Shown: one piece after another, positions 1 through 64,000 of the stretch | Numbering within the stretch: position 1 is the stretch's first letter | How the letters are laid out: the number at the start of each line of letters is the position of its first letter | Origin: Candidatus Hinthialibacter antarcticus | GTDB taxonomy: Bacteria; Hinthialibacterota; Hinthialibacteria; Hinthialibacterales; Hinthialibacteraceae | Length of the DNA: 64,000 nucleotides | Assembly (NCBI GenBank): GCA_030765645.1 | Contig: JAVCCE010000011.1 | Span: 1-64,000, forward strand | Direction: 5' to 3' | Translations under genes and position numbers: made by a program | Notes under the pieces: generated by a model | Told to the model about the DNA's origin: nothing | What the model saw: the letters and a program-made list of their open reading frames with translations, nothing else | Databases searched by the model: none

Positions 1-136
1 ATGGATGCAACTCTGGAAGCGCCTGTGCAACAGGGCCTGAAAGCCCGCACTGAAGCGAGCAGAGTTGTACCCATGCCGCATTCAGCGAAATCTCAATTCA
101 ATTTATAAAAAAAGTACCCAGTTTTCGGAAGAACCT
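1..136 (+). repeat. MITE-like hairpin repeat, copy A (left part outside window)
   Basis: This is the right part of the dispersed repeat found complete at 28855-29088. It shares the core segment (GCCTGTGCA..., CTGAAAGCCCGCACTGAAGC, right arm TACCCATGCC), the CAGCGAAA block, an AT-rich spacer and the terminal CGGAAGAACCT (126-136). The left terminus lies beyond the window start. The left hairpin arm is imperfect here (ATGGATGC against GTACCCAT). The element ends directly against the terminator of the DUF362 gene. Confidence 0.75.
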
Positions 137-177
137 AAAAAAAACGCTGCGGCCCCATGATAAAGACCGCAGCGTTT
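137..177 (-). terminator. Intrinsic terminator of the DUF362 gene
   Basis: On the minus strand AAACGCTGCGG (142-152) pairs with CCGCAGCGTTT (167-177) across a 14-nt loop. The stem is followed by a run of T residues. It lies 24 nt past the stop codon of the DUF362 protein gene. Confidence 0.85.
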
Positions 178-200
178 CTCAATTGGTTCTTAAGAATCGA

Positions 201-1265
201 CTAGATTTCAAACGGCTCTTTCCATATCAATTGCCGGTCGATGCTGTCGCTGAGTTTATACTTACGCTGGTTGGATTGAATGTCCGCCCCGAGAACGTCG
301 ATCTTGCTGAGGTCGGCCTGCCCCATACCTGCGGCAGCGCAATAATTGAGATAACCGACATTGTCGAAGTCGATCCCCATCAGCTCGACGCCGGTCCGGT
401 CAGCGGCAAGCCAATCGGTGCTCGCAACGGCGACCCGGTGTTCGACGGGCGTTCCGCCGACAGGGCCATTGCCTTCCATCCCCTGGTAGCCGTCGATCAC
501 CGCCAAGTCAGGGTGCAGCCGGTCCGCCAAAGCGAACAGGTTAAAGTTGACGCCGCGATATCCACCGCCGTGCGCGATGGGCTTATCATTTTTGGCGCCT
601 TTTTTCCCGCCGCTTCCCCACCGGAAGCCTTCGTCTTTGATCGGCGCGCCAAAGACAATGTTCTTGAGCGACAAGGTCGCGACCACGCGGTCGTGAGTCT
701 TCATCACTGCGGCGGAAATCACAAACGTATCAGGATCAAGCAAGAGTTTCGACATCCGTACGGGGTGTGGATAGAAATCCTTGTCACTGACAACATGCAC
801 AAGTTGATAATCGCGCGCATCTAAATCAACGAACTGGGGTTTATAATTTTTTTCCAGCGCCAGATAACCATAGTTATCAAAGCCGTCCATTGTCGGGCCG
901 CTGGCGGCGGATTCCGCAATCATATAATTGGTTTTTCCGATGGAATTCAAAAATTCCATAATGCCCGCGAGGCTGCCTACATGTGTCGCCGACAACTGGC
1001 GGTCAATGGAAACATTGTTTGGTTTTATGACGATCTGTTTGTCGCCGATTTTCTGTTTGATTTCTTCAGAAAACGGTTTGAGCGCATTAAAGATATTTTG
1101 GGCGCGATCTTCGCCAGCCGATAACCCGACTTGGCTACGCTCTTGTCGATAACGCGGCGAGTCAAACGGCAGCGCCCAAGTCAAAGCCGGAGCAAGCAAG
1201 CCGCAACCTGCAACCATTGAGGTTTTTAAAAACTGACGGCGGGATGAAACGAGAGAGGAACGCAT
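201..1265 (-). CDS. Tat-exported DUF362 domain protein
   Basis: A 354-residue protein with a twin-arginine signal near its N-terminus (SRRQFLKTS, then a hydrophobic stretch to about residue 32), so it is probably exported folded by Tat. The rest matches DUF362: an early segment with IVIKPNN, the central VISAAVMKTHD, and the conserved LSLKN...G block, ending with the AVIDG...EGNGP motif. DUF362 proteins are often iron-sulfur or redox associated, but no cysteine cluster is visible here. The exact activity is unknown. The start is supported by AGAAGGAGA just upstream. It is a single gene with its own terminator, with MCP upstream on the same strand behind a separate terminator. Confidence 0.85.
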   Translation of the reverse strand: MRSSLVSSRRQFLKTSMVAGCGLLAPALTWALPFDSPRYRQERSQVGLSAGEDRAQNIFNALKPFSEEIKQKIGDKQIVIKPNNVSIDRQLSATHVGSLAGIMEFLNSIGKTNYMIAESAASGPTMDGFDNYGYLALEKNYKPQFVDLDARDYQLVHVVSDKDFYPHPVRMSKLLLDPDTFVISAAVMKTHDRVVATLSLKNIVFGAPIKDEGFRWGSGGKKGAKNDKPIAHGGGYRGVNFNLFALADRLHPDLAVIDGYQGMEGNGPVGGTPVEHRVAVASTDWLAADRTGVELMGIDFDNVGYLNYCAAAGMGQADLSKIDVLGADIQSNQRKYKLSDSIDRQLIWKEPFEI

Positions 1266-1372
1266 AAGGGTCTCCTTCTAAATGATGATCTGCGTTGTTG
1301 TTTGAGACCGCATGGACACAAACGCCTGCCCACAAAATAAAGGATACTGGATTTATCCGAAAAATTCTATCC

Positions 1373-1408
1373 AAAAAAAGAAAAACGCCTCTCATCCCTG
1401 AGAGGCGT
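1373..1408 (-). terminator. Intrinsic terminator of the chemoreceptor gene
   Basis: On the minus strand ACGCCTCTCA and TGAGAGGCGT form a 10-bp stem with a 4-nt loop (1385-1408), followed by a T-rich tail. It separates the chemoreceptor gene from the DUF362 gene. Confidence 0.9.
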
Positions 1409-1434
1409 CCATTACGGATTTTAATCAGGCAGTA

Positions 1435-3669
1435 TTAAAATCGTTTAAATTCCTGTCCATTATCAGCGGAGGTAAATTCATCATGCTCTTCGTTGGTCGA
1501 ATGCCCGTTGCCAGAATTTCCATTTTGGCCAAAGTGCGATCCATTGGCGGCGGTTGCGTAATGATGTTGAGTTGTAGGCGCTTTCTTTGCATTTTGTTTG
1601 GACCTGACTGGCGTCTGTATGTTGGCTTGGCTGCCAACTCGAAAGCGGCTGACGTATTCCTGCAACATCTGCGCCTGTGATGACAATTCTTCACTGGATG
1701 AAGCGGATTGCTCGCTTGCGGCGGAGTTTTGTTGCGTCACGGCGTCAAGTTGACTGATCGCTTCACGTATTTGCTGTGCGCCTTGCGCTTGTTCGCTGCA
1801 AGAGGATGCAATTTCTTTCACAAGGTTGGTCGCGTTTTGAATTGACTCGACGACGGTTGAAATGGTATTGCCGGCATTTTCCGCGCGGGACACGCTTTGG
1901 TTCGCCAGTTCGCTAATTTCTTTGGCTGCATGTTGGCTGCGTTCCGCCAGTTTGCGCACTTCGACCGCGACCACGGCAAACCCTTTGCCCATTTCGCCAG
2001 CGCGCGCCGCTTCAATGGCTGCATTCAGAGCCAACAAGTTGGTTTGATCGGCGATGTCGTTCACGATGCCAATCTGTTCTGCGATCCGTTTCATCGCATC
2101 CACGGTCTCAACCACTGCTTCGCCGCCTTCCGATGCTTTTTGGGCTGCTTCACTGGCTGCTTGATCGGTGCGTTGTGCATTGTTCGAGTTCGTTTCAATT
2201 GTGCTGGCAAGTTCTTCAATTGACGCTGCGGTTTCTTCCAGGTTCGCGGCTTGTTCCGTCGCGCCGTTCGCCAAACTTTGTGAAGAGGCCGAGAGTTCTT
2301 CGGCGCTCGAGGCGACTTGTTGCGAAGAATCTTGAATGGTTCCGACCATTTCGCGCAATTGAACAATCATGGCGTTGAGCGCTTTGGCCAGCAGCCCGAC
2401 TTCGTCTTTCTGTTTTATGTCTAAGGTTTGCGTCAAGTCGCCATTTGCGATTTGTTCTGCCATTGCGACAGCGAGTTGTAACGGTTTTGAAATCCGGGAG
2501 GCGACAACATAAGCCATGACGCCAAACAGCAGGATGAGAAGCCCTGCGACGCCGAGAGTCGTCATCACCAATTGGCCCAAAGAATTTTCAACGCGCATCT
2601 TTGCGTCTTGGAAATCATCCGCATACGCGCCCGCGCCGATTACCCAGTCCCAAGGTTCAAAGTACGTGATAGCAGCAATTTTTTGTCTTGCGGTATCTTC
2701 ACCATCATTCTTCCAGTTGTAGCGCTGAAATACAACAGAGCCTTCTGTTGTGTTGACGCCTTTATCAATCATTTCTTGAATGAACATATTGCCATCAGAA
2801 TCTTTGGCCTCGTATATGTTCTCGCCGTCGCGCGTACCCTTCGCAGAAATGATATATTCGCCTTTTTGTTCATCCTGCCCACCGAGTACAAAGGTATATC
2901 CCGTCTTACCGACAACCACATCCATGATGCCATTACGAAGACTATTAACGCTTTCAATTGCAATGCCGATTGAAAGAATGCCTGCGACCTCGCCATCGGC
3001 GTCATAAATTGGCTCGTATGCGGTTAAATACCATGCGTTCACGACAAATGCGCGACCTTGGAAACTTTCTCCATTCATGATTTTTGTAATGACAGCATTG
3101 GGCGTTCCATCTGGATTAACGGCGGGGATATACGTTCCGACCGCTCGCTCTCCGTCTAACTTTTTGACATTTGAAGAGACGCGCAGCATATCGCCAGCCT
3201 TATTCATGCGTTGAAAGATGGAGGCAACTCCACCAATCAGTTGTTGCGTTTCATCGACAACAAGTGAAGGCTTATCAAACCCACTATTTTGAACAATCGA
3301 CTGGTTTCCGATTTGCATTTTCGGCAATGCAACGGTTTTGGTCTGGTTGGTAAACTGGTTTGTCGCATTCCAATCAAGCTTTTCGATTAAAAATGTAACG
3401 TCCCCCATGTCCTTCATAACGTCTCGCGTTACGTTTAAATTGTAGTCCAGCTGCTGTAATAGTGATTCATGTTGAATGCGGCACATATAATAAACATCTT
3501 TGGCGATCTTTGCGGTTTCGTTCTGTGCGAGCACATCCAATTCGACATTCAAGTCCTCATTCAGTACGCCTTTTTGAAATAGAACGACGCCTGATAATAT
3601 GCTCCCGGTAATAAATATGGCCCCTACGCACAACAGGATGATTTTTGCTTTGACATTTAGTGTAAACAT
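1435..3669 (-). CDS. Methyl-accepting chemotaxis protein with Cache sensor
   Basis: A 744-residue transmembrane chemoreceptor. It has a first membrane helix at residues ~8-30, a periplasmic double-Cache-type (Cache3-Cache2) ligand domain to about residue 365 with the [11 protein letters not shown] signature, a second membrane helix, a HAMP domain ([19 protein letters not shown]), and a methyl-accepting domain with the hairpin tip [19 protein letters not shown]. The last ~60 residues are an N/G/H-rich low-complexity tail without a CheR-binding pentapeptide. It should signal through CheA/CheW, but no che genes are in the window. Start supported by AAAGAGG eight bases upstream. Confidence 0.95.
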
Positions 3670-3944
3670 GGTAGAAACCTCTTTCCAAAAGTGATTGTTG
3701 AACTAATCAAAATGCAAAAGAGAGGCCAAAACATTAGCTGAGATGTTTAAATATAAAGAAATAGTGCTTTTAAAGAGAGTAATATAAACACGTTAAGTGA
3801 AAAGAATTTTCATATATAACCATAGTTTACTAATATTAATTTTAAAAATTAGTAACTCAATCAATTACTTTTCTGTCTGGAGTAATTGTACAAATCACAA
3901 AATTCACTTATTCCTAGCAAATGTTGAGTGAGAAAGGCTTATCA

Positions 3945-4292
3945 ATGGCAAATATAGATACTAAATGCTTTCCAAAATCATACGATGGAATCTGCCGGAT
4001 TCAAAACGAGTTCCAGGTTTATCAAAATACAATGTTCCCCAGCAGGGACGAAAAGTTTTTTATACTCGAACTAAACGGAGAAGCAGGCGAACTCGCAAAT
4101 ATCGAAAAGAAAGACTGGAAAGGCATTAAAATTGATCCCGCCCGCTTTGAAGATGAAGCCGCAGACGTCTTGATCGCGCTGTTGAACTATTGCAATGCGC
4201 GCGGCATTGATTTAGCATCGGCGGTTGAAGCCAAGATGAAAAAAATCCATACAAAACGCACCCAGGAAATCCAAGAGGAGAACAATCAATGA
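3945..4292 (+). CDS. MazG-like nucleotide pyrophosphohydrolase
   Basis: A small all-alpha NTP pyrophosphohydrolase of the MazG superfamily, 115 residues from this start. The metal-binding pattern is visible: ELNGEAGELAN, then ARFEDEAADVLIALLNY (E-E-x-A-D). Such enzymes hydrolyse (d)NTPs or modified nucleotides; the substrate here is unknown. I chose ATG 3945 because GAGAAAGG lies at the right distance; an in-frame ATG at 3921 would add 8 residues. It overlaps the next gene by 4 nt (ATGA), so the two are translationally coupled. Confidence 0.8.
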   Translation: MANIDTKCFPKSYDGICRIQNEFQVYQNTMFPSRDEKFFILELNGEAGELANIEKKDWKGIKIDPARFEDEAADVLIALLNYCNARGIDLASAVEAKMKKIHTKRTQEIQEENNQ

Positions 4293-5056
4293 AACGAACC
4301 CCCTCCATCCTACTGCTATTCGCCGCATCCACCTTGCTCTCATTTTCAGGGACGCCGACAGACATACTCGTGCATGTGCTCGCCAATGACGCTAAGTTAA
4401 TGGGAACCAGCATGGGCGGCGCCTGGGTGACGGTGCGCGACCTCAAAACCGGTGAGATTCTATCGCAGGGCAAACACGCAGGCTCAACCGGCGACACCAA
4501 TCTGATTGTCAAGCAGCCCAAACAGCGCGGGGAAGACCGCTTCCCCGGCGAAGCGCCCGCCGTGTACAAAGACACCATCGAACTTTCGCGCCCCACTCTG
4601 GTTGAGATCACCGCAGAAGGGCCGCTGGTGTATCCACACGCGATGCAAAAAGCCTCGGTGACGACGCTGCTATTGCCCGGCAAGCATCTCAAGGGCGAGG
4701 GCGTCGTCTTGAACCTGCACGGCTTTGTGGTCGATATCATGTCGCCGGAGTCGGTCGATTCGGTCAAAGCAGGAGAGGCGTTCACCATCCAGGCGTCGGT
4801 ACGAATGATGTGCGGCTGCCCGACCAGCCCCGACGGTCTATGGGATTCAAACGATTTTGAAATCACTGCACACTTGATTCAAAACGACGAGGTCATTCAA
4901 TCGGCGCCGATGAAGTACGCAGGAAAGACCAATATATATAGTGTGGAGATCACCGCGCCCGGCGATGCGGGCAGCGTCGAGGTTCTCATCACCGCCAGCG
5001 ATAAATCGAAAGCTAATTTTGGCATGGACCAAATGATGATGCGGGTGAGTGAATAA
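4289..5056 (+). CDS. Secreted protein of unknown function with CGCP motif
   Basis: A 255-residue protein with an N-terminal signal peptide (MKRTPSILLLFAASTLLSF) and no lipobox. The mature part looks beta-rich: a segment of about 30-150 resembling a carboxypeptidase-regulatory-like or Ig fold (WVTVRDLKTGEILSQGKHAG), then a second beta domain carrying RMMCGCPTSPDGLWDSNDF, and a methionine-rich end (MDQMMMRVSE). The CxC and Met cluster could bind a metal such as copper, but that is a guess. It is coupled by a 4-nt overlap to the MazG-like gene. A repeat element is inserted immediately after its stop codon. Confidence 0.65.
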   Translation: MKRTPSILLLFAASTLLSFSGTPTDILVHVLANDAKLMGTSMGGAWVTVRDLKTGEILSQGKHAGSTGDTNLIVKQPKQRGEDRFPGEAPAVYKDTIELSRPTLVEITAEGPLVYPHAMQKASVTTLLLPGKHLKGEGVVLNLHGFVVDIMSPESVDSVKAGEAFTIQASVRMMCGCPTSPDGLWDSNDFEITAHLIQNDEVIQSAPMKYAGKTNIYSVEITAPGDAGSVEVLITASDKSKANFGMDQMMMRVSE

Positions 5057-5061
5057 TTTAT

Positions 5062-5284
5062 GGTTCTTTTTGACGTTTTTTCGTAAATTCTTGATCTTTC
5101 GCTGTATCAGGCATGGGTACAACTCTGCTCGCTTCAGTGCGGGCTTTCAAGCCCTTATGCACAGGCGCTCCCAGAGTTCCACCCATGCCTGATTGGGTTG
5201 TCTTTTTTTGAAATACCGGAGCCTGTTTCTGAATAAATATTATGACCATCCATCAATGTAAGTACTCACTTACCGGATGAACCT
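5062..5284 (-). mobile_element. MITE-like hairpin repeat, copy B, with 7-bp flanking duplication
   Basis: A 223-bp non-coding element in reverse orientation to copies A and D. Its termini are GGTTCTT (5062) and CCGGATGAACCT (5273-5284), matching the terminal inverted repeat AGGTTC[A/T]TCCG seen in copy D. It is flanked by the direct repeat AATTTAT (5055-5061 and 5285-5291), as expected of a target-site duplication. The core hairpin 5107-5192 has perfect 12-bp outer arms (TCAGGCATGGGT / ACCCATGCCTGA) and inner stems AACTCTG/CAGAGTT and GGGCTT/AAGCCC. The insertion overlaps the stop codon of the upstream gene but preserves it. Confidence 0.75.
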
Positions 5285-5334
5285 AATTTATATTCAACGC
5301 GTCAATTGATTTGACAACGTGAAAGAGAAATCAA

Positions 5335-5490
5335 AACGCACTCCCTCGCCCGCTGGCGGGAGAGGGTTGGGGTGAGGGTGGAAAATTGTAAGTTTACCAA
5401 CCCTGCTACAAGCCCGCACTGAAGCGACAAGAGATGCACTCAAGCCGACAGCAAAAACGAGATCGCTTCGCTGCGCTCGCGATGACACAG
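5335..5490. repeat. Patch of common bacterial intergenic repeats
   Basis: Three repeat fragments sit side by side. CTCCCTCGCCCGCTGGCGGG followed by AGAGGGTTGGGGTGAGGG (5340-5378) is a palindromic word I recognise from intergenic DNA of many unrelated bacteria. A fragment of the window's own hairpin repeat (CAAGCCCGCACTGAAGCG) lies at about 5410-5445. GAGATCGCTTCGCTGCGCTC then GCGATGACA (5459-5488) is another widely seen word. There is no coding signal in 5285-5528. Confidence 0.6.
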
Positions 5491-5528
5491 GCCATGATAC
5501 ACACAACAGCCGCTATCGATATATTTGT

Positions 5529-6272
5529 TTAGTCGTCTTTGTCTTGGCTGCGTTCGGCGATGGAATATTGAAACCCGCGCATTCGCAGCCAAACAACGCC
5601 GAAGGTATCTAAGATGCCCACCCACAGGCGATTGTGGATAGAATATTTCGATGTTCCGAGATTGCGGGGCCGATGGTTCACCGGCCCTTCGCTAATTCGG
5701 TAGCCTTGTTGCGTCACCATCGTAGGCAAAAACCGGTGCATCCCTTTGAAGCACGGCATTCCCCGGACGCATTCCCGCCGGAACGCACGCGTCGAGCATC
5801 CTACATCGCGGACGGTTTTACCGGTTAGCATGGTACGAAACCCGTTGGCAATGCGAGAAATAAACCAACGCCATACGCCGTCTTTGCGCTTCTGGCGATA
5901 GCCGTTCGCCATATCGACTTCACCGCTGTACACCATTTGAATCAAACCCGGCAGGTCGGCCGGGTCGTTCTGCCCGTCGCCGTCAACGGTGGCAAAAATA
6001 GCGCCCCGCGCTTCTAAAAACCCCGCAAACAACGCCGCCGACTGCCCAGCGTTTTTCGCCAACGATATGTATGTATGTCGAGGGTCGCTTTGGTGAAGTT
6101 TGCGCAAGAGGTCCAGACTGCCGTCGGTTGAACCGTCGTCAATCCACAGACATTCCCATGACCAGAGTTGCGACTGCATTGCTGCAGTAATTTCATCCGC
6201 AAGCGGGTTGAGATTGTCGGCTTCATCTTTAATGGGCACAAGAATAGAGACGTCGATCACAATCGGTTCCAA
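5529..6272 (-). CDS. Family 2 glycosyltransferase (dolichol-phosphate-mannose synthase-like)
   Basis: A 247-residue GT-A-fold glycosyltransferase. It shows the opening beta strand VSILVPIKDEADN, WIDDGSTDGS, the DxD-type ATVDGDGQNDP, and the acceptor region RQKRKDGVWRWFISRIANGF typical of DPM1/ArnC-like enzymes using a polyprenyl phosphate acceptor. There is no C-terminal membrane domain. It starts 3 nt after the mtnP stop, so it is in an operon with mtnP although the two functions are unrelated. The start is non-ATG: TTG at 6272, or a GTG at 6260 that would leave out four residues. Confidence 0.88.
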   Translation of the reverse strand: MEPIVIDVSILVPIKDEADNLNPLADEITAAMQSQLWSWECLWIDDGSTDGSLDLLRKLHQSDPRHTYISLAKNAGQSAALFAGFLEARGAIFATVDGDGQNDPADLPGLIQMVYSGEVDMANGYRQKRKDGVWRWFISRIANGFRTMLTGKTVRDVGCSTRAFRRECVRGMPCFKGMHRFLPTMVTQQGYRISEGPVNHRPRNLGTSKYSIHNRLWVGILDTFGVVWLRMRGFQYSIAERSQDKDD

Positions 6273-6275
6273 TGA

Positions 6276-7139
6276 TTATTTCTTCAAATATTTTTGCATT
6301 AAAAACTCAAACGCTTCCCGTTTGTCTTCGGGGAAATCGGGCGGCTGCGTAACGATGGAAGTCGAAAGCGCATTCACCGCCGGACAATTGGCGTCGCGCT
6401 CTTTGGGAATTTTAGGAATCACCGTTTTAATTAAACGCTTTAGGTTATCAGCGTTTTCAGATAAGACTTTTAAAACCTTCGCAACGTCAACATCTTCTTC
6501 ATGCCAACAATCAAAATCGGTCACTGCCGCAACGATGGCGTAGCTGATTTCCGCTTCACGCGCCAGTTTGGCTTCGGGCGAGGCGGTCATGCCGATGATG
6601 TCGGCGCCCCAGCTGCGATAGAGATGCGACTCGGCCCGCGTCGAAAACGCCGGGCCTTCCATGCAGACATACGTACCTTTGGGGTGAACAACGACGCCGC
6701 ATTCTTCGATGGCGCTGATGAGCAATTGCCGTAGGGGTTCGCTAAACGGGTCGGCAAATGGAACATGCACCGCAATCGGTTCAAACATGCTGGATGCGCG
6801 ATAGCGGGTGCGGTCGATCAACTGGTCGGGCACCACAAATTGTAACGGCGCCATGTTTTCGCGCAGGCTGCCGCAGGCGTTAACGGCAATAATCCACTCG
6901 ACGCCCAATTTTTTCATGGCATAGATGTTCGCCTGATAGGGCACAAAAGTGGGGCTATGCTTGTGGGTGCGTCCATGCCGGGGCAAAAAAGCGATCTCTC
7001 GACCTTCAAAGCGTCCAAGCCGAATCAGGTCAGACGGCTCTCCGAACGGCGTTGAAACTTGAATCTCGTCATAATAATCAACGCCCTCCAAATGATAAAC
7101 GCCGGAACCTCCGATTACGCCAATAGATACGTCCGTCAT
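6276..7139 (-). CDS. mtnP: S-methyl-5'-thioadenosine phosphorylase
   Basis: Phosphorolyses methylthioadenosine to adenine and methylthioribose-1-phosphate in methionine salvage. The 287-residue product shows the family landmarks: GVIGGSGVYHLEGV at the N-terminus, LPRHGRTHKHSP, the NACGSL motif, MEGPAFSTRAES and the GMTASPEAKLAREAEI block, all as in MTAP/PNP family 2. The start at 7139 has GGAGAG six bases upstream; an in-frame ATG at 7163 is less likely. A purine nucleoside phosphorylase role is possible, since the two activities are hard to separate by eye. The downstream gene is a GT2. Confidence 0.9.
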   Translation of the reverse strand: MTDVSIGVIGGSGVYHLEGVDYYDEIQVSTPFGEPSDLIRLGRFEGREIAFLPRHGRTHKHSPTFVPYQANIYAMKKLGVEWIIAVNACGSLRENMAPLQFVVPDQLIDRTRYRASSMFEPIAVHVPFADPFSEPLRQLLISAIEECGVVVHPKGTYVCMEGPAFSTRAESHLYRSWGADIIGMTASPEAKLAREAEISYAIVAAVTDFDCWHEEDVDVAKVLKVLSENADNLKRLIKTVIPKIPKERDANCPAVNALSTSIVTQPPDFPEDKREAFEFLMQKYLKK

Positions 7140-7289
7140 GTCTGCTCTCCAATCAATTTCCACTCTCTCTGCTCTTATGATACAAATCTTGCTACGATAC
7201 GGTTCAGATACGCCACGGTCAAGCAGGCGGCGCGCATGTCGGTTTCATCACCGATTTGAGAAACTAGATTCAGTACGCAGGAGAGCGGA

Positions 7290-8186
7290 ATGATCAGAAG
7301 TATGACGGGATACAGCAGCATTCGTGAAACCATCGGTGAAGCCTTGGTCAGTTTCGAAATCAAAACGCTAAACCACCGCAACCAGGACTTACATTTTCAC
7401 TCGCCCCGTTCTCTTTCTATGTTGGAATCTCCGGTTCGCGACCGTATCCTGAAACAAGTCAGACGCGGACGCATCGAAACTTACCTGCGCGTCATTGGCA
7501 GTATTTCGCCCAAAGAAACCATCCGGGTCAACCTCCCGACCGCCAAAGCCTACCTGAGCGCCGCGCAAGAAATCGCCGACTCGCTGCATCTCGAGTTTCA
7601 CCCCCGCATTGAATCGGTCATGAACTTTAACGGCGTGTTAGAGACGGATGACTCTCACGGTTCCGCCGATGAATGTTGGCCGCTCATCCAGGGGCTTGTC
7701 GACAAAGCGGTGGAGCGATTGCTGTCAATGAAAGTCGATGAAGGCGCTCGCCTGCTCACAGAGTTTGATTCGCAGTTGACCGAGTTGCAGCAAATCACCG
7801 AATCCATCGAACCCTTGCGGGACATGGTCATTCAAGAATACCGCGACAAACTCCTCGCCCGCATCCAAGATTGGGAAGCCGCCCCCGAACTCGACCCCAA
7901 CCGGATCGCGCAAGAAGTGGCGTTTTTTGTTGACCGCTCAGACATCCAAGAAGAAACCGTGCGATTAAAAAGCCATATTCAGCAGTTTCGTGATATTCTC
8001 AGTGAAAACAAATCCAGCGCCGACTACACCGCAGTTGGCCGCAAACTGGATTTCCTCTGTCAGGAACTGTTTCGTGAATCAAACACCATCGGCTCAAAAA
8101 GCGCTTCGCTCGAAATTACGCAACGCGCCTTACGCTTGAAGGGCATCATTGAGCAGGTGCGTGAACAAGTACAAAACGTTGAATAA
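7290..8186 (+). CDS. YicC/YloC family endoribonuclease
   Basis: A 298-residue protein matching the YicC family over its full length: the N-terminal MIRSMTGYSSIRETIGE, the KTLNHRNQDLHFHSPRSL region, and the C-terminal GRKLDFLCQELFRESNTIGSK signature followed by the helical end. E. coli YicC is an RNA endonuclease affecting small-RNA stability. In many bacteria yicC neighbours gmk and rpoZ; here neither follows and a histidine kinase is next (29-nt gap). Start supported by AGGAG. Confidence 0.93.
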   Translation: MIRSMTGYSSIRETIGEALVSFEIKTLNHRNQDLHFHSPRSLSMLESPVRDRILKQVRRGRIETYLRVIGSISPKETIRVNLPTAKAYLSAAQEIADSLHLEFHPRIESVMNFNGVLETDDSHGSADECWPLIQGLVDKAVERLLSMKVDEGARLLTEFDSQLTELQQITESIEPLRDMVIQEYRDKLLARIQDWEAAPELDPNRIAQEVAFFVDRSDIQEETVRLKSHIQQFRDILSENKSSADYTAVGRKLDFLCQELFRESNTIGSKSASLEITQRALRLKGIIEQVREQVQNVE

Positions 8187-8215
8187 ACCAGGCGAAACTT
8201 CGCCTCAAACAATCT

Positions 8216-9946
8216 ATGCCTCTTATCACGCCTCGCAGGCGGTTTCTCATCACGGCGCCATTGGCGCTGCTTTTACCCGCAGGTTTGCTCACCTATCTTG
8301 GATTGCAAACCGTCGGATTGGTCGAGAACCGCCACATTGAAACGATCAACCAACAAGTCAGTACGATCGTACAAGGCGTACGCAACCGAACGCGCTATCG
8401 GCTTAACAATGAAATCATCAGCACCTTTCGTAGTGCGCTCGCCAACCACATGGTTGACCTTCTTCCAGACGAACCGGGCGATAGCCATGAAGACTTGATG
8501 GTGCGCGATCCGCTGCCCTTCGTCGATAATTTTTTCATCTTCAGCAAAGACGAGTCGCTGTATTTTTTTGAAAAAACGCCCTCCGATGACCCAATTGTCT
8601 CACATTGGAAACTCGCCACTCCCACACGCGAGTCATTTGTCACGCGCCTGACAAGCGCATTGGTAACGGCGGAAGAAAACGCCGATATTTATCAAATCAC
8701 CCAACCAACCAACAAAGAATTCCGCCAATTAATTTTCCCCGACACCTATTACATCAGCGAAACATACTTCCTTGAGAACAACCAACGGCAGTTGGCGTTT
8801 TATGCGTTGCAGCGCGACAACTCCGCAGAAGACCCAACATTCGTCATGCCGGATTGGATGCAGGCGCTGGGATTCACTATTGATTTTGACTATCTGAACG
8901 AGCAGTTCTTCGACAGCACCATCAAACAAATGTATTCGGTCGAAGATGAACTTCGTTATCCCGTCCAAATTACCGACCGGCTCACGGGCAAGGTGGTTGC
9001 GGACATCTCGGAAATCGGCGACACCAATTTATTTCAGGCGAGCGCGATCTACCGCCCGCGCCCGTTCAGTGAAAACTTTTTTCCCTGGTATTTTATTTCC
9101 TTCTCAGAGACCACCGGTCGCGATATTATGCAAGTCGCCCGGAATGAAAAAACCATTTACTATTGCCTGATCGCCGCCGCCAATGTGTGCCTAGTCGCCG
9201 CCGTCTTCGGCGCATTGCGCAACATCGCCAAGGAGCTTGCGCTTTCTGACATGCGGTCAAATTTCGTCGCCCGCGTCTCTCATGAACTTCGCACCCCGCT
9301 CGGCCTGATTCGGCTGTTTGCGGAAACGATGGAACTCGACCGGATCAAAGATGAAGAAACAAAAAAAGAGTATCTCCACGCCATCACCAAAGAGAGCGAA
9401 CGCTTGACTCATCTCATTAACAACATCCTGAATTTTTCACAGATCGAATCACAAAAAAAACAATACAACCTCACCCCGTGCTCAATTGAAGACATTATTT
9501 TTGAAACCGTAGACGCCATGCAATATCACTTTCAACGCCACGACATGAACGTCGATATGGATATTGAATCCGACGTGCCCGACGTAAATTGCGATCACGA
9601 AGCCATCGGGCAGGCGCTATACAACATCCTGTCAAACGCCGTCAAATATTCCGGCGACGGCATGTCGATTGACGTGCGGGCGTTTAAACAAAACAACCAG
9701 GTCGTAATCGAAGTCGCCGACCAAGGCATCGGTATCGCCAAAGACAACCAACGCAAAATTTTTCAGGAATTCTACCGCGTCAACGACCCGCGCGTACAAG
9801 AAACCGGCGGCAGCGGCTTGGGCCTGGCGGTGGTTCAACACATTGTTGAAGGCCATCAAGGCCGTCTAACCGTTGAAAGCAACCTCGACGAAGGCAGCAC
9901 TTTCAGCATCCGTCTGCCAATTTCACGGCAACGTCCTCATGGTTAA
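8216..9946 (+). CDS. Membrane sensor histidine kinase
   Basis: A 576-residue kinase with an N-terminal membrane helix (ALLLPAGLLTYLGL), a long extracytoplasmic sensor region of no recognised family (about 35-310), and a second helix (TIYYCLIAAANVCLVAAVFGA). The HisKA domain has His356 in SHELRTPLG, and the HATPase domain shows N (ALYNILSNAVKYSG), G1 (VADQGIGI), F and G2 (GGSGLGLAVV) boxes. No response regulator gene is adjacent, so the partner is unknown. It overlaps the following O-antigen-ligase-like gene by a few bases, which suggests co-expression with surface polysaccharide or envelope functions. Confidence 0.92.
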   Translation: MPLITPRRRFLITAPLALLLPAGLLTYLGLQTVGLVENRHIETINQQVSTIVQGVRNRTRYRLNNEIISTFRSALANHMVDLLPDEPGDSHEDLMVRDPLPFVDNFFIFSKDESLYFFEKTPSDDPIVSHWKLATPTRESFVTRLTSALVTAEENADIYQITQPTNKEFRQLIFPDTYYISETYFLENNQRQLAFYALQRDNSAEDPTFVMPDWMQALGFTIDFDYLNEQFFDSTIKQMYSVEDELRYPVQITDRLTGKVVADISEIGDTNLFQASAIYRPRPFSENFFPWYFISFSETTGRDIMQVARNEKTIYYCLIAAANVCLVAAVFGALRNIAKELALSDMRSNFVARVSHELRTPLGLIRLFAETMELDRIKDEETKKEYLHAITKESERLTHLINNILNFSQIESQKKQYNLTPCSIEDIIFETVDAMQYHFQRHDMNVDMDIESDVPDVNCDHEAIGQALYNILSNAVKYSGDGMSIDVRAFKQNNQVVIEVADQGIGIAKDNQRKIFQEFYRVNDPRVQETGGSGLGLAVVQHIVEGHQGRLTVESNLDEGSTFSIRLPISRQRPHG

Positions 9947-11975
9947 TTCACTTATGAACGCACAAACTCAAACCAACGCCGCCCCATCAAAATGGGGCCG
10001 TTGGCTGGACCGATTCGCCACGGGAATATTTTTGCTCCCGGTCATACTGGTCCCGTTGATCTTCAGCATAACAAGCACCAACTCCCTCATCATCAAAGAA
10101 CCGCTCTTTCAAATTTCGACGGCGATGCTGATGGCGCTGTTCCCTCTTACGTATTGGGTGAGAGAAAATATCCCCGCCCGTTTTGTTTTGTTGCTGGGGC
10201 TTTTAGGCGCATACCTCTTGTTTTCCGCCTGGGTGATCGCCCCCCACCCCCGCGCCTGGATGGAGTTTATCCGTTGGCTGGGCTGTCTCTCGTTTGCATT
10301 GATCGCAGCAGCGGCCTGTATGAACTCCCAACGCCGCAACCTCTTTATCATCTTCACGGTTTTGACCTCGGCGCTGGTCAGCCTTTACGCCATCGCGCAA
10401 GCGTTTGAGATCGAGCCGTTTCTCGCCTGGGAAACCTTCGCGCCCGAAGGCAGCGACGTACGCCGCGTTTGTTCGTCATTATGCAACCCCGATTATCTCG
10501 CGGGATATGTTGTGGGCGTTCTTCCTCTCACCGCCGCTCTCGCGTTTTACCATCGCGGCGCCGTTCGAGCGCTATGCGCGCTGGTATCGCTCATGCACCT
10601 GTTCGCCTTGTTCTTCACCTACAGCCGGGGCGGGTGGGCGGCCGCTGTCGTAACCGCATGTCTATTCATCGCCATCATCTATTTCAGGCCCGCGCAAATC
10701 CGAAAAGACGCGTCGGGTTTCTCATGGAAATGGGCCGCCGCAAGCAGCATGGCCGCCCTCTTCATCATCGCAGCTGCGTCGATCTTTCTGCGGGATGAAA
10801 TTAGCGGATGGGCGTACCGCTTTTCCAATCTGTCCAGCGACATGTCGATTCAAAGCCGCGCATATTATTACTTCGCCTGCATTCAGATGTGGCTCGACCG
10901 TCCGTTCACCGGGCACGGCATCGGCAGTTTCGCGTTGCAGTTCCATGAGTTTCGCCCCAAAGAACTCGCGCAACTAATGACCTTTCGCGTCTTTCACGTC
11001 GACCACGCGCACAACGAGTGGCTAGAAATTTTGGCGGAAACCGGGCTGGTCGGCTTCACCCTCTATGCAAGCCTGATCGCCTCCAGCCTCTGGTTTTGTT
11101 GGCGCGCATCGAAAACCGCTCCAGCATCTATTCGCGGCGCTCTCATCGGGCTTTGTCTCGGAGCGGTCGCCGTTCTCATTCATAATTTGTTTACGGTAAC
11201 CCTGCGCTACACGCCCAGCGCCTTTTTATTGTGGTCGTTTCTCGGCGTCGCCGTCGCGACCGCAGCCACGCAAATTCCCAGCAAACCAGTGTCGGCAAAC
11301 GGAAAACGCGCCGCCGCTGTATTGTTGTTGATTTTCGCGCCCGTTTTGTTTTATTACTCGATGAATTTTTATGTCGGCGACCGCCTGATTCAAGAAGGAA
11401 AAGCACGGCTGTATTCAAAGATACACTACGAACAAAGCCGCGAAACCAACCGCCTGGAAATGCAACGCGCTCTGGTGAGTTTACACAAAGGGATCGAACT
11501 CTCGCCCAGCCGGATCGAGTCGCACTCGTATATTGGCTTGTCCTATAACAAAGCCCTCGACTATGTTCAAGCGGACGAACTCTATCAAGAAGTCCAATCG
11601 ATTCATCCTCATTTTACTTCGGTGTTGATGAACCTTTCCGTCAACCAATTGCAATGGGCCGAGTTCATTAACAACCCCGCCTATTTTCCCGAACGAGTCC
11701 CGCCTTACGCCCCGCTGATGGCAGACGGACTTCGGAAAGCAGTACAATGGGCGGAGATGGGCGCTCAAGACGACCCATTCGACCCGGTCTATCCTCACCT
11801 GTTAGCCCGCAGTTATTTTTATCTGGGAGAACTCGACCAAGCCGAAACGGCGTTTCAGCAAACCATTGAAAAATCAATGGCGCTTTCAGAAGATACCTAT
11901 CGCAGCGAAATTTCGGACAGCCGGAACTTTCTCGAGCGAATTCAGCGCATACAGTCTCAACCCGAATCGCCCTAG
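9939..11975 (+). CDS. O-antigen ligase/polymerase (Wzy_C) protein with C-terminal TPR
   Basis: About 678 residues. The first ~440 hold 10-12 membrane helices, including the Wzy_C/O-antigen ligase core: YSRGGWAA, and the large periplasmic loop with RPFTGHGIGSF and the DHAHNEWLEILAETG motif. The last ~200 residues form TPR-like helical repeats (FYLGELDQAETAFQQTIEKS). WaaL/Wzy proteins transfer or polymerise undecaprenyl-linked glycans; TPR-tailed versions are also found as glycoprotein ligases. The start is uncertain: ATG 9939 overlaps the kinase stop, with an alternative at 9954. Confidence 0.88.
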   Translation: MVNSLMNAQTQTNAAPSKWGRWLDRFATGIFLLPVILVPLIFSITSTNSLIIKEPLFQISTAMLMALFPLTYWVRENIPARFVLLLGLLGAYLLFSAWVIAPHPRAWMEFIRWLGCLSFALIAAAACMNSQRRNLFIIFTVLTSALVSLYAIAQAFEIEPFLAWETFAPEGSDVRRVCSSLCNPDYLAGYVVGVLPLTAALAFYHRGAVRALCALVSLMHLFALFFTYSRGGWAAAVVTACLFIAIIYFRPAQIRKDASGFSWKWAAASSMAALFIIAAASIFLRDEISGWAYRFSNLSSDMSIQSRAYYYFACIQMWLDRPFTGHGIGSFALQFHEFRPKELAQLMTFRVFHVDHAHNEWLEILAETGLVGFTLYASLIASSLWFCWRASKTAPASIRGALIGLCLGAVAVLIHNLFTVTLRYTPSAFLLWSFLGVAVATAATQIPSKPVSANGKRAAAVLLLIFAPVLFYYSMNFYVGDRLIQEGKARLYSKIHYEQSRETNRLEMQRALVSLHKGIELSPSRIESHSYIGLSYNKALDYVQADELYQEVQSIHPHFTSVLMNLSVNQLQWAEFINNPAYFPERVPPYAPLMADGLRKAVQWAEMGAQDDPFDPVYPHLLARSYFYLGELDQAETAFQQTIEKSMALSEDTYRSEISDSRNFLERIQRIQSQPESP

Positions 11976-12079
11976 CGAATCGCAATTTTCGTTCGCGCAA
12001 AAGTTGCACCTCATCTCATCCACAAAGAGATGATATGATAAGGCGTGTACGAACCATAATTCACGACAAGGGGTTAACG

Positions 12080-12943
12080 ATGACGGCAACCATTCTCGAC
12101 GGCAAAGCGCTGGCAAAAACCATCCGTGGTGAACTCAAAGGACAGGTTGATCAATTCAAACAAGAATTTGGCATACAACCCGGCCTGTCGGTTGTACTGG
12201 TCGGCGAGGACCCCGCATCGCAGGTGTATGTCCGCAACAAAGTCAAAGCCTGCCAGGAAGCCGGAATGAATTCCGTCCGTATCGACTTGCCCGTCGAAAC
12301 CTCGCAAACCGATCTGCTGAACGTCATCGAAAAACTCAACGCTGACCCCACAATCCACGGCATCCTGGTCCAATTGCCGGTACCAGACCAGATTGACGAC
12401 CGCGCCGTCACTCACGCCGTCGTTCCCCACAAAGACGTCGACGGATTTCACCCCATGAACGTGGGCCGCACCTGGATCGGCGAAGACTCGCTTGTCCCCT
12501 GTACTCCCCTGGGCGTGATTGAAATTCTGAAACGAAATAACATTGAAATCAAAGGAAAGAACGCCGTCATCATTGGCCGCAGCAACATCGTCGGTAAACC
12601 GATGGCCAACCTGTTGCTCCGCGAACACGCCACCGTCACCGTTTGCCATTCGCGTACGCATGACTTGCCCGCCGTCTGCCGCGAAGCGGACATTCTCATC
12701 GCCGCAACGGGCCGCACCCAAATGGTACGCAAAGATTGGATCAAACCCGGAGCCGCCGTGATTGACGTTGGAATCAGTTTCATTGAAGTAGACGGGAAAT
12801 TCAAACAGGTCGGCGACGTCCACAAAGAAGAGGCGCTCGAAGTCGCGGGCGCGTTAAGCCCCTCGCCGGGCGGCCCCGGCCCGATGACCATCGCCATGCT
12901 GCTGGTCAATACGTTGAAGGCGGCGCGGCTGCAATTGACCTGA
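12080..12943 (+). CDS. folD: Bifunctional methylenetetrahydrofolate dehydrogenase / methenyl-THF cyclohydrolase
   Basis: A 287-residue FolD, with YVRNKVKACQEAGM (catalytic lysine region), GILVQLPVP, the nucleotide-binding GRSNIVGKPMANLL, and the C-terminal PSPGGPGPMT. It interconverts 5,10-methylene-THF and 10-formyl-THF using NADP in the cytoplasm. AAGGGG lies just before ATG 12080, so I prefer it over the in-frame upstream start at 12035. It converges on the UVR-motif gene with only six bases between stop codons and no visible terminator. Confidence 0.96.
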   Translation: MTATILDGKALAKTIRGELKGQVDQFKQEFGIQPGLSVVLVGEDPASQVYVRNKVKACQEAGMNSVRIDLPVETSQTDLLNVIEKLNADPTIHGILVQLPVPDQIDDRAVTHAVVPHKDVDGFHPMNVGRTWIGEDSLVPCTPLGVIEILKRNNIEIKGKNAVIIGRSNIVGKPMANLLLREHATVTVCHSRTHDLPAVCREADILIAATGRTQMVRKDWIKPGAAVIDVGISFIEVDGKFKQVGDVHKEEALEVAGALSPSPGGPGPMTIAMLLVNTLKAARLQLT

Positions 12944-12949
12944 GCGGAT

Positions 12950-13708
12950 TCAGCCAGACGTTTTGCCGGACAGTCGCCGAATTTGGTCGCGGATTTCCGC
13001 TGCGGTTTCGTAGTCTTCGCGGTCAACCGCTTCGCGCATTTTCTGCCGCAACTCGCGCACCGGGTCGGTTTCTAAATGTGGAAGTTCCTTCAATAGTTCT
13101 TTCAGAAAAATCAGCTCGCGGCTCCGCCGAACCATCTTGGGGCGGTTCGTTTCGATAAAGAACCTTTTGATGCGGTCGATGCCCTCTTTGACCCGCAGCG
13201 CCGCTTCCGCTGGTTCATTTTTTTCCAATGCGAGGTGGGCCGCCGCGCGCGTATACATCATAATCACGTAAGGGCGATACTGTTCGAGCGCTTTTCGGTC
13301 TTCTTCTGTCTCCGAATATTTTTTTACGAATTCAAACACATTCAGGTTTCGCTGCGTGTCGCGAATGACTGCGGTGTATTCCTGTAAATGAAACAAACTC
13401 AGATAGCGGTAATAGTATTGCAGGGCTTCGCTGGAAATCGCTTCACAATCATCGGGATCCAGAAAGAACCCTTTGTCGCTGCCAAACTGGCGGCGGTGCG
13501 TCTCTAACTGGTTTTGATAGTAATGAAAAATAGATTCAAATTCATTCGGACGCTTACCGTCCGGGCGCCCGTCGTAATTCATTTGCAGCAAACCCAAATC
13601 AAGTCGCATTTGAATTTTCGGTTTGCCGTCCCGTCCTTCGACCAACCGGACGGTTATTTCATCCGGGTCATAATTCCACCCATCCAACATGGGGGTAATA
13701 TCCAACAT
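12950..13708 (-). CDS. UVR (UvrB/UvrC) motif protein of unknown function
   Basis: A 252-residue soluble protein. The N-terminal third looks beta-rich (ITVRLVEGRDGKPKIQMRLD), the middle is helical and TPR-like, and the C-terminus carries a UVR motif (ELRQKMREAVDREDYETAAE), the short helical hairpin through which UvrB and UvrC interact. There is no nuclease or helicase domain. Similar proteins with a single UVR motif occur in planctomycete-like genomes and can act as adaptors, as McsA does. Start supported by GAGG 7-8 bases upstream. Confidence 0.75.
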   Translation of the reverse strand: MLDITPMLDGWNYDPDEITVRLVEGRDGKPKIQMRLDLGLLQMNYDGRPDGKRPNEFESIFHYYQNQLETHRRQFGSDKGFFLDPDDCEAISSEALQYYYRYLSLFHLQEYTAVIRDTQRNLNVFEFVKKYSETEEDRKALEQYRPYVIMMYTRAAAHLALEKNEPAEAALRVKEGIDRIKRFFIETNRPKMVRRSRELIFLKELLKELPHLETDPVRELRQKMREAVDREDYETAAEIRDQIRRLSGKTSG

Positions 13709-13791
13709 TACACAACCTCAATATTTCATCAGTCTTTCTCAATCTATTCTACTTGCCCCTCATGGTGAAATACAATGGCAATTCTCTTTCG

Positions 13792-13816
13792 CCGAAGCGA
13801 AGAGAGATGCACCCAA
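13792..13816 (+). repeat. Truncated right half of the hairpin repeat
   Basis: GCCGAAGCGAAGAGAGATG then CACCCAA matches the right half of the core hairpin at 13857-13944. No left arm precedes it. It appears to be a decayed copy next to a complete core copy. Confidence 0.5.
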
Positions 13817-13856
13817 CAACATTTCATTTTTGGAACCAGAATCAATTTTGAAATCA

Positions 13857-13944
13857 TATAGGCTTGGGTGCGTCTCTGTGAGCGCCTGTGCAAAAAGGGC
13901 GGCAAGCCCGCACCGAAGCGAAGAGAGATGTACCCAAGCCTATA
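13857..13944 (+). repeat. Hairpin repeat, core-only copy C with compensatory stem change
   Basis: An 88-nt imperfect palindrome with perfect 13-bp outer arms TATAGGCTTGGGT / ACCCAAGCCTATA, an inner GTCTCT/AGAGAT stem, GTGC/GCAC, and GGGC/GCCC around the apical loop. Compared with the other copies, the outer arm has GGCTTGGGT instead of GGCATGGGT, and the opposite arm changes to match (ACCCAAGCC). Terminal repeats of the long form are absent. Confidence 0.8.
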
Positions 13945-13978
13945 CTATAAGTAGAAATGTTTTGAACACGGAATACTC

Positions 13979-14812
13979 TCAACGCCCGCCCAGCGTGTCA
14001 TTGACTGCATCGCCAAGAAGATTGATTCCCAACACGGTGATAAAAATCGCCATTCCAGGAAACCACGTCATATACGGCGCCTGCAACAAAAACTGCCGCC
14101 CGTCATAGAGCATACGGCCCCACTCCGGCGCGGGCGGCTCTGCGCCCAATCCCAAAAAACTGAGCGCCGCCGCTTCGAGAATTGCAGAAGCAAGATACAG
14201 CGTCGAAGTCACCATTAACGCAGGCAGGCAATTCGGCAACACATGCCGCAGGAGGATGCGCGGCGTACTGCATGACAACGAACGAGCCGCCGCTACGTAA
14301 TCGCGACCAATTTCTGAGATTGCCGCGCCGCGCAAAACGCGGGCGATACGCGGCATGTATACAATGCCAATCGCGACCATCGCGTTGGTCAGATTCTGCC
14401 CCAAAATCGTCACAATCGCCAGCGCCAAAACTAAACTGGGAAACGCCAGAAACACGTCGATAAATCCAGAGACAAACAAATCCATGCGCTTGCCTCCCCA
14501 GACGGAAAGCAACGCCAGCGGCGTCCCGAGCGCCAACGCAATCCCGACCGCAATAAACCCAACGCTCAGCGTAATACGCGCGCCATGCGCCACCCGGCTA
14601 AAGATGTCGCGCCCAACGTCGTCGGTCCCCATGAGATGTTCAGCGGAAGGCGTTTGTTTGCTGTCTTCTAATTTTTGCTGGATGGGATCATAGATCGTTA
14701 GCAGCGGCGCCGACAATGCGACAAACGCAATGAACAAACAGATCACGCCGCCGATTACGCCGGAGGGTTTTCGGACAAAGCGTTTCCAAAACAAAACAGC
14801 GGGAGCGCTCAT
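13979..14812 (-). CDS. ABC transporter permease, DppC/OppC family (orphan)
   Basis: A 277-residue inner-membrane permease of dipeptide/nickel-type ABC importers. It shows the DppC N-terminal region (MGTDDVGRDIFSR), the EAA loop (DYVAAARSLSCSTPRILLRHVLPN) and the C-terminal SFLGLGAEPPAPEWGRML. Such transporters need a second permease (DppB), two ATPases and a binding protein; none is adjacent, so partners must be encoded elsewhere. It lies 13 nt downstream of a UbiA gene on the same strand. ATG 14812 has AAAGGA upstream; an in-frame TTG at 14815 is possible. Confidence 0.92.
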   Translation of the reverse strand: MSAPAVLFWKRFVRKPSGVIGGVICLFIAFVALSAPLLTIYDPIQQKLEDSKQTPSAEHLMGTDDVGRDIFSRVAHGARITLSVGFIAVGIALALGTPLALLSVWGGKRMDLFVSGFIDVFLAFPSLVLALAIVTILGQNLTNAMVAIGIVYMPRIARVLRGAAISEIGRDYVAAARSLSCSTPRILLRHVLPNCLPALMVTSTLYLASAILEAAALSFLGLGAEPPAPEWGRMLYDGRQFLLQAPYMTWFPGMAIFITVLGINLLGDAVNDTLGGR

Positions 14813-14824
14813 CAAAAATCCTTT

Positions 14825-15736
14825 TTAGTTTAGAAAATACGCGGCTGCCGTACCAACTTGCCCCACGACCATCATTAGATACATGTGTTTCCATGAGACG
14901 TGGTTGGCTTCGGTCGCGAGTTCATCCGGCTTGCGCACAATGAGATATGCAACATAGCCGCCCCACACCGATAAAAAAACCGACAGCGCCATCAATCCAA
15001 TGCGCCATACTGCCAGCCAATCGAAGAACCCCGCCATAAATAAAAGCACAAACGGCAATACAAAAAACGGCGCGATCATATACGCCGACTGGCGTACGCC
15101 AAACCGGATCGGCAGCGTGATGCAACCGCCCTGGCGGTCGCCTTTGATATCAGCAAAATCTTTCGTCGTCGCCGCGCCGAAAATATACAGGCCGAATACC
15201 GCGCCGATGATCCACGGCTCGGCGTCATAGGCGCTGCGCACCGCCGTCCACCCCGCGACGACCAGCAGGCAGCCGCGTGGAATCGCAATCGTCAAATTCG
15301 CCAGCAGCCAGTGCCGTTTGGTGCGAAACGGCGGGCCGGAATAGGCATACGTCAAAAAAAGCGTAAACAAAACGATCACAAAAAATTGCATGCCCAGGCA
15401 ATACGCCAGCAATGCAGACAGCGCATATAAAATCACGCAGGCGATCAAGGATGCGTTTGGAGAAATTCTCCCGGATGGAATCGGTCGCGTTGGTTTGTTT
15501 ATGCGATCAATTTCGAGATCATAATATTGGTTGATAATATTTGACGCCGCGTTTAAACAGGCCGCCGCAAGCGCGCCAATCAAAATCACCGGCGCGACGA
15601 CGCCCAGAGAAATCTCACCCTGACCGCTCCAACCCGCTAGCGCAAAACAGACAAACCCCATAAACGGCGCAAGCAAGGTAAACGGGCGGCACAGTTCCCA
15701 AAAATCAGCGATTGGATAACGATTGGATTGATTCAT
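14825..15736 (-). CDS. UbiA-family prenyltransferase
   Basis: A 303-residue polytopic membrane enzyme. The first Asp-rich motif is NQYYDLEIDRINKPTRPIPS and the second is DFADIKGDRQGG, the two Mg-diphosphate-binding sites of the UbiA superfamily. It transfers an isoprenyl chain to an aromatic, glycerol-phosphate or tetrapyrrole acceptor; the pattern resembles the geranylgeranylglyceryl-phosphate/chlorophyll synthase side of the family more than UbiA proper, but the acceptor cannot be told from sequence. Its only same-strand neighbour is the orphan DppC permease. Confidence 0.9.
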   Translation of the reverse strand: MNQSNRYPIADFWELCRPFTLLAPFMGFVCFALAGWSGQGEISLGVVAPVILIGALAAACLNAASNIINQYYDLEIDRINKPTRPIPSGRISPNASLIACVILYALSALLAYCLGMQFFVIVLFTLFLTYAYSGPPFRTKRHWLLANLTIAIPRGCLLVVAGWTAVRSAYDAEPWIIGAVFGLYIFGAATTKDFADIKGDRQGGCITLPIRFGVRQSAYMIAPFFVLPFVLLFMAGFFDWLAVWRIGLMALSVFLSVWGGYVAYLIVRKPDELATEANHVSWKHMYLMMVVGQVGTAAAYFLN

Positions 15737-16060
15737 AGCATTGCAGTTTAGACAGGATTCGGCTTTCTTTGAATTGCCGCTGGTCTAATCATCATTTTTT
15801 TCGTATCAAATAGGAATAGATCGAGAATCACGACCGAATTCATACACATTATTTCTGAACCATAACGAATTAAAAGAAAAGAAAATATCCATATAAAATC
15901 ACAACAAAAACAGGGAGAATTTCAATAATATTCTCCACAATACTAGACACGAAAACCCAAATTAAACTACCATTAATTATGAACAGAAATTAAATAGATT
16001 CGCATGACACGCTTCTACTGTTATCACCAAGATTTACCCATCCTAAAGGAGAAAATGTTC
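15737..16060. other. AT-rich intergenic region
   Basis: A divergent, AT-rich spacer between the UbiA gene and a secreted-protein gene. A small hairpin GGAGAAT...ATTCTCC lies at about 15915-15940. I see no repeat, RNA gene or convincing promoter boxes. Confidence 0.5.
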
Positions 16061-17752
16061 ATGTTTAAAAAGTATTTGCTGCTACTCCCCCTTTTGTTTA
16101 GCGTCACTGTTAGCGCCCAGACGTTACTCGTCGATGACTTTGAATCTTACGTCGATGATATTGACGTCGAAGAAAACTGGGCCTTCTCACTCGCAGGCGG
16201 AGAAATGGGCCTGTTTCATTATCTCGAAACGTCCGACGCGCCTCAGGGATCAAACTATCTTTGGATTGACGCCGATCTGCTAGTGAAATGGTGGCATAAC
16301 CGAATCAGAAAAACCTTCCCGAACGGCGCCATCAACGTTGCTGATTATAAAAATGTTGACCTGATGTTTCGCGGCGATGAGACGGCGGACCCAGTGAATT
16401 TAGTCTTTGTCGTATATTTATATGACAGCCGAAACCGGGGCATCAAATTCAGCATCCCGGGCATTACCAATCCCGAATGGAGAAAAGTCACCTTGTCGCT
16501 GGATTCATTCAGCGAAGAAGAATGGGATGACGGTTACGGCACAGCCGAACCTGATGCAGACCGCACAGATATCGTCGCCTTATCGTTGGTCGTGATTGGA
16601 GACCAGGACAACCAGGTTGGAAGTTTCGGCGTCGATAATATTCGCTTGACCAATGATCAGAGCGCTCTTTCCGTCACAGGTTCAATCACACAAGACGGTC
16701 AACCGGTCAACAATGTTAAAGTGTTGGCTTATGACCAAACATCAAAATATCAAGCAACAACAGACGCAAATGGAAATTATTCATTTGATAGTTTTGAGCA
16801 GGGCAAACAATACCGCTTGGTTCCCGTGGCGGCCGATTACGCATTTAGCCCGGCGGCGCAAACGGTCATTTCATTCGATGTAGCCTATGCACAAGACTTC
16901 TCCGCGATCGCCAGCCCCTACCAAAGCCTGGAAAACGCGGTGATTACCGACCCGTTTGACGAAGGCGGAGTCAACAGCAATATCGTCTATCGCGGCTCCC
17001 GCCAATGGCGCGACGGTGAAGCGGGCGATACGCGCCCCGTCATCAGCGTACATGATGATATTTACTTCACGGTCAATTTCCCTGAAAGCGAAGGCGTCGA
17101 AACCATGATGGGCCCCATTGAGCCGAACACCTTGGATGGCGCAACCAGCCCTGATTACGCCCTCGAAGTAGGCGGCTTCTATTCCTGGGACATGCTGGCA
17201 TTTGGACAAGACGCTGACACGAATTACTTTGCTGAAGTCGACGCCTACTTAGAAATGCGTGACGATACGCCGGAGACGATGTTCGACCAAGTCTCGTTGG
17301 GAATCCATTGCAGCATTTTTAATCCCCACATTGTTTCGCTAGACGCCTTTGGCGACACCAACTCGAACGGCAGTTCCGGTGGATATGCGCTCACTTTCGA
17401 GTCGGATACAGGAAAAATTATCGCCCGCAAATATGCGCCAAACAACGCCAACACCTACGTGTTAAACCGCATCGCCGGGTATGCGCAAGATTTTGCTGAA
17501 ACCACGATGACAGAAAGCGGTTGGCATCGACTGCGCGTTGAGTATCTTGATGGAACGATTACCTTTAGCGTCGACGGCAGCGTACTCGCCGAAGTGCAGG
17601 ATTCGTCCTACCCATTCGGCCCGGCGGGATTACACTACCGCGCCGCGTATAATGATACGCTTGAAAACATGTCGTTGATGCACCATGCGCGCTTTGACAA
17701 TCTCAAGGCAGGCCCCAGCGCCTCCAGCGTTTCAGACTGGATGCTCAACTAG
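16061..17752 (+). CDS. Secreted multidomain protein with C-terminal SVSDWMLN tail
   Basis: About 563 residues with a clear signal peptide (MFKKYLLLLPLLFSVTVSAQ). Domains: an N-terminal carbohydrate-binding-like beta sandwich (LLVDDFESY... to about 205), a carboxypeptidase-regulatory-like beta domain at ~210-275 (GSITQDGQPVNNVKVLAYD), and a concanavalin/LamG-like C-terminal domain with WHRLRVEYLDGTITFSVDG. It ends in SVSDWMLN, the short tail shared by five other secreted proteins in this window. The role is probably extracellular polysaccharide binding. Start chosen because AGGAG lies nine bases before ATG 16061; ATG 16055 is an alternative. Confidence 0.8.
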   Translation: MFKKYLLLLPLLFSVTVSAQTLLVDDFESYVDDIDVEENWAFSLAGGEMGLFHYLETSDAPQGSNYLWIDADLLVKWWHNRIRKTFPNGAINVADYKNVDLMFRGDETADPVNLVFVVYLYDSRNRGIKFSIPGITNPEWRKVTLSLDSFSEEEWDDGYGTAEPDADRTDIVALSLVVIGDQDNQVGSFGVDNIRLTNDQSALSVTGSITQDGQPVNNVKVLAYDQTSKYQATTDANGNYSFDSFEQGKQYRLVPVAADYAFSPAAQTVISFDVAYAQDFSAIASPYQSLENAVITDPFDEGGVNSNIVYRGSRQWRDGEAGDTRPVISVHDDIYFTVNFPESEGVETMMGPIEPNTLDGATSPDYALEVGGFYSWDMLAFGQDADTNYFAEVDAYLEMRDDTPETMFDQVSLGIHCSIFNPHIVSLDAFGDTNSNGSSGGYALTFESDTGKIIARKYAPNNANTYVLNRIAGYAQDFAETTMTESGWHRLRVEYLDGTITFSVDGSVLAEVQDSSYPFGPAGLHYRAAYNDTLENMSLMHHARFDNLKAGPSASSVSDWMLN

Positions 17753-18058
17753 CCTCGAGTAGAAATTCGTATGATTGATACGCCTCTCTTCCTACCGCAG
17801 GGAGAGGGGCGTTTTGTTTCATCCAAACACTCCAAACAAGCGTGTGGCGAAAATACCGCAAATGGGATGGATTTGCCGCAAAATCTCTTGACCCCGCAGG
17901 CTTCATCCATAGAATTCACCTAACAGCGGTATCAAAAAATTGGGAATGATTCGAGAAGACGGGGGACGTCCTCTAAGCGCAGCAGACAGACTCATGACCG
18001 CTGAGAAATTATCGAAAGCGCCGCCGGAGAATCGAAATGTCGATCCCGGCGGCGTTTT
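17753..18058. other. Intergenic region with two terminators
   Basis: Holds the terminator of the secreted-protein gene (17780-17819) and a second plus-strand hairpin-T-run (18019-18062). No credible protein-coding frame lies between them. The segment 17820-18018 might be the body of a small transcript. Confidence 0.5.
17780..17819 (+). terminator. Intrinsic terminator
   Basis: CGCCTCTC and GAGAGGGGCG form a stem with a ~13-nt loop followed by TTTTGTTT. It lies about 30 nt after the stop of the secreted protein at 16061-17752. Confidence 0.8.
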
Positions 18059-18062
18059 TTAT
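18019..18062 (+). terminator. Strong GC-rich terminator hairpin, apparently orphan on the plus strand
   Basis: CGCCGCCGG (18019-18027) pairs with CCGGCGGCG (18046-18054), with an inner ATCGA/TCGAT stem, followed by TTTTTTATTT on the plus strand. No plus-strand gene ends here. It may also stop the minus-strand gene that ends at 18059, but the minus-side tail (CTTTCGATAATTT) is weak. Confidence 0.6.
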
Positions 18063-18997
18063 TTACTCATCGCTTTGATTAAGGCCGGGTCAATCACATA
18101 TTTTCCCGGTAGCGTATATTGCTTCTGGTTCGCTTCCCACCACTGGTTTAACAAATCCACTTTTTTAGCAATAGAATTTGAACCCCAATCCTGTTGCTTC
18201 TCTGCGGCGAATTCAGGCAAGGCAGAATCCGTCCATAACATCACGGCTTCGAACAAGTCGTAGTCGCCCTGATTGATTTTTTGAATGGCAAAAGGCAGCG
18301 CGGGAATCCCAAAGTCAAGCAAGCGTTGATAAGTCGTGCGATTGTAGGGACGCAGCCGTTCTTTCTCAGGCCCTTCCGGCATCTCTCTCCAGCGATTCAT
18401 GGCCTTTTTATATTCAACGAGATACTTGTTGATGTCTACATTTTCTTTATCTCGTTGCTCCTCCGGCAATTCATGATGTCTCTTCAACGCCTCATTCATT
18501 CTGGCAAATTCATCGGCGTATTCTTTTTTCCAATCGAAGGTAAAAGGCTTTTTGAATTTTTCCTCTTTATCCAGCGCAATCCATTGTCCATACAGTTCAT
18601 TAAAGCGGTCCTCAATTTCAAACCGTTCCGTCTCCCACCAATAAAGAAGATCATCGCTTCCAAGATAATGAATCGGCCCCTTGCTCACAAATTTCATATC
18701 CAGAATGTCTTCGATTCCCTGCATTATGCACAATCCACCGAGGTTGTTGTTCTTTTCAACTTTTCTCATTAAAACCGGAATCACTTTGATTCCCTTTTGA
18801 ATGATTTCTTGAAAGCTAGGCTGCTTGTAATAATCATAAGAATTCGATGAAAACTTAACGGATTCACATTCCTCCCCCCATTGAGCATAAAGAATATCCA
18901 CTTCATCCGCGAGAGATTTTTCTTCTTGAGAGAACACTGCTGTACAGAGAAAGAACGTAAATGCCAAAAGTGAAGAGAGTATCTGTATCGACCGCAT
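18059..18997 (-). CDS. Secreted protein of unknown function with internal duplication
   Basis: 312 residues with an N-terminal signal peptide (MRSIQILSSLLAFTFFLCTAVFSQ). The two ends of the mature chain resemble each other: PSFQEIIQKGIKVIPVLMRK and TTYQRLLDFGIPALPFAIQK, each followed by an acidic/Asn segment and a Trp-rich YWW or LNQWWE block. A charged, helical middle (KRHHELPEEQRDKEN) links them. This suggests HEAT-like or duplicated helical repeats. No family recognised. ATG 18997 has AGGTGA upstream; GTG 19006 is an alternative start. Confidence 0.65.
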   Translation of the reverse strand: MRSIQILSSLLAFTFFLCTAVFSQEEKSLADEVDILYAQWGEECESVKFSSNSYDYYKQPSFQEIIQKGIKVIPVLMRKVEKNNNLGGLCIMQGIEDILDMKFVSKGPIHYLGSDDLLYWWETERFEIEDRFNELYGQWIALDKEEKFKKPFTFDWKKEYADEFARMNEALKRHHELPEEQRDKENVDINKYLVEYKKAMNRWREMPEGPEKERLRPYNRTTYQRLLDFGIPALPFAIQKINQGDYDLFEAVMLWTDSALPEFAAEKQQDWGSNSIAKKVDLLNQWWEANQKQYTLPGKYVIDPALIKAMSK

Positions 18998-19092
18998 GAT
19001 GTTCACCTGCGCTTTTTTTGAAAATATATCACATTCTAAGTATAAATGTAAATATTTTTCCGTTTCATCCCTACCCTAAAATGAATATAAAC

Positions 19093-19120
19093 TTGACCTC
19101 CCACAAGTTGTTCTTATGAT
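19093..19120 (+). promoter_or_regulatory. Candidate sigma-70 promoter for recO operon
   Basis: TTGACC (19093-19098) and TATGAT (19115-19120) with a 16-base spacer, about 85 bases before the recO start codon. Confidence 0.5.
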
Positions 19121-19203
19121 AATTTGTAATCCGGGTTATCTTGAAACGGAAACACAATTCAATAAACGCCGCAGGGGCGTTTGGCATTTAGAAAGCATCG
19201 TTC

Positions 19204-19980
19204 ATGCCGTTAATTCATACTGAAGCGGTGGTGTTACGCAGACGGCGGATGCGCGACTCAGACGCGATCATCACCCTGTTCGCCAAAGAATGCGGAAAGA
19301 TCGCCGTCTCCGCTAAAAGCGTCATGAAAACCACCAGCCGCTCAGCAGGCGTCACCCAGTCGTTCAACCGCCTGCACGCCATCCTCTACGCCAAAAACCG
19401 CGATCAGGAAATCTGGACGCTGACTCAAGTCTCTCTTGTCGAATCGTACAACACGCTGCAAACCGATCTCAACAAAATGGCCTTCGCTTCCTGCCTGGCG
19501 GAATGGGTCGATTTTCTCAGCCACGACTTTGAATCGAATCTCGCAGTGTGGGACCTGGTCCTGCAAGCGTTCGCAAGATGGAACCAAAACGCGGCCAGCA
19601 AAGAAGACCTCATCTTTTATCAATGGCGCTTGTTGCGGTACGCCGGGCTGCACCCCAACCTGTCCGGCGCCGTCGAAGGCAAGACCCACATCTATAACGC
19701 CGCCGAGGGGCGCCTGACCGCGAGCGACTCCAAAATCGAAAACGGCGTCGTCATGCACGCAGGCTCAATTATGGCGCTAAACAACCTGGCGTCGTCGAAA
19801 GAACCGCCATCGCTGCGCCTCTCCCAACAACAACAAGTCGAAATCCAACGGTTAATACATTCCCATCTGGAATTTCATATCGGGCGCCGGTCGCGGTCAT
19901 CGCTGTTTCTTGATAGACTATTGCGCGAGGGCGCCGAAAAACCACAGCCAGCGCCCTCTATGGAGAAAGAAGCACTATGA
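19204..19980 (+). CDS. recO: DNA repair protein RecO
   Basis: 258 residues matching RecO: an N-terminal OB fold (EAVVLRRRRMRDSDAIITLF, then GKIAVSAKSVMK) and a helical C-terminal domain with YQWRLLRYAGLHPNL. RecO loads RecA on SSB-coated single-stranded DNA with RecR. The zinc-binding cysteine pairs that many RecO proteins carry after the LLRYAG segment are absent. It overlaps the following glycosyltransferase by 4 nt (ATGA). Confidence 0.9.
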   Translation: MPLIHTEAVVLRRRRMRDSDAIITLFAKECGKIAVSAKSVMKTTSRSAGVTQSFNRLHAILYAKNRDQEIWTLTQVSLVESYNTLQTDLNKMAFASCLAEWVDFLSHDFESNLAVWDLVLQAFARWNQNAASKEDLIFYQWRLLRYAGLHPNLSGAVEGKTHIYNAAEGRLTASDSKIENGVVMHAGSIMALNNLASSKEPPSLRLSQQQQVEIQRLIHSHLEFHIGRRSRSSLFLDRLLREGAEKPQPAPSMEKEAL

Positions 19981-21305
19981 AGCGCATCCTCGTACTCGGC
20001 ATCGGCCCCTTAGCGATCGAAAATTCGCAGACATTTCATTCCGGTGGAAACCGCGCCTGGCACCTGACCCAGCCGTTACTCGAAAAAGGCTTTGAAGTGG
20101 TCATGGTTTGTATGCGGGTGACCGACTCAGCCGGCGCCCCGCGCCCGGATGAAGAAATCATCACCCGCGACAACCTAACCTATTACAGTTGCCACGAAAC
20201 CAAATGTTTCGCCAATGACGATTACCTGCGCCAAATCATCGAAAAACACCAGCCCGACGCCATCATCGGCGCCTGCGACTACCCCGCCTCACGCGCCTGC
20301 GCCGTCGCCGGAAACCTTCCGGTTTGGGCCGACATCCACGGCTACCCGATGGGCGAAGCCCAAGCCAAGGCGTATCACTACAACGAACCGGGTTATATTC
20401 ATCATTTTTGGAACATCCACCGCCCCGCCCTGTTTCGCGGCGACCGTTTTTCGGTCACATCCGAGCGCCAACGAATGGCGTTGACTGGCGAACTGGGCGC
20501 GATGGGCCGTTTGAACCACAAAACTTTCGGAGAAGATTTAGCAACCACCATCCCCATCGCCTGGGACCCGAACACGCCCTACCAACATACGACGCGCAGT
20601 AAAGACGATCCCTTCACCGTCTTTTTCTGCGGAGGCTATAACCTATGGTGCGATGTTGAAACCCTCTACCGCACACTCGAAATTGCGATGCAGCAAGACC
20701 CCCGCATCCGCTTTCTAGGAACCGGAGGCCTGATTGAAGGGCACGATGAGAAGACCTATCCAAAATTTGAAGCAATGGTAAACGCGTCACAATTCAAAAA
20801 CCGCTTCGACTTACGCGGATGGGTTCCACGCGAGAAATTAGAAACCTGCTATCAACAGGCCAATCTTGGCATCAATTGTGATTTAATCTGCAACGAAAGT
20901 TTAATCGGCGCACGCAACCGCATCACCGAATGGATGGCGCGCGGCGTTCCTATACTGACATCCCTGATGACGGAAATCAGCCAGATTTTGTTTTATAAAG
21001 GGGCCGCGCTGACCGTGCCGCCGGTTAACCCTGCGCTGATGGCCAGTGAGATCATCCTTGCGGCCAATCACCCCGAAAAACTGGCGAACCTCTCTCAGCA
21101 AGCCCGCAAAATATTCGAAGAAAGCTATACCTATCCCCGCACGGTCGGCGCACTCATTGAGTGGTGTAAGAACCCCGTCCGCAGCGGCGACGGCGAAGAG
21201 CCGCCGGTGATTTTAGACTACCGCCGCGAGCAACAAATCCAGGCCGACGCCGCCCGTGATACCAGCTGGCGCAGCAAGATAAAACGTAAGTTGGGCATGG
21301 GATAA
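19977..21305 (+). CDS. GT-B-fold glycosyltransferase
   Basis: A 442-residue cytoplasmic glycosyltransferase of the GT1/GT4 type. The N-terminal Rossmann part starts MKRILVLGIGPLAIEN and has the acceptor-side loop TFHSGGNRAW; the C-terminal donor-binding part includes FFCGGYNLWCDVETLYRTLE, LRGWVPREKLETCYQQANLG and NRITEWMARGVPILTS. The sugar and acceptor are not identifiable. It is translationally coupled to recO, an unusual pairing. GGAGAAAG precedes the start. Confidence 0.82.
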   Translation: MKRILVLGIGPLAIENSQTFHSGGNRAWHLTQPLLEKGFEVVMVCMRVTDSAGAPRPDEEIITRDNLTYYSCHETKCFANDDYLRQIIEKHQPDAIIGACDYPASRACAVAGNLPVWADIHGYPMGEAQAKAYHYNEPGYIHHFWNIHRPALFRGDRFSVTSERQRMALTGELGAMGRLNHKTFGEDLATTIPIAWDPNTPYQHTTRSKDDPFTVFFCGGYNLWCDVETLYRTLEIAMQQDPRIRFLGTGGLIEGHDEKTYPKFEAMVNASQFKNRFDLRGWVPREKLETCYQQANLGINCDLICNESLIGARNRITEWMARGVPILTSLMTEISQILFYKGAALTVPPVNPALMASEIILAANHPEKLANLSQQARKIFEESYTYPRTVGALIEWCKNPVRSGDGEEPPVILDYRREQQIQADAARDTSWRSKIKRKLGMG

Positions 21306-21385
21306 TAGAGACTTGATACAACAGCCTTGACCGTCATGCGGGGCAACGCCATACTTTTCTGCGCTGCATAAAACACGTCAAATTC

Positions 21386-21458
<73 letters not shown>

Positions 21459-21592
21459 TAAACTTACGACACGCTTCAACCCTCTACACACTTAATTAGC
21501 ACGCAATTTCCGCCGCATTTCTTCTATTGAATAAAGTTGGTTAAAAACGCGCTGCAACATCGTTTAGCATACAGTATAATAAATCAAATAAG

Positions 21593-21622
21593 TTGACTTT
21601 TAACCAAGTTATCCGATACTAT
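21593..21622 (+). promoter_or_regulatory. Candidate promoter of the retropepsin pair
   Basis: TTGACT (21593-21598), an 18-base spacer and TACTAT (21617-21622). It lies ahead of the ATG at 21675, which argues against the in-frame earlier start at 21627. Confidence 0.5.
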
Positions 21623-21674
21623 GTAGTTGGGAGTACCTAGAATAGTTTTGTTTGTGTTGAAAAGAGTCACGGCT

Positions 21675-21926
21675 ATGGGTATTAAGTTAGAGAAGGAATT
21701 TGAGTTTTTTAAAGAAAATCAAAGGGTTTTAGTAGAAAAATACCCCAACAAAGTAATTGCTATCAAGAATTGTGTAGTAGTTGGTACATATGATAATGAA
21801 CTTGACGCAATCACTAACCTTGATGGTATAGAAGAAGAAGGGACTTATATTCTTCAAAAATGCGAACCCGGAACAAGCGCGTATACAGCCTCATATTTCT
21901 CGAACGTTAATCATAACTGGTTATGA
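21675..21926 (+). CDS. Small DUF5678-like protein
   Basis: 83 residues from ATG 21675 ([20 protein letters not shown]). The pattern 'helix, [25 protein letters not shown]..., then YILQKC' resembles DUF5678-type small proteins. It overlaps the next gene by 4 nt (ATGA). The pair is AT-richer than its surroundings and sits directly behind a tRNA gene. Function unknown; a partner, substrate or inhibitor of the downstream protease-like protein is plausible. Confidence 0.6.
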
Positions 21927-22558
21927 GCCCGTTAAATACCAATGCTCGCGCCTTCACTTTAGAGATTCACGATCCCAGGGTTATAGTTACTGAAGTATTA
22001 ATTTCGAGAGCCTTCCCTAACGATAAGCCTCCTGCACCGGATCAAGTTCATTGTAAATACAACGCAATATGGGATACTGGAGCCACAAATACGGCTGTAA
22101 CTCAGCGTGTTGTAGATGAATGTGGATTAACAACAATTGGTATGTGCGACGTCGGGACAGCGGGTGGAGTTCAGTCTACAACCTCTCATTTGATCAGCAT
22201 GGCGTTACCGCACCGATTAGGGGTAAATGGCGTAAGAGTTAATCGTGTCGAATTAAAAGATGGTGTTGATGTCTTAATTGGGATGGACATCATTTCGCTG
22301 GGTGATTTTTCGATCACAAGGAGCCCATCAGGATTAATGCAGGTTTCATTTATGATGCCGCACGGTGATCCCATAGATTTTGTTCGCCAACTCGACTCTA
22401 TTAATCCGGGTCATGTATCCAGAGTTGAGAATGGAGATTTATTTGCAAAGGGGACTCCAGTGAACCTTGGTACCAGGGTGGGTAGAAATGATTTGTGCCC
22501 ATGCGGTAGCGGAAAGAAGTACAAAAAATGCTGTGGAACCAGAAGCCATAAAGGATAA
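21923..22558 (+). CDS. Retropepsin-like aspartyl protease fused to SEC-C zinc motif
   Basis: 211 residues. The N-terminal ~140 fit a retroviral-type aspartic protease fold: the catalytic DTGAT at residues 51-55, a following hydrophobic segment, and [17 protein letters not shown] corresponding to the second conserved hydrophobic-hydrophobic-Gly (psi) element. There is no signal peptide, so it is cytoplasmic. The C-terminus carries a SEC-C motif, [19 protein letters not shown] (Cys192, Cys194, Cys203, Cys204), a zinc-binding module that in SecA binds SecB and ribosomes. It is translationally coupled to the upstream small protein. Confidence 0.8.
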
Positions 22559-22651
22559 TTTGAAAAGTGAAGTTAATTTCAATTTTCTATTGCAAACGAT
22601 TGCAATCCTGATTCGTAAGACTTGCGACCCTTGAATCCACGAGAAAAATAC

Positions 22652-23566
22652 ATGAATGCACCCGCCGCTTGCTCTCAGCGTATTTGTATCTACTTACTCA
22701 CGGTCATTTTCTGCGCTCAAGTCTGTATCGCAGAAGAAGCCGCTGCGAAGCCCTCTTTCTACGACGAAAGCGGCAACGCCCAAGAGCTCATCGACCAGGC
22801 CTGCGCCCGCGCCCAACGCGACGGCAAGCGCGTCTTGTTGCAATACGGCGGCAACTGGTGCACCTGGTGCGTCTACCTGCATCACTTGTATGAGTCAGAC
22901 CCTGAAATCAACAAAACGCTGCATTCGGAATACGAGATCGTGTATGTGGACGTGCGCTCCAATCGCGGCATCGAAAAGCAATTCGGCGCCGAGATTCAAG
23001 GCGTCCCCTTCTTAACCGTAATCGAACCGGACGGCAGCGTAGTGACGCATCAATCCACCGTCCCATTAGAAAAGGGGCGCGGTCACGATCCTAAATTAGT
23101 CCTGGCATTTCTCAATCAATGGAAACCCGCGCCGCGAGACGCAGTCGAAGAATATGAACGCGCACAGGAAACAGCGCATAAAGCCAACAACCCATTATGG
23201 ACATATTATGTTGACGCCCCTACGTTTGAGTCAAATCACCTTGATGACTTTGTCGCCGACAAGAGCGCGGTGGCAATTCTTGAAAAACATTTTGTGATTT
23301 TAAAAATTGACGAAATCAGAATGCAAAACGTAGATGCGCTGAAGCAAAAATTAAAAATCACATCCCAGCAGCGCCCTTGGAACCGCATTCAAAACGGTGA
23401 AACCATATTGATGTTTCAATTCTTACCGCATAACCGATACGAAAACGCCGTTCAACGCAATTGGAAATCGATCAATGCAGCGCTTCAAAAATACTCGCCG
23501 CAGATGAGTGAAGCCGAACTTGTTACTCTACGGGATGTCTTCTTCAAAAAATCAATCAAAGAATAA
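22652..23566 (+). CDS. Secreted thioredoxin-fold protein with CTWC active site
   Basis: About 304 residues with a signal sequence (CIYLLTVIFCAQVCIAEE). The first part of the mature protein is thioredoxin-like (thioredoxin_7/DUF255 type): RDGKRVLLQYGGNWCTWCVYLH with Cys70 and Cys73, and the cis-Pro loop IQGVPFLTVIEPDG. The remaining ~150 residues are uncharacterised. It probably acts in periplasmic thiol-disulfide exchange or as a folding helper. The upstream ribosome site is weak; ATG 22652 fits the signal peptide better than TTG 22622. Confidence 0.8.
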   Translation: MNAPAACSQRICIYLLTVIFCAQVCIAEEAAAKPSFYDESGNAQELIDQACARAQRDGKRVLLQYGGNWCTWCVYLHHLYESDPEINKTLHSEYEIVYVDVRSNRGIEKQFGAEIQGVPFLTVIEPDGSVVTHQSTVPLEKGRGHDPKLVLAFLNQWKPAPRDAVEEYERAQETAHKANNPLWTYYVDAPTFESNHLDDFVADKSAVAILEKHFVILKIDEIRMQNVDALKQKLKITSQQRPWNRIQNGETILMFQFLPHNRYENAVQRNWKSINAALQKYSPQMSEAELVTLRDVFFKKSIKE

Positions 23567-23572
23567 ATCATC

Positions 23573-23609
23573 AGCGGTGACAGAGAATTTCTCTCGCCGC
23601 TTTCTTTTT
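23573..23609 (+). terminator. Intrinsic terminator
   Basis: AGCGG...AGAGAA pairs with TTCTCT...CCGCT, followed by TTCTTTTT, seven bases after the stop of the thioredoxin-like gene. Confidence 0.75.
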
Positions 23610-23737
23610 CATCCCTGCCGCACCCGAACGAAAAACACTCGCTATATTGCATTAATTTTCTTTTCCGGTTTACAAACATCTCTTTATCAGGCATATTTTC
23701 ATATTGTCTATACATTTTTTTTCTAAAGGGAGAAACA

Positions 23738-26257
23738 ATGAAACTCAAATATGGAATTTTATTCGCTATTGTAGCACTCGTTTCATACACATCATTCGCT
23801 CAAGTTGGCATCTTCGATACCAGCGAAGATATCGGCGATGCTGATGCTGTGCTTGGGCTGGCTGAGTTTGATAATGGCGTCTATTCGCTTGACGCCCTAA
23901 CCAGCGAAATGAATGAAATTGCCCCCGATAATTTTCACTTTGCCTATAGTGAACTCTCTGGCAGTTTTTCCATTCAAGCCGACCCCGACGTCATTGGCGG
24001 TAGAGGCGGCGTCATGGTCCGTAACGGAAATGGCGACAGCGATGCGCACGCATCACTCTTGATGACCAACGATTTTAATATTTGGCCTCATATCCGCACG
24101 ATTGACGGCGGCGGTTCGACATTTGACGGCGACCTTGAAGACGATACCACAGTGACAGTCCGTCTACTTCGAGCGGGCGACAGTGTTCACTTTTACCGGG
24201 TGAACTCTGACGGCAGCGAAGAGTTAATTCAAAGCGAAGTCATCCAGTTCACTAAAGACTCTGTGCTGGCTGGTTTAGCGGTTAGCGACAATGGCGCGCT
24301 CGCAGATTTCTCGAATGTTTCAATTGATGAACTGCCGTTAGACGTACACCGCACATTTCCGACATCTGATTACGCACCTGGCATGAGCATGACCGGCGTT
24401 TCGGTCAAAGCCAGTGTCCGCGCCGGTTCAACAGCGGACGGAACGGTCCAGGAAATCGCTCCCGTCGGTTCCATTGTAAGCAATGTTCAAGCCTCCGCCG
24501 GTGAAGTCGCGACTGAAGATAATGTAATGACATGGACATTATCCGGCCTGTCAGGCGACGCGACTCTTACCTATGACATCGTATTTCCAAACCGCTCCGT
24601 TGTGGCGTTTCCTGGAACCTTTATTGGTACGGGCATCCCCGTTGATAGTTTCATCGGCGGCGTATCGGTATTGCCGGCAGGCACACCGCAGTTTGGCGGC
24701 GTAACAGATCCAATCGACGTCAATCCATTTTTCACAACCGTCTTACAACTTGAAGATGGTACGCCAGGAACTTTATCAGGCGGTGAATTAGGGGAAGCCG
24801 ATCCTGGTGGATTTGGCTTAGGCGTAGACCCGCGCACATCTGGTATTACCGTAATTGACACTGACGGCACCGTCAATCATGTCGTTTCGCTGCCAATTAA
24901 TATTCAACAAGCAGGAACGTATTATTTATTTGGACTCGTTCGCGGCGAAGACGGTAACAGCGATTCGTGGCACTTTGAAATGGATGCGCTTCCAAGCGGC
25001 GCCGACGACAGCCGATGGAACATAACAAACAGCAAAACCTGGGGCGCCGACTGGGTTGAGCAAGAAGACCCCAACAATGATCCTCGCCCGTTCGAACTCA
25101 CGGCTGGAATGCATACCATTTATCTGGCGAACCGGGAAGACGGCGCCAGCATTGACTGGTTAACAGTCACGACGAATCCGAATATTGATATCGCGAATTT
25201 CGACGCCTTTACCCGCATCTCTCAAATTTCCGGCAGAAGTATCGCCGATGGATTTCTCGCGCGTGGCGAAAACGAAACCACTGTCGAAATTTCAATCATA
25301 TACCGCGACTTCACATCTTCAGTTGTGATTACAGAAACGCCTCCCACTGGATTCACAGCGTCTAACATAAATGCCAACGGCGGCGCAGCAACTTTAAATG
25401 CAGATGGAAGCATCTCTTGGGATATTTCAGGAGTGACATCACAAGAATTAACTTTGTCTTACACTCTCACGGCTCCTTCCAATGAAGGAAACACATTCAA
25501 GACCGCAATCATCACGGGCACACTAAACATTGAAGGCGAAGAACCCATCGAACTGAGCGGAAACGATTCAATCGTACTAGAAGGCAACGCGGTTGCTTCA
25601 TCGGGTAAGACGGTCTATCACATGATTAACGTCGAGGCCGAAGAATTAGCCGACCTGATCATGGATTCACACTTAAGAAACCAATTTGGCTTAGAGATAA
25701 TTCAAATTGATGACGGCGACACGCCCGGGTTTGAACGTCCAGCAGATTTATCCGGCGTCGACATGGCCATCGTGAGCGGCTCAGTCGGATCAGGAAACAT
25801 TGGCGGGATGAACTACCATGTTAATGCGCCGGAACCTCTCATAACGTACGAGAGTTTCTTGTATGACGATTTTTCATTCTCCCCCGTCTTTGATTTTACG
25901 ACGAGTACAGATTTAGAAATCATCGACAATGGCCACCCCATCACAGAGGGGCTTGATTTAGGTCTCTTAACAGTATTTCGCGAAGAAGGCGGCATCGCCT
26001 GGTCGAACCCGCCTGAAGGCGTTCGCATTCTCGCCACTCCTCCGGGCGAACCCAATAACGCTGCGGTATGGGTCATTGAGGCGGGCAGCACGGTAGACGG
26101 CAACACCATCCCGGGAATTCGCTTGGGACTGTGGAGCGGTACGTTTACAAATATGAGCAACCAGGGCATCGACTTGATGAACCGCATCATTGCGTATTCG
26201 TTGGGTGAAGACGCCCCTGAACCGCCCACTGCGATCAATGACTATATGCTCTATTGA
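23738..26257 (+). CDS. Large secreted multidomain protein with C-terminal AINDYMLY tail
   Basis: 839 residues with a signal peptide (MKLKYGILFAIVALVSYTSFAQ). Regions: an N-terminal concanavalin/DUF1349-like segment ending in VLAGLAVSDNGALADFSNVS; DUF11-like beta repeats at ~200-290 and ~510-610 (VITETPPTGFTASNINANGG); a carbohydrate-binding-like beta sandwich at ~340-485 (AGTYYLFGLVRGEDGNSDSW); and a ThuA/glutamine-amidotransferase-like or Rossmann-like segment at ~625-820. It ends in the shared tail AINDYMLY. The duplicated repeat also occurs in the protein at 62757-64000. AAGGGAG precedes the start. Likely a cell-surface or released glycan-interacting protein. Confidence 0.8.
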   Translation: MKLKYGILFAIVALVSYTSFAQVGIFDTSEDIGDADAVLGLAEFDNGVYSLDALTSEMNEIAPDNFHFAYSELSGSFSIQADPDVIGGRGGVMVRNGNGDSDAHASLLMTNDFNIWPHIRTIDGGGSTFDGDLEDDTTVTVRLLRAGDSVHFYRVNSDGSEELIQSEVIQFTKDSVLAGLAVSDNGALADFSNVSIDELPLDVHRTFPTSDYAPGMSMTGVSVKASVRAGSTADGTVQEIAPVGSIVSNVQASAGEVATEDNVMTWTLSGLSGDATLTYDIVFPNRSVVAFPGTFIGTGIPVDSFIGGVSVLPAGTPQFGGVTDPIDVNPFFTTVLQLEDGTPGTLSGGELGEADPGGFGLGVDPRTSGITVIDTDGTVNHVVSLPINIQQAGTYYLFGLVRGEDGNSDSWHFEMDALPSGADDSRWNITNSKTWGADWVEQEDPNNDPRPFELTAGMHTIYLANREDGASIDWLTVTTNPNIDIANFDAFTRISQISGRSIADGFLARGENETTVEISIIYRDFTSSVVITETPPTGFTASNINANGGAATLNADGSISWDISGVTSQELTLSYTLTAPSNEGNTFKTAIITGTLNIEGEEPIELSGNDSIVLEGNAVASSGKTVYHMINVEAEELADLIMDSHLRNQFGLEIIQIDDGDTPGFERPADLSGVDMAIVSGSVGSGNIGGMNYHVNAPEPLITYESFLYDDFSFSPVFDFTTSTDLEIIDNGHPITEGLDLGLLTVFREEGGIAWSNPPEGVRILATPPGEPNNAAVWVIEAGSTVDGNTIPGIRLGLWSGTFTNMSNQGIDLMNRIIAYSLGEDAPEPPTAINDYMLY

Positions 26258-26284
26258 TGCTTACATAATTCGTAGCCTGTATAC

Positions 26285-26316
26285 AAACGGGGCCGCATAA
26301 CGCGGCCCCGTTTGTT
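26285..26316. terminator. Bidirectional terminator between convergent genes
   Basis: AAACGGGGCCGC and GCGGCCCCGTTT form a perfect 12-bp stem with a short loop. The A and T flanks serve both the plus-strand gene ending at 26257 and the minus-strand gene ending at 26346. Confidence 0.9.
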
Positions 26317-26345
26317 ATCTCACATTTTCAAGACACTATCAAAAC

Positions 26346-27623
26346 TTAGTGTAAATCCCAGTTATCGACGACGGAGCCTACTTTTTGCCGAAGTACAATA
26401 CTTCGATTTCCTTCATCATCACGCTCGATCCATACAACTGAGATTTGCCCAAAACCACTTGCCATCGGCTGAACGCCAATCGTCGGCGTACGGGCGTCAT
26501 CAAAGTCGCCGCTCAGGTATATACGTTCAGAAACTTCAAATGTATTCGGATCAACAACGGCAAACACCACCTGAAAGATGCCGCCGAGGTCTTCCTGCCA
26601 AACCGCGTACAACTGATCGCCTGCATTGACGACGCTCAGTTGCGACGCGCTCAGCGAACCGTCGTCAATCATTGCAGCGTCTGACCATGCGCCTGATGTT
26701 GAACGCTTCATCAAATACACATGACTCAGGCCGTCTACCCGCTGAGAAAACGCCAGGAAAATTTCGCCCTGTTCATTGGCAATGATACGCGGCGGGTCAA
26801 AAAATGTGGACGCGTCTTCGGTGATGGCTTCGACTTCTCCCAGCGACCCATCGGCATTCACCATACGGCCCTGCAAGCGAAGATAACTCTGAAAATTATC
26901 TTGAACGCCCCATACAACATAGGCGCCGTCAAGCATCCCCGCAACATCAGGCATCCAATGTGAAGTCAAATCGCCTCCCAAGTCTTCACCCGTAATACGG
27001 AAAGGCTCGATTCCCCCAACGTCGCTGAATTCTCCGTTGCTGTTTGAACGGACATAGATATTCGAATTGTTGCCATCTAACGAAAAATCATACCACGCAG
27101 CATAGGTTATTGCGTTTGGAGAAATCGAAATCGTCGGCGTATATCCATTGTCACCGGAATGCCCTGCACTGGTATTGCTGATGCGTACATCCGAATCGGA
27201 AAATGATCCATCCAAAGGCATCCGGTCAAGATAAATTTCGATGTTGTCTATGAAGTTTCCCGCTGCGGTTGCATTTCGGTAGTCCTGCCAAATCACTGTA
27301 ACATCGCCGCCTGGAGCCACAACCATGAAAGGATGTTTTCCACCGAATGTCTCGTTATCAACGCGAACTGGCGTCTCAATTTGTTCTTGCAAAAATGAGA
27401 CATACATAATTTGGTCGCCGGGCATATCACCATCAGGAAGCGAGTATGTAAGATGCACTCGTCCCTGTTGATCAACGCCCAATGCGCCGCGTGGATTACG
27501 TGCAAATTCCAACGCTTTTGTGGATTCAACCAGAGTAAGAGGCGTATCAAACTCAACCGCCGTCACAGTCAAACTAAAAAGCGATATCGTAGAAAATGCG
27601 ATTAGGCTGCTTATATATTTCAT
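26346..27623 (-). CDS. Secreted seven-repeat beta-propeller-like protein under B12 riboswitch control
   Basis: 425 residues with a signal peptide (MKYISSLIAFSTISLFSLTVTA). The mature chain contains seven regularly spaced strands of the 'xVxW/xLxF' type: GRVHLTYS, GDVTVIWQDYR, NAITYAAWYDF, GAYVVWGVQD, GEIFLAFSQR, DQLYAVWQED, QISVVWIERD. This is the pattern of a seven-bladed sialidase-like/BNR propeller. It ends in SVVDNWDLH, the shared C-terminal tail. It starts 11 nt after the DUF4430-like gene and so belongs to the same cobalamin-riboswitch operon. BtuG, the Bacteroides surface B12 binder, is also a seven-bladed propeller, so a corrinoid-binding role is a reasonable inference, not shown. Confidence 0.78.
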   Translation of the reverse strand: MKYISSLIAFSTISLFSLTVTAVEFDTPLTLVESTKALEFARNPRGALGVDQQGRVHLTYSLPDGDMPGDQIMYVSFLQEQIETPVRVDNETFGGKHPFMVVAPGGDVTVIWQDYRNATAAGNFIDNIEIYLDRMPLDGSFSDSDVRISNTSAGHSGDNGYTPTISISPNAITYAAWYDFSLDGNNSNIYVRSNSNGEFSDVGGIEPFRITGEDLGGDLTSHWMPDVAGMLDGAYVVWGVQDNFQSYLRLQGRMVNADGSLGEVEAITEDASTFFDPPRIIANEQGEIFLAFSQRVDGLSHVYLMKRSTSGAWSDAAMIDDGSLSASQLSVVNAGDQLYAVWQEDLGGIFQVVFAVVDPNTFEVSERIYLSGDFDDARTPTIGVQPMASGFGQISVVWIERDDEGNRSIVLRQKVGSVVDNWDLH

Positions 27624-27634
27624 CGAATTCGTTC

Positions 27635-28477
27635 CTATCGTAACAACGACCAGCCAGCGACCGATGATTGTGAATTGAACACTTCTTCATGAGTAATCGG
27701 CTGCGGGCTGTCGCCCCATTGACCGAACAGCCAACCTTGAACCTGCCCGCCGTAGACGAGGCGATCTCCGACGCCGACCGCTGATGAAACCCACTCATCG
27801 TTCGCGTTCAGATCATGCAACGCCCACGTCGGATCGCTTGCGGAAAAGTCGCCGAAGCAATTGTCGGACGGATGCCCTTCTCCATCAATCGCGCAAACCG
27901 CAGAGCCAAATGAGTAATGCGCCGCGACTAAGTCCAACCCGCTTTGCTGCAAGAGTTGAAAGCCGGTCAGCGTCTCGCCGTAGAAGTCCACCACGCGAAC
28001 TGTACGCGAACCATCAAGGTGATTGATGACGAGGCCCGCCTGGTTTTCGTATTCACATAACGCCTCGAACGACGACTCCGGCAGTTCCACTTCGCCCCAG
28101 GCGCCAAAAGCGAACCCAAAGATCGAGCCGTCTTGCGCCGTCGCGCTTGAAATGCCCACCGGAGCCGAAACCCAAGCGCCGTCTTCACTCACGAAGAAGT
28201 TCCAGAACCATCCATCAGGATGCGCGTCGCAATTCGCCGCGCCGTCGTCATGCAGATAACAAACGTATGATCCAAATTCGGAACTCTGCGTGGCTAACTG
28301 AAATCCCGAACGCTCCAACAGGTCTTCCACCGTGAGGAACGCGTCTTCAAACTCAACGCAACGCGAGATCGTTTCACCGGTGGAATTTTGAATCAGAATT
28401 CCGGCGCGGTTCTGCGCCCAGCTATTTACTGCGGCGAACAACAAAATGCTCAATGCCAATACTGATACGACTTTCAT
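27635..28477 (-). CDS. Secreted transcobalamin-like (DUF4430-type) two-domain protein
   Basis: 280 residues from ATG 28477 (AAAGGGAA upstream) with a signal peptide (MKVVSVLALSILLFAAVNSWA). Two tandem repeats of ~115 residues follow. Each has a valine-rich start, an LTVEDLLERSG or LTGFQLLQQSG helix, a [Y/H]xxxFGS[Y/A]VC segment, a Cys-x-n-Cys pair around HPSDN or AHPDG, a Trp-containing strand, and a final FGQWG/FGAWG. This is the order seen in DUF4430 / transcobalamin C-terminal domains. It ends in SVAGWSLLR, a variant of the shared tail. A cobalamin riboswitch and terminator precede it, supporting a B12-related role. Confidence 0.75.
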   Translation of the reverse strand: MKVVSVLALSILLFAAVNSWAQNRAGILIQNSTGETISRCVEFEDAFLTVEDLLERSGFQLATQSSEFGSYVCYLHDDGAANCDAHPDGWFWNFFVSEDGAWVSAPVGISSATAQDGSIFGFAFGAWGEVELPESSFEALCEYENQAGLVINHLDGSRTVRVVDFYGETLTGFQLLQQSGLDLVAAHYSFGSAVCAIDGEGHPSDNCFGDFSASDPTWALHDLNANDEWVSSAVGVGDRLVYGGQVQGWLFGQWGDSPQPITHEEVFNSQSSVAGWSLLR

Positions 28478-28544
28478 TTGATTCCCTTTCTTTTTGCCGC
28501 AGGAAACAAAAGTGAGGTTCAAGCGGAAATCGCGCAGGCAGGAC

Positions 28545-28582
28545 GCAAAAACGCCCGGCCTCTTCTCAGAAACCGGGCGTGC
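28545..28582 (-). terminator. Riboswitch-associated terminator
   Basis: On the minus strand ACGCCCGG and CCGGGCGT pair over a ~14-nt loop and are followed by TTTTTGC. It lies between the cobalamin aptamer and the DUF4430-like start codon, the position expected of an expression platform acting by transcription termination. Confidence 0.8.
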
Positions 28583-28619
28583 GCGATTAAATTCCGCGTG
28601 CCACTCTCTCTGTCCCCGA

Positions 28620-28815
28620 AGAGGTGACATCGCCTATCGGGCCGGTCTCCTGGCTTCCGAAGATGTCGCGCTTCGCCTTCTCATCCGAACGCCGGACAAT
28701 GGCAATTGAAGCGCTCTGCTTCGGTTACAGTGGCGGGACCGCGCCGGACTTTCACCGGCTTCCCGTTTCAGCCGCGACATGCGGCCACCCAATAGGGAGA
28801 TGATGGAGGTACCTT
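28620..28815 (-). ncRNA. Cobalamin (B12) riboswitch
   Basis: Read on the minus strand, the segment has the diagnostic order of the class: GGTG...GGGAAGCCGGTGAAAGTCCG, GCGGTCCCGCCACTGTAACC, then the B12 box AGCCAGGAGACCGGCC (28641-28656). These blocks are near-exact to the known aptamer core. It is followed by a terminator hairpin, then a secreted-protein operon. In high B12 the downstream genes should be off. Confidence 0.95.
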
Positions 28816-28854
28816 ATCAGAAGCCAGTTTGATTACAAGCCCCGAAATAAAAAA

Positions 28855-29088
28855 AGGTTCATCCGGTAAGTGAGTACCTACATTGATGGATGGTCATGTT
28901 TTTGATTATGAAAACGTATCCCGGCGTATCAATAATTGACAAACCAATTCAGGCATGGGTGCGACTCGGGGAGCGCCTGTGCATAAGGGCCTGAAAGCCC
29001 GCACTGAAGCGAGCAGAGGTGTACCCATGCCACATGCAGCGAAATTTCAATCAATGTATAAAAAAGCATCCAATTAACGGAAGAACCT
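28855..29088 (+). mobile_element. MITE-like hairpin repeat, full-length copy D
   Basis: A 234-bp element with terminal inverted repeats AGGTTCATCCG (28855-28865) and CGGAAGAACCT (29078-29088), matching at 10 of 11 positions. It carries the TAAGTGAGTAC / TTGATGGATGGTCAT left block shared with copy B, the core hairpin (28962-29031, arms GGCATGGGT/ACCCATGCC) and the CAGCGAAA right block shared with copies A and B. There is no coding capacity. Both sides are A-runs, so a target duplication cannot be judged. Confidence 0.8.
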
Positions 29089-29122
29089 AAAAAAAGGCCG
29101 AAGGAAAAATCCCTCAGCCTTT
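29089..29122 (-). terminator. Terminator of the pseudopilin gene
   Basis: On the minus strand AAGGCTGAGGG pairs with CCTTCGGCCTT (mismatches near the centre) and is followed by a T-run. It abuts the right end of repeat copy D, as in copy A. Confidence 0.75.
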
Positions 29123-29148
29123 TGAACACTCGTTTTGTTAAACCGTGT

Positions 29149-29787
29149 TTAGCAACCGCCGCTATATTGCTTAATCGAACCAGGCAACAACCCGACCGAG
29201 AAGCAGCCGCGTTGAAATTCACCGCCAATTCGCCAGCTGTCGCCATTGGAGAGCAAGCCGTTGGAGACATCAAACGGACGAATATGAACGCCGAATGGAA
29301 ACGAGTCGTGTGCGCCAATATCGTCATCTGAATCAGGGCCGAGTCCGTTCAAACTCCAAGCCTGAACGCACTGAGGCGAATCGGGACAACCATTATCAGC
29401 GCCGGTGCCCATTTCATAATCAGGCCGACCGTTGCTTGCATACGCATTGGTGTCGCCGAAACCCAATGTCGCAGCGAGGTCTCTGTTGGCAAACACTTGT
29501 TGGGGTACGCTTGATAAATAAGAAATTGGCGACGTCAAACTGAAGAGACCATGCTCATGGCCGCCTGCATAATTATCCAAATCATGGTCGTTTGGGTACG
29601 AATTATTATCCATCCGGTACATTTCGAGCGCATCAGAAATGGTTTTCATTTGCGATGTTTCACGGGCGAGTTTGGCGCGCAACTGCGCGTTCAAAAAGTT
29701 GGGCACCGCAATCGCAGCCAAAATTCCAATAATCGCGACAACAATTAATAACTCAATCAATGTAAAAGCGTTCTTTGTGCGGCGCAT
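29149..29787 (-). CDS. Prepilin-type pseudopilin (type II secretion/GspG-like)
   Basis: 212 residues with a canonical class III signal: RRTKNAFTLIELLIVVAIIG, cleavage before Phe, Glu at +5, then a hydrophobic helix. Next comes the GspG-like TISDALEMYRMDNNSYPN segment. The C-terminal part is lineage-specific, with SNGLLSNGDSWRIGGEFQRG. It is probably processed by prepilin peptidase and incorporated in a pseudopilus or pilus. No gsp/pil assembly genes are adjacent. GAGGTGA precedes the start. Confidence 0.88.
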   Translation of the reverse strand: MRRTKNAFTLIELLIVVAIIGILAAIAVPNFLNAQLRAKLARETSQMKTISDALEMYRMDNNSYPNDHDLDNYAGGHEHGLFSLTSPISYLSSVPQQVFANRDLAATLGFGDTNAYASNGRPDYEMGTGADNGCPDSPQCVQAWSLNGLGPDSDDDIGAHDSFPFGVHIRPFDVSNGLLSNGDSWRIGGEFQRGCFSVGLLPGSIKQYSGGC

Positions 29788-29940
29788 CTATTTCACCTCA
29801 AGCAGGTTTTATGTTTTCTTCTGGTGAGCGTCGTCAAGGATGAGGGTTCTGTTGAAGATATTTAATTATAGTTCTTTACAAATATCCGTACAGTCATTTT
29901 GTTTCATCCAGAAGAAAAATATTTTCATTGAATGAAAGAC

Positions 29941-29972
29941 AAAAGGGGATGAGTAATGACTACTCATCCCCT
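29941..29972 (-). terminator. Intrinsic terminator
   Basis: On the minus strand GGGGATGAGTA and TACTCATCCCC form an 11-bp stem followed by TTTTGTC, downstream of the secreted protein gene ending at 30010. Confidence 0.85.
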
Positions 29973-30009
29973 CGATTATCAAACCATCAACTCAATTGAC
30001 GAGACCAAA

Positions 30010-31581
30010 TTAGAACAGTTCCCAATTCGGGACTGACGTTGATGTATCCGCAGTAACGCGAACATTATCAATCGCCCAGAAACCTTCCATGTCATCATTG
30101 CCATTGGGGAAGTCAGGCGCGGCTTCGTCTGTTGGGTCAGATGCCGATGCAAAGAAACGGAAGACAACATTGCTGCTGCCCGCCGCTTGAGGAACTTCCA
30201 GATAGTGGTGATCGAAGAACGGCGCTTCACCATAGTTCATGAGGGCGCCCAGATAATCGAAAATATCTTCAAAATCGCCGCCGTCAACGCTAACTTGCAC
30301 TTTGTATGACTTTGCGCCAGTAGTGCCAGCCAAAAATTCAGAGTCAAAATCGATGTAAGCTGCAACTGCGTTGCTCAAGTCGAGTGACGGAGTATCTAAA
30401 GCAGCAGTTTCAGGTTCGGAACCATCAGGCGTTCCAAACGGTCCTTCTTGATACAGAGCGTAACCCTGGCCCGCTAACATGAGCAACCAACCACCGTCGG
30501 TCATGCCCTTGGGGTTGAAATCGGCGTCCGGGGTTTCCAAATCGATGACAACGTCAAACGATTCGGCTTGTTTCAACAGGTCAATAAAGACAGGTACGCC
30601 ATTGATCAGTTTGAAGGGTTCGCCTGGCAATTCAGGGTCTTCGATCCCTTTTGTATCCCATACGATGGGAGGAATGCCGTAGTAATCGTTCAATGGATCA
30701 GCCGAAACGGTATTCAGGTTTTCGTTGTTCCATGCGGCTGGAATTCCGCCTTCGAAATCTTCAGTCAGAATTTCAACGGAACCTGTCGGAGGAGGCGTGT
30801 TATCGATAACAACATTATCAACTGCATACCACCATGCGTCCGCTGTTTCATGCCAACCAAGGCGAATACGAACATCCGCCTGATTTTCAACGGAAGCAGG
30901 CAATGGAACATGCCAACGACCGTGAATCCCCGCAAAGGTTTTCAACGAAGCGGGATTGTTCGGGTCCGGCCCAATGCTAGGCCAGCCGTCAATCAATGCC
31001 GAACCCGTCGGGTTGCCATTCACATCGGTTGGGGTGTTGAACGCATCGATTACGCGTTCAGGTTCAACGGCGATCCAGGCGTGTTGCCAGGTTGCGCCCC
31101 CGTCGGTTGACACATCAAGAAAAGCAAACGCTTCACCATTGTTGTTGATGTCGATCGCCGCGTCCGCATGGAACCAGACAGTGCCGCTGCCGCCGACTGT
31201 GCTGAAACTGGGCGAAAGCGCGGAGACTTGAGCGCCCGAGCCAATATCATCAGAGCCGCCAGCTTTGTCTGAGTCAGAGAACAAGAACGGGCTATTGGTC
31301 GGCAGACCATTCGCCATGGGCGGATACTCGACGCCGGTGTCTGCACTCGGTGCAGGACCAGCAGGCCAGATGTCTGCGGTCGGTTCTGCGACGCCAAAAT
31401 CAACGCCTGTTTCTGTAACAAACTCGTTGCTTGTGAATTCCCAACCACGTGATTCAGCGCCAGCCGTACCGCCCGTGTTAAAATCTTCTTCTACAAAGAC
31501 CTGGGCCTGGCTGGTGTTAACCATAGCGCACAACGCAAAAGCTGTTGCAGCGACCGTAGTAAAACGAAAAACTTTACGCAT
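30010..31581 (-). CDS. Secreted protein with MAM/jelly-roll-like domains and SVPNWELF tail
   Basis: 523 residues from ATG 31581, which has a strong GGAGG five bases upstream. Signal peptide MRKVFRFTTVAATAFALCAMV...SQA. Two related beta-sandwich units follow: EEDFNTGGTAG...GWEF... and EDFEGGIPAAWNNENL..., each ending with a 'VDNVVI' or 'IDNVRV' strand, and strands such as AFLDVSTDGGATWQHAW and SYKVQVSVDGGDFEDI. This resembles MAM-like or choice-of-anchor domains. It ends in SVPNWELF, the shared tail. Monocistronic. Confidence 0.8.
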   Translation of the reverse strand: MRKVFRFTTVAATAFALCAMVNTSQAQVFVEEDFNTGGTAGAESRGWEFTSNEFVTETGVDFGVAEPTADIWPAGPAPSADTGVEYPPMANGLPTNSPFLFSDSDKAGGSDDIGSGAQVSALSPSFSTVGGSGTVWFHADAAIDINNNGEAFAFLDVSTDGGATWQHAWIAVEPERVIDAFNTPTDVNGNPTGSALIDGWPSIGPDPNNPASLKTFAGIHGRWHVPLPASVENQADVRIRLGWHETADAWWYAVDNVVIDNTPPPTGSVEILTEDFEGGIPAAWNNENLNTVSADPLNDYYGIPPIVWDTKGIEDPELPGEPFKLINGVPVFIDLLKQAESFDVVIDLETPDADFNPKGMTDGGWLLMLAGQGYALYQEGPFGTPDGSEPETAALDTPSLDLSNAVAAYIDFDSEFLAGTTGAKSYKVQVSVDGGDFEDIFDYLGALMNYGEAPFFDHHYLEVPQAAGSSNVVFRFFASASDPTDEAAPDFPNGNDDMEGFWAIDNVRVTADTSTSVPNWELF

Positions 31582-31961
31582 ACTGACCTCCAAAACCTAT
31601 TATTTTTTTGATGTATTAGCAAAGATGATGACGCAATATTTTTGAATCATGAAAACAATATAGGAAAAACAATAAAAATGAATACATAAAAATCAGATTA
31701 ACGAAGAACTAACAACCTATATAACAAAACATTTACTCTGAATAACTCATCTAGTTTTATATAAGAAAAATAATCCCCTTGCTCTTTCGCAACAAAAAAA
31801 CATACATAACAATGCCTTTTTCTAAAAAAAGGCAAATTACTTCTAATAATTGTGAATCAACAAAGATGAAAAAAACGAGGTGTATAAGTAACGGCTACTT
31901 AGTAAAACCACTCTAACGGAATCCTAACAAACTACAAAAATAAATGTTTATAAAATGTCGT
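31582..31961. other. AT-rich intergenic region
   Basis: Very A/T-rich spacer between two minus-strand genes. It contains a small perfect hairpin GCCTTTTT...AAAAAGGC (31814-31833). I see no gene, repeat copy or clear promoter boxes. Confidence 0.5.
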
Positions 31962-33431
31962 TTATGCAATCAACTTATCGACAACATTGCCAAATACATC
32001 CGTCAATCGGAAGTCGCGGCCCTGAAAACGATAAGTCAATTTTTTATGTTCTAAGCCCATGAGCCGTAGGATCGTCGCATGTAAGTCATGCACATGCACC
32101 GGGTCTTCCACGACGTGATATCCCAAATCATCGGTCTTGCCGACGGTGGTTCCCGCGTTCACGCCGCCGCCCGCCATCCACATAGTAAACGCGTGAGGGT
32201 GATGATCGCGTCCAAAAAACGTCGAGCCGTTACGCGCCTCATTCATTGGAGTGCGACCAAATTCGCCGCCCCATACGATCAGCGTTTCATCTAGCAGGCC
32301 GCGTTGTTTCAGGTCTTTGATGAGCGCCGCAATCGGTTGGTCGGTTTCTTTGCAGCGTTGCGGAAGCGAGTGCATGATGTCGTCGCCCTCGCCGGTGCCG
32401 TGCGAATCCCACCCCCAATGATGCAGTTGCACCATGCGCACGCCGCGCTCAACCAGTCGCCGCGCGAGCAAACAGTTGTTCGCAAACGACGCCTTGCCGG
32501 GGTTCGTGCCGTACATCTCATGGATGGCTTGCGGTTCCTGCGAAACGTCCATCAGTTCGGGAACGCTGCTTTGCATCCGGTACGCCATTTCATATTGTCC
32601 CATGCGAGTGAGAATTTCCGGGTCGCCCATTTCTTCAAACGACAGGCGGTTGATATCATTGATGGCTTCGATGGATTCTTCACGAACATTGTGGGGAACG
32701 CCGTCGGGGTTCGAGACGAACAACACCGGATCGCCTTGCGAGCGGAACTCGACGCCCTGATAAATCGTTGGCAAAAACCCGCTGCTCCAACATGACTTGC
32801 CCCCGTCAGGCTGCTTGACCGAAGTCAGTACGACATAGCCGGGCAGGTCGCTGTTTTCCGTACCCAATCCATACGTCAACCAGGAACCCATGCTGGGCCG
32901 GTTTGGTTGAAACCATCCATTCAACATAAACAATTGAGCGGGCGCATGATTAAACTGGTCGGTGTGCATCGAACGGACGACCGCAATGTCGTCGGCGATT
33001 TCTGCGAGGTGCGGCATCAGTTCCGAGATGACGACGCCCGACTGACCGCGCTGTTTAAACTCATACGGCGATCCCAATAATTTTGGCGTCCCGCGAATAA
33101 ACGCAAACTGGTCGCCTTTCAAAAACTCGTCAGGACACGGTTCGCCATTATATTTGTTGAGCGTCGGTTTGGGGTCGAACAAGTCCAATTGCGACGGCGC
33201 GCCCGCCATGTGTAAAAAGATAACGCGCTTCGCCTTAGCGGGAAAATGAGGCGCGCGCGCAGCCAATGGGTTTGCGGGCGCCTGCGGCGCTGCGTAGCCG
33301 GAGCCTTGCAGCAAAGACGTAAGCGCAAGCGCACCCAAACCAAGGCCTGATTCTTTCAAAAAATAACGCCGCGTCGTCTCTTCAACGTCGCGAACGGTTT
33401 GCAACGGCGCCTCGCGTGCTTTGTTTTTCAT
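31962..33431 (-). CDS. DUF1501 (sulfatase-like) Tat-exported protein
   Basis: 489 residues. The N-terminus has a Tat-like signal ([19 protein letters not shown]). The body is DUF1501, an alkaline-phosphatase/sulfatase-like fold: [48 protein letters not shown], and [11 protein letters not shown] followed by [17 protein letters not shown]. In Planctomycetota these are always paired with PSD1 proteins, as here: the PSD1 gene lies directly upstream. The substrate is not known. Start taken as ATG 33431; a TTG at 33452 would overlap the upstream stop by 4 nt. Confidence 0.93.
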
Positions 33432-33448
33432 TGCGGCGACATCCTCAA

Positions 33449-36043
33449 TCAAGTTTTATTCAGGGTCTCATCTAAATTTAAAATTACATTGGCGGTCATA
33501 GTCCACGCCGCTAGCGCCGCAGCGTTTTCTTTGCTTTCAACGCCAATCACTTGCTGCGCTTTATCCGGGTGTTCACCATAAAAAACAAGCATGGATTGGT
33601 AATACTCCATCAGCCGCTTGGATTCCATCCGGTTGGGTTTTCGCACAACGCAACGCCGAAAGCCGTATTCGATTCCCAATTCGGTTTGGTCTTGCCCAGC
33701 CTTCATCATCAACCGCGCCAGCGACTGCGCGGCTTCAAAATAGGCGGGGTCATTCAACGTCACCAACGCTTGCAACGGCGTGTTGGTGCGAATGCGGCGC
33801 GTACAGGAAATCTCGCGGCTGGTTGCGTCAAAGGTTACAATCGCAGGATAGGGCGCGGTGCGCTGCCAGTGCGTATAAACGCCGCGACGGTATTGATCGC
33901 CGTTCGCGCTGGTTTTCCATTTGACATTGCTGTAGGGCATTTGCCAAATGCCTTCGGGTTGAAAGGGAAACACGCTCGGCCCGCCCATTTTTTCGTTTAA
34001 CAATCCACTCGCCGCTAACGCTTGATCGCGAATCAGTTCCGCAGGCAAACGAAAACGCGGGCCTCGCGCAAGCAAGCGGTTGTCGGGGTCTTGTTCCCAA
34101 AGTTCCGGCGACATTTTCGATTCTTGGCGGTACGCGGCGGACGTTACGATTCCATACAATAACGATTTCATGCTCCAGCCTTGCTGCATGAAACGCACTG
34201 CCAAATAATCGAGCAAGGGCTGGTTGACTGGAGCTTCGCCGCGTGAACCAAAATCATCCAGGGTTTTTACGATTCCATAACCAAAAATCTGCCCCCAGAC
34301 CCGGTTCACAAAAACGCGGGCGGTCAGTGGATTGCGCTCGCTGACCAACCAACGCGCAAGCCCCAAGCGGTTGCGCAAAGCGTCCGGCGGCAGCGGCGGC
34401 AACACGCGGGGAACGTCCGGCGAAACCTCTTCACCGGGCGAGAGATAACTGCCTTTATTCAAAATATGCGTCGTTCGCGGTTGCTCCATCTCTTGCATGA
34501 CCATCGTGGTCGCAATTTGCTTGGGCAGTTTCTCCGCCAACCGGGCGCGTTTGTTTCTTGCGACGTCAAGCGAGGGCGCAATCGAAAGCCAGTGGCTGGT
34601 CAGCCGTTTCATCGCTTTCGCGTCCCGTTCGCTCATCGGCGTTTTTATAATCGCCGCGACATCCGCCGGCGGTTGTTTTTCTTTTGCGGGAACTAACGCC
34701 ATCCAGGAAACCTGATCGAAGCGCACTTGCTGGTCCCACTGCATCATGCCGCGTTCCAGTTCGGGCGTTATTGTAGATAGCGTTTTGTCGAGTGCGGCAA
34801 TCTGTGGGTTCAACTCATTCATCAAGCGCCGTTCTTCGTCAGAAAAAAGCGACACCGTCGGGCCGTCTGCTTGCGCTTCAAAGCTTTGAATCTGGCGAAT
34901 CTCCGGCGCATGGTTATTGAAGAACGCCATGAAGCGATAGTAGTCCTCTTGCGAGTAAGGGTCGTATTTGTGGTTGTGGCATTGCGCACAGGCCAGCGTG
35001 CTCCCCAACCAAACAGAGGCAGTCGTATTGGTGCGGTCAATGACGGCTTCAACGCGGTACTGTTCCTGATTGACGCCGCCCTCTTCGTTAATCATTGTGT
35101 TGCGGTTAAACCCGGTCGCGATTTTTTGATTGCGGTTTGCGCCGGGCAACAAGTCGCCGGCGATTTGCTCAATGGAGAATTGATCATAAGGCATATCATC
35201 ATTGAAGGCTTCAATCACCCAATCGCGATAGGCCCAAATCTCGCGCGCCCGGTCTTTTTCAAAACCGTGCGAGTCCGCATAACGAGCCAGATCAAGCCAA
35301 TGCGACGCCCAACGCTCACCATAATGCGGCGACGCCAGCAGTTCATTCACAACCTTTTCATACGCATTGCTGGAACTGTCGGCGAGAAACGCGTCAACTT
35401 CAGCGGGTTTCGGCGGCAGTCCGGTCAGGTCCATATAGACGCGACGGATCAGGGTTTCTTTCGAGGCTTCCGGCGACGGCGCCAAGCCTTCATCTTCCAG
35501 GCGTTTCAAAACAAAGCGATCAAGCGGAGTGCTCGCCCACTTCGGGTTTGAGGTCAATGGAGGCAGCGGCAAAATGGGGCGCTGATACGCCCAATGTTTT
35601 TTTACCACGGCTTGCTTTACGCCCACCTCATCCGGCCAAACGGCGCCCTGCTCCACCCACGCCGTGATCGCAGCGATTTCCTCCGGGCTAAGCGGGTCAG
35701 CGCCCATCGGCATCTGCGGCCCCTGCGAATCGCCCGCAATTCGAGCAACCAGCAGGCTCTCGTCCGGCTTCCCCGGTTGGATAATCGCGCCGCTCCAACC
35801 GCCTTTCATCGCTGCGGCTTTCGCATCCAAGCGCAGGTTGGCCAGCTGTTGTTTCTCACCGTGGCAATCCAGACAAGCGCGTTCAAAAATCGGGAAAACC
35901 GACTCGGTGAAATCGAGAGGCGGAGAAGACGCCGTATCATCTGCCGCAAACGCCGCCAAACATGCGGTCCCGATAAAGAGGAAAACTATAGTGGAACTAT
36001 AAAAAAATCGTCTAACCTTAATATCAACCATGTCCTTCATCAT
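33449..36043 (-). CDS. PSD1 / planctomycete cytochrome C, DUF1549-DUF1553 protein
   Basis: 864 residues, with a signal peptide and an N-terminal planctomycete cytochrome-c domain ([17 protein letters not shown]; haem motif CxxCH). DUF1549 follows ([48 protein letters not shown]) with a second CxxCH ([11 protein letters not shown]), then DUF1553 ([32 protein letters not shown]). It is presumed to be a periplasmic redox protein working with its DUF1501 partner encoded just downstream. The ribosome site at 36043 is poor; ATG 36031 is an alternative start. Confidence 0.93.
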
Positions 36044-36458
36044 ATTTTATGGTGAACCGTAAGAAACAGGATATAAAAAATCATTATCAAGACTGTCAAC
36101 AAAAAAGTCAACACAATTTCATCTTAAGGTATGCAATTAATCAGATTACTTTCCGGTTAACTGATGCTTTCATTAACATTTTTTTTCGTCCGCGCATTTA
36201 CCCACAAGCGTAAAAAAACAAGACATGAACCATCGTCTGGTTGTTGAACCGGGAAATCGACTCACAACCTAAACTAAGGTGTTAACGCGATAAACGAAAC
36301 TACTCACAAGTAATTAAATTACACCAAATGTTATATAAAAATTAACAAAATGGTACAAAACGTATATCATTTTCTATAAAACAGTGGTATAATCGTTTGT
36401 AATATTTCTTTGCGTTTTTTTGCTTTTGTTGAGAGTTTTCGATGGAAGGACAACTGGT
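36044..36458. other. Divergent AT-rich intergenic region
   Basis: Spacer between the PSD1 gene and a plus-strand gene, rich in A/T. It contains an extended -10 promoter element near 36385. No repeat copy or RNA gene seen. Confidence 0.5.
36385..36393 (+). promoter_or_regulatory. Extended -10 promoter element
   Basis: TGGTATAAT, a perfect TGnTATAAT extended -10, 66 bases before the ATG at 36459. No good -35 box is visible 17 bases upstream, as is usual for extended -10 promoters. Confidence 0.5.
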
Positions 36459-37100
36459 ATGAGCGTAGCGTTACGTAATAAAGGAGCAAAGAAGCACTTT
36501 CGATGTGTTGTTTGCGGTTCGGGTTTCAGTTCGGAATATGATGACTTGCTAAAAGCCTACCCGGTCTATCATTCACCAGATGAAAAAGCCCCTGACTGTG
36601 AGCATAATTTTTTTAGCAGCCTGCTGAGGCTGTATTTGTTTATCCACAAAAATAGCCAGAGCGTAACCTCGAATACATTAGTTAACGATGCAAAATGGGT
36701 GGAGCCAGTTCAATATCGCAAAGAACTGATTGGTTGGTGCATTAACGTCGGCTATTTCACCATGGACGATTTCAATCGTCTAATGGTACCAACAGAAATA
36801 TCCGCGACTTGTGAGAATTTGTTCTGCGATGAGATATTAAGCGACCCCGAAAAAAGACGAGAAGCGGTCGAAATGTTAATTGCCGCCTTAGAATTTTTGA
36901 AGAAGAAAGTCCTACTACAACAACGGGACGAGATAAATCTTCAAGACGCTGAAGAACCGACGAAAAAACCAGTAATGATGGAGCCGCAAAAAAGGCCCGG
37001 CGAAAACAAACAAGCCGCTCGAGGAATGTTTACCGCCGACTCTCTCACAAACCGCTTAGGCGGGCGATCCTCCAATTTAAGAGTCGCAAAAGCCAGATAA
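36459..37100 (+). CDS. Unknown cytoplasmic protein with putative zinc ribbon
   Basis: 213 residues from ATG 36459 (AAGGA upstream). The N-terminus has RCVVCGSGFSSE and a later PDCEHNF, which could form a Cys-Cys-Cys-His zinc site; CENLFCDEI adds another Cys pair. The middle is helical, and the last ~60 residues are basic/proline-rich and low-complexity (KKPVMMEPQKRPGENKQAAR). No family recognised. Monocistronic with its own terminator. Confidence 0.6.
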   Translation: MSVALRNKGAKKHFRCVVCGSGFSSEYDDLLKAYPVYHSPDEKAPDCEHNFFSSLLRLYLFIHKNSQSVTSNTLVNDAKWVEPVQYRKELIGWCINVGYFTMDDFNRLMVPTEISATCENLFCDEILSDPEKRREAVEMLIAALEFLKKKVLLQQRDEINLQDAEEPTKKPVMMEPQKRPGENKQAARGMFTADSLTNRLGGRSSNLRVAKAR

Positions 37101-37127
37101 TTATCCATCGCTCCAGATTTGACCATA

Positions 37128-37162
37128 ACGCCCTCTCTTGATTGAGCGGGCGTTTTTTATTT
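37128..37162 (+). terminator. Intrinsic terminator
   Basis: ACGCCC and GGGCGT pair around a ~14-nt loop and are followed by TTTTTATTTT, 28 nt after the stop at 37100. Confidence 0.75.
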
Positions 37163-37246
37163 TGCGAGAATAAATGCCCCGCTTCAGCGAATTCAATTTG
37201 AATCAATCCAAATCCGTGCAACAGCGAGAAACGAGGCGGAGGGTAA

Positions 37247-37453
37247 TTATTTTTCCGCCTCATCGCTTTCTGGCTGACTATAGTTTTCATAGTTCTCAGG
37301 AAGGCGCTCATCCCGCATGATTGCGCCAACAACTTCACAGTCACGCCCTGAAACGTAGTAGTCATCTTCAACACGGATAATCAGGCGGGAACCTTCATAC
37401 GGAGTGATCGTGTAAAGTCGGTCTAAAATAGATATTGTCTTTAATCTGCTCAT
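37247..37453 (-). CDS. Small hypothetical protein
   Basis: 68 residues from ATG 37453, which has GGAG six bases upstream. The sequence (SRLKTISILDRLYTITPYEG, then a strand VEDDYYVSGRDCEVVGAIM and an acidic tail) suggests a compact beta-rich domain. No family recognised. The ribosome site and non-repetitive composition favour a real gene. Confidence 0.5.
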   Translation of the reverse strand: MSRLKTISILDRLYTITPYEGSRLIIRVEDDYYVSGRDCEVVGAIMRDERLPENYENYSQPESDEAEK

Positions 37454-37838
37454 TGCTCGCTCCTCGGTGTACTTTCTTATTTCCAATCAAGAGCGAAAAA
37501 CATGCCAAAAACATACTTTTTCATCCCACATTCGCAATACAATGATACAGGTAAAGAATATACTCAAGTTAAGTTAAATAATTTCAGAACATTAATCAAA
37601 TATCAATATCCGTAGCGAATCTGATATATATTCTGGAATGACAAGAAGTTACCCAGAATCAAACAATATCACACACAAAAATACCATCTGATTGATTGTA
37701 CTACGTTTATGAAAATTCTAAAAATGCCAAACCTCGGGTCAATTTGAAAAAAGGAACGAGGAAACGGGTAATTTTATTACACTTTGAGAAAAAGAGCGGG
37801 ATTGTTTAAGAATGCAGAGTATTGAAAACTGCAGCAGG
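37454..37838. other. Intergenic region, nothing recognised
   Basis: AT-rich spacer between two minus-strand genes. I found no coding frame with a ribosome site, no repeat copy and no strong terminator. Confidence 0.5.
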
Positions 37839-38537
37839 CTACTTGCCAGTCGTCGCCCAAATTACAGCGCCGTTGACCGCGTTGCCAGTGCGCGACAAGA
37901 ACTGTTCATACGACCAATAATTGATGACCCAACCGGCTTCACGCAAGAGGTCAACCAATTCGCGTTCAGAATAATGATGGGCTTGATATAAAATGTCGCC
38001 GCTGTCTGAATCGCGCGCGTAAAACGAACCGAGTTTTCCGGTCTCGCGCTCGCCTTGCATGTAGCGTTCATAATAAAGAGGAGAATTCCATGTCTGCATA
38101 AACACGGCGAGGTACAACCCGCCTTGCAGAATGCGGCGCGCTTCTTTCAATACTGTAACCCGGTCAAGCGGCGTCGTCAGCGTGGTTAAAAATGCTTGCA
38201 TGATGCCAGCATAGAACGCATTGTCTGGATAGCCCGAGTTTAGCCCATCGCGCTGTTCAAACTTACAGCGGGCTTTCTGTTCTTCGGGTCGGTTCTCAAG
38301 GCTAGCGTTACTGCGGCGGACGCCGTCTTCGTTGACGTCGATCCCCGTGATCGAACCGAACCCTTTGGCGAGCAAGTCAAGCGAGATGATGCCTTCACCG
38401 CAACCAATATCTAAAATGGATTGCCCTGGCTTCACTTTTTCATAAAAAATAGGAAACGGCTGCAAGGTGGACGGGATGGTGTCGCCCTGATACTGCGCCC
38501 AATCGAGGTATGTATATTTTCCGGTAGATGAAGCCAT
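37839..38537 (-). CDS. Class I SAM-dependent methyltransferase
   Basis: 232 residues from ATG 38537. Motif I is SILDIGCGEGIISLDLLAKG, followed by the acidic GIDVNEDGV loop and a motif-II-like region (DNAFYAGIMQAFLTTL), then RILQGGLYLAVF as motif III. The substrate is unknown; the layout resembles small-molecule methyltransferases (methyltransferase_11/25). A longer in-frame start at 38594 exists, but the first 19 residues look non-coding. Confidence 0.85.
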   Translation of the reverse strand: MASSTGKYTYLDWAQYQGDTIPSTLQPFPIFYEKVKPGQSILDIGCGEGIISLDLLAKGFGSITGIDVNEDGVRRSNASLENRPEEQKARCKFEQRDGLNSGYPDNAFYAGIMQAFLTTLTTPLDRVTVLKEARRILQGGLYLAVFMQTWNSPLYYERYMQGERETGKLGSFYARDSDSGDILYQAHHYSERELVDLLREAGWVINYWSYEQFLSRTGNAVNGAVIWATTGK

Positions 38538-38679
38538 TGAATCTCGATTCCGCCTAATAGTTGCTACGAATTGTATCGAGCCTACGACTTGCAATCAATG
38601 CTTCAAACGAGGGGAAGTCGAGATAAAACGGTTTGCGGTTTCAGATGGGAGATTTGATAAAACAAAGTGGAAATTAAAG

Positions 38680-38752
38680 TGAGGAAGCTGGGGCTCGAAC
38701 CCAGGACCCTCTGCTTAAAAGGCAGATGCTCTGCCGACTGAGCTACTTCCTC
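38680..38752 (-). tRNA. tRNA-Lys (anticodon TTT)
   Basis: Complete cloverleaf on the minus strand: acceptor GAGGAAG/CTTCCTC, D arm AGCTC...GAGC, anticodon stem TCTGC/GCAGA around CTTTTAA (anticodon TTT), and T arm with GGGTTCGAGCCCC. The discriminator base is A; CCA is not encoded. Confidence 0.97.
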
Positions 38753-38890
38753 ACGTTTCGGACTATCGCGTTACCAAAAAAGGAGTATATCTTCGCGACG
38801 GGCATTGGTGTAGGGGTTGAAGCCAAATTGGTTCAACTCATTCAAAAATCTACCGTTGCACGTTCGATTTCACACACGGTTTCAACCAAG

Positions 38891-39562
38891 TCAATTTCTT
38901 TTTTGAAAAATAAACCCGTGGCTTAACAGTCCATTACTAGGGTCATACTGAATATTTGCCGCATCATTGAGCGTGTAATCAACATACGGCCCCGGCGACC
39001 ATGCAGTCATTTGATGATCCTGATCGCGCAAGCATCCGTCCGGCCACTCAAAGCGCAGATGAAAACTCGATTCCGCCATATTGTGGTCGCCCAGACTGGA
39101 GCACCGCAGCGGGTCGCCTGCTTGCTGCGCCGCCAAGCGCCATTCTTTTCCCTGTTTTGAAATTACGCCGTAAAATTTTTCATGGGAGAAATCTTCACCG
39201 CGTTGTTTGGCAGGAAGCCCCGGCATAGGCATTGGGTACACATACCCTTGAAGGCTGTCTTTTGGCAGAAGCTGCACGGATACGGCGCTGGTTGAATCTT
39301 GAATCAAATACCCTTGATGAAAATAGCCCGCGCCGTTGGTTTTGGCTTTGAGAATAATTTCGTATAACGGCGTTTGAGGATGCTCAAGGGTATACGCCGC
39401 CATCGCCTGTTGGAGCGACTGCAATTCATACTTAGCTTTGGTGACCTGGTTCTGAAATTGTGCGCGGTTGAGGCGATAATTCAAAATAGACAACGCAACC
39501 GCGACAATAGCAAGAACCACGAGCATCGCCGGGCCGTCGCGGCGTAAATCAAAACGCGGCAT
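38891..39562 (-). CDS. Pilin-like membrane protein lacking a prepilin cleavage site
   Basis: 223 residues. An N-terminal hydrophobic helix (AMLVVLAIVAVALSILNYRL) runs into an amphipathic helix QVTKAKYELQSLQQAMAAYT, the layout of a pseudopilin. The C-terminus YDPSNGLLSHGFIFQ matches the SNGLLSNG ending of the true pseudopilin at 29149-29787. However, there is no GF/AF-T-L-x-E prepilin motif, so it would remain uncleaved as an N-in anchor. Its ATG directly follows the DUF4870 stop (TAAATG), so they form an operon. Confidence 0.65.
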   Translation of the reverse strand: MPRFDLRRDGPAMLVVLAIVAVALSILNYRLNRAQFQNQVTKAKYELQSLQQAMAAYTLEHPQTPLYEIILKAKTNGAGYFHQGYLIQDSTSAVSVQLLPKDSLQGYVYPMPMPGLPAKQRGEDFSHEKFYGVISKQGKEWRLAAQQAGDPLRCSSLGDHNMAESSFHLRFEWPDGCLRDQDHQMTAWSPGPYVDYTLNDAANIQYDPSNGLLSHGFIFQKRN

Positions 39563-39910
39563 TTAGATCAGCCTTATAATCAGTGGATAGCGGTAATGGT
39601 CGCCGTCGTTCGCCTTGATCGCAGCAACAATCATCAACACAACCCATGTGATGAACAATACAGGAAGCAGCAAGGCGCCGATAACAAACAAACATAAAAA
39701 CGCCGCGATAAAGGTATAGATGGTGAAACTGATTTGAAAATTCAACGCTTCTTTTCCCTGGTCATCCAAAAAGGGGTGTTCATCTTTTTTGATTAACCAG
39801 ATAATCAACGGGCCAATTAAATGGCCCACAGGGGGAATGATAAAAATCAGAAATCCGCCAAGGTGGCAAATCATCGCCCAGGTGCGCGCTTCTTTATCGA
39901 TTTGGTTCAT
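39563..39910 (-). CDS. DUF4870 small membrane protein
   Basis: 115 residues with the DUF4870 pattern: TWAMICHLGGFLIFIIPPVG, IGPLIIWLIKKDEHPFLDDQ, GKEALNFQISFTIY and a last helix ending in VAAIKANDGDHYRYPLIIRLI. It has three to four membrane helices. The function of the family is not known. First gene of a two-gene operon with the pilin-like protein. Confidence 0.9.
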   Translation of the reverse strand: MNQIDKEARTWAMICHLGGFLIFIIPPVGHLIGPLIIWLIKKDEHPFLDDQGKEALNFQISFTIYTFIAAFLCLFVIGALLLPVLFITWVVLMIVAAIKANDGDHYRYPLIIRLI

Positions 39911-40115
39911 CGTTTTCGCTCCATGCAGGTCTCAAATGAGATCGGCAAACCGCCAATCACTATACTATAACTTACGATGAAATTCATCATCTCTTTCAAA
40001 AACCCTCTCTTTTTCTCATAAAGGCCCAATGGTTTCACTATGTACATTTTGCTCCAACTCCATTAATATTCCGATTGAATTAGTCAAGAATTTTATGGGG
40101 AACACTTTTATTGTG

Positions 40116-43001
40116 ATGAACATACCTGTTTCTATACTGTCGAAGTTTCAAAAAAAGCAGTTATTCCTCATCGTTATACTCACACTCTGGTTGTTGCCAA
40201 ACTCGGCGTATCTCTTCTTTACTTCGCCCGCTGCGTCGGAAAGCATCGTCCAGGTGGGAAAATATGATGTCTCAACCTATGGGATGATTGGCGCCGCCAG
40301 CATCCATGAAGAAATTGTTGATCCCAACCATGCACTGCCGCATTTTTATCAAATCATGTTGCTGACTCATTTGGCGGGCGGCCTCGTTCTAGCGGGACTT
40401 GCCATTGCCTTCGTTTTGCAACACGTCCCCAGCGCATGGAAGCGCAAGAACCAGAATGCGATTCTACTCGGAACCACTCTGACCGCCTGCGCGGTTCTAT
40501 TGGCAATCACCGGCTTATTTATATTGACCGAAGCGAACAGCGTAGAAAACCGCTGGATATTCTATTCACATCGCGCACTTGCCGTGCTGCTTCCGTTGGC
40601 TTATATCCTGCATCGACTTTTCGCGTATTCGCCGATATCCAGAACACGACTGGCGTACACATTCTCCGGCCTCGCGGTTGTTCTCTTGTTGCTGCTCGGC
40701 ATCCATCAATGGAGCCGGGGCGAGTTGCCGATGGATTCATTCAGCCTGGGCGACAAACATATTGCTTACGCTGCGGAAGTGGATGACGCGCCGCTGAACG
40801 ACCCGTTTATTCCCTTCTCTCCTAATAACCTGGGCGACCCAAACGGTAAGTTCCATCCCTCCGCCGTCACCACCACCAGCGGCGACTATCTCCCCCGGCG
40901 ACAACTTACGCTGGAAGACATCGCCGATCAGGAAACAATAAAAAATGATTTAGAGCAATATGGTTTCGTAAAAACCGATTCGATGGGCGCCGCTACCTGC
41001 AAACGCTGCCATGAGGGAATCGTTGAACAATGGACGCGCTCGGCGCACCGCTTTTCTTCATTCAATAATCCATTCTACAAAGCCAGCATCGACAATCTGC
41101 GCACCGAACCAAACGGCAAGCAGCGCAGCCAATGGTGCGGCGCCTGCCATGATCCGGTGATGATGTTCGGTGGCAAAATGTTGAGCGACATCGACCCGCA
41201 CTGGCCCGAAGCGCAAGCGGGCCTGACCTGCCTTTCCTGCCATACCATCGACGCCATTCACGGCAAAGAAGGCAACGGCAATTACAACATATCCGACGCG
41301 CAGCCTTCTCCGTATTTGTTTCATGAAGCCAAATCCGGCATGAAACGCGAGATTCATGATTATCTGATTAAAGCCAAACCGACGGTGCATAAGAACCAGA
41401 TGTTGAAGCCATTTTTCCGCTCGTCTGAATATTGCTTGACCTGCCACAAGGTTTCGCTGGACGTTCCCATCAACAATTACAAATGGCTGCGCGGACAGAA
41501 CGAATATGACAATTGGCATAATAGCGGCGTGGCCCGCAATGCCGCGCGGACGTTCTACCTGCCCGACAATGTGCGGTCTTGCCAGGACTGCCACATGCCG
41601 CTTGAAAATGTAAAAGCGCCTGATGTCAGCGCGAAAAACGGCAAAGTCAAATCACATACCTTTTTCGCAGCCAACACCGCCCTGCCCTACATTCGCGACG
41701 ATGAGGAATCGCTGCGCGCAGTCGAAAGCGTCTTGAAAAACAACAGCGTCATCATTGATATATTTGCTGTACGTAACCAAGAAGCACAAGAAAAACCGAT
41801 TGCCTTTAATTACGAGAACGCAGCCCCGGCGCCAATCCAAGCAGGTGATTCCGTCTTAGTGGATGTTGTTGTGCGAAATTACAGCGTGGGGCACACCTTC
41901 CCCGGCGGTACGCTGGATTCGAATGAATGCTGGATCGAGTTTCAAGTCAAAGACGAGTCGGGCGCTTCGTTGCTCGAGTCGGGTGGACTCAATGAAAACA
42001 AAGTTGTTGATCCCGCCGCGCATTTCTATAAAGTCTTGTTCGTGAATAAAGAGAGCCAGCCTGCGTTAGTCCGCGATCCGCAGAATTTTCACGCTGCGAT
42101 CTATACCCGCGCCATTGGCCCGGGCGCGGCGGACGTGGTTTCGTTCCAATTTAAAATTCCACAAGAGTGGCAAGGCAGGACGCTCGAAATCTCCGCGAAG
42201 TTGCTTTGGCGTAAATTCAACACGCCGTTTTCAAACTTTGTGTATGAGCGCGAACCGCTGCTCGCAGCCAGAGGCAAAACCGACTTACCAATCACGGAAA
42301 TCTCCACCAGCGGCGCCTCGCTTAATTTAGGCGCTGAAAACGCCAATGTATTCCATCAAGAGATGAGCGACCCGCGCCCAATGTGGATGCGCTATAACGA
42401 TTACGGCATCGCGAACCTATTGAAAGAAAACAACCATCTCGCCGATTGGGCGTTCCAAAAAGTTGATGAACTCGCGCCCGAACGCGCCGACGGCCCGCGC
42501 AACCTCGCCCGCATCGCCATTCAAGAAGGCGCCGTTGAAGAGGCCTATCGCCTGCTCGAAGAATGTGAGACGCGCAAACCCGGCGACCCTCAATCGGCGT
42601 GGTTTTGGGGCCTCGCCAAAAAAGAAGAAGGCCTATACATCGAAGCCGCCAATGCGTTTGAGCGCGTACTGGCCTACTTCCCCGAAGACCGCGCTGCTTG
42701 GAACCAATTGGGGCGCACTCATTATCTCAACGGCGACTATCACAAATCGCTAGAAACTTATTTAAATTTGCTCAAAATTGATCCAGAAGATCAGATCGCC
42801 CATTACCACCGCATGTTGTGTTACCGCGCATTGGGCGAAATAGACAAAGCCAACGTCGCCCAACAGGCGTATGAAAAATATCAGATCGACGAAAATGCGA
42901 TGGAATTCACTCAGCGTTATCGGTTGAATAATCCCATCGATAACGACGCCTCGCAGAAAATTCGCGTCATAGAATTGAAGCAGAAAGAAAACCAGATATG
43001 A
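40116..43001 (+). CDS. Membrane-anchored five-haem cytochrome c with TPR domain
   Basis: About 961 residues. The first ~205 residues hold five membrane helices with histidines inside or at helix ends (His85, His152, His166), as in diheme cytochrome b-type domains. A periplasmic multihaem domain follows with five CxxCH motifs at residues ~295 (CKRCH), 341 (CGACH), 372 (CLSCH), 440 (CLTCH) and 489 (CQDCH), resembling cytochrome c554/MtrA-like proteins. Next comes a beta domain (~560-740) and four or so TPRs to the end. It probably moves electrons across or at the membrane. Start uncertain (ATG 40095 and 40029 also in frame). Coupled by a 4-nt overlap to a CRTAC1 protein. Confidence 0.85.
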   Translation: MNIPVSILSKFQKKQLFLIVILTLWLLPNSAYLFFTSPAASESIVQVGKYDVSTYGMIGAASIHEEIVDPNHALPHFYQIMLLTHLAGGLVLAGLAIAFVLQHVPSAWKRKNQNAILLGTTLTACAVLLAITGLFILTEANSVENRWIFYSHRALAVLLPLAYILHRLFAYSPISRTRLAYTFSGLAVVLLLLLGIHQWSRGELPMDSFSLGDKHIAYAAEVDDAPLNDPFIPFSPNNLGDPNGKFHPSAVTTTSGDYLPRRQLTLEDIADQETIKNDLEQYGFVKTDSMGAATCKRCHEGIVEQWTRSAHRFSSFNNPFYKASIDNLRTEPNGKQRSQWCGACHDPVMMFGGKMLSDIDPHWPEAQAGLTCLSCHTIDAIHGKEGNGNYNISDAQPSPYLFHEAKSGMKREIHDYLIKAKPTVHKNQMLKPFFRSSEYCLTCHKVSLDVPINNYKWLRGQNEYDNWHNSGVARNAARTFYLPDNVRSCQDCHMPLENVKAPDVSAKNGKVKSHTFFAANTALPYIRDDEESLRAVESVLKNNSVIIDIFAVRNQEAQEKPIAFNYENAAPAPIQAGDSVLVDVVVRNYSVGHTFPGGTLDSNECWIEFQVKDESGASLLESGGLNENKVVDPAAHFYKVLFVNKESQPALVRDPQNFHAAIYTRAIGPGAADVVSFQFKIPQEWQGRTLEISAKLLWRKFNTPFSNFVYEREPLLAARGKTDLPITEISTSGASLNLGAENANVFHQEMSDPRPMWMRYNDYGIANLLKENNHLADWAFQKVDELAPERADGPRNLARIAIQEGAVEEAYRLLEECETRKPGDPQSAWFWGLAKKEEGLYIEAANAFERVLAYFPEDRAAWNQLGRTHYLNGDYHKSLETYLNLLKIDPEDQIAHYHRMLCYRALGEIDKANVAQQAYEKYQIDENAMEFTQRYRLNNPIDNDASQKIRVIELKQKENQI

Positions 43002-44785
43002 GAATATTGAATGAGTTCATGCGCACGGCAGCCGTCGCTGCCTGCATGTTATTTTTATGCCAATGCGGCCCCCAAGAAGAAATCGAACCGGATGCGCCAA
43101 ATCCAGAGACGTATGCAAAACGTGAAGCCCCGACTCCTCAAACAAAATCAAAACAAACTAACATCACTTTCACAAACGTCACCCAGCAGGCGGGCGTCGA
43201 TTTTATCCATGAAAACGGTTATTCAAACCAAAAATACATGCCGGAGACGATGGGCTCCGGCGGCGGTTTTTTTGACTATGACAATGACGGCGACCTCGAC
43301 TTGTTTCTGGTAAATTCCCGTTGGTTTGATGAAGCCAACGCCGACAAGCCGCCGACTTATTCCGCCTTGTATCGCAACGACGGCGACTGGAAATTCACCA
43401 ATGTCACCCAAGACGCCGGGCTGCAAGTGAACCTGTACGGTATGGGATGCTACATGGCGGACGTTGACGCCGACGGCGACCTCGACCTGTTTCTCACCGC
43501 CGCCATCGACGGGCAACGCTTCTATCGCAACAACGGCGACGGGACCTTCTCAGACGCGACCGAAGCGAGTGGACTCGCCGCGCCAAAATGGAGCGACGAC
43601 GAAGGCCGCGAGCATCCCTACTGGTCGACCGGAGCGGCCTTCTTTGATTACGACCGCGACGGCTGGCTTGATCTGGTGGTTTGCCACTATGTGCAATGGT
43701 CGATAGAGAACGACATTTTCACCACTCGCGCCGGTATGGGAAAATCGTTCACCATACCGACACTATATAAAGGACTGACGCCGCTGCTCTATCACAACAA
43801 TGGCGATGGGACCTATTCCGACGTCACCAAACAAGCAGGCGTATATAATCCAAACGGCAAATCGCTGGGCGTCGCGCTGGCTGACTACAATCAAGACGGC
43901 TGGTTGGATTTTGCCATTTCGAATGACTCCGTACCAAATTTTTTATATATCAATACTGGCGATGGGAGTTTTGAAGAATCCGCGTTAATCGCTGGAGTGG
44001 CCTTTGATGAAAATGGCCGCGCCCGCGCCGGCATGGGTATCGACTTCGCCCCCGCGCTTGACGGACAATGGTCGCTGGCAATCGGCAACTTCAGCCATGA
44101 ACCGATTTCGCTCTACACCAGGATGAACGAAATGTTTTTTGTCGATCAGGCGGGCAAGGCGCGCATCAGCCGCCCCAGCCTGGTCTCGCTAACTTTCGGC
44201 TTGGCCTTTTTTGATTATGACCTCGACGGTTGGCTCGACCTCGCCGCCGCCAATGGACACATCGAACCCGATATTCATAAAGTTGAAAAAAACATTACCT
44301 TTAAGCAACCCCCGCAAATCTTCCATAATATGAACGGCGAATATTACGAAGATATTTCGTCTCAACTTGGCGACGACTTTGCGCCGCCGATGGTTGCGCG
44401 CGGGGCGGCCTACGGCGACCTCGATCAAGACGGCGACCTCGACTTGTTGCTAACGGGATGCGGAGAGCGTCCGCGCCTGTTGCGCAACGACAACGCCGCG
44501 AATTCAAATCACTGGGTTCGCCTTAAATTGAGAGGCAACGCGCCTAACCTGGACGCCATCGGCGCCACGGTTACTCTCACCGCTGGCGGACGCGAGCGCG
44601 TACTTATGGTGAAGACGGGGTCTTCCTACCTTAGCCAAAGCGAATTCGCGCTGACGTTTGGTCTAGGCAATGAAACAACGATAGAGCGCGTGGAAATCCA
44701 ATGGCCGGACGGGACGTCGATAACATTGAGTGAAGATGAACTCGCAACTTTGGCGATCAAAAAGACTCACATCATAAATCAATAA
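42998..44785 (+). CDS. CRTAC1-family VCBS/FG-GAP protein with ASPIC/UnbV domain
   Basis: 595 residues, exported (MRILNEFMRTAAVAACMLFL), with Cys21/Cys23 near the cleavage region but no canonical lipobox. At least six VCBS/FG-GAP repeats with calcium-loop motifs (DYDNDGDLDLF, DVDADGDLDLF, DYDRDGWLDLV, DYNQDGWLDFA, DYDLDGWLDLA, DLDQDGDLDLL) make a beta-propeller. The C-terminal ASPIC/UnbV domain has KTGSSYLSQSE and VEIQWPDGT. Such proteins often accompany multihaem cytochrome-TPR genes, and here the pair is translationally coupled, implying a shared extracytoplasmic role. Confidence 0.93.
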   Translation: MRILNEFMRTAAVAACMLFLCQCGPQEEIEPDAPNPETYAKREAPTPQTKSKQTNITFTNVTQQAGVDFIHENGYSNQKYMPETMGSGGGFFDYDNDGDLDLFLVNSRWFDEANADKPPTYSALYRNDGDWKFTNVTQDAGLQVNLYGMGCYMADVDADGDLDLFLTAAIDGQRFYRNNGDGTFSDATEASGLAAPKWSDDEGREHPYWSTGAAFFDYDRDGWLDLVVCHYVQWSIENDIFTTRAGMGKSFTIPTLYKGLTPLLYHNNGDGTYSDVTKQAGVYNPNGKSLGVALADYNQDGWLDFAISNDSVPNFLYINTGDGSFEESALIAGVAFDENGRARAGMGIDFAPALDGQWSLAIGNFSHEPISLYTRMNEMFFVDQAGKARISRPSLVSLTFGLAFFDYDLDGWLDLAAANGHIEPDIHKVEKNITFKQPPQIFHNMNGEYYEDISSQLGDDFAPPMVARGAAYGDLDQDGDLDLLLTGCGERPRLLRNDNAANSNHWVRLKLRGNAPNLDAIGATVTLTAGGRERVLMVKTGSSYLSQSEFALTFGLGNETTIERVEIQWPDGTSITLSEDELATLAIKKTHIINQ

Positions 44786-44845
44786 AAAGCGATTCCCCGC
44801 AGCGAACGACGAGCCGCTTGTAACAACAAGATATAGTCAAATTTC

Positions 44846-44931
44846 TCAGGCATGGGGGCGTCTCTGTGAGCGCCTGTGCAAAAAGGGCATTAAGCCCGCA
44901 CCGAAGCGAAGAGAGACGTACCCATGCCTGA
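44846..44931 (+). repeat. Hairpin repeat, core-only copy E
   Basis: An 86-nt imperfect palindrome between convergent genes. Outer arms TCAGGCATGGG / CCCATGCCTGA (11 bp perfect), inner CGTCTCT/AGAGACG (7 bp), GTGC/GCAC and GGGC/GCCC. Its internal sequence is nearest to copy C. No terminal repeats of the long form are present. Confidence 0.8.
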
Positions 44932-44942
44932 AGAAAAAACCG

Positions 44943-46295
44943 CTACGCTTTCGCCAACGCTTCCGAATGGTTAGCGATCTTACGCATGGCGAATGCGATT
45001 TGCTCAATGTCTTCTTTGGTTCCCAACAGTTGTTCGTGATACAGCCACGCCCCTGCTTCGCATAGGCGGTCATTCTCGGGGCATTCGTTCGAGTCTGAAT
45101 AATTTGAGAGAACGCTCTCAGGAAACAGTTTTTTATAGAACCGTGAACTGAGTTCCTTCTTTAAAAAGTCAAGTTTGTTTAACGGCGAATAGCCGGTGCT
45201 GCATGAGATTCCCTCTTTGCGCAGCGCCTCAACAAAACGGTTACGCGAAAGCCCGTTCAATTTTTCTGGATCAACCTTGAACATATATAAATAGTACGCG
45301 CAGCGGGTGACGCCATCGTACAACGTCGCAGGTTCAACGCCGGGAATCTCTTTCATCAATTGGCTGAGATACTCTGCGTTTTGCTCGCGGCGTTTGAGTT
45401 GGTCTTCGATGCGGTCGAGTCCCAAGAGCAACAATTGCGCTTGAAACTCAGTCATGCGCAGGTTGCTGCCGTTTTGGATATATCCGCTGCCGTACTTGCT
45501 ATGAGGCGAACGCCCGTTGTTATAAAACGCCCGCACGCCGTCCGCCATTTTTTCGGAATTGGCTAACACCGCGCCGCCTTCGCCGCTGGGCAGAATTTTG
45601 GTCACCTGAAAACTAAAGCACCCCGCGTCGCCCCATGAGCCGACCTGCTTGCCGCGCCATTCGGCGAAATGCGCCTGACAGGCGTCTTCAATAACGGGCA
45701 GGTTGTGCTTCTTAGCGACGGCGGAAATGCCGTCCATATCCGCCGGGTTGCCGCCGATGTGCACGGGGATAATCGCCTTGGTACGCCCGGTGATGCGCTC
45801 TTCGATCTTGGCGGGGTCCATCTGATGCGAGCCGAAATCGCTATCGACAAAAACAGGCAAGGCGTAATGAAGCAACACCGCATTCAGCGTCGCGACAAAT
45901 GTATACGGAGGCAGCAACACCTCATCGCCCGGCCCGACGCCCGCCGCATGAAGCGACGCATAGAGCGCATTGGTGCCGTTGGCGATCGCGACGCAGTGCG
46001 GCGACTGGTTGCGCTCGGCGAACGCCGACTCGAAATTTGACGCAACATTTCCATTGAGGCTGCACCAGTTTTTGTCGTGCATGACCTTCAACCAGGCGGC
46101 GTCATCGCTGGGCTGAATCACAGGCCAGTCGGGAAAGCCATTTGTCCTGACGGGTTTGCCGCCAAGTAAGGCGGGTTTATCGGCAACCTCCTTAGTCCAT
46201 GCGACTAAATTGACTCCAGAGAGATGAACCGCCGCCGTCCCAGCCGCAGCGGTTTTTACAAACGATCTGCGTTTCATATTTGATGAATCCATCAT
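44943..46295 (-). CDS. Tat-exported DegT/DnrJ/EryC1/StrS aminotransferase
   Basis: 450 residues. Residues 8-40 form a twin-arginine signal (MKRRSFVKTAAAGTAAVHLS). The rest is a full fold-type I PLP enzyme of the DegT family: NGTNALYASLHAAGVGPGDEV, PVIEDACQAH, and the PLP-lysine motif SFQVTKILPSGEGGA, all intact. DegT enzymes normally work on cytoplasmic nucleotide-sugars; export with cofactor by Tat is unusual and suggests an extracytoplasmic, possibly non-nucleotide, substrate. Ribosome site GGAG before 46295. Confidence 0.88.
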   Translation of the reverse strand: MMDSSNMKRRSFVKTAAAGTAAVHLSGVNLVAWTKEVADKPALLGGKPVRTNGFPDWPVIQPSDDAAWLKVMHDKNWCSLNGNVASNFESAFAERNQSPHCVAIANGTNALYASLHAAGVGPGDEVLLPPYTFVATLNAVLLHYALPVFVDSDFGSHQMDPAKIEERITGRTKAIIPVHIGGNPADMDGISAVAKKHNLPVIEDACQAHFAEWRGKQVGSWGDAGCFSFQVTKILPSGEGGAVLANSEKMADGVRAFYNNGRSPHSKYGSGYIQNGSNLRMTEFQAQLLLLGLDRIEDQLKRREQNAEYLSQLMKEIPGVEPATLYDGVTRCAYYLYMFKVDPEKLNGLSRNRFVEALRKEGISCSTGYSPLNKLDFLKKELSSRFYKKLFPESVLSNYSDSNECPENDRLCEAGAWLYHEQLLGTKEDIEQIAFAMRKIANHSEALAKA

Positions 46296-46338
46296 CCCGT
46301 CTCCATTCTCACGATCAACTTAATCTAGTCCAACTAAA

Positions 46339-46944
46339 CTAATCCATCCAAGGATATGAAGTTTGCATTATGATTGCAGTTCCGTCTTCATGAATTTCTA
46401 TGTGTGTTTGGCTCATGCCATTTGAGTAACGTCCCAAGTTGCCCTTCTCACCCCACATATAGAGTGGGCGACCACAGCGGCGATAAATGTCTTCCACTTT
46501 CATCTTGCTTTCGAGTTTGCGTAACTCGGCGTAGCTCCATTCACAATACTTTTGATGAGCAAAGAAGATAACGAATTGAAATTGAAATGCAAAGATCACA
46601 CACAACAAGGCTGCCCAGCGTTGCTTGCGAAAAAAGAATAACATGACTTGAGGAAAAAGGATAAAGATAATGAATAACCAAACAAATATACCAGGTACAA
46701 ACACCCAGTAAAAATCAATACCAACCCAACCGCATAGCCTCGCCAAAAATATATCCACTCGAAAAAAGGGCGCAATCAAATCCGTGACTGGACTCAATGC
46801 TGGAAACCGCCAAGTCTGGCTTAGGATATAATTTAAAGAAAAGAAGAAACCAATACAAATAAAAACAAACAACACATGCGTGGTGAGCCAGCAACGGTTC
46901 ATCCAGGCGGTGATGCGGCGTATTAGGTGCTTGAGATCATCCAT
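46339..46944 (-). CDS. Membrane protein of unknown function
   Basis: 201 residues with three or four hydrophobic helices (TTHVLFVFICIGFFFSLNYI, FVPGIFVWLFIIFILFPQVM, WAALLCVIFAFQFQFVIFF). A C-terminal soluble segment follows, in which VEDIYRRCGRPLYMWGEKG resembles the short SmpA/lipoprotein-type 'R-CG-P' motif used in many small envelope proteins. It starts 6 nt after the lipoprotein gene at 46951, so both are probably co-transcribed. Confidence 0.65.
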   Translation of the reverse strand: MDDLKHLIRRITAWMNRCWLTTHVLFVFICIGFFFSLNYILSQTWRFPALSPVTDLIAPFFRVDIFLARLCGWVGIDFYWVFVPGIFVWLFIIFILFPQVMLFFFRKQRWAALLCVIFAFQFQFVIFFAHQKYCEWSYAELRKLESKMKVEDIYRRCGRPLYMWGEKGNLGRYSNGMSQTHIEIHEDGTAIIMQTSYPWMD

Positions 46945-46950
46945 TTTCTT

Positions 46951-47508
46951 CTAATCTGTTCGCTTGAGTTCTATGGGGTCTCCGTACATTTTATCATCAC
47001 CAACATGCTCAGAAATAAACGCTTGTATCTGGTCGGTTGAGGCGGAAACTAACTTGATATCATCTCTGCCAATCACGAATGGAAGCGCGTGTTCTTTCTC
47101 AAGCATCTCGCCTAGCCAGTCTGGACTAAGCGGATGGAGTTTCAATCCATCATTCCATTCCACCCAAAATATGTGATAGACAGGCAGCAGGTGAAACTTG
47201 GTCAAATCGCCCTCGCCTTTCAGGTCAACAACGATAGTATTCAAAAACTGGCGGCCTTCGATTTCACACAAGGCTGCCTCAAACTCGGCTTCTTTTCCGC
47301 CGTCTTGAACGTAGGTTAGTTTATATAGTTTAGTCCCGCTGCGTTCCGAAAACGTCCACTGTCCGTCTTCGTCATCATGCCATACGCCTAAAAGGGTTGG
47401 GCTATAGACGAGGTTGTGTTCGTCATATAAGGGCTGGAGGAAAGGGATATAACATCCAGAAAAAACCACTGCCATGCAGCAAAAAATGAAAACAGCCCGT
47501 GCGTTCAT
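46951..47508 (-). CDS. Putative lipoprotein of unknown function
   Basis: 185 residues with a lipoprotein signal: MNARAVFIFCCMAVVFSGC, lipid-accepting Cys19. The mature domain looks beta-rich (LGVWHDDEDGQWTFSERSG, YKLTYVQDGGKEAEFEAALC). No family recognised with certainty. It precedes the membrane protein gene at 46339-46944 by 6 nt. Confidence 0.65.
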   Translation of the reverse strand: MNARAVFIFCCMAVVFSGCYIPFLQPLYDEHNLVYSPTLLGVWHDDEDGQWTFSERSGTKLYKLTYVQDGGKEAEFEAALCEIEGRQFLNTIVVDLKGEGDLTKFHLLPVYHIFWVEWNDGLKLHPLSPDWLGEMLEKEHALPFVIGRDDIKLVSASTDQIQAFISEHVGDDKMYGDPIELKRTD

Positions 47509-47596
47509 GTTGCGTCTCCCCGTGAAAAATCATCAATGTAATAAACTGTTACCGCTATTTTCATCCAAAATTGCGGTAATTGATAGAGCACAAGTA

Positions 47597-47629
47597 ACAA
47601 AAAAACAGGCGAACATTGCGTCCGCCTGC
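47597..47629 (-). terminator. Intrinsic terminator of the oxidoreductase gene
   Basis: On the minus strand CAGGCG and CGCCTG pair over an 11-nt loop and are followed by TTTTTTT, about 30 nt after the stop at 47658. Confidence 0.75.
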
Positions 47630-47657
47630 GATTCTTGAACTTACCGTGACAATAAGA

Positions 47658-48983
47658 TTATAAGTACGTATATGGAGCGCGAGGTTCGCGATCCAAGTGT
47701 TGATTGGCTTTTGCACTGTTGGTGAATATCTCTTTTTTCGGGTCCCACTTGAGCGATTCGCCTGTCCAGCCGCAAATGTTAGCCAGGTGACAGACGCTCA
47801 CGGAACGATGACCGACCTCAGCGTGGCAAATCGGGTTTTCACGCGTTTTAACGCAATTCAAGAAGTCCTGAATATGGTCGTTGCTCTCATACAAACGAAT
47901 ATCGCTATCTTTGAGCGGCTCGTTAAAGAGACCTTCGGGATCGCTGCTATTATCGCCGCGCGTACACCAGATGTTTCCCTTCTCGCCATGGAAGGTCACG
48001 CCGCCTTTGAGGCCGTTGCCAAAGTTAACCACGACGCCATTCGCATAAGTGAACTTAAAGCGAAACGAAGTGAAGGTGTTGTACATTCCAGGTTTGGTTT
48101 CGGCTGTGCCTTCTACAGCAATCGGACCGGTTTCATCCATACCAAGCCCCCATTGGGTAATGTCGAGGTGGTGGGCGCCCCAGTCGGTGACCATGCCGCC
48201 GGAATAATCAAAGAACCAGCGGAAATTCACATGGCAGCGTTCGGGGTTAAACTCGGCCCAGGGGGCCGGTCCCAACCAGCGGTCCCAATCGAAGCCCGCC
48301 GGAACCGGCATATTCGGAACAGGTTCTTTTTGCGGCGCGCCGCCAACGCCGACATCGACGTGAGTAATCTTACCGATGCGGCCATTGCGGACATACTCAC
48401 AAGCCTGGCGGAACTTTGAGTCGGAGCGTTGTTGCGACCCGGTCTGGAACACGCGGCCTGTGCGATTGGCGGTATCTGAAACCGCGCGGCCTTGCTTAAT
48501 CGTGAGCGTCATCGGCTTTTCGCCGTACACATCTTTGCCCGCTTGCATGGCGTCGATGTAGACTTTGGCGTGCCAGTGGTCTGGAACGCAAGACAGTACC
48601 GCATCAATGTCTTTCCGTTCGATCATCTGGCGGTAGTCGAGATAAGCGTCGACGGCGTTATCCGGCATCGGATAGCGCACCATTTCAGCGCCGTCGCCTT
48701 GAATATATTCCCGGTCCAATCCTGCCTGATCGTCGAGAAATTTTTGAGCATGTAAAAGAAACGGCATATCCAGATCGCAAATTGCGGCGATTTGAACTTC
48801 TTCTTTGCGGAAGAAGTCGCGCATCATACCCGAACCGCGCCAACCCAGCCCGACGCAGCCAACGACGATTTTGTCAGACGGCGGCGCTGCGAATACGTGG
48901 CTTGGTACAAACGCCGGCGCAGCGGCAATCAATCCAGATGTTTTCAAAAATGACCGGCGACTATTATTTGCGTTCAAACTCAT
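47658..48983 (-). CDS. Tat-exported Gfo/Idh/MocA oxidoreductase
   Basis: 441 residues. Tat signal NSRRSFLKTSGLIAAAPAFV. The Rossmann domain follows with GCVGLGWRGSGMM, then VLSCVPDHWHAKV, the conserved EKPMT (YGEKPMTL) lysine, and the C-terminal alpha/beta domain with GGMVTDWGAHHLDITQWGLG. These are NAD(P)-dependent dehydrogenases or glycosidase-like enzymes acting on sugars or inositols; Tat-exported versions use a cofactor bound before export. AGAGG eight bases before the ATG. Confidence 0.92.
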   Translation of the reverse strand: MSLNANNSRRSFLKTSGLIAAAPAFVPSHVFAAPPSDKIVVGCVGLGWRGSGMMRDFFRKEEVQIAAICDLDMPFLLHAQKFLDDQAGLDREYIQGDGAEMVRYPMPDNAVDAYLDYRQMIERKDIDAVLSCVPDHWHAKVYIDAMQAGKDVYGEKPMTLTIKQGRAVSDTANRTGRVFQTGSQQRSDSKFRQACEYVRNGRIGKITHVDVGVGGAPQKEPVPNMPVPAGFDWDRWLGPAPWAEFNPERCHVNFRWFFDYSGGMVTDWGAHHLDITQWGLGMDETGPIAVEGTAETKPGMYNTFTSFRFKFTYANGVVVNFGNGLKGGVTFHGEKGNIWCTRGDNSSDPEGLFNEPLKDSDIRLYESNDHIQDFLNCVKTRENPICHAEVGHRSVSVCHLANICGWTGESLKWDPKKEIFTNSAKANQHLDREPRAPYTYL

Positions 48984-49219
48984 TCCAGTTTCCTCTCAGA
49001 GATGGATTCCATTAAAATTCCTGTCATAATACCATATAGAAAAAAAGATGAATACGGCTATATGACATTTCTAAGTCGTAAGGATTGACTTGGATGTTCA
49101 TCAGGCTAGACTCTGTGTTCGCCCCCAAGGGGTATTTTTTTTGCGCTGAAACAGAGCGGATAAAAAACACCTCACCATATTAGACTTATGTACTTTATTG
49201 CGGGGCCAGGAAATTACTC

Positions 49220-49468
49220 ATGGGCGAAAACATACTCAAACGGATTATCGATTCCTTAAAAGGAAGCAAATTCGCCAGCACAAAATTCGGCGATTTTTGC
49301 GTCGGCGTGTTGACCGAACTGGATTCGGTTACATGGCCCTCGAAGGATGAAGTCTATAACTCAACCGTAGTCGTTTTGATTGTTACCGCGATCTTTGCGA
49401 CATACAGCGGCTTTTGGGACGTGATGATGAACTTCGTCCGTCAGTTGATTCTTCCTTTGTATGGCTAA
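49220..49468 (+). CDS. secE: Preprotein translocase subunit SecE
   Basis: 82 residues with the SecE pattern: an amphipathic start, FGDFCVGVLTELDSVTWPSK (the conserved L-x-K/E-V-x-W-P region) and one membrane helix (STVVVLIVTAIFATYSGF). It forms the SecYEG channel. First gene of the secE-nusG-rplK-rplA cluster; the rpmG and tRNA-Trp genes often found upstream are missing. AGGA before the start. Confidence 0.95.
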   Translation: MGENILKRIIDSLKGSKFASTKFGDFCVGVLTELDSVTWPSKDEVYNSTVVVLIVTAIFATYSGFWDVMMNFVRQLILPLYG

Positions 49469-49486
49469 TTAGACGGAGATTTAAGC

Positions 49487-50029
49487 ATGCCGCTTCAATG
49501 GTACGCATTACATACATACGCTGGTGCGGAAAACAAGGTGAAAGAAAGCCTTGAAGCCACCGTTCGCGTGGATGAGATGGAGGATCGCATTACCCAAATC
49601 CTCATCCCCACCGAAGAAGTGGTTGAGATCCGTGACGGTAAGCGTTCCATTTCGACGCAGAAGATGTTTCCTAGTTATGTCATCATTGAAATGGAATATG
49701 ACGAAGAAACCTGGTCATTGATTAAAAACACGCCAGGCGTCACAGGGTTTGTCGGCCCGGGCCGTACGCCGACGCCGCTGAGCGATGCGGAAGTAGAAAA
49801 CATCCGCATTCAAATGACCGCGACCGAAGACAAACCGCGGCCTAAAATTGTGTTTGAAGAAGGCGAAACCGTTAAAGTCATCGAAGGGCCGTTCTTCAAC
49901 TTTACTGGTTACGTTTCAACGATTAATGATGAACGCGGTCGTTTGACCGTTATGGTTGATATTCTCGGTCGGTCAACTCCGGTTGAACTCGACTTTTTAC
50001 AAGTAGAGAAAATTACGCCGGAAGACTAA
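49487..50029 (+). CDS. nusG: Transcription termination/antitermination protein NusG
   Basis: 180 residues. The NGN domain starts [19 protein letters not shown] with [11 protein letters not shown] and the TPGVTGFVG loop; the C-terminal KOW domain has [19 protein letters not shown]. NusG links RNA polymerase to Rho or to the ribosome. GGAG precedes the start; 18 nt after secE. Confidence 0.97.
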
Positions 50030-50060
50030 ACTTCCAGGCGATTTTTTAGGAGTAAGTATC

Positions 50061-50492
50061 ATGGCGCCTCCAAAAAAGGTATTAGCGCAAATCAAATTGC
50101 AGTGTCCCGCTGGACAGGCCAACCCGGCGCCGCCCATTGGCCCGGCGCTTGGACAACATGGTCTGAACATCATGGACTTCTGCAAGCAGTTCAATGAACG
50201 AACCAAAGAGCAAACGGGCTTGATTATCCCCGTGGTGATTACTGTCTTTGCCGACCGTTCGTTCACGTTCATCACCAAGACGCCTCCCGCCGCCGTTTTA
50301 ATTAAGAAAGCGGCGAAAAAGGAAAAAGGCTCTGGCGCCCCCAACCGCGATAAGGTTGGAAAAATTACCAGAAAACAGGCCGAAGAAATTGGGCAGCTGA
50401 AAATGGCTGATCTCAATGCACACTCGGTCGAAAGCGCCGCTAGCATGATCGCTGGCACCGCGCGCTCAATGGGTATTGAGGTGGAAAACTAA
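50061..50492 (+). CDS. rplK: 50S ribosomal protein L11
   Basis: 143 residues matching L11 throughout: [26 protein letters not shown], the flexible linker, and the C-terminal rRNA-binding domain with [12 protein letters not shown] and the ending SMGIEVEN. It binds the GTPase centre of 23S rRNA. AGGAG precedes the start. Its stop overlaps the rplA start by one base (TAATG). Confidence 0.98.
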
Positions 50493-51205
50493 TGGTTGCT
50501 CACGGTAAACGCTATAGAAACGCCGCTGAAGGTTTGAACCGCGATGACGTAAAAACCGTCAAAGACGCCGTCGCGCTCGCAAAGAAAAACGCAACCGCCA
50601 AATTTGATGAAACCATCGAATTGGTTGCAAACCTTGGCATTGATCCCAAAAAAGCCGACCAGATGGTGCGCGGAACGGTATCGCTTCCCCACGGCACGGG
50701 CAAGACGGTTCGCGTCGCCGTGTTTGCGGAAGGCGACCTCGCCACCCAAGCGAAAGAAGCAGGCGCTGACATCGTCGGCAGCGAAGACCTCGCCAAAGAT
50801 ATTCAGGGCGGGATGATGGATTTTGACATCGCAATCGCGACCCCGGACATGATGCGCGTCGTTGGTCGACTGGGTAAAGTGTTAGGCCCTCGCGGCTTGA
50901 TGCCCAACCCCAAAACAGGAACCGTCACGGCGGACGTCGCAAAAGCCGTTGAAGAATTTAAAGCGGGTAAGATCGAGTATCGCGCTGACAAAGCGGGAAC
51001 GGTCGCCGTCCCCGTTGGCAAAGCGTCATTCAGCGAAGCAGACCTGTTTGATAACGTAAAGTTGATTTTAAACACTTTACAGCGCGTAAGGCCGACCGCC
51101 GCAAAAGGCACCTATTTTAAAAGCGTGTTCCTTTCTTCGACGATGGGCCCAAGCGTAAAAATTGATACAAATGATATGCGCGACTTATCCCGTGCAGCCG
51201 CTTAA
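50492..51205 (+). CDS. rplA: 50S ribosomal protein L1
   Basis: 237 residues with L1 landmarks: [54 protein letters not shown] and the final [21 protein letters not shown]. It binds the L1 stalk, and in many bacteria represses its own mRNA. It is followed by a leader-type regulatory region, not directly by rplJ. Confidence 0.98.
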
Positions 51206-51239
51206 TTGGAGGCGCAACACGATTAAAAACGTCTGAAAA

Positions 51240-51361
51240 TTGATGTTCCCCAATCGAAGACCGCTGGTTCCTTAACGGGGTAAAACCTCCAGCCGAGATT
51301 GATCCTTATGACGCATGAGCCAGTACGCCGGTTTTGCGTCGGCGCATGAAGCCAAAACGCC
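51240..51361 (+). promoter_or_regulatory. Ribosomal protein L10 leader (autoregulatory RNA)
   Basis: The segment carries the L10-binding kink-turn of the rplJ leader family: CAATC-GAAGA-CCGCTGG (51251-51267) pairs with CCAGCCGAGATTG (51289-51301). The conserved AGACCG and CCGAGA internal loop lies on either side. A terminator follows at 51362. Binding of L10(L12)4 should favour termination and limit transcription of the genes downstream. Those genes are a histidine-phosphatase gene and then rplJ-rplL. Confidence 0.8.
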
Positions 51362-51394
51362 AAGGCCCAATCTCCTCTGATTGGGCCTTTTTTC
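51362..51394 (+). terminator. Attenuator terminator of the L10 leader
   Basis: AAGGCCCAATC and GATTGGGCCTT form an 11-bp perfect stem with a 6-nt loop, followed by TTTTTC. It lies between the L10-leader kink-turn and the histidine-phosphatase start codon. Confidence 0.88.
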
Positions 51395-51416
51395 TTGCGT
51401 TTTTTATGGACAACCA

Positions 51417-52079
51417 ATGAAAACGATCTACTTCGTCCGACACGGCCAGACAGAATTCAACTTGCAAAAACGATTGCAAGGCTGGCGGGATTCCCCGTTG
51501 TCGTCTGAAGGGACCGAACAAGTCAAGCGCGTAGCAAAAGCCGTTGAACAGTTAGACGCCATGCAAGGTTTTGTCAGCCCGTTAGGACGCGCTCAGCAGA
51601 CGGCGCAGATTATTCGAGAGCATGTCTCGTTTGATTTCGAAGCGCTCGATGATTTGCGTGAAGTTTCGTTTGGAGACTTTGAAGGCAACACGTTGCCCGA
51701 ACTGGATGTGAAGTTCCCCGGTCAGTGGGAGCAACGCCAGAACAATAAATGGACGTACTGCCCCCCTGGCGGCGAAGCCAACTGCGACGCCGTCGAACGG
51801 GGACAACACGCCATTGAGCGCTTTGCGAAAGAAGCCGAAAACGGCCCGGTTTTGGTTGTGGCGCATTTCGCCATCAATCGCATCGCCTTTTCGCTGCTGG
51901 CGGGGATCGAACCGGATACCATCATTCAGATCAACGTGCCGCACGAAGTGATTTACCGGGCGCAAGACGATGGAAACGGCTGGCAAGTCAGCCACTGGGA
52001 CACGCGAGACAAGGGTTCCTCTTTTCAAGCAGGATGGATCACGCAAGTTAGACCAGAAAACCAACCAATTGGTGGTTAA
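51417..52079 (+). CDS. Histidine phosphatase (phosphoglycerate mutase-like) family protein
   Basis: 220 residues. The phosphohistidine motif is YFVRHGQTEFN near the N-terminus. Other landmarks are the LQGWRDSPLSSEG loop, SPLGRAQQTAQII, the acidic REVSFGDFEGNTL, and the second catalytic His in VLVVAHFAINRIA. Possible roles are alpha-ribazole phosphatase (CobC), a sugar-phosphatase or a broad-specificity phosphatase; the sequence does not decide. It lies between the L10 leader/terminator and rplJ, and is therefore co-regulated with L10-L12. It has only a weak ribosome site. Confidence 0.9.
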   Translation: MKTIYFVRHGQTEFNLQKRLQGWRDSPLSSEGTEQVKRVAKAVEQLDAMQGFVSPLGRAQQTAQIIREHVSFDFEALDDLREVSFGDFEGNTLPELDVKFPGQWEQRQNNKWTYCPPGGEANCDAVERGQHAIERFAKEAENGPVLVVAHFAINRIAFSLLAGIEPDTIIQINVPHEVIYRAQDDGNGWQVSHWDTRDKGSSFQAGWITQVRPENQPIGG

Positions 52080-52098
52080 AAAAATATACGAAAGCATT

Positions 52099-52116
52099 GG
52101 GAGGAGGTGAAGCGGT
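52099..52116 (+). promoter_or_regulatory. Exceptionally strong Shine-Dalgarno of rplJ
   Basis: GGGAGGAGGTGA, seven bases before ATG 52117, includes an unbroken 9-base complement (AGGAGGTGA) to the 16S 3' end. It is much stronger than the sites of its neighbours. This fits high, independent translation of L10 behind the poorly translated phosphatase gene. Confidence 0.7.
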
Positions 52117-52650
52117 ATGCCAATACGCAGATCAGATAAAGTAAAACTCAGCGAAGAATACGCCGACTGGGTGAATGAATCGTCTAGTTTGCTGGTTTTC
52201 GACTACCGGGGCCTATCGGTGGAAGAATTCAGCGACTTACGAAACAAGGTTCGTGACGCAGGCGGTCGTCTTCGCGTTGTGCGCAACCGCATGTTTAAAC
52301 GGGCGATTGAATCCAAGCCGTTTACACAAATGAACGACTTGTTGCTTGGCCCCAGCGCAATCATCTTCGCCGGCGAGAGCGACCCTGTTGCTCCAGCCAA
52401 AGCGTTAGTTGATTTCGCCAAAGACCATGAAATCATCCAAATCAAAGGCGGTTCGATTTACGACGACTATCTCGAATCCAGCCAAGTGCAATTGTTGGCC
52501 AAGACACCGACATTGCCCGAATTGCATTCCAAGATTTTGGGTAGCGTCAAAGCCCCGGCAAGCGCCGTCTTGGGTTGTATCAAAGGTTCAAGCCAGAAAC
52601 TACACGGCTTATTCACGGCCTATGCAGACAAATTAGAACAAGCGGCGTAA
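52117..52650 (+). CDS. rplJ: 50S ribosomal protein L10
   Basis: 177 residues: the N-terminal rRNA-binding region (VFDYRGLSVEEFSDLRNKVR, LRVVRNRMFKRAI) and the middle GPSAIIFAGESDPVAPAKAL. The C-terminal helix, which binds L7/L12 dimers, ends LHGLFTAYADKLEQAA. Probably autoregulates through the upstream leader. Confidence 0.97.
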   Translation: MPIRRSDKVKLSEEYADWVNESSSLLVFDYRGLSVEEFSDLRNKVRDAGGRLRVVRNRMFKRAIESKPFTQMNDLLLGPSAIIFAGESDPVAPAKALVDFAKDHEIIQIKGGSIYDDYLESSQVQLLAKTPTLPELHSKILGSVKAPASAVLGCIKGSSQKLHGLFTAYADKLEQAA

Positions 52651-52693
52651 TCGCCCTAAAAAATACACAAAACTCTGAAGGAGCCTTAAAACA

Positions 52694-53071
52694 ATGGCAA
52701 GCGAAAAAATTGAACAAATATTGGAATTGGTCGGCGGCTTGACCCTGCTCGAAGCCAAAGAACTGGCGGATGAATTCGAAGAGAAATTCGGCGTCACCGC
52801 AGCAGCCCCAATGGCAATGGCAATGGCGCCCGGCGCTGATGCAGCCGCAGCGGAAGAACAATCTGAATTTGACGTTGTTCTCGTCAGCCCGGGTTCACAA
52901 AAGATCAAAGTCATTAAAGTCGTCCGCGAACTGACTGACTTGGGTCTCAAAGAAGCCAAGGATTTGGTTGACAACTCCCCCAAACCCGTCAAAGAAGGCG
53001 TCAGCAAAGACGACGCAGAGTCGGTCAAGGCCAAGTTGGAAGAAGTCGGCGCTACCGTCGAAATCAAGTAA
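52694..53071 (+). CDS. rplL: 50S ribosomal protein L7/L12
   Basis: 125 residues: an N-terminal dimerisation helix pair ([20 protein letters not shown]), an Ala/Met-rich hinge ([18 protein letters not shown]) and the C-terminal factor-binding domain ([20 protein letters not shown], then [13 protein letters not shown]). AGGAG precedes the start. In most bacteria rpoB follows; here a terminator follows instead. Confidence 0.98.
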
Positions 53072-53098
53072 TTCCACTGACCAAACGCCTTACAACAA

Positions 53099-53134
53099 AG
53101 CGGGTAGACAATTTTGTCTACCCGCTTTTCTTTT
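53099..53134 (+). terminator. Strong terminator after rplL
   Basis: AGCGGGTAGACAA and TTGTCTACCCGCT form a perfect 13-bp stem followed by TTTTCTTTT. It ends the rplJ-rplL transcript, so rpoBC is not in this operon. Confidence 0.95.
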
Positions 53135-53184
53135 GCCTACCCATTTTTATACAATCTTAGCTTTATAGTGAATATATAAAAAAT

Positions 53185-53223
53185 GGTTCTTCCGAATACT
53201 GGATACTTTTTTTTATTATAAAG
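53185..53223 (-). repeat. Solo end fragment of the MITE-like repeat, copy F
   Basis: GGTTCTTCCGAATACTGG followed by ATACTTTTTTTT matches, in reverse orientation, the right terminus of copy A (98-136). The core hairpin and other end are missing, so this is a solo end or a deletion relic. Confidence 0.65.
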
Positions 53224-53312
53224 CGGCTATTACCTGGAAATCATCAAAAAATTGTGAGAGAATGAAAGTCTGATTTGTGTTGTTGAAATGACGCCGTCAA
53301 AGGGGACTCCCA

Positions 53313-54584
53313 ATGCACAATCGCCGACTATTTGTCAAATCATCCGCATTCGCACTTGCCTCAGCAGCGTCCGCTCGCCGCATCGTCGGCGCCAATGAGC
53401 GCATCAACATTGGCTGCATCGGCCTTGGCGGGCGCGGCAGTTGGCTGCAACGCCTGACCATGCAGCACATTGACGAATACAACGATGGCGCCATCGTCGC
53501 GCTCTGCGACGTGTACGCCAAGCGATTGAGTGAAGCGCATGAGCGTTGCCCAGACGCTAAAACCTATACGCACCATCAAGAGTTGCTCGATCAACCAGGC
53601 CTGGATGCGCTCATTGTCGCAACGCCGGACCACTGGCACGCTCCCATCACCATCATGGCGATGGAGAAAGGGCTGGACGTATATTGCGAAAAGCCCATGA
53701 CCCTGCATTGGGAAGAAGCCAAGGTTGTCGCTCAAAAAGCTAAAGAACTTAAGCGAGTCTTACAAATCGGCGTACAAGCGCTTTCGTGGAGCAAATGGCA
53801 CGAAGCCAAGAAACTCATTGACCAGGGAATGCTCGGTCATGTGGTTTGCTGCCAGGGAACCTATAGCCGCAATGTTCCGAACGGCGACTGGAATTACTAT
53901 GAAATTGACGAAAACGCAGGCCCTACAGGGAAAGGATTAGACCACCTCGACTGGAAGCAATGGCTGGGGTCTGCGCCGGAGCGGCCTTTTGATTCCGACC
54001 GCTACTTCCGCTTTCGCAAATATTGGGACTATTCAGGCGGCATCGCGACTGATTTGCATTACCACACCGTCGCCCCGTTTCATCTGGCCGTAAAAAATGA
54101 ACACCCAACCCGCGTGGCTGGTATGGGTGGAATATGGATCCACGACGATGGCAGAGAGGTTCCCGACACGTTTTTAACCGCAGCGGACTACCCCTCGAAA
54201 TACTCATTGACCGTACAGTCTTCGCAGGCGAATGAGGTTGGGTTCCGTACATTAATCCGGGGCGAAAAAGCGACCCTGTTTTGCGGCGCAGATTGGGAAG
54301 GCGAGACCTATGACCACCTGAAGGTCGTCCCGGAAAAACCATTTAAGGATGAATTTGTCAATCAATGGGGCAAAGAAGAAATTATTGTCCCCAATATCAG
54401 CGACGAAGGCGATGGCAAACACGTCGACAATTTCTTCGACTGCATCCGCTCGCGCAAGGCGCCTAACTGCAACGCTGACCTTGCGTTCAAAGTTATGACA
54501 GCGATCAATCTTTCCGTTCGCTCTTACCGTGAAGGCAAGGTGTTCTACTATGACCCCGAAAAAGAAGCCGTTTACTCAAAGTAG
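53313..54584 (+). CDS. Tat-exported Gfo/Idh/MocA oxidoreductase
   Basis: 423 residues. A Tat-type signal (HNRRLFVKSSAFALASAAS) is followed by the Rossmann domain (IGCIGLGGRGSWLQRL, IVATPDHWHAPI), the catalytic EKPMT lysine (YCEKPMTLHWEEA) and the C-terminal domain (YWDYSGGIATDLHYHTVAPF). It is a second, divergent paralogue of the enzyme at 47658-48983. Probably an extracytoplasmic sugar or inositol dehydrogenase or related glycoside-cleaving enzyme. GGGG lies upstream of the ATG. Confidence 0.9.
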   Translation: MHNRRLFVKSSAFALASAASARRIVGANERINIGCIGLGGRGSWLQRLTMQHIDEYNDGAIVALCDVYAKRLSEAHERCPDAKTYTHHQELLDQPGLDALIVATPDHWHAPITIMAMEKGLDVYCEKPMTLHWEEAKVVAQKAKELKRVLQIGVQALSWSKWHEAKKLIDQGMLGHVVCCQGTYSRNVPNGDWNYYEIDENAGPTGKGLDHLDWKQWLGSAPERPFDSDRYFRFRKYWDYSGGIATDLHYHTVAPFHLAVKNEHPTRVAGMGGIWIHDDGREVPDTFLTAADYPSKYSLTVQSSQANEVGFRTLIRGEKATLFCGADWEGETYDHLKVVPEKPFKDEFVNQWGKEEIIVPNISDEGDGKHVDNFFDCIRSRKAPNCNADLAFKVMTAINLSVRSYREGKVFYYDPEKEAVYSK

Positions 54585-54696
54585 GATTTAACTTAACTTT
54601 CGAATAGTGAATTCTATAAACATTTGACTTTCAGCGAAATTGAATCAGTGTATTAACTGTGATAGATTCAGTCGCAGCGCTGGTTTATGAGTTTTT

Positions 54697-54730
54697 CTGT
54701 TCATTTTTAGTGAACAGTTATCGTTTTTTA
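54697..54730 (+). terminator. Intrinsic terminator
   Basis: CTGTTCA and TGAACAG pair around a 7-nt loop, followed by TTATCGTTTTTTA, about 110 nt downstream of the oxidoreductase stop. Confidence 0.6.
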
Positions 54731-54786
54731 TGCGACATAAACAAGTGGTTTCACATCATTAGATCAATCATGCATGGAGAAAAGCC

Positions 54787-55884
54787 ATTATTACGCGCAT
54801 CCTCTTTGTCTTTATCATAATGATTTTTGGCTTCTTCTTAGTTAATAATGAACTGCTTCCATTATTAAACAACGAGACGGGTCAAACCGAAACACGCCCC
54901 TCAAGCGATGTTCTTACCGTGCGCGTCATAACGCAGCCCATCAGGATTACGTCAAACGATATTGTGTTTGATGCAATGGGTTCGGGCAGGGCCATACAAT
55001 CCGTACGTCTATACCCGGCTGTTTCTGAAGAAGTTATGGCGATCAATTTTAAAGCGGGCGACAAAGTCAAAAAAGATTCGATATTGGTTCAATTTGACGA
55101 CCGTGAAGAACAGCTGGCTGTCCAACTGGCGCAGGTGAAATTAAAAGATGCGCAAAGTTTACTCGAACGCTATCAATTGGCGGTTAAAGACGGGGCCGTG
55201 CCTGAAAGCGACGTCGATTCAGCCCGCGCAGCGGTCGATATCGCCCAGGTCATGCTCGGTCAAGCCAAATTGGCTGTGGAGGAGCGAAAGTTAAGAGCGC
55301 CCTTTGACGGCGTGGTTGGCATCCCCAAAATTGACCCCGGCGAGCGCGTTACAACGAACACCTTAATCACCGGAATCGACAACCGGTCAATTTTGCATGT
55401 TGATTTTGAAGTCCCCGAAGCATTAGCGCTTGGGCTGAAGCAAGAAAACACGATTACCGCAACCACGCCTGCGTTTCCAAACAAGACGTTTACCGGCATG
55501 ATCGCAGCGCTTGAAAGCCGGGTCGACCCTCAAAAGAGAACCATTATGGCCCGCGCCCGGATCGTGAATGAAGATGATTTTCTCAGACCGGGTATGTCGT
55601 TTATGACCCGTTTAGAAATTAAAGGGCAAGAATATCCAACCGTTCCTGAAATTTCTCTACAATGGGGGCGGGATGGCTCATTTGTCTGGCTGATTCGCGA
55701 CGAACTTGCGGACCGCATCCCCGTGCGCGTCATCGCGAGAACGGCGGGAGACGTTTTGGTCGAGTGTGAAGCAAACGAAACGGACCAAGTTGTGATCGAA
55801 GGATTACAGCGCTTGCAGCCTGGCAAAAAAGTCATTGTCGCCAGCAATACTCAATCCACTCAAATATCCGATATAAGCGAATAA
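54787..55884 (+). CDS. RND efflux periplasmic adaptor (membrane fusion protein)
   Basis: An HlyD/AcrA-type adaptor with an N-terminal membrane anchor, a biotinyl-lipoyl-like barrel split around a coiled hairpin (VMAINFKAGDKVKKDS ... KLRAPFDGVVGIPKIDPGE), and beta-barrel and membrane-proximal domains (FLRPGMSFMTRLE). It links the inner-membrane pump to the outer-membrane channel encoded downstream. The first ATG in frame is 54820, but the best ribosome site (GGAGA 54776-54780) is spaced for an ATT codon at 54787. That would add ITRILFVFII to the membrane anchor. If only standard starts are allowed, begin at 54820. Confidence 0.88.
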   Translation: MITRILFVFIIMIFGFFLVNNELLPLLNNETGQTETRPSSDVLTVRVITQPIRITSNDIVFDAMGSGRAIQSVRLYPAVSEEVMAINFKAGDKVKKDSILVQFDDREEQLAVQLAQVKLKDAQSLLERYQLAVKDGAVPESDVDSARAAVDIAQVMLGQAKLAVEERKLRAPFDGVVGIPKIDPGERVTTNTLITGIDNRSILHVDFEVPEALALGLKQENTITATTPAFPNKTFTGMIAALESRVDPQKRTIMARARIVNEDDFLRPGMSFMTRLEIKGQEYPTVPEISLQWGRDGSFVWLIRDELADRIPVRVIARTAGDVLVECEANETDQVVIEGLQRLQPGKKVIVASNTQSTQISDISE

Positions 55885-55886
55885 CC

Positions 55887-58800
55887 ATGAGCCGCATTGC
55901 ATCATCATTTACTGCATTGGGAGTTCGTCGCCCCGTATTGGCGGTGGTGATGAGTTTGTTGATTATCCTCGCGGGGATTTCCAGCTTTTTGGGCGTGGAT
56001 GTCCGTGAATTGCCGGATGTTGACACGCCCACGGTCTCTGTCAGAGCGACGTTTGAAGGCGCTTCGCCCGAAACCATGGATACGGAAGTGACCAGCATTC
56101 TTGAGGGGGCGGTCGCGCGCGTACAGGGCGTCAAGTCAATCCGCGCATCCAGCGAAGAAAATTACTGCCGCATTTTTATTGAGTTTCAGCCGCACATTGA
56201 TATTGACGTCGCCTCGAACGATGTTCGTGAAGCGATCAACCGAAGAATGCGCGACCTGCCGGATGACGTCGAAGATTTTTTTATCATGAAGGGCGTTTTC
56301 AATGATGATTCGGTTTGTGAACTGTCCGTCTATAGCGACGTATTATCCAAAGAAGAACTAGCCAAGCGCGTCGAGAAAGACATCTCCCCTCATTTTCTTT
56401 CGATTCCCGGCGTCGCTGATGTTGAGATGTCTGGCGACCAGCAACGGGTGTTGCGCGTCTTGCTTGATCCAGCGCGGATGGCTGGCTTGCGGGTTGCCGT
56501 CAATGAAGTAATCAGTTGCTTGCGCAATGCGCGACTGGACGTACCCGCCGGGAGTTATCAATCCGAAGACCAGGAACTCATCATTCGCGCAGAAGCGACC
56601 GTCATTCAGCCGAAGCGCGTCGAAGAACTTTATATCCGTGACGATGTTCGCATCGGCGATATCGGCGTGGTGTTCTTTGGCCCGGAAGAAGCCGAAGATT
56701 ATTCGATGCTGAATGGTCGCGTCGTTATCGGCATGGGGATCATTCGCCAGTCCGGCGCCAACACCATTACGATTTCGCAGGCCGTGGATGAGAAAGTGGC
56801 TGAGATCAATCAGCGCGTCAATGAATTTCATCTTGTCAAAACGTCAGACAACGCCATCTTTATTAAAGGGGCGCTCAAAGAAGTTCTGTTTTCTTTGGGA
56901 TTCTCGATCTTGATTGTCCTAATCGTGATCGGCGTTTTTTTAGGCCGCTGGCGAACAACTTTGATCCCGGCTGTCACCATCCCGGTGTCATTGATCGGCA
57001 CGGTCGCCGCGATCTGGCTGCTGGGGTTTTCGATCAATCTCCTCACCCTGTTGGCATTGGTGCTCGCGACGGGATTGATTGTTGACGACGCCATCGTCGT
57101 TCTAGAAAACATTCAACGCCGGCGCCATTTGGGTCTCGACAAGATGGCGGCGGCAGTCGTTGGAACCCACCAAGTGTTTTTTGCGGTCGTCGCGACAACA
57201 TTGACGTTGGTTTCGGTCTTTCTGCCCATCTCATTTCTTCCCAGTCGAACGGGAATTCTCTTTCGTGAGTTTGGGCTGGTGCTTGCGGTCGCGGTTTGCA
57301 TCAGTTCGTTTGTCGCGTTGACCTTGTGCCCAATGATGGCCTCCCGTCTGCCCGATTCATCGAAAAAGGGATTTATCATGAGCGGGATTCTCAATCTTCT
57401 AGCCATGATTGGAGAGGGATTGAGTTCTCTCTATTTTCAATCGCTGCGCTTGTTCCTTCGCCATAAATATTTGGCGCTTATTTTTGTTGTGATTTTAGCC
57501 GGGTATGGCGCAACATTTTTCTTAAAAATCAAACAAGAGCTCCTGCCACAAGAAGACCGTGGAATGGTTGTAATTATGGCGACCGGGCCGGACGGCGCGT
57601 CGCTGAATTATTCAGACCGGCAAGCCGAAAAGATTGAAGAGATTCTTTATCCCTATCAACAATCCGGTTTGATAAAAGATATTTATACAACCGTTGGCCG
57701 ATATGACAAAAACCGTACGCTGACCATCGCCACTCTCAAACATTGGGACGAACGCTCTATAACACAACAGGAATTTGAGACGGAGATTAATAAGCAACTG
57801 ATCCAGATTCCTGGCGTACAGATATCCATTCGTCGAGGAAACAGTTTAGGAATCCGGGGCGCAGGTTCGGGCATTAGCATTGCGCTGACGGGAAATGATT
57901 ACAATGAGATTTTGCAAGTCACCGAGAAATTGAAATCTGAATTAGAGAAGCGCATCCCCGTTATTGATGAAATCCAGATCAGTTTTGACACGTCTCAACC
58001 GGAACTCTCATTTAATATCAATCGAAATCGCGTGAGCGATTTGAATATATCTCTTGAATCCATTTCGCAAACATTGCGGGTCATGGTTGACCGCTATGAC
58101 GTCACGGACCTTAACATTGATGATGAAGCCATCCCCATTATGTTGGGTTCCATTCAAGGCGTTGCAGACGATCCGGGCGACTTACTCAATACGTTTATCC
58201 TTAACCGCAATCAGGAACTGGTGCCGCTAACGACTCTAGTTGACATTAAAGAAGCGGGCGTCGCTGCTCAGTTAGATCGTCATGCTCAGCGCCGCGCTAT
58301 TGAAATGAACATCAGTTTTCCTCCAGGCAATTCATTAGGAGAACTCGTTAACCAAGTCCGTGAAATTGCAAATGAAGTGCTGCCTCTAGACATCGGCCTC
58401 CTTTTCAGGGGAGAAGCCGAAACCTTAAACGAAAACAATTATGAAGTGGCGGCGACCTTTTTAATTGCCCTGCTGGTGATCTTTCTCGTGCTGGCCGCCC
58501 AGTTTGAAAGCATGGGTAGCGCATTGATCGTTATATTCACGGTACCGTTCGGTTTGGCGGCTGCGGCGTTTGCGCTTTCAATGTCAAACCAAACCTTAAA
58601 CGTCTACAGCCAGATTGGTTTTGTCATGCTGATCGGGCTGATGACGAAGAACGCCATTCTGCTGGTTGAGTTCATGGATCAACTACGCGAAGAAGGCCGC
58701 AGCGTAGACGACGCGATCATGGAAGGAATCGAAGTCCGACTTCGGCCTCTTACGATGACGGTGTTGTCTACTGTACTCGGAAGCCTTCCTCTCATTCTAA

Positions 58801-59015
58801 GCGAAGGCCCCGGCGCAGAAGCGCGCAGCGCGATTGGCTGGGTCGTGTTTGGCGGGCTCGGGCTGTCCTCATTGTTCACGCTATATCTTACGCCATTAGG
58901 CTATTTGTTAATCGCGCCGTGGATGAAACCGCGCAGCCACGCCGTACAGCAGCTTGAAATGGAATTAAGAAACGCGGACCCAAGTGATATCACCGAAGAG
59001 GCGCTGCCATCGTGA
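55887..59015 (+). CDS. RND efflux pump permease (AcrB/HAE1 family)
   Basis: 1042 residues, the usual length of the family. It has a first membrane helix, two large periplasmic loops, and 12 helices. Conserved features include GLIVDDAIVVLENIQRR (helix 4 with the two proton-relay Asp residues), ITPVTIPVSL-like segment VTIPVSLIGTVAA, and the C-terminal LMTKNAILLVEF lysine helix. It exports drugs, lipids or metals by proton antiport. The start is 2 nt after the adaptor stop, and the end overlaps the outer-membrane factor gene by 1-4 nt. Confidence 0.96.
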   Translation: MSRIASSFTALGVRRPVLAVVMSLLIILAGISSFLGVDVRELPDVDTPTVSVRATFEGASPETMDTEVTSILEGAVARVQGVKSIRASSEENYCRIFIEFQPHIDIDVASNDVREAINRRMRDLPDDVEDFFIMKGVFNDDSVCELSVYSDVLSKEELAKRVEKDISPHFLSIPGVADVEMSGDQQRVLRVLLDPARMAGLRVAVNEVISCLRNARLDVPAGSYQSEDQELIIRAEATVIQPKRVEELYIRDDVRIGDIGVVFFGPEEAEDYSMLNGRVVIGMGIIRQSGANTITISQAVDEKVAEINQRVNEFHLVKTSDNAIFIKGALKEVLFSLGFSILIVLIVIGVFLGRWRTTLIPAVTIPVSLIGTVAAIWLLGFSINLLTLLALVLATGLIVDDAIVVLENIQRRRHLGLDKMAAAVVGTHQVFFAVVATTLTLVSVFLPISFLPSRTGILFREFGLVLAVAVCISSFVALTLCPMMASRLPDSSKKGFIMSGILNLLAMIGEGLSSLYFQSLRLFLRHKYLALIFVVILAGYGATFFLKIKQELLPQEDRGMVVIMATGPDGASLNYSDRQAEKIEEILYPYQQSGLIKDIYTTVGRYDKNRTLTIATLKHWDERSITQQEFETEINKQLIQIPGVQISIRRGNSLGIRGAGSGISIALTGNDYNEILQVTEKLKSELEKRIPVIDEIQISFDTSQPELSFNINRNRVSDLNISLESISQTLRVMVDRYDVTDLNIDDEAIPIMLGSIQGVADDPGDLLNTFILNRNQELVPLTTLVDIKEAGVAAQLDRHAQRRAIEMNISFPPGNSLGELVNQVREIANEVLPLDIGLLFRGEAETLNENNYEVAATFLIALLVIFLVLAAQFESMGSALIVIFTVPFGLAAAAFALSMSNQTLNVYSQIGFVMLIGLMTKNAILLVEFMDQLREEGRSVDDAIMEGIEVRLRPLTMTVLSTVLGSLPLILSEGPGAEARSAIGWVVFGGLGLSSLFTLYLTPLGYLLIAPWMKPRSHAVQQLEMELRNADPSDITEEALPS

Positions 59016-60520
59016 TGCGAGTTGATGCGATCAAATTAACCAATACAAGCGTTCTGTTTTGTATTTTACTGGCGCTCTCATCCTGCGTGATTGGCCCGGA
59101 TTATGCGCCGCCAGAAATTCAGGCCCCGGAGCGCTTTGTTTCCCACGGCGTATTTCAAAATATTGCTGAGCGTTCCACGCTCGATCAAATCAGCCAGGAA
59201 GAAGTCTCCGCCGCCAATTGGTGGAAAGGCTTTTCTGATCCGGCGTTAGATCAATTCGTCAATGAAGCGTTGTACCAAAACTATAGCATCGCGATCAATG
59301 AAGCCCGCTTAAACGATGCCGAGGCGCAGATTCGCGGCGTTGCGTCGCGCTATAAACTTCAAACCGGCGCCTTTGTTGAAACCAGCGCCGATCAGCGAAA
59401 TGAATTTGGAGACGCCAGCCGTTCATCAACCAGCGGCGGCGTCGCAGGCGGCCTATCGCTGAACCTGCCGTTGGATGTGTTTGGAAAAAACAAGCGCGAA
59501 GTCGAGGCGGCGGTCGCCGAACTCGAAAGCGCTAGCGCTGCGCTGCGCGGCGCCATCTTGCGGGTCAGCGCCAATGTCGCGACCGAATACTTGCGGCTGC
59601 GCGGCAACCAACGCCAACTGTCATTGCTGAAAGGCTCTGTTGAGTTGCAGGAAAAAACGCTGAGTATTGTAGAAAGCCGCTTTAACGCCGGGATCGCGCC
59701 CGAACTGGACCTTCGCCGAGCGGAAGCGGCAGTCGAAAATCTGCGGGCGGAAATTCCTGCGCTTCAAGAATCTCTAATCAATTCTAGAAATAGAATTGCT
59801 GTTTTGACGGGCCGTTTTCCTGGTAAATACAATGAAATTCTCCAAGAAGAAAAAGACATCCCGTCGTATAACTTGTCCATTGAAGATAAATTGCCCATTG
59901 AAGTGTTGTCGATGCGGCCTGATGTAAAGCAGGCTGAAGCAGAATTCAAAAGCGCAATTGCGCAAATCGGCGTCGAGATGACAGAATGGTATCCGGCGTT
60001 TCAAATCGGAAAACAATTGAGCCTTGGCGGAACCAGCAGCAGCGGCGACCCGCTAACGGGAACATTTATCGCCGGCCTTCGTGCATTGATACAACAAGTC
60101 GTCACCGACGGCGGCGCCCGCCAAGCCAATATCGATATCGCCAAAGCTCGCGCAGAAGAAGCGCTCGCGATTTATCATCAAACGCTGCTCGACGCCATTG
60201 AAGAAGTCGAACAATCATTGGCGGCGTTGCAATCTTCGCTCGCTCGTGAAATTCCCTTGTCAAAATCCGTGGAGGCAAGTACGCGCAGCGCCTTTCAAGC
60301 CGAGGTGTTATATCGCCAAGGGCTGGCAAGCTTTTTGGATGTGGTCGACGCGCAGCGCGTACTCGCCTCCGCCCAACAACGATTGGCGTCTACGCGAACG
60401 GCCTACGCGGTTGAAATCGCAACTCTGTTTCGCGTGTTAGGAACCTCCGTCAATCTTGAACAAGAGCGGTCAAGCAGCGCATCAGAACTAGATCAATTAT
60501 ACAAATCAGAAATTAAATGA
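59015..60520 (+). CDS. Outer-membrane efflux lipoprotein (NodT/OprM, TolC family)
   Basis: About 501 residues from ATG 59015 (GTG 59012 is also possible). Lipoprotein signal LLALSSC (Cys24) followed by VIGPDYAPPEIQAPERF, the standard NodT start, then WWKGFSDPALDQFVNEAL and two outer-membrane efflux repeats with long coiled segments (SANVATEYLRLRGNQRQLSL; HQTLLDAIEEVEQSLAALQS). It is the outer-membrane channel of the tripartite pump and the last gene of the operon. Confidence 0.95.
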   Translation: MRVDAIKLTNTSVLFCILLALSSCVIGPDYAPPEIQAPERFVSHGVFQNIAERSTLDQISQEEVSAANWWKGFSDPALDQFVNEALYQNYSIAINEARLNDAEAQIRGVASRYKLQTGAFVETSADQRNEFGDASRSSTSGGVAGGLSLNLPLDVFGKNKREVEAAVAELESASAALRGAILRVSANVATEYLRLRGNQRQLSLLKGSVELQEKTLSIVESRFNAGIAPELDLRRAEAAVENLRAEIPALQESLINSRNRIAVLTGRFPGKYNEILQEEKDIPSYNLSIEDKLPIEVLSMRPDVKQAEAEFKSAIAQIGVEMTEWYPAFQIGKQLSLGGTSSSGDPLTGTFIAGLRALIQQVVTDGGARQANIDIAKARAEEALAIYHQTLLDAIEEVEQSLAALQSSLAREIPLSKSVEASTRSAFQAEVLYRQGLASFLDVVDAQRVLASAQQRLASTRTAYAVEIATLFRVLGTSVNLEQERSSSASELDQLYKSEIK

Positions 60521-60713
60521 CTGTGTAATTTGTGCGCTTGAAAATCTCAATGAATTCTTGATAGATTTAAAGACAACACTAGAAAATTCACTGGTTCATC
60601 TTTGTGATATTGGATATACCCCATCATTCCCTGCCCCTAAATCTATAATGTTTAACGATGCCTCAAAAAGGCTATTCTTCAGAGGCTGCTTAATTTATTA
60701 CCCGAGGAAAAAA

Positions 60714-62687
60714 ATGATAAAACGAATTTTGTTATTAACGATGATTGTTTTATTGAGTGGAAACTTAACTAGCCATTCATTAGATTTTGAATGGACATAC
60801 ATCCCAATTGATGACGCCAAACAAAAATGGGGCGATTGGGACCAGCCCGAATGGCTGCGCTATTTTGGTTTGGATTTCGGCGACGTGAACCGGGATGGTA
60901 ATATCGATATCATCTCAGGGCGCTACATTTATCAGAATCCAGGTGGATCAATGGAGGCGCCGTGGCCTAGAATTGATCTTGGCGACAATGTCGACGCCAT
61001 TTTCTTCATCGACGCCGATGGCGATCCGTTTGCAGACATCATTGCTCAGGCGCTTCCTAATATTTATTGGTATGAGGCGGTCGACAAAGAAGGAACGCGC
61101 TATACCAAAAAATTGATATCAAACATACCAGAGACCAGCCATGTCAACAGTCAAGGATTCGAAAAAGCGCAGATCACGCCCAGCGGCCCGCTCGAACTGG
61201 TCATCGCCAGCAATGGCAATGTTTATTGTATCTCCATCCCGGATAATCCTGACGCCGTAGACAAATGGCCTACGAACCTGATTGCAAAAAATACATCAGA
61301 TGAAGGGATCGGCGTCGGGGATATTGATAATGACGGCGACCTGGATATCGCTTGCGGTCGCCGGCCCGAAGGTGGAGACGAACCTCTCATCCTCGTCTGG
61401 TTTGAAAACCCCGGCAACGTCAATACCCATTGGCAAGACCATGTCGTCGGTCAAACGGATAAACCCATTGACCGGATTGAACTGGGCGACTTGAACGGCG
61501 ATAGCAACCTGGAAATTGTCATTAGCGAAGAACGATACCCCGGCCTGGAACCTGACGGAAAGTTGCTTTGGTTTTCTCGCCAAGATGATATTGATCAAAC
61601 ATGGTCGAAGCACCATGTCGTCACTCAGTATTCTATGAACAACCTTGATCTAGCCGACATCGACAACGACGGCGATATCGACATCATCACAAACGAACAC
61701 AAAGGCCCCCGCTTGGAGACGCAATTGTGGATCAATGATGGCGCCGCAGAATTCACCAAACACATTCTGGATACGGGCAAGGAAAACCACCTAGGATCGC
61801 AATTCGTTGATTTGGATGGCGACGGCGACCTGGATGTTGCTGGCTGCGCCTGGGACAACTATCAATGGATGCATGTGTGGCGTAATGATGAATTGAAAAC
61901 AACACAGGCTATCTATGAAGGGAAACCTCATTTTGTCGTTCAGACCAAAGCGGCGACTTACTATTACGATATTGAAGGCGGGGGTTTTTCTCGCATTCTT
62001 GATATCGCTGGCGCCGACTGGGTTTCATTTAAGCGCAACCCCTGGGGAAAGTATCCCGGCTCGGCTGCTTCATCCTTTCGCGGACTTCCTAATTTGGTTT
62101 GGCAGGGAGAAGACGACGGCGCCGGACATCCGGGACACGCAAAGTGCAAATCTTGGCTTTCAGGCAACCGCATTGTAAGCGAAAGCCTGAGCGGGAAATG
62201 GCGATGGTCTTGGGAATTTTTTGACGACCACGCTGTCTTAGATATCACCAAAACTGATATGGAACGAACGTATTGGTTTCTTTATGAAGGAACGCCCGGC
62301 GGCGTGTTTGATCCAGCCGGTTCTTATTTCGGAACGAACATGAGCGGCCCTTTAACGAAGACGCCTGACTTTTATGCGAAAACGATCATGGAAGGGCGAT
62401 TTCAATGGATATATGCAGGCCATAACAATATGAACGCTGTGTTCTACATGGCGCAGTTAAAAGAAGACAACTTGGCGGACGTGATTTCATATCTGGGCGC
62501 CAGCGATCAGGGCGTCAAGAGCGAAGATGGAATGACCGTGTTTGGATTTGGCCGGGCGAAAGATACCAAGCCGCTTCTGTCAGGCCCACAATCATTTGTC
62601 ATTGGGTTTTATCCTGAGCAAATCAAGAATGAATCTCAACACGAAAGATTCGCGGAATTTTTAAATCAGCGCTTGGTGAAATTCTAA
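60714..62687 (+). CDS. Secreted VCBS/FG-GAP repeat protein
   Basis: 657 residues from ATG 60714 (GAGGA upstream), with a signal peptide (MIKRILLLTMIVLLSGNLTSHS). The first ~390 residues form a VCBS/FG-GAP propeller with calcium-type loops DVNRDGNIDI, DADGDPFADI, DIDNDGDLDI, DLNGDSNLEI, DIDNDGDIDI, DLDGDGDLDV. The C-terminal ~260 residues are a separate beta domain (FVVQTKAATYYYDIEGGGFS; GRFQWIYAGHNNMNAVFYMA) that looks like a glycan-active or binding module of unknown family. It lacks the shared C-terminal tail. Confidence 0.85.
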   Translation: MIKRILLLTMIVLLSGNLTSHSLDFEWTYIPIDDAKQKWGDWDQPEWLRYFGLDFGDVNRDGNIDIISGRYIYQNPGGSMEAPWPRIDLGDNVDAIFFIDADGDPFADIIAQALPNIYWYEAVDKEGTRYTKKLISNIPETSHVNSQGFEKAQITPSGPLELVIASNGNVYCISIPDNPDAVDKWPTNLIAKNTSDEGIGVGDIDNDGDLDIACGRRPEGGDEPLILVWFENPGNVNTHWQDHVVGQTDKPIDRIELGDLNGDSNLEIVISEERYPGLEPDGKLLWFSRQDDIDQTWSKHHVVTQYSMNNLDLADIDNDGDIDIITNEHKGPRLETQLWINDGAAEFTKHILDTGKENHLGSQFVDLDGDGDLDVAGCAWDNYQWMHVWRNDELKTTQAIYEGKPHFVVQTKAATYYYDIEGGGFSRILDIAGADWVSFKRNPWGKYPGSAASSFRGLPNLVWQGEDDGAGHPGHAKCKSWLSGNRIVSESLSGKWRWSWEFFDDHAVLDITKTDMERTYWFLYEGTPGGVFDPAGSYFGTNMSGPLTKTPDFYAKTIMEGRFQWIYAGHNNMNAVFYMAQLKEDNLADVISYLGASDQGVKSEDGMTVFGFGRAKDTKPLLSGPQSFVIGFYPEQIKNESQHERFAEFLNQRLVKF

Positions 62688-62700
62688 TCAATACCACCAA

Positions 62701-62735
62701 AGAAAAGGGGCAAGTGATTTTCACTTGCCCCTTCA
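62701..62735. terminator. Bidirectional terminator
   Basis: AAGGGGCAAGTGA (62705-62717) pairs with TCACTTGCCCCTT (62721-62733). It serves the plus-strand VCBS gene and, with a better T-tail, the minus-strand LamG gene. Confidence 0.88.
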
Positions 62736-62756
62736 TCATTATTCGATGAGTTTGGT

Positions 62757-64000
62757 TTAGTAGAGCATGAAGTCGCGAATCGCCGTGATATTGCCTTCGG
62801 CTTTCATAATCGCCTGTATTTCAGCATTGGTCAGCCCGCGATCATAGATGCGAACTTCGTCAATCGCGCCAGTGAAGAAGTTATCCGTCGTACCCTGTAC
62901 GCGCATGCCGATTCGGACTTCCTGGTCGGAGGTTTCGAGGCTGGCCGCTGTGTCCAGAACTAAAGTCGGGCCGCTGGCGTTGGTGCTTTTGGCGTCTTCT
63001 AAAAAGCCGTCAACATAATGCGTCACGTCTAACATCACGCCGCCTTCAACCGGGAAGGTTGATGCAACGAAGTGCCATTCGCCGTCGCTGACCACGGTCG
63101 AACCAATGTTAAACGAGCCTTGAATTTCCGTACGAAGCGCGCCCAACTGGCCGTTGCCCCCGTCGCTGTTAATACGGAAGTGATATTTTTGGCCTGTGCC
63201 GCCTGACAGCCCCCAACTGACAATGCCGTGCGTTGCGGTGTCAGTCGAGCGGATCCACGCGGTGATGGTGCGCTCCGCTGCGCCTGCGATGCCATACCAC
63301 TCGGGGATATACAACCCATCATCGCCGTCGAAGTCGAGCGCGGTCCCTTTTACGCCGGGAATCCATGCCGGGTCGCCGATAAACACTTCAGCGTTTCGGC
63401 CCTGGGGGGAGGAGTCAGCCGCAGTGGTCCCACTGCCGTCGTCCATCGTCCAATGACCGATTAGCCCTGATGTGATGTCTTGCGCATCAAGGACGCTATC
63501 CGGCAAGAAGCCTTTGGCAACGATGGTTAAGTCGCCCTGAATTTCAGCGCCGTTTCCGGTTCCAACAAAATCACCAGTCACAAACGTGACATCTGTTGGG
63601 GTGGGAGTCACCACTTCATACGTCAGTTGAGCGATACCGCTGAAATCAGAGGCTGTCCATACAATCGAGCCGTCGGCTTGCAGAACGGCTTCACCCGCGT
63701 TGACTTGAATGTTGCTGACCGCCCATCCTGCGGGCGGCGTTTCGACAACATTTAATGCGCCGGAATCATTTTGGAATATATCAACGGTTACGTTTAAGGC
63801 GGCGCCAAACCCAAGCGGGCCGCTGACTTGTTGGTCAATTGCGCGAGCGGCGGTGAAATTGATTTGAGTGATTACGACATCGGCGAATTCGCCAATGGCA
63901 ATTGAGCCGTCTTCATGAGACGTTACCGCCAAGCCGACCAGAACCGGGTCATCAAAGGGAAATTCGCGTTGATCAAATAGCGCCCAGTCGGCGCCGCCGT
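62757..64000 (-). CDS. Secreted LamG-domain protein with AIRDFMLY tail, 5' end beyond window
   Basis: The reading frame is open to the window edge, so the N-terminus is missing; the TTG at 63932 is not the true start. Visible domains: the end of a DUF1349/concanavalin-like unit (DDPVLVGLAVTSHEDGSIAIG), a DUF11-like repeat (NVVETPPAGWAVSNIQVNAGE), and a LamG/concanavalin domain (GLIGHWTMDDGSGTTAADSS ... FTGAIDEVRIYDRGLTNAEIQ). It ends in AIRDFMLY. Both N-terminal modules have counterparts in the protein at 23738-26257, so the two are related. Probably a surface or secreted glycan-binding protein. Confidence 0.85.
   Translation of the reverse strand, partial: GGADWALFDQREFPFDDPVLVGLAVTSHEDGSIAIGEFADVVITQINFTAARAIDQQVSGPLGFGAALNVTVDIFQNDSGALNVVETPPAGWAVSNIQVNAGEAVLQADGSIVWTASDFSGIAQLTYEVVTPTPTDVTFVTGDFVGTGNGAEIQGDLTIVAKGFLPDSVLDAQDITSGLIGHWTMDDGSGTTAADSSPQGRNAEVFIGDPAWIPGVKGTALDFDGDDGLYIPEWYGIAGAAERTITAWIRSTDTATHGIVSWGLSGGTGQKYHFRINSDGGNGQLGALRTEIQGSFNIGSTVVSDGEWHFVASTFPVEGGVMLDVTHYVDGFLEDAKSTNASGPTLVLDTAASLETSDQEVRIGMRVQGTTDNFFTGAIDEVRIYDRGLTNAEIQAIMKAEGNITAIRDFMLY

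Follow-up and report, generated by a model that had tools for sequence, protein, structure and literature searches.

In the usual view, B12 crosses the outer membrane of Gram-negative bacteria only with the help of BtuB and TonB. Extracellular carriage of corrinoids is the business of transcobalamin, intrinsic factor and haptocorrin, a family in which the whole protein combines an N-terminal alpha6/alpha6 barrel with one beta domain behind it. Bacteroides is known to encode, within riboswitch loci, additional surface proteins that bind B12, namely BtuG, BtuH and BtuJ (PMC6143338, PMC8941943, PMC12751083). BtuG2 (structure 3DSM) folds as a propeller with seven blades (PMC6143338, PMC10404256), while BtuH and BtuJ are DUF4465 lipoproteins, the latter an augmented beta-jelly-roll (PMC8941943, PMC12751083). 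Since surface B12 binders in riboswitch loci have been described from Bacteroides, the general kind of system considered here is already known; what is new is a tandem of transcobalamin-beta domains controlled by a cobalamin riboswitch, a partner propeller of the BNR type and, above all, a recurrent B12-regulated pseudopilin, which may be categorically new.

The locus belongs to Candidatus Hinthialibacter antarcticus, a member of Candidatus Hinthialibacterota, a phylum whose records are often filed as Omnitrophota. The window referred to below is the whole stretch of 64,000 nucleotides that was analysed. Its relevant features, with the two exported proteins named P1 and P2, are as follows:

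26288-26310, no strand assigned: GC-rich hairpin CGGGGCCGCATAACGCGGCCCCG in the gap between the convergent genes, read from the sequence by eye
26346-27623, minus strand: P2, exported protein of 425 aa, ATG at 27623, 11 nt after P1
27635-28477, minus strand: P1, exported protein of 280 aa, ATG at 28477, stop ending at 27635
28580-28551, minus strand: intrinsic terminator in the gap between aptamer and P1 (expression platform), a 13-pair stem followed by a T-run
28623-28807, minus strand: cobalamin riboswitch aptamer (RF00174), Rfam 116.3 bits, E 1.7e-28, full model 1-189
28905-28932, minus strand: promoter-like TTGATA-16-CATAAT, 5' of the riboswitch, 10/12 matches in a consensus scan (weak evidence)

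The riboswitch leader and a transcobalamin-like protein

The aptamer exceeds the RF00174 gathering score (31.5 bits) over its whole length. In the terminator behind it, the stem ACGCCCGGTTTCTGAGAAGAGGCCGGGCGT is followed by the T-run; the 145-nt leader folds more stably than shuffled sequences (z = -2.57) and a GC hairpin with a T-run occupies the equivalent position in all nine homologous operon leaders. These features point to an expression platform 5' of P1, at which termination would be switched by the ligand. The next gene upstream (29149-29787) encodes an ordinary pseudopilin and has a terminator of its own at 29123-29092, and so the riboswitch probably heads a separate transcript. At the other end of the operon, the hairpin in the convergent gap, which is absent from the calls of the terminator scan, is likely to be a terminator common to both convergent genes. 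The sequence-only reading of this locus had placed a cobalamin riboswitch with a terminator before two exported proteins, and the covariance model score, the terminator and the two same-strand open reading frames all bear this out.

P1 begins with a hydrophobic signal segment, has no lipobox and is very acidic in its mature form (pI 4.05). It consists of two tandem transcobalamin-C-like beta-grasp domains, at approximately residues 23-130 and 143-257, followed by a short C-terminal tail. Aligned with each other by hhalign, the halves prove homologous (probability 99.4, E 6e-22, 31% identity), which indicates a tandem duplication. In a Foldseek search, an AlphaFold model of P1 (pLDDT 84.4, pTM 0.77) has 5no0, the beta domain of human transcobalamin in its apo form, as its top PDB match (E 8.7e-6, probability 1.00), with a TM score of 0.64 by target length and about 21% identity over 113 columns. 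Second is 5np4, the isolated transcobalamin beta domain with bound cyanocobalamin, and further matches include whole transcobalamins, intrinsic factor and the bacterial protein 3u7z. On this model, each P1 unit is a beta-grasp domain with the fold of the transcobalamin beta domain.

Sequence comparison returned much less. PDB searches with P1 and its profile gave nothing meaningful, a single-sequence scan of the genome contigs with P1 gave no match, and P1 has no Pfam match at E <= 1. Weak matches to the NCBIfam SCO2322 family (NF040672) were obtained for six of nine P1 homologues (best E 6.7e-7), P1 itself scoring 21.5 bits against a family cut-off of 85 bits. The proposal that P1 comprises two tandem units in DUF4430/transcobalamin-C order must consequently be divided: the tandem halves stand, and the transcobalamin-C reading is right at the level of fold because it is there that the top structural matches of the model lie, but DUF4430 drops out, there being no Pfam match to it in P1 or, at E <= 0.1, in any of the nine homologues. 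P1 resembles SCO2322 and DUF4430-type proteins such as 3u7z through the weak sequence match to the former and the fold match to 3u7z, and differs in falling below the family cut-off and in its tandem architecture. With the transcobalamins it shares the fold of each unit and the logic of an extracellular corrinoid carrier; however, it is bacterial and controlled by a cobalamin riboswitch, its model lacks the barrel, and its beta units are repeated in tandem, twice here and three times in the Sumerlaeota operon copy L137.

A propeller of the BNR type

P2 likewise carries an N-terminal hydrophobic signal segment, has no lipobox and is very acidic once mature (pI 4.17). Its AlphaFold model is an all-beta propeller (pLDDT 84.6, pTM 0.86) that matches propeller enzymes over its full length, and seven repeats can be counted by eye, in keeping with the earlier description of seven propeller-type repeats. 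The closest folds among the 50 Foldseek matches listed are BNR-type PL27 lyases, GH145 glycosidases and sialidases. P2 itself has no Pfam match, while BNR_4 (PF15892) is matched by eight of 11 P2 homologues (best E 2.6e-7).

Given a riboswitch-linked, exported, seven-bladed propeller with a presumed role in corrinoid capture for BtuFCD, one of the closest known systems is the Bacteroides BtuG-BtuB system (PMC6143338, PMC10404256). The sequence-only reading had drawn this comparison, but among the comparisons made the likeness is limited to blade number. PDB sequence searches with P2 and its profile returned nothing meaningful, 3DSM was not recovered by them, and it is also outside the best 50 fold matches; homology with BtuG is not supported by either. 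Unlike BtuG, P2 is a BNR-type propeller without a lipobox and has no BtuB partner in its operon. BtuH and BtuJ are comparable as additional corrinoid-binding surface proteins encoded in B12-riboswitch loci, but P1 is a beta-grasp protein, P2 is a propeller and neither has the lipobox of a lipoprotein (PMC8941943, PMC12751083).

The identity of the best fold matches of P2 raises the question of whether it handles carbohydrate. Corrinoid would then be bound by P1 alone, and P2 would bind or cleave carbohydrate, either holding P1 on extracellular polysaccharide or releasing corrinoid from a matrix. The Foldseek and BNR_4 matches would suit such a role, as would a histidine, H97 in the motif GGxHP, that is invariant in an 11-row alignment. 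Yet the Sumerlaeota operon copy L137 has glutamine at this position (GGRQP), a weak argument against a kept lyase activity which implies that an enzymatic role has not been maintained throughout, and in both phyla P2 is encoded downstream of cobalamin riboswitches, including at loci that have no P1. On balance we regard this explanation as unlikely.

Conservation of the operon and the probable need for corrinoids

P1 was found in ten of the 14 Hinthialibacterota genomes searched and P2 in 12, and a riboswitch lies 5' of P1 in all ten. The order riboswitch-P1-P2 is seen in seven genomes of two families (G000, G002, G003, G005, G006, G007 and G009). The contig of G008 ends after P1; G004 has riboswitch and P1 together, with P2 at a different riboswitch locus; and in G001 P1, with a broken frame, and P2 are apart, each behind its own riboswitch. 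The G001 copy of P1 (L024:8280-9121, minus strand) contains in-frame stops and frame changes downstream of an intact riboswitch, reflecting either decay or an assembly error. Together with the homologous operons of a second phylum described below, these loci show that the B12 control proposed for the operon is kept across genera and two phyla.

Where a third gene is present, it is either BtuF-like (G007 and G009) or a distinctive pseudopilin (G003 and G005). The G007 copy of the BtuF-like gene matches Peripla_BP_2 (E 9e-23) and its best NCBIfam match is BtuF (E 8e-34, under the model cut-off). The original observation that no BtuB, BtuF or other B12 gene is adjacent therefore holds in the window but not in relatives, where the gene after P2 can be BtuF or a pseudopilin under B12 control. 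Two more cobalamin riboswitches occur in the window's genome, one heading BtuF-BtuD-BtuC (L005), the other heading a pseudopilin gene and a gene similar to CobT (L004). In two genera the gene after riboswitch-btuFDC is glycosyltransferase-like (Glyco_trans_1_2; L005:10381-11535; L058:5470-6627, minus strand).

CbiC is common to both corrin-ring pathways. It was detected in none of the 14 Hinthialibacterota genomes, while control genomes were positive in the same search, and the activation domain of cobalamin-dependent MetH is present in seven of the 14, the window's genome included; these bacteria therefore probably need corrinoids that they cannot make. The proposed part of the operon in corrinoid acquisition gains from this and from the position of BtuF directly 3' of the operon in two relatives.

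As had been described, P1 and P2 both carry a shared C-terminal tail and no lipid anchor. P1 ends in SSVAGWSLLR and P2 in SVVDNWDLH, and neighbouring proteins end in TSVPNWELF and TAINDYMLY. The tail form S/T-x-V-x-x-W-x-L-Y(E) is found in exported proteins at 23738-26257 (plus strand) and 30010-31593 (minus strand), in P1 and P2, and at many related loci, and was met in Sumerlaeota too. It may serve this lineage as a signal for sorting or anchoring, but being common to many exported proteins of the organism it is uninformative on B12; and without lipid anchors P1 and P2 could be periplasmic or freely secreted. The breadth of the tail and of the exported character would favour another reading, in which P1 and P2 bind no corrinoids and are general surface or adhesion proteins, induced because B12 shortage signals starvation. 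This we consider very improbable in view of the specific transcobalamin-beta fold of P1, the BtuF-like third gene and a cobalamin-riboswitch linkage repeated in two phyla.

The route across the outer membrane may be less conventional. The Plug domain of TonB-dependent receptors was undetected in seven of the 14 genomes, among them G002, G007, G008 and G009, all of which carry the P1 operon. The window's genome encodes two TonB-dependent receptors; both are of the TOL_0244 type and were rejected as BtuB for that reason, though a receptor of this type could carry corrinoids there. The existence of these two receptors, and the several accessory B12-binding surface proteins of Bacteroides (PMC8941943, PMC12751083), might suggest that P1 and P2 are accessory to conventional TonB-dependent uptake, in the manner of BtuG, BtuH and BtuJ around BtuB, with the receptor encoded elsewhere. 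We find this quite unlikely, since both receptors are of another family, no receptor is present at the window locus or was noticed at the homologous riboswitch loci read, and the four genomes named above have the operon and no detectable Plug domain. Secretins and T2SS/T4P ATPases, on the other hand, are found in all 14 genomes.

A B12-linked pseudopilin in two phyla

The pseudopilin that follows P1 and P2 in two Hinthialibacterota genomes belongs to a family whose genes repeatedly lie downstream of cobalamin riboswitches in two phyla and share their operons with P1, P2, BtuC/BtuD, BtuF or CobT. Its members, recovered by an alignment-based profile scan of the genome contigs, combine a prepilin signal with a conserved C-terminal region of their own that contains GCGPAANGYWSGV, LRFAYN and VWLVRCLHLD (alignment A3):

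L004:8341-9039, plus strand: member in the window's genome, behind a riboswitch and before the CobT-like gene
L017, L018, L045, L046, L048, L049, L052, L055, L057, L060, L061: other loci
L075, L076, L110-L149: Sumerlaeota loci

These proteins resemble type IV pilins and T2SS pseudopilins (N_methyl, T2SSG, DUF1559) in the prepilin signal and a T2SSG- or DUF1559-like start, but are set apart by the C-terminal region, the cobalamin riboswitch control and the association with P1, P2 and Btu genes. We found no report of a B12-regulated pseudopilin in the open-licence literature searched. The pseudopilin next to the operon in the window was considered as the B12-linked one and rejected: only the common N-terminus matches (69 bits), its own terminator intervenes, and the true member is that at L004.

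A cobalamin riboswitch precedes the pseudopilin in all 12 aligned Hinthialibacterota loci, although these were partly chosen for their riboswitch. In a less biased test, the best pseudopilin profile match per Sumerlaeota genome was taken and its upstream region then inspected; a same-strand cobalamin riboswitch lies within 4 kb upstream in 28 of 35 genomes, some of the misses being contig ends. Genes between riboswitch and pseudopilin, if any, encode exported propellers or other surface proteins, with P2 homologues in ten loci. The whole module is present in this second phylum in G021, where the order is riboswitch, P1-like gene, P2 and pseudopilin, the P1-like protein having three tandem transcobalamin-type units (E 1.8e-24) and P2 matching at E 2.4e-114; G021 is the only one of 40 Sumerlaeota genomes in which P1 was detected.

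Several other families accompany these riboswitches. In Sumerlaeota, and in a single Hinthialibacterota genome, cobalamin riboswitches also precede a second exported, propeller-like family with an FTSVPxGYE start, at the following loci:

L110:3387-4502, minus strand
L114:2596-3711
L075:1987-3132
L112:3898-5079, minus strand
L050:7417-9525

It has no PDB match and no firm Pfam match, and its Sumerlaeota members, tried by sequence as BtuG, gave no support for that identity. An exported protein that has a GPPHGN-like motif and weakly matches the Leptospira lipoprotein family LIC_13355 lies between riboswitch and pseudopilin at L076:1110-1964, L113, L115, L116 and L119. In Sumerlaeota, genes resembling LarB/LarC (nickel-pincer cofactor synthesis, recognised by eye) directly follow the pseudopilin at L076:2671-4671, L113:3-1981 (minus strand) and L115:5200-7097.

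Taken with the lack of CbiC, the presence of MetH, the receptor absences and the secretins in every Hinthialibacterota genome, these loci lead us to infer a cobalamin-repressed regulon with an outer part (P1, P2 and pseudopilin) and an inner part (BtuFCD). We think it probable that this regulon serves scavenging, corrinoids being captured outside the inner membrane and then passed through BtuF-BtuCD, with the pseudopilin system perhaps replacing BtuB. Low intracellular cobalamin would permit the riboswitch to allow read-through of the terminator, and P1 and P2 would then be made and exported via their Sec signals. P1, judging from its fold and context, would bind corrinoids outside the inner membrane through its two transcobalamin-beta-like domains, while the acidic propeller of P2 may offer a second capture or docking surface. 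The ligand would be handed to BtuF and then to BtuCD, which are encoded behind another riboswitch in the same genome. The least certain step concerns the cobalamin-controlled pseudopilin, which probably helps either to deliver P1 and P2 to the surface or to move the ligand through an outer membrane with no dedicated BtuB. The stronger proposal, that in Hinthialibacterota and Sumerlaeota the pseudopilin, a T4P/T2SS machine with its secretin and the P1/P2 binders together bring B12 across the outer membrane independently of BtuB, is one that we put forward only as a doubtful possibility.

The scavenging of B12 shapes microbial communities, and here whole lineages apparently without corrin-ring synthesis, some of whose members have no detectable TonB-dependent receptor, have retained a set of transcobalamin-like proteins, propellers and pseudopilins under cobalamin switches. 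The beta domain that animals use for B12 carriage thus has a bacterial occurrence tied to riboswitches, and the combination suggests a testable case for a new route of B12 uptake that dispenses with the usual outer-membrane transporter.
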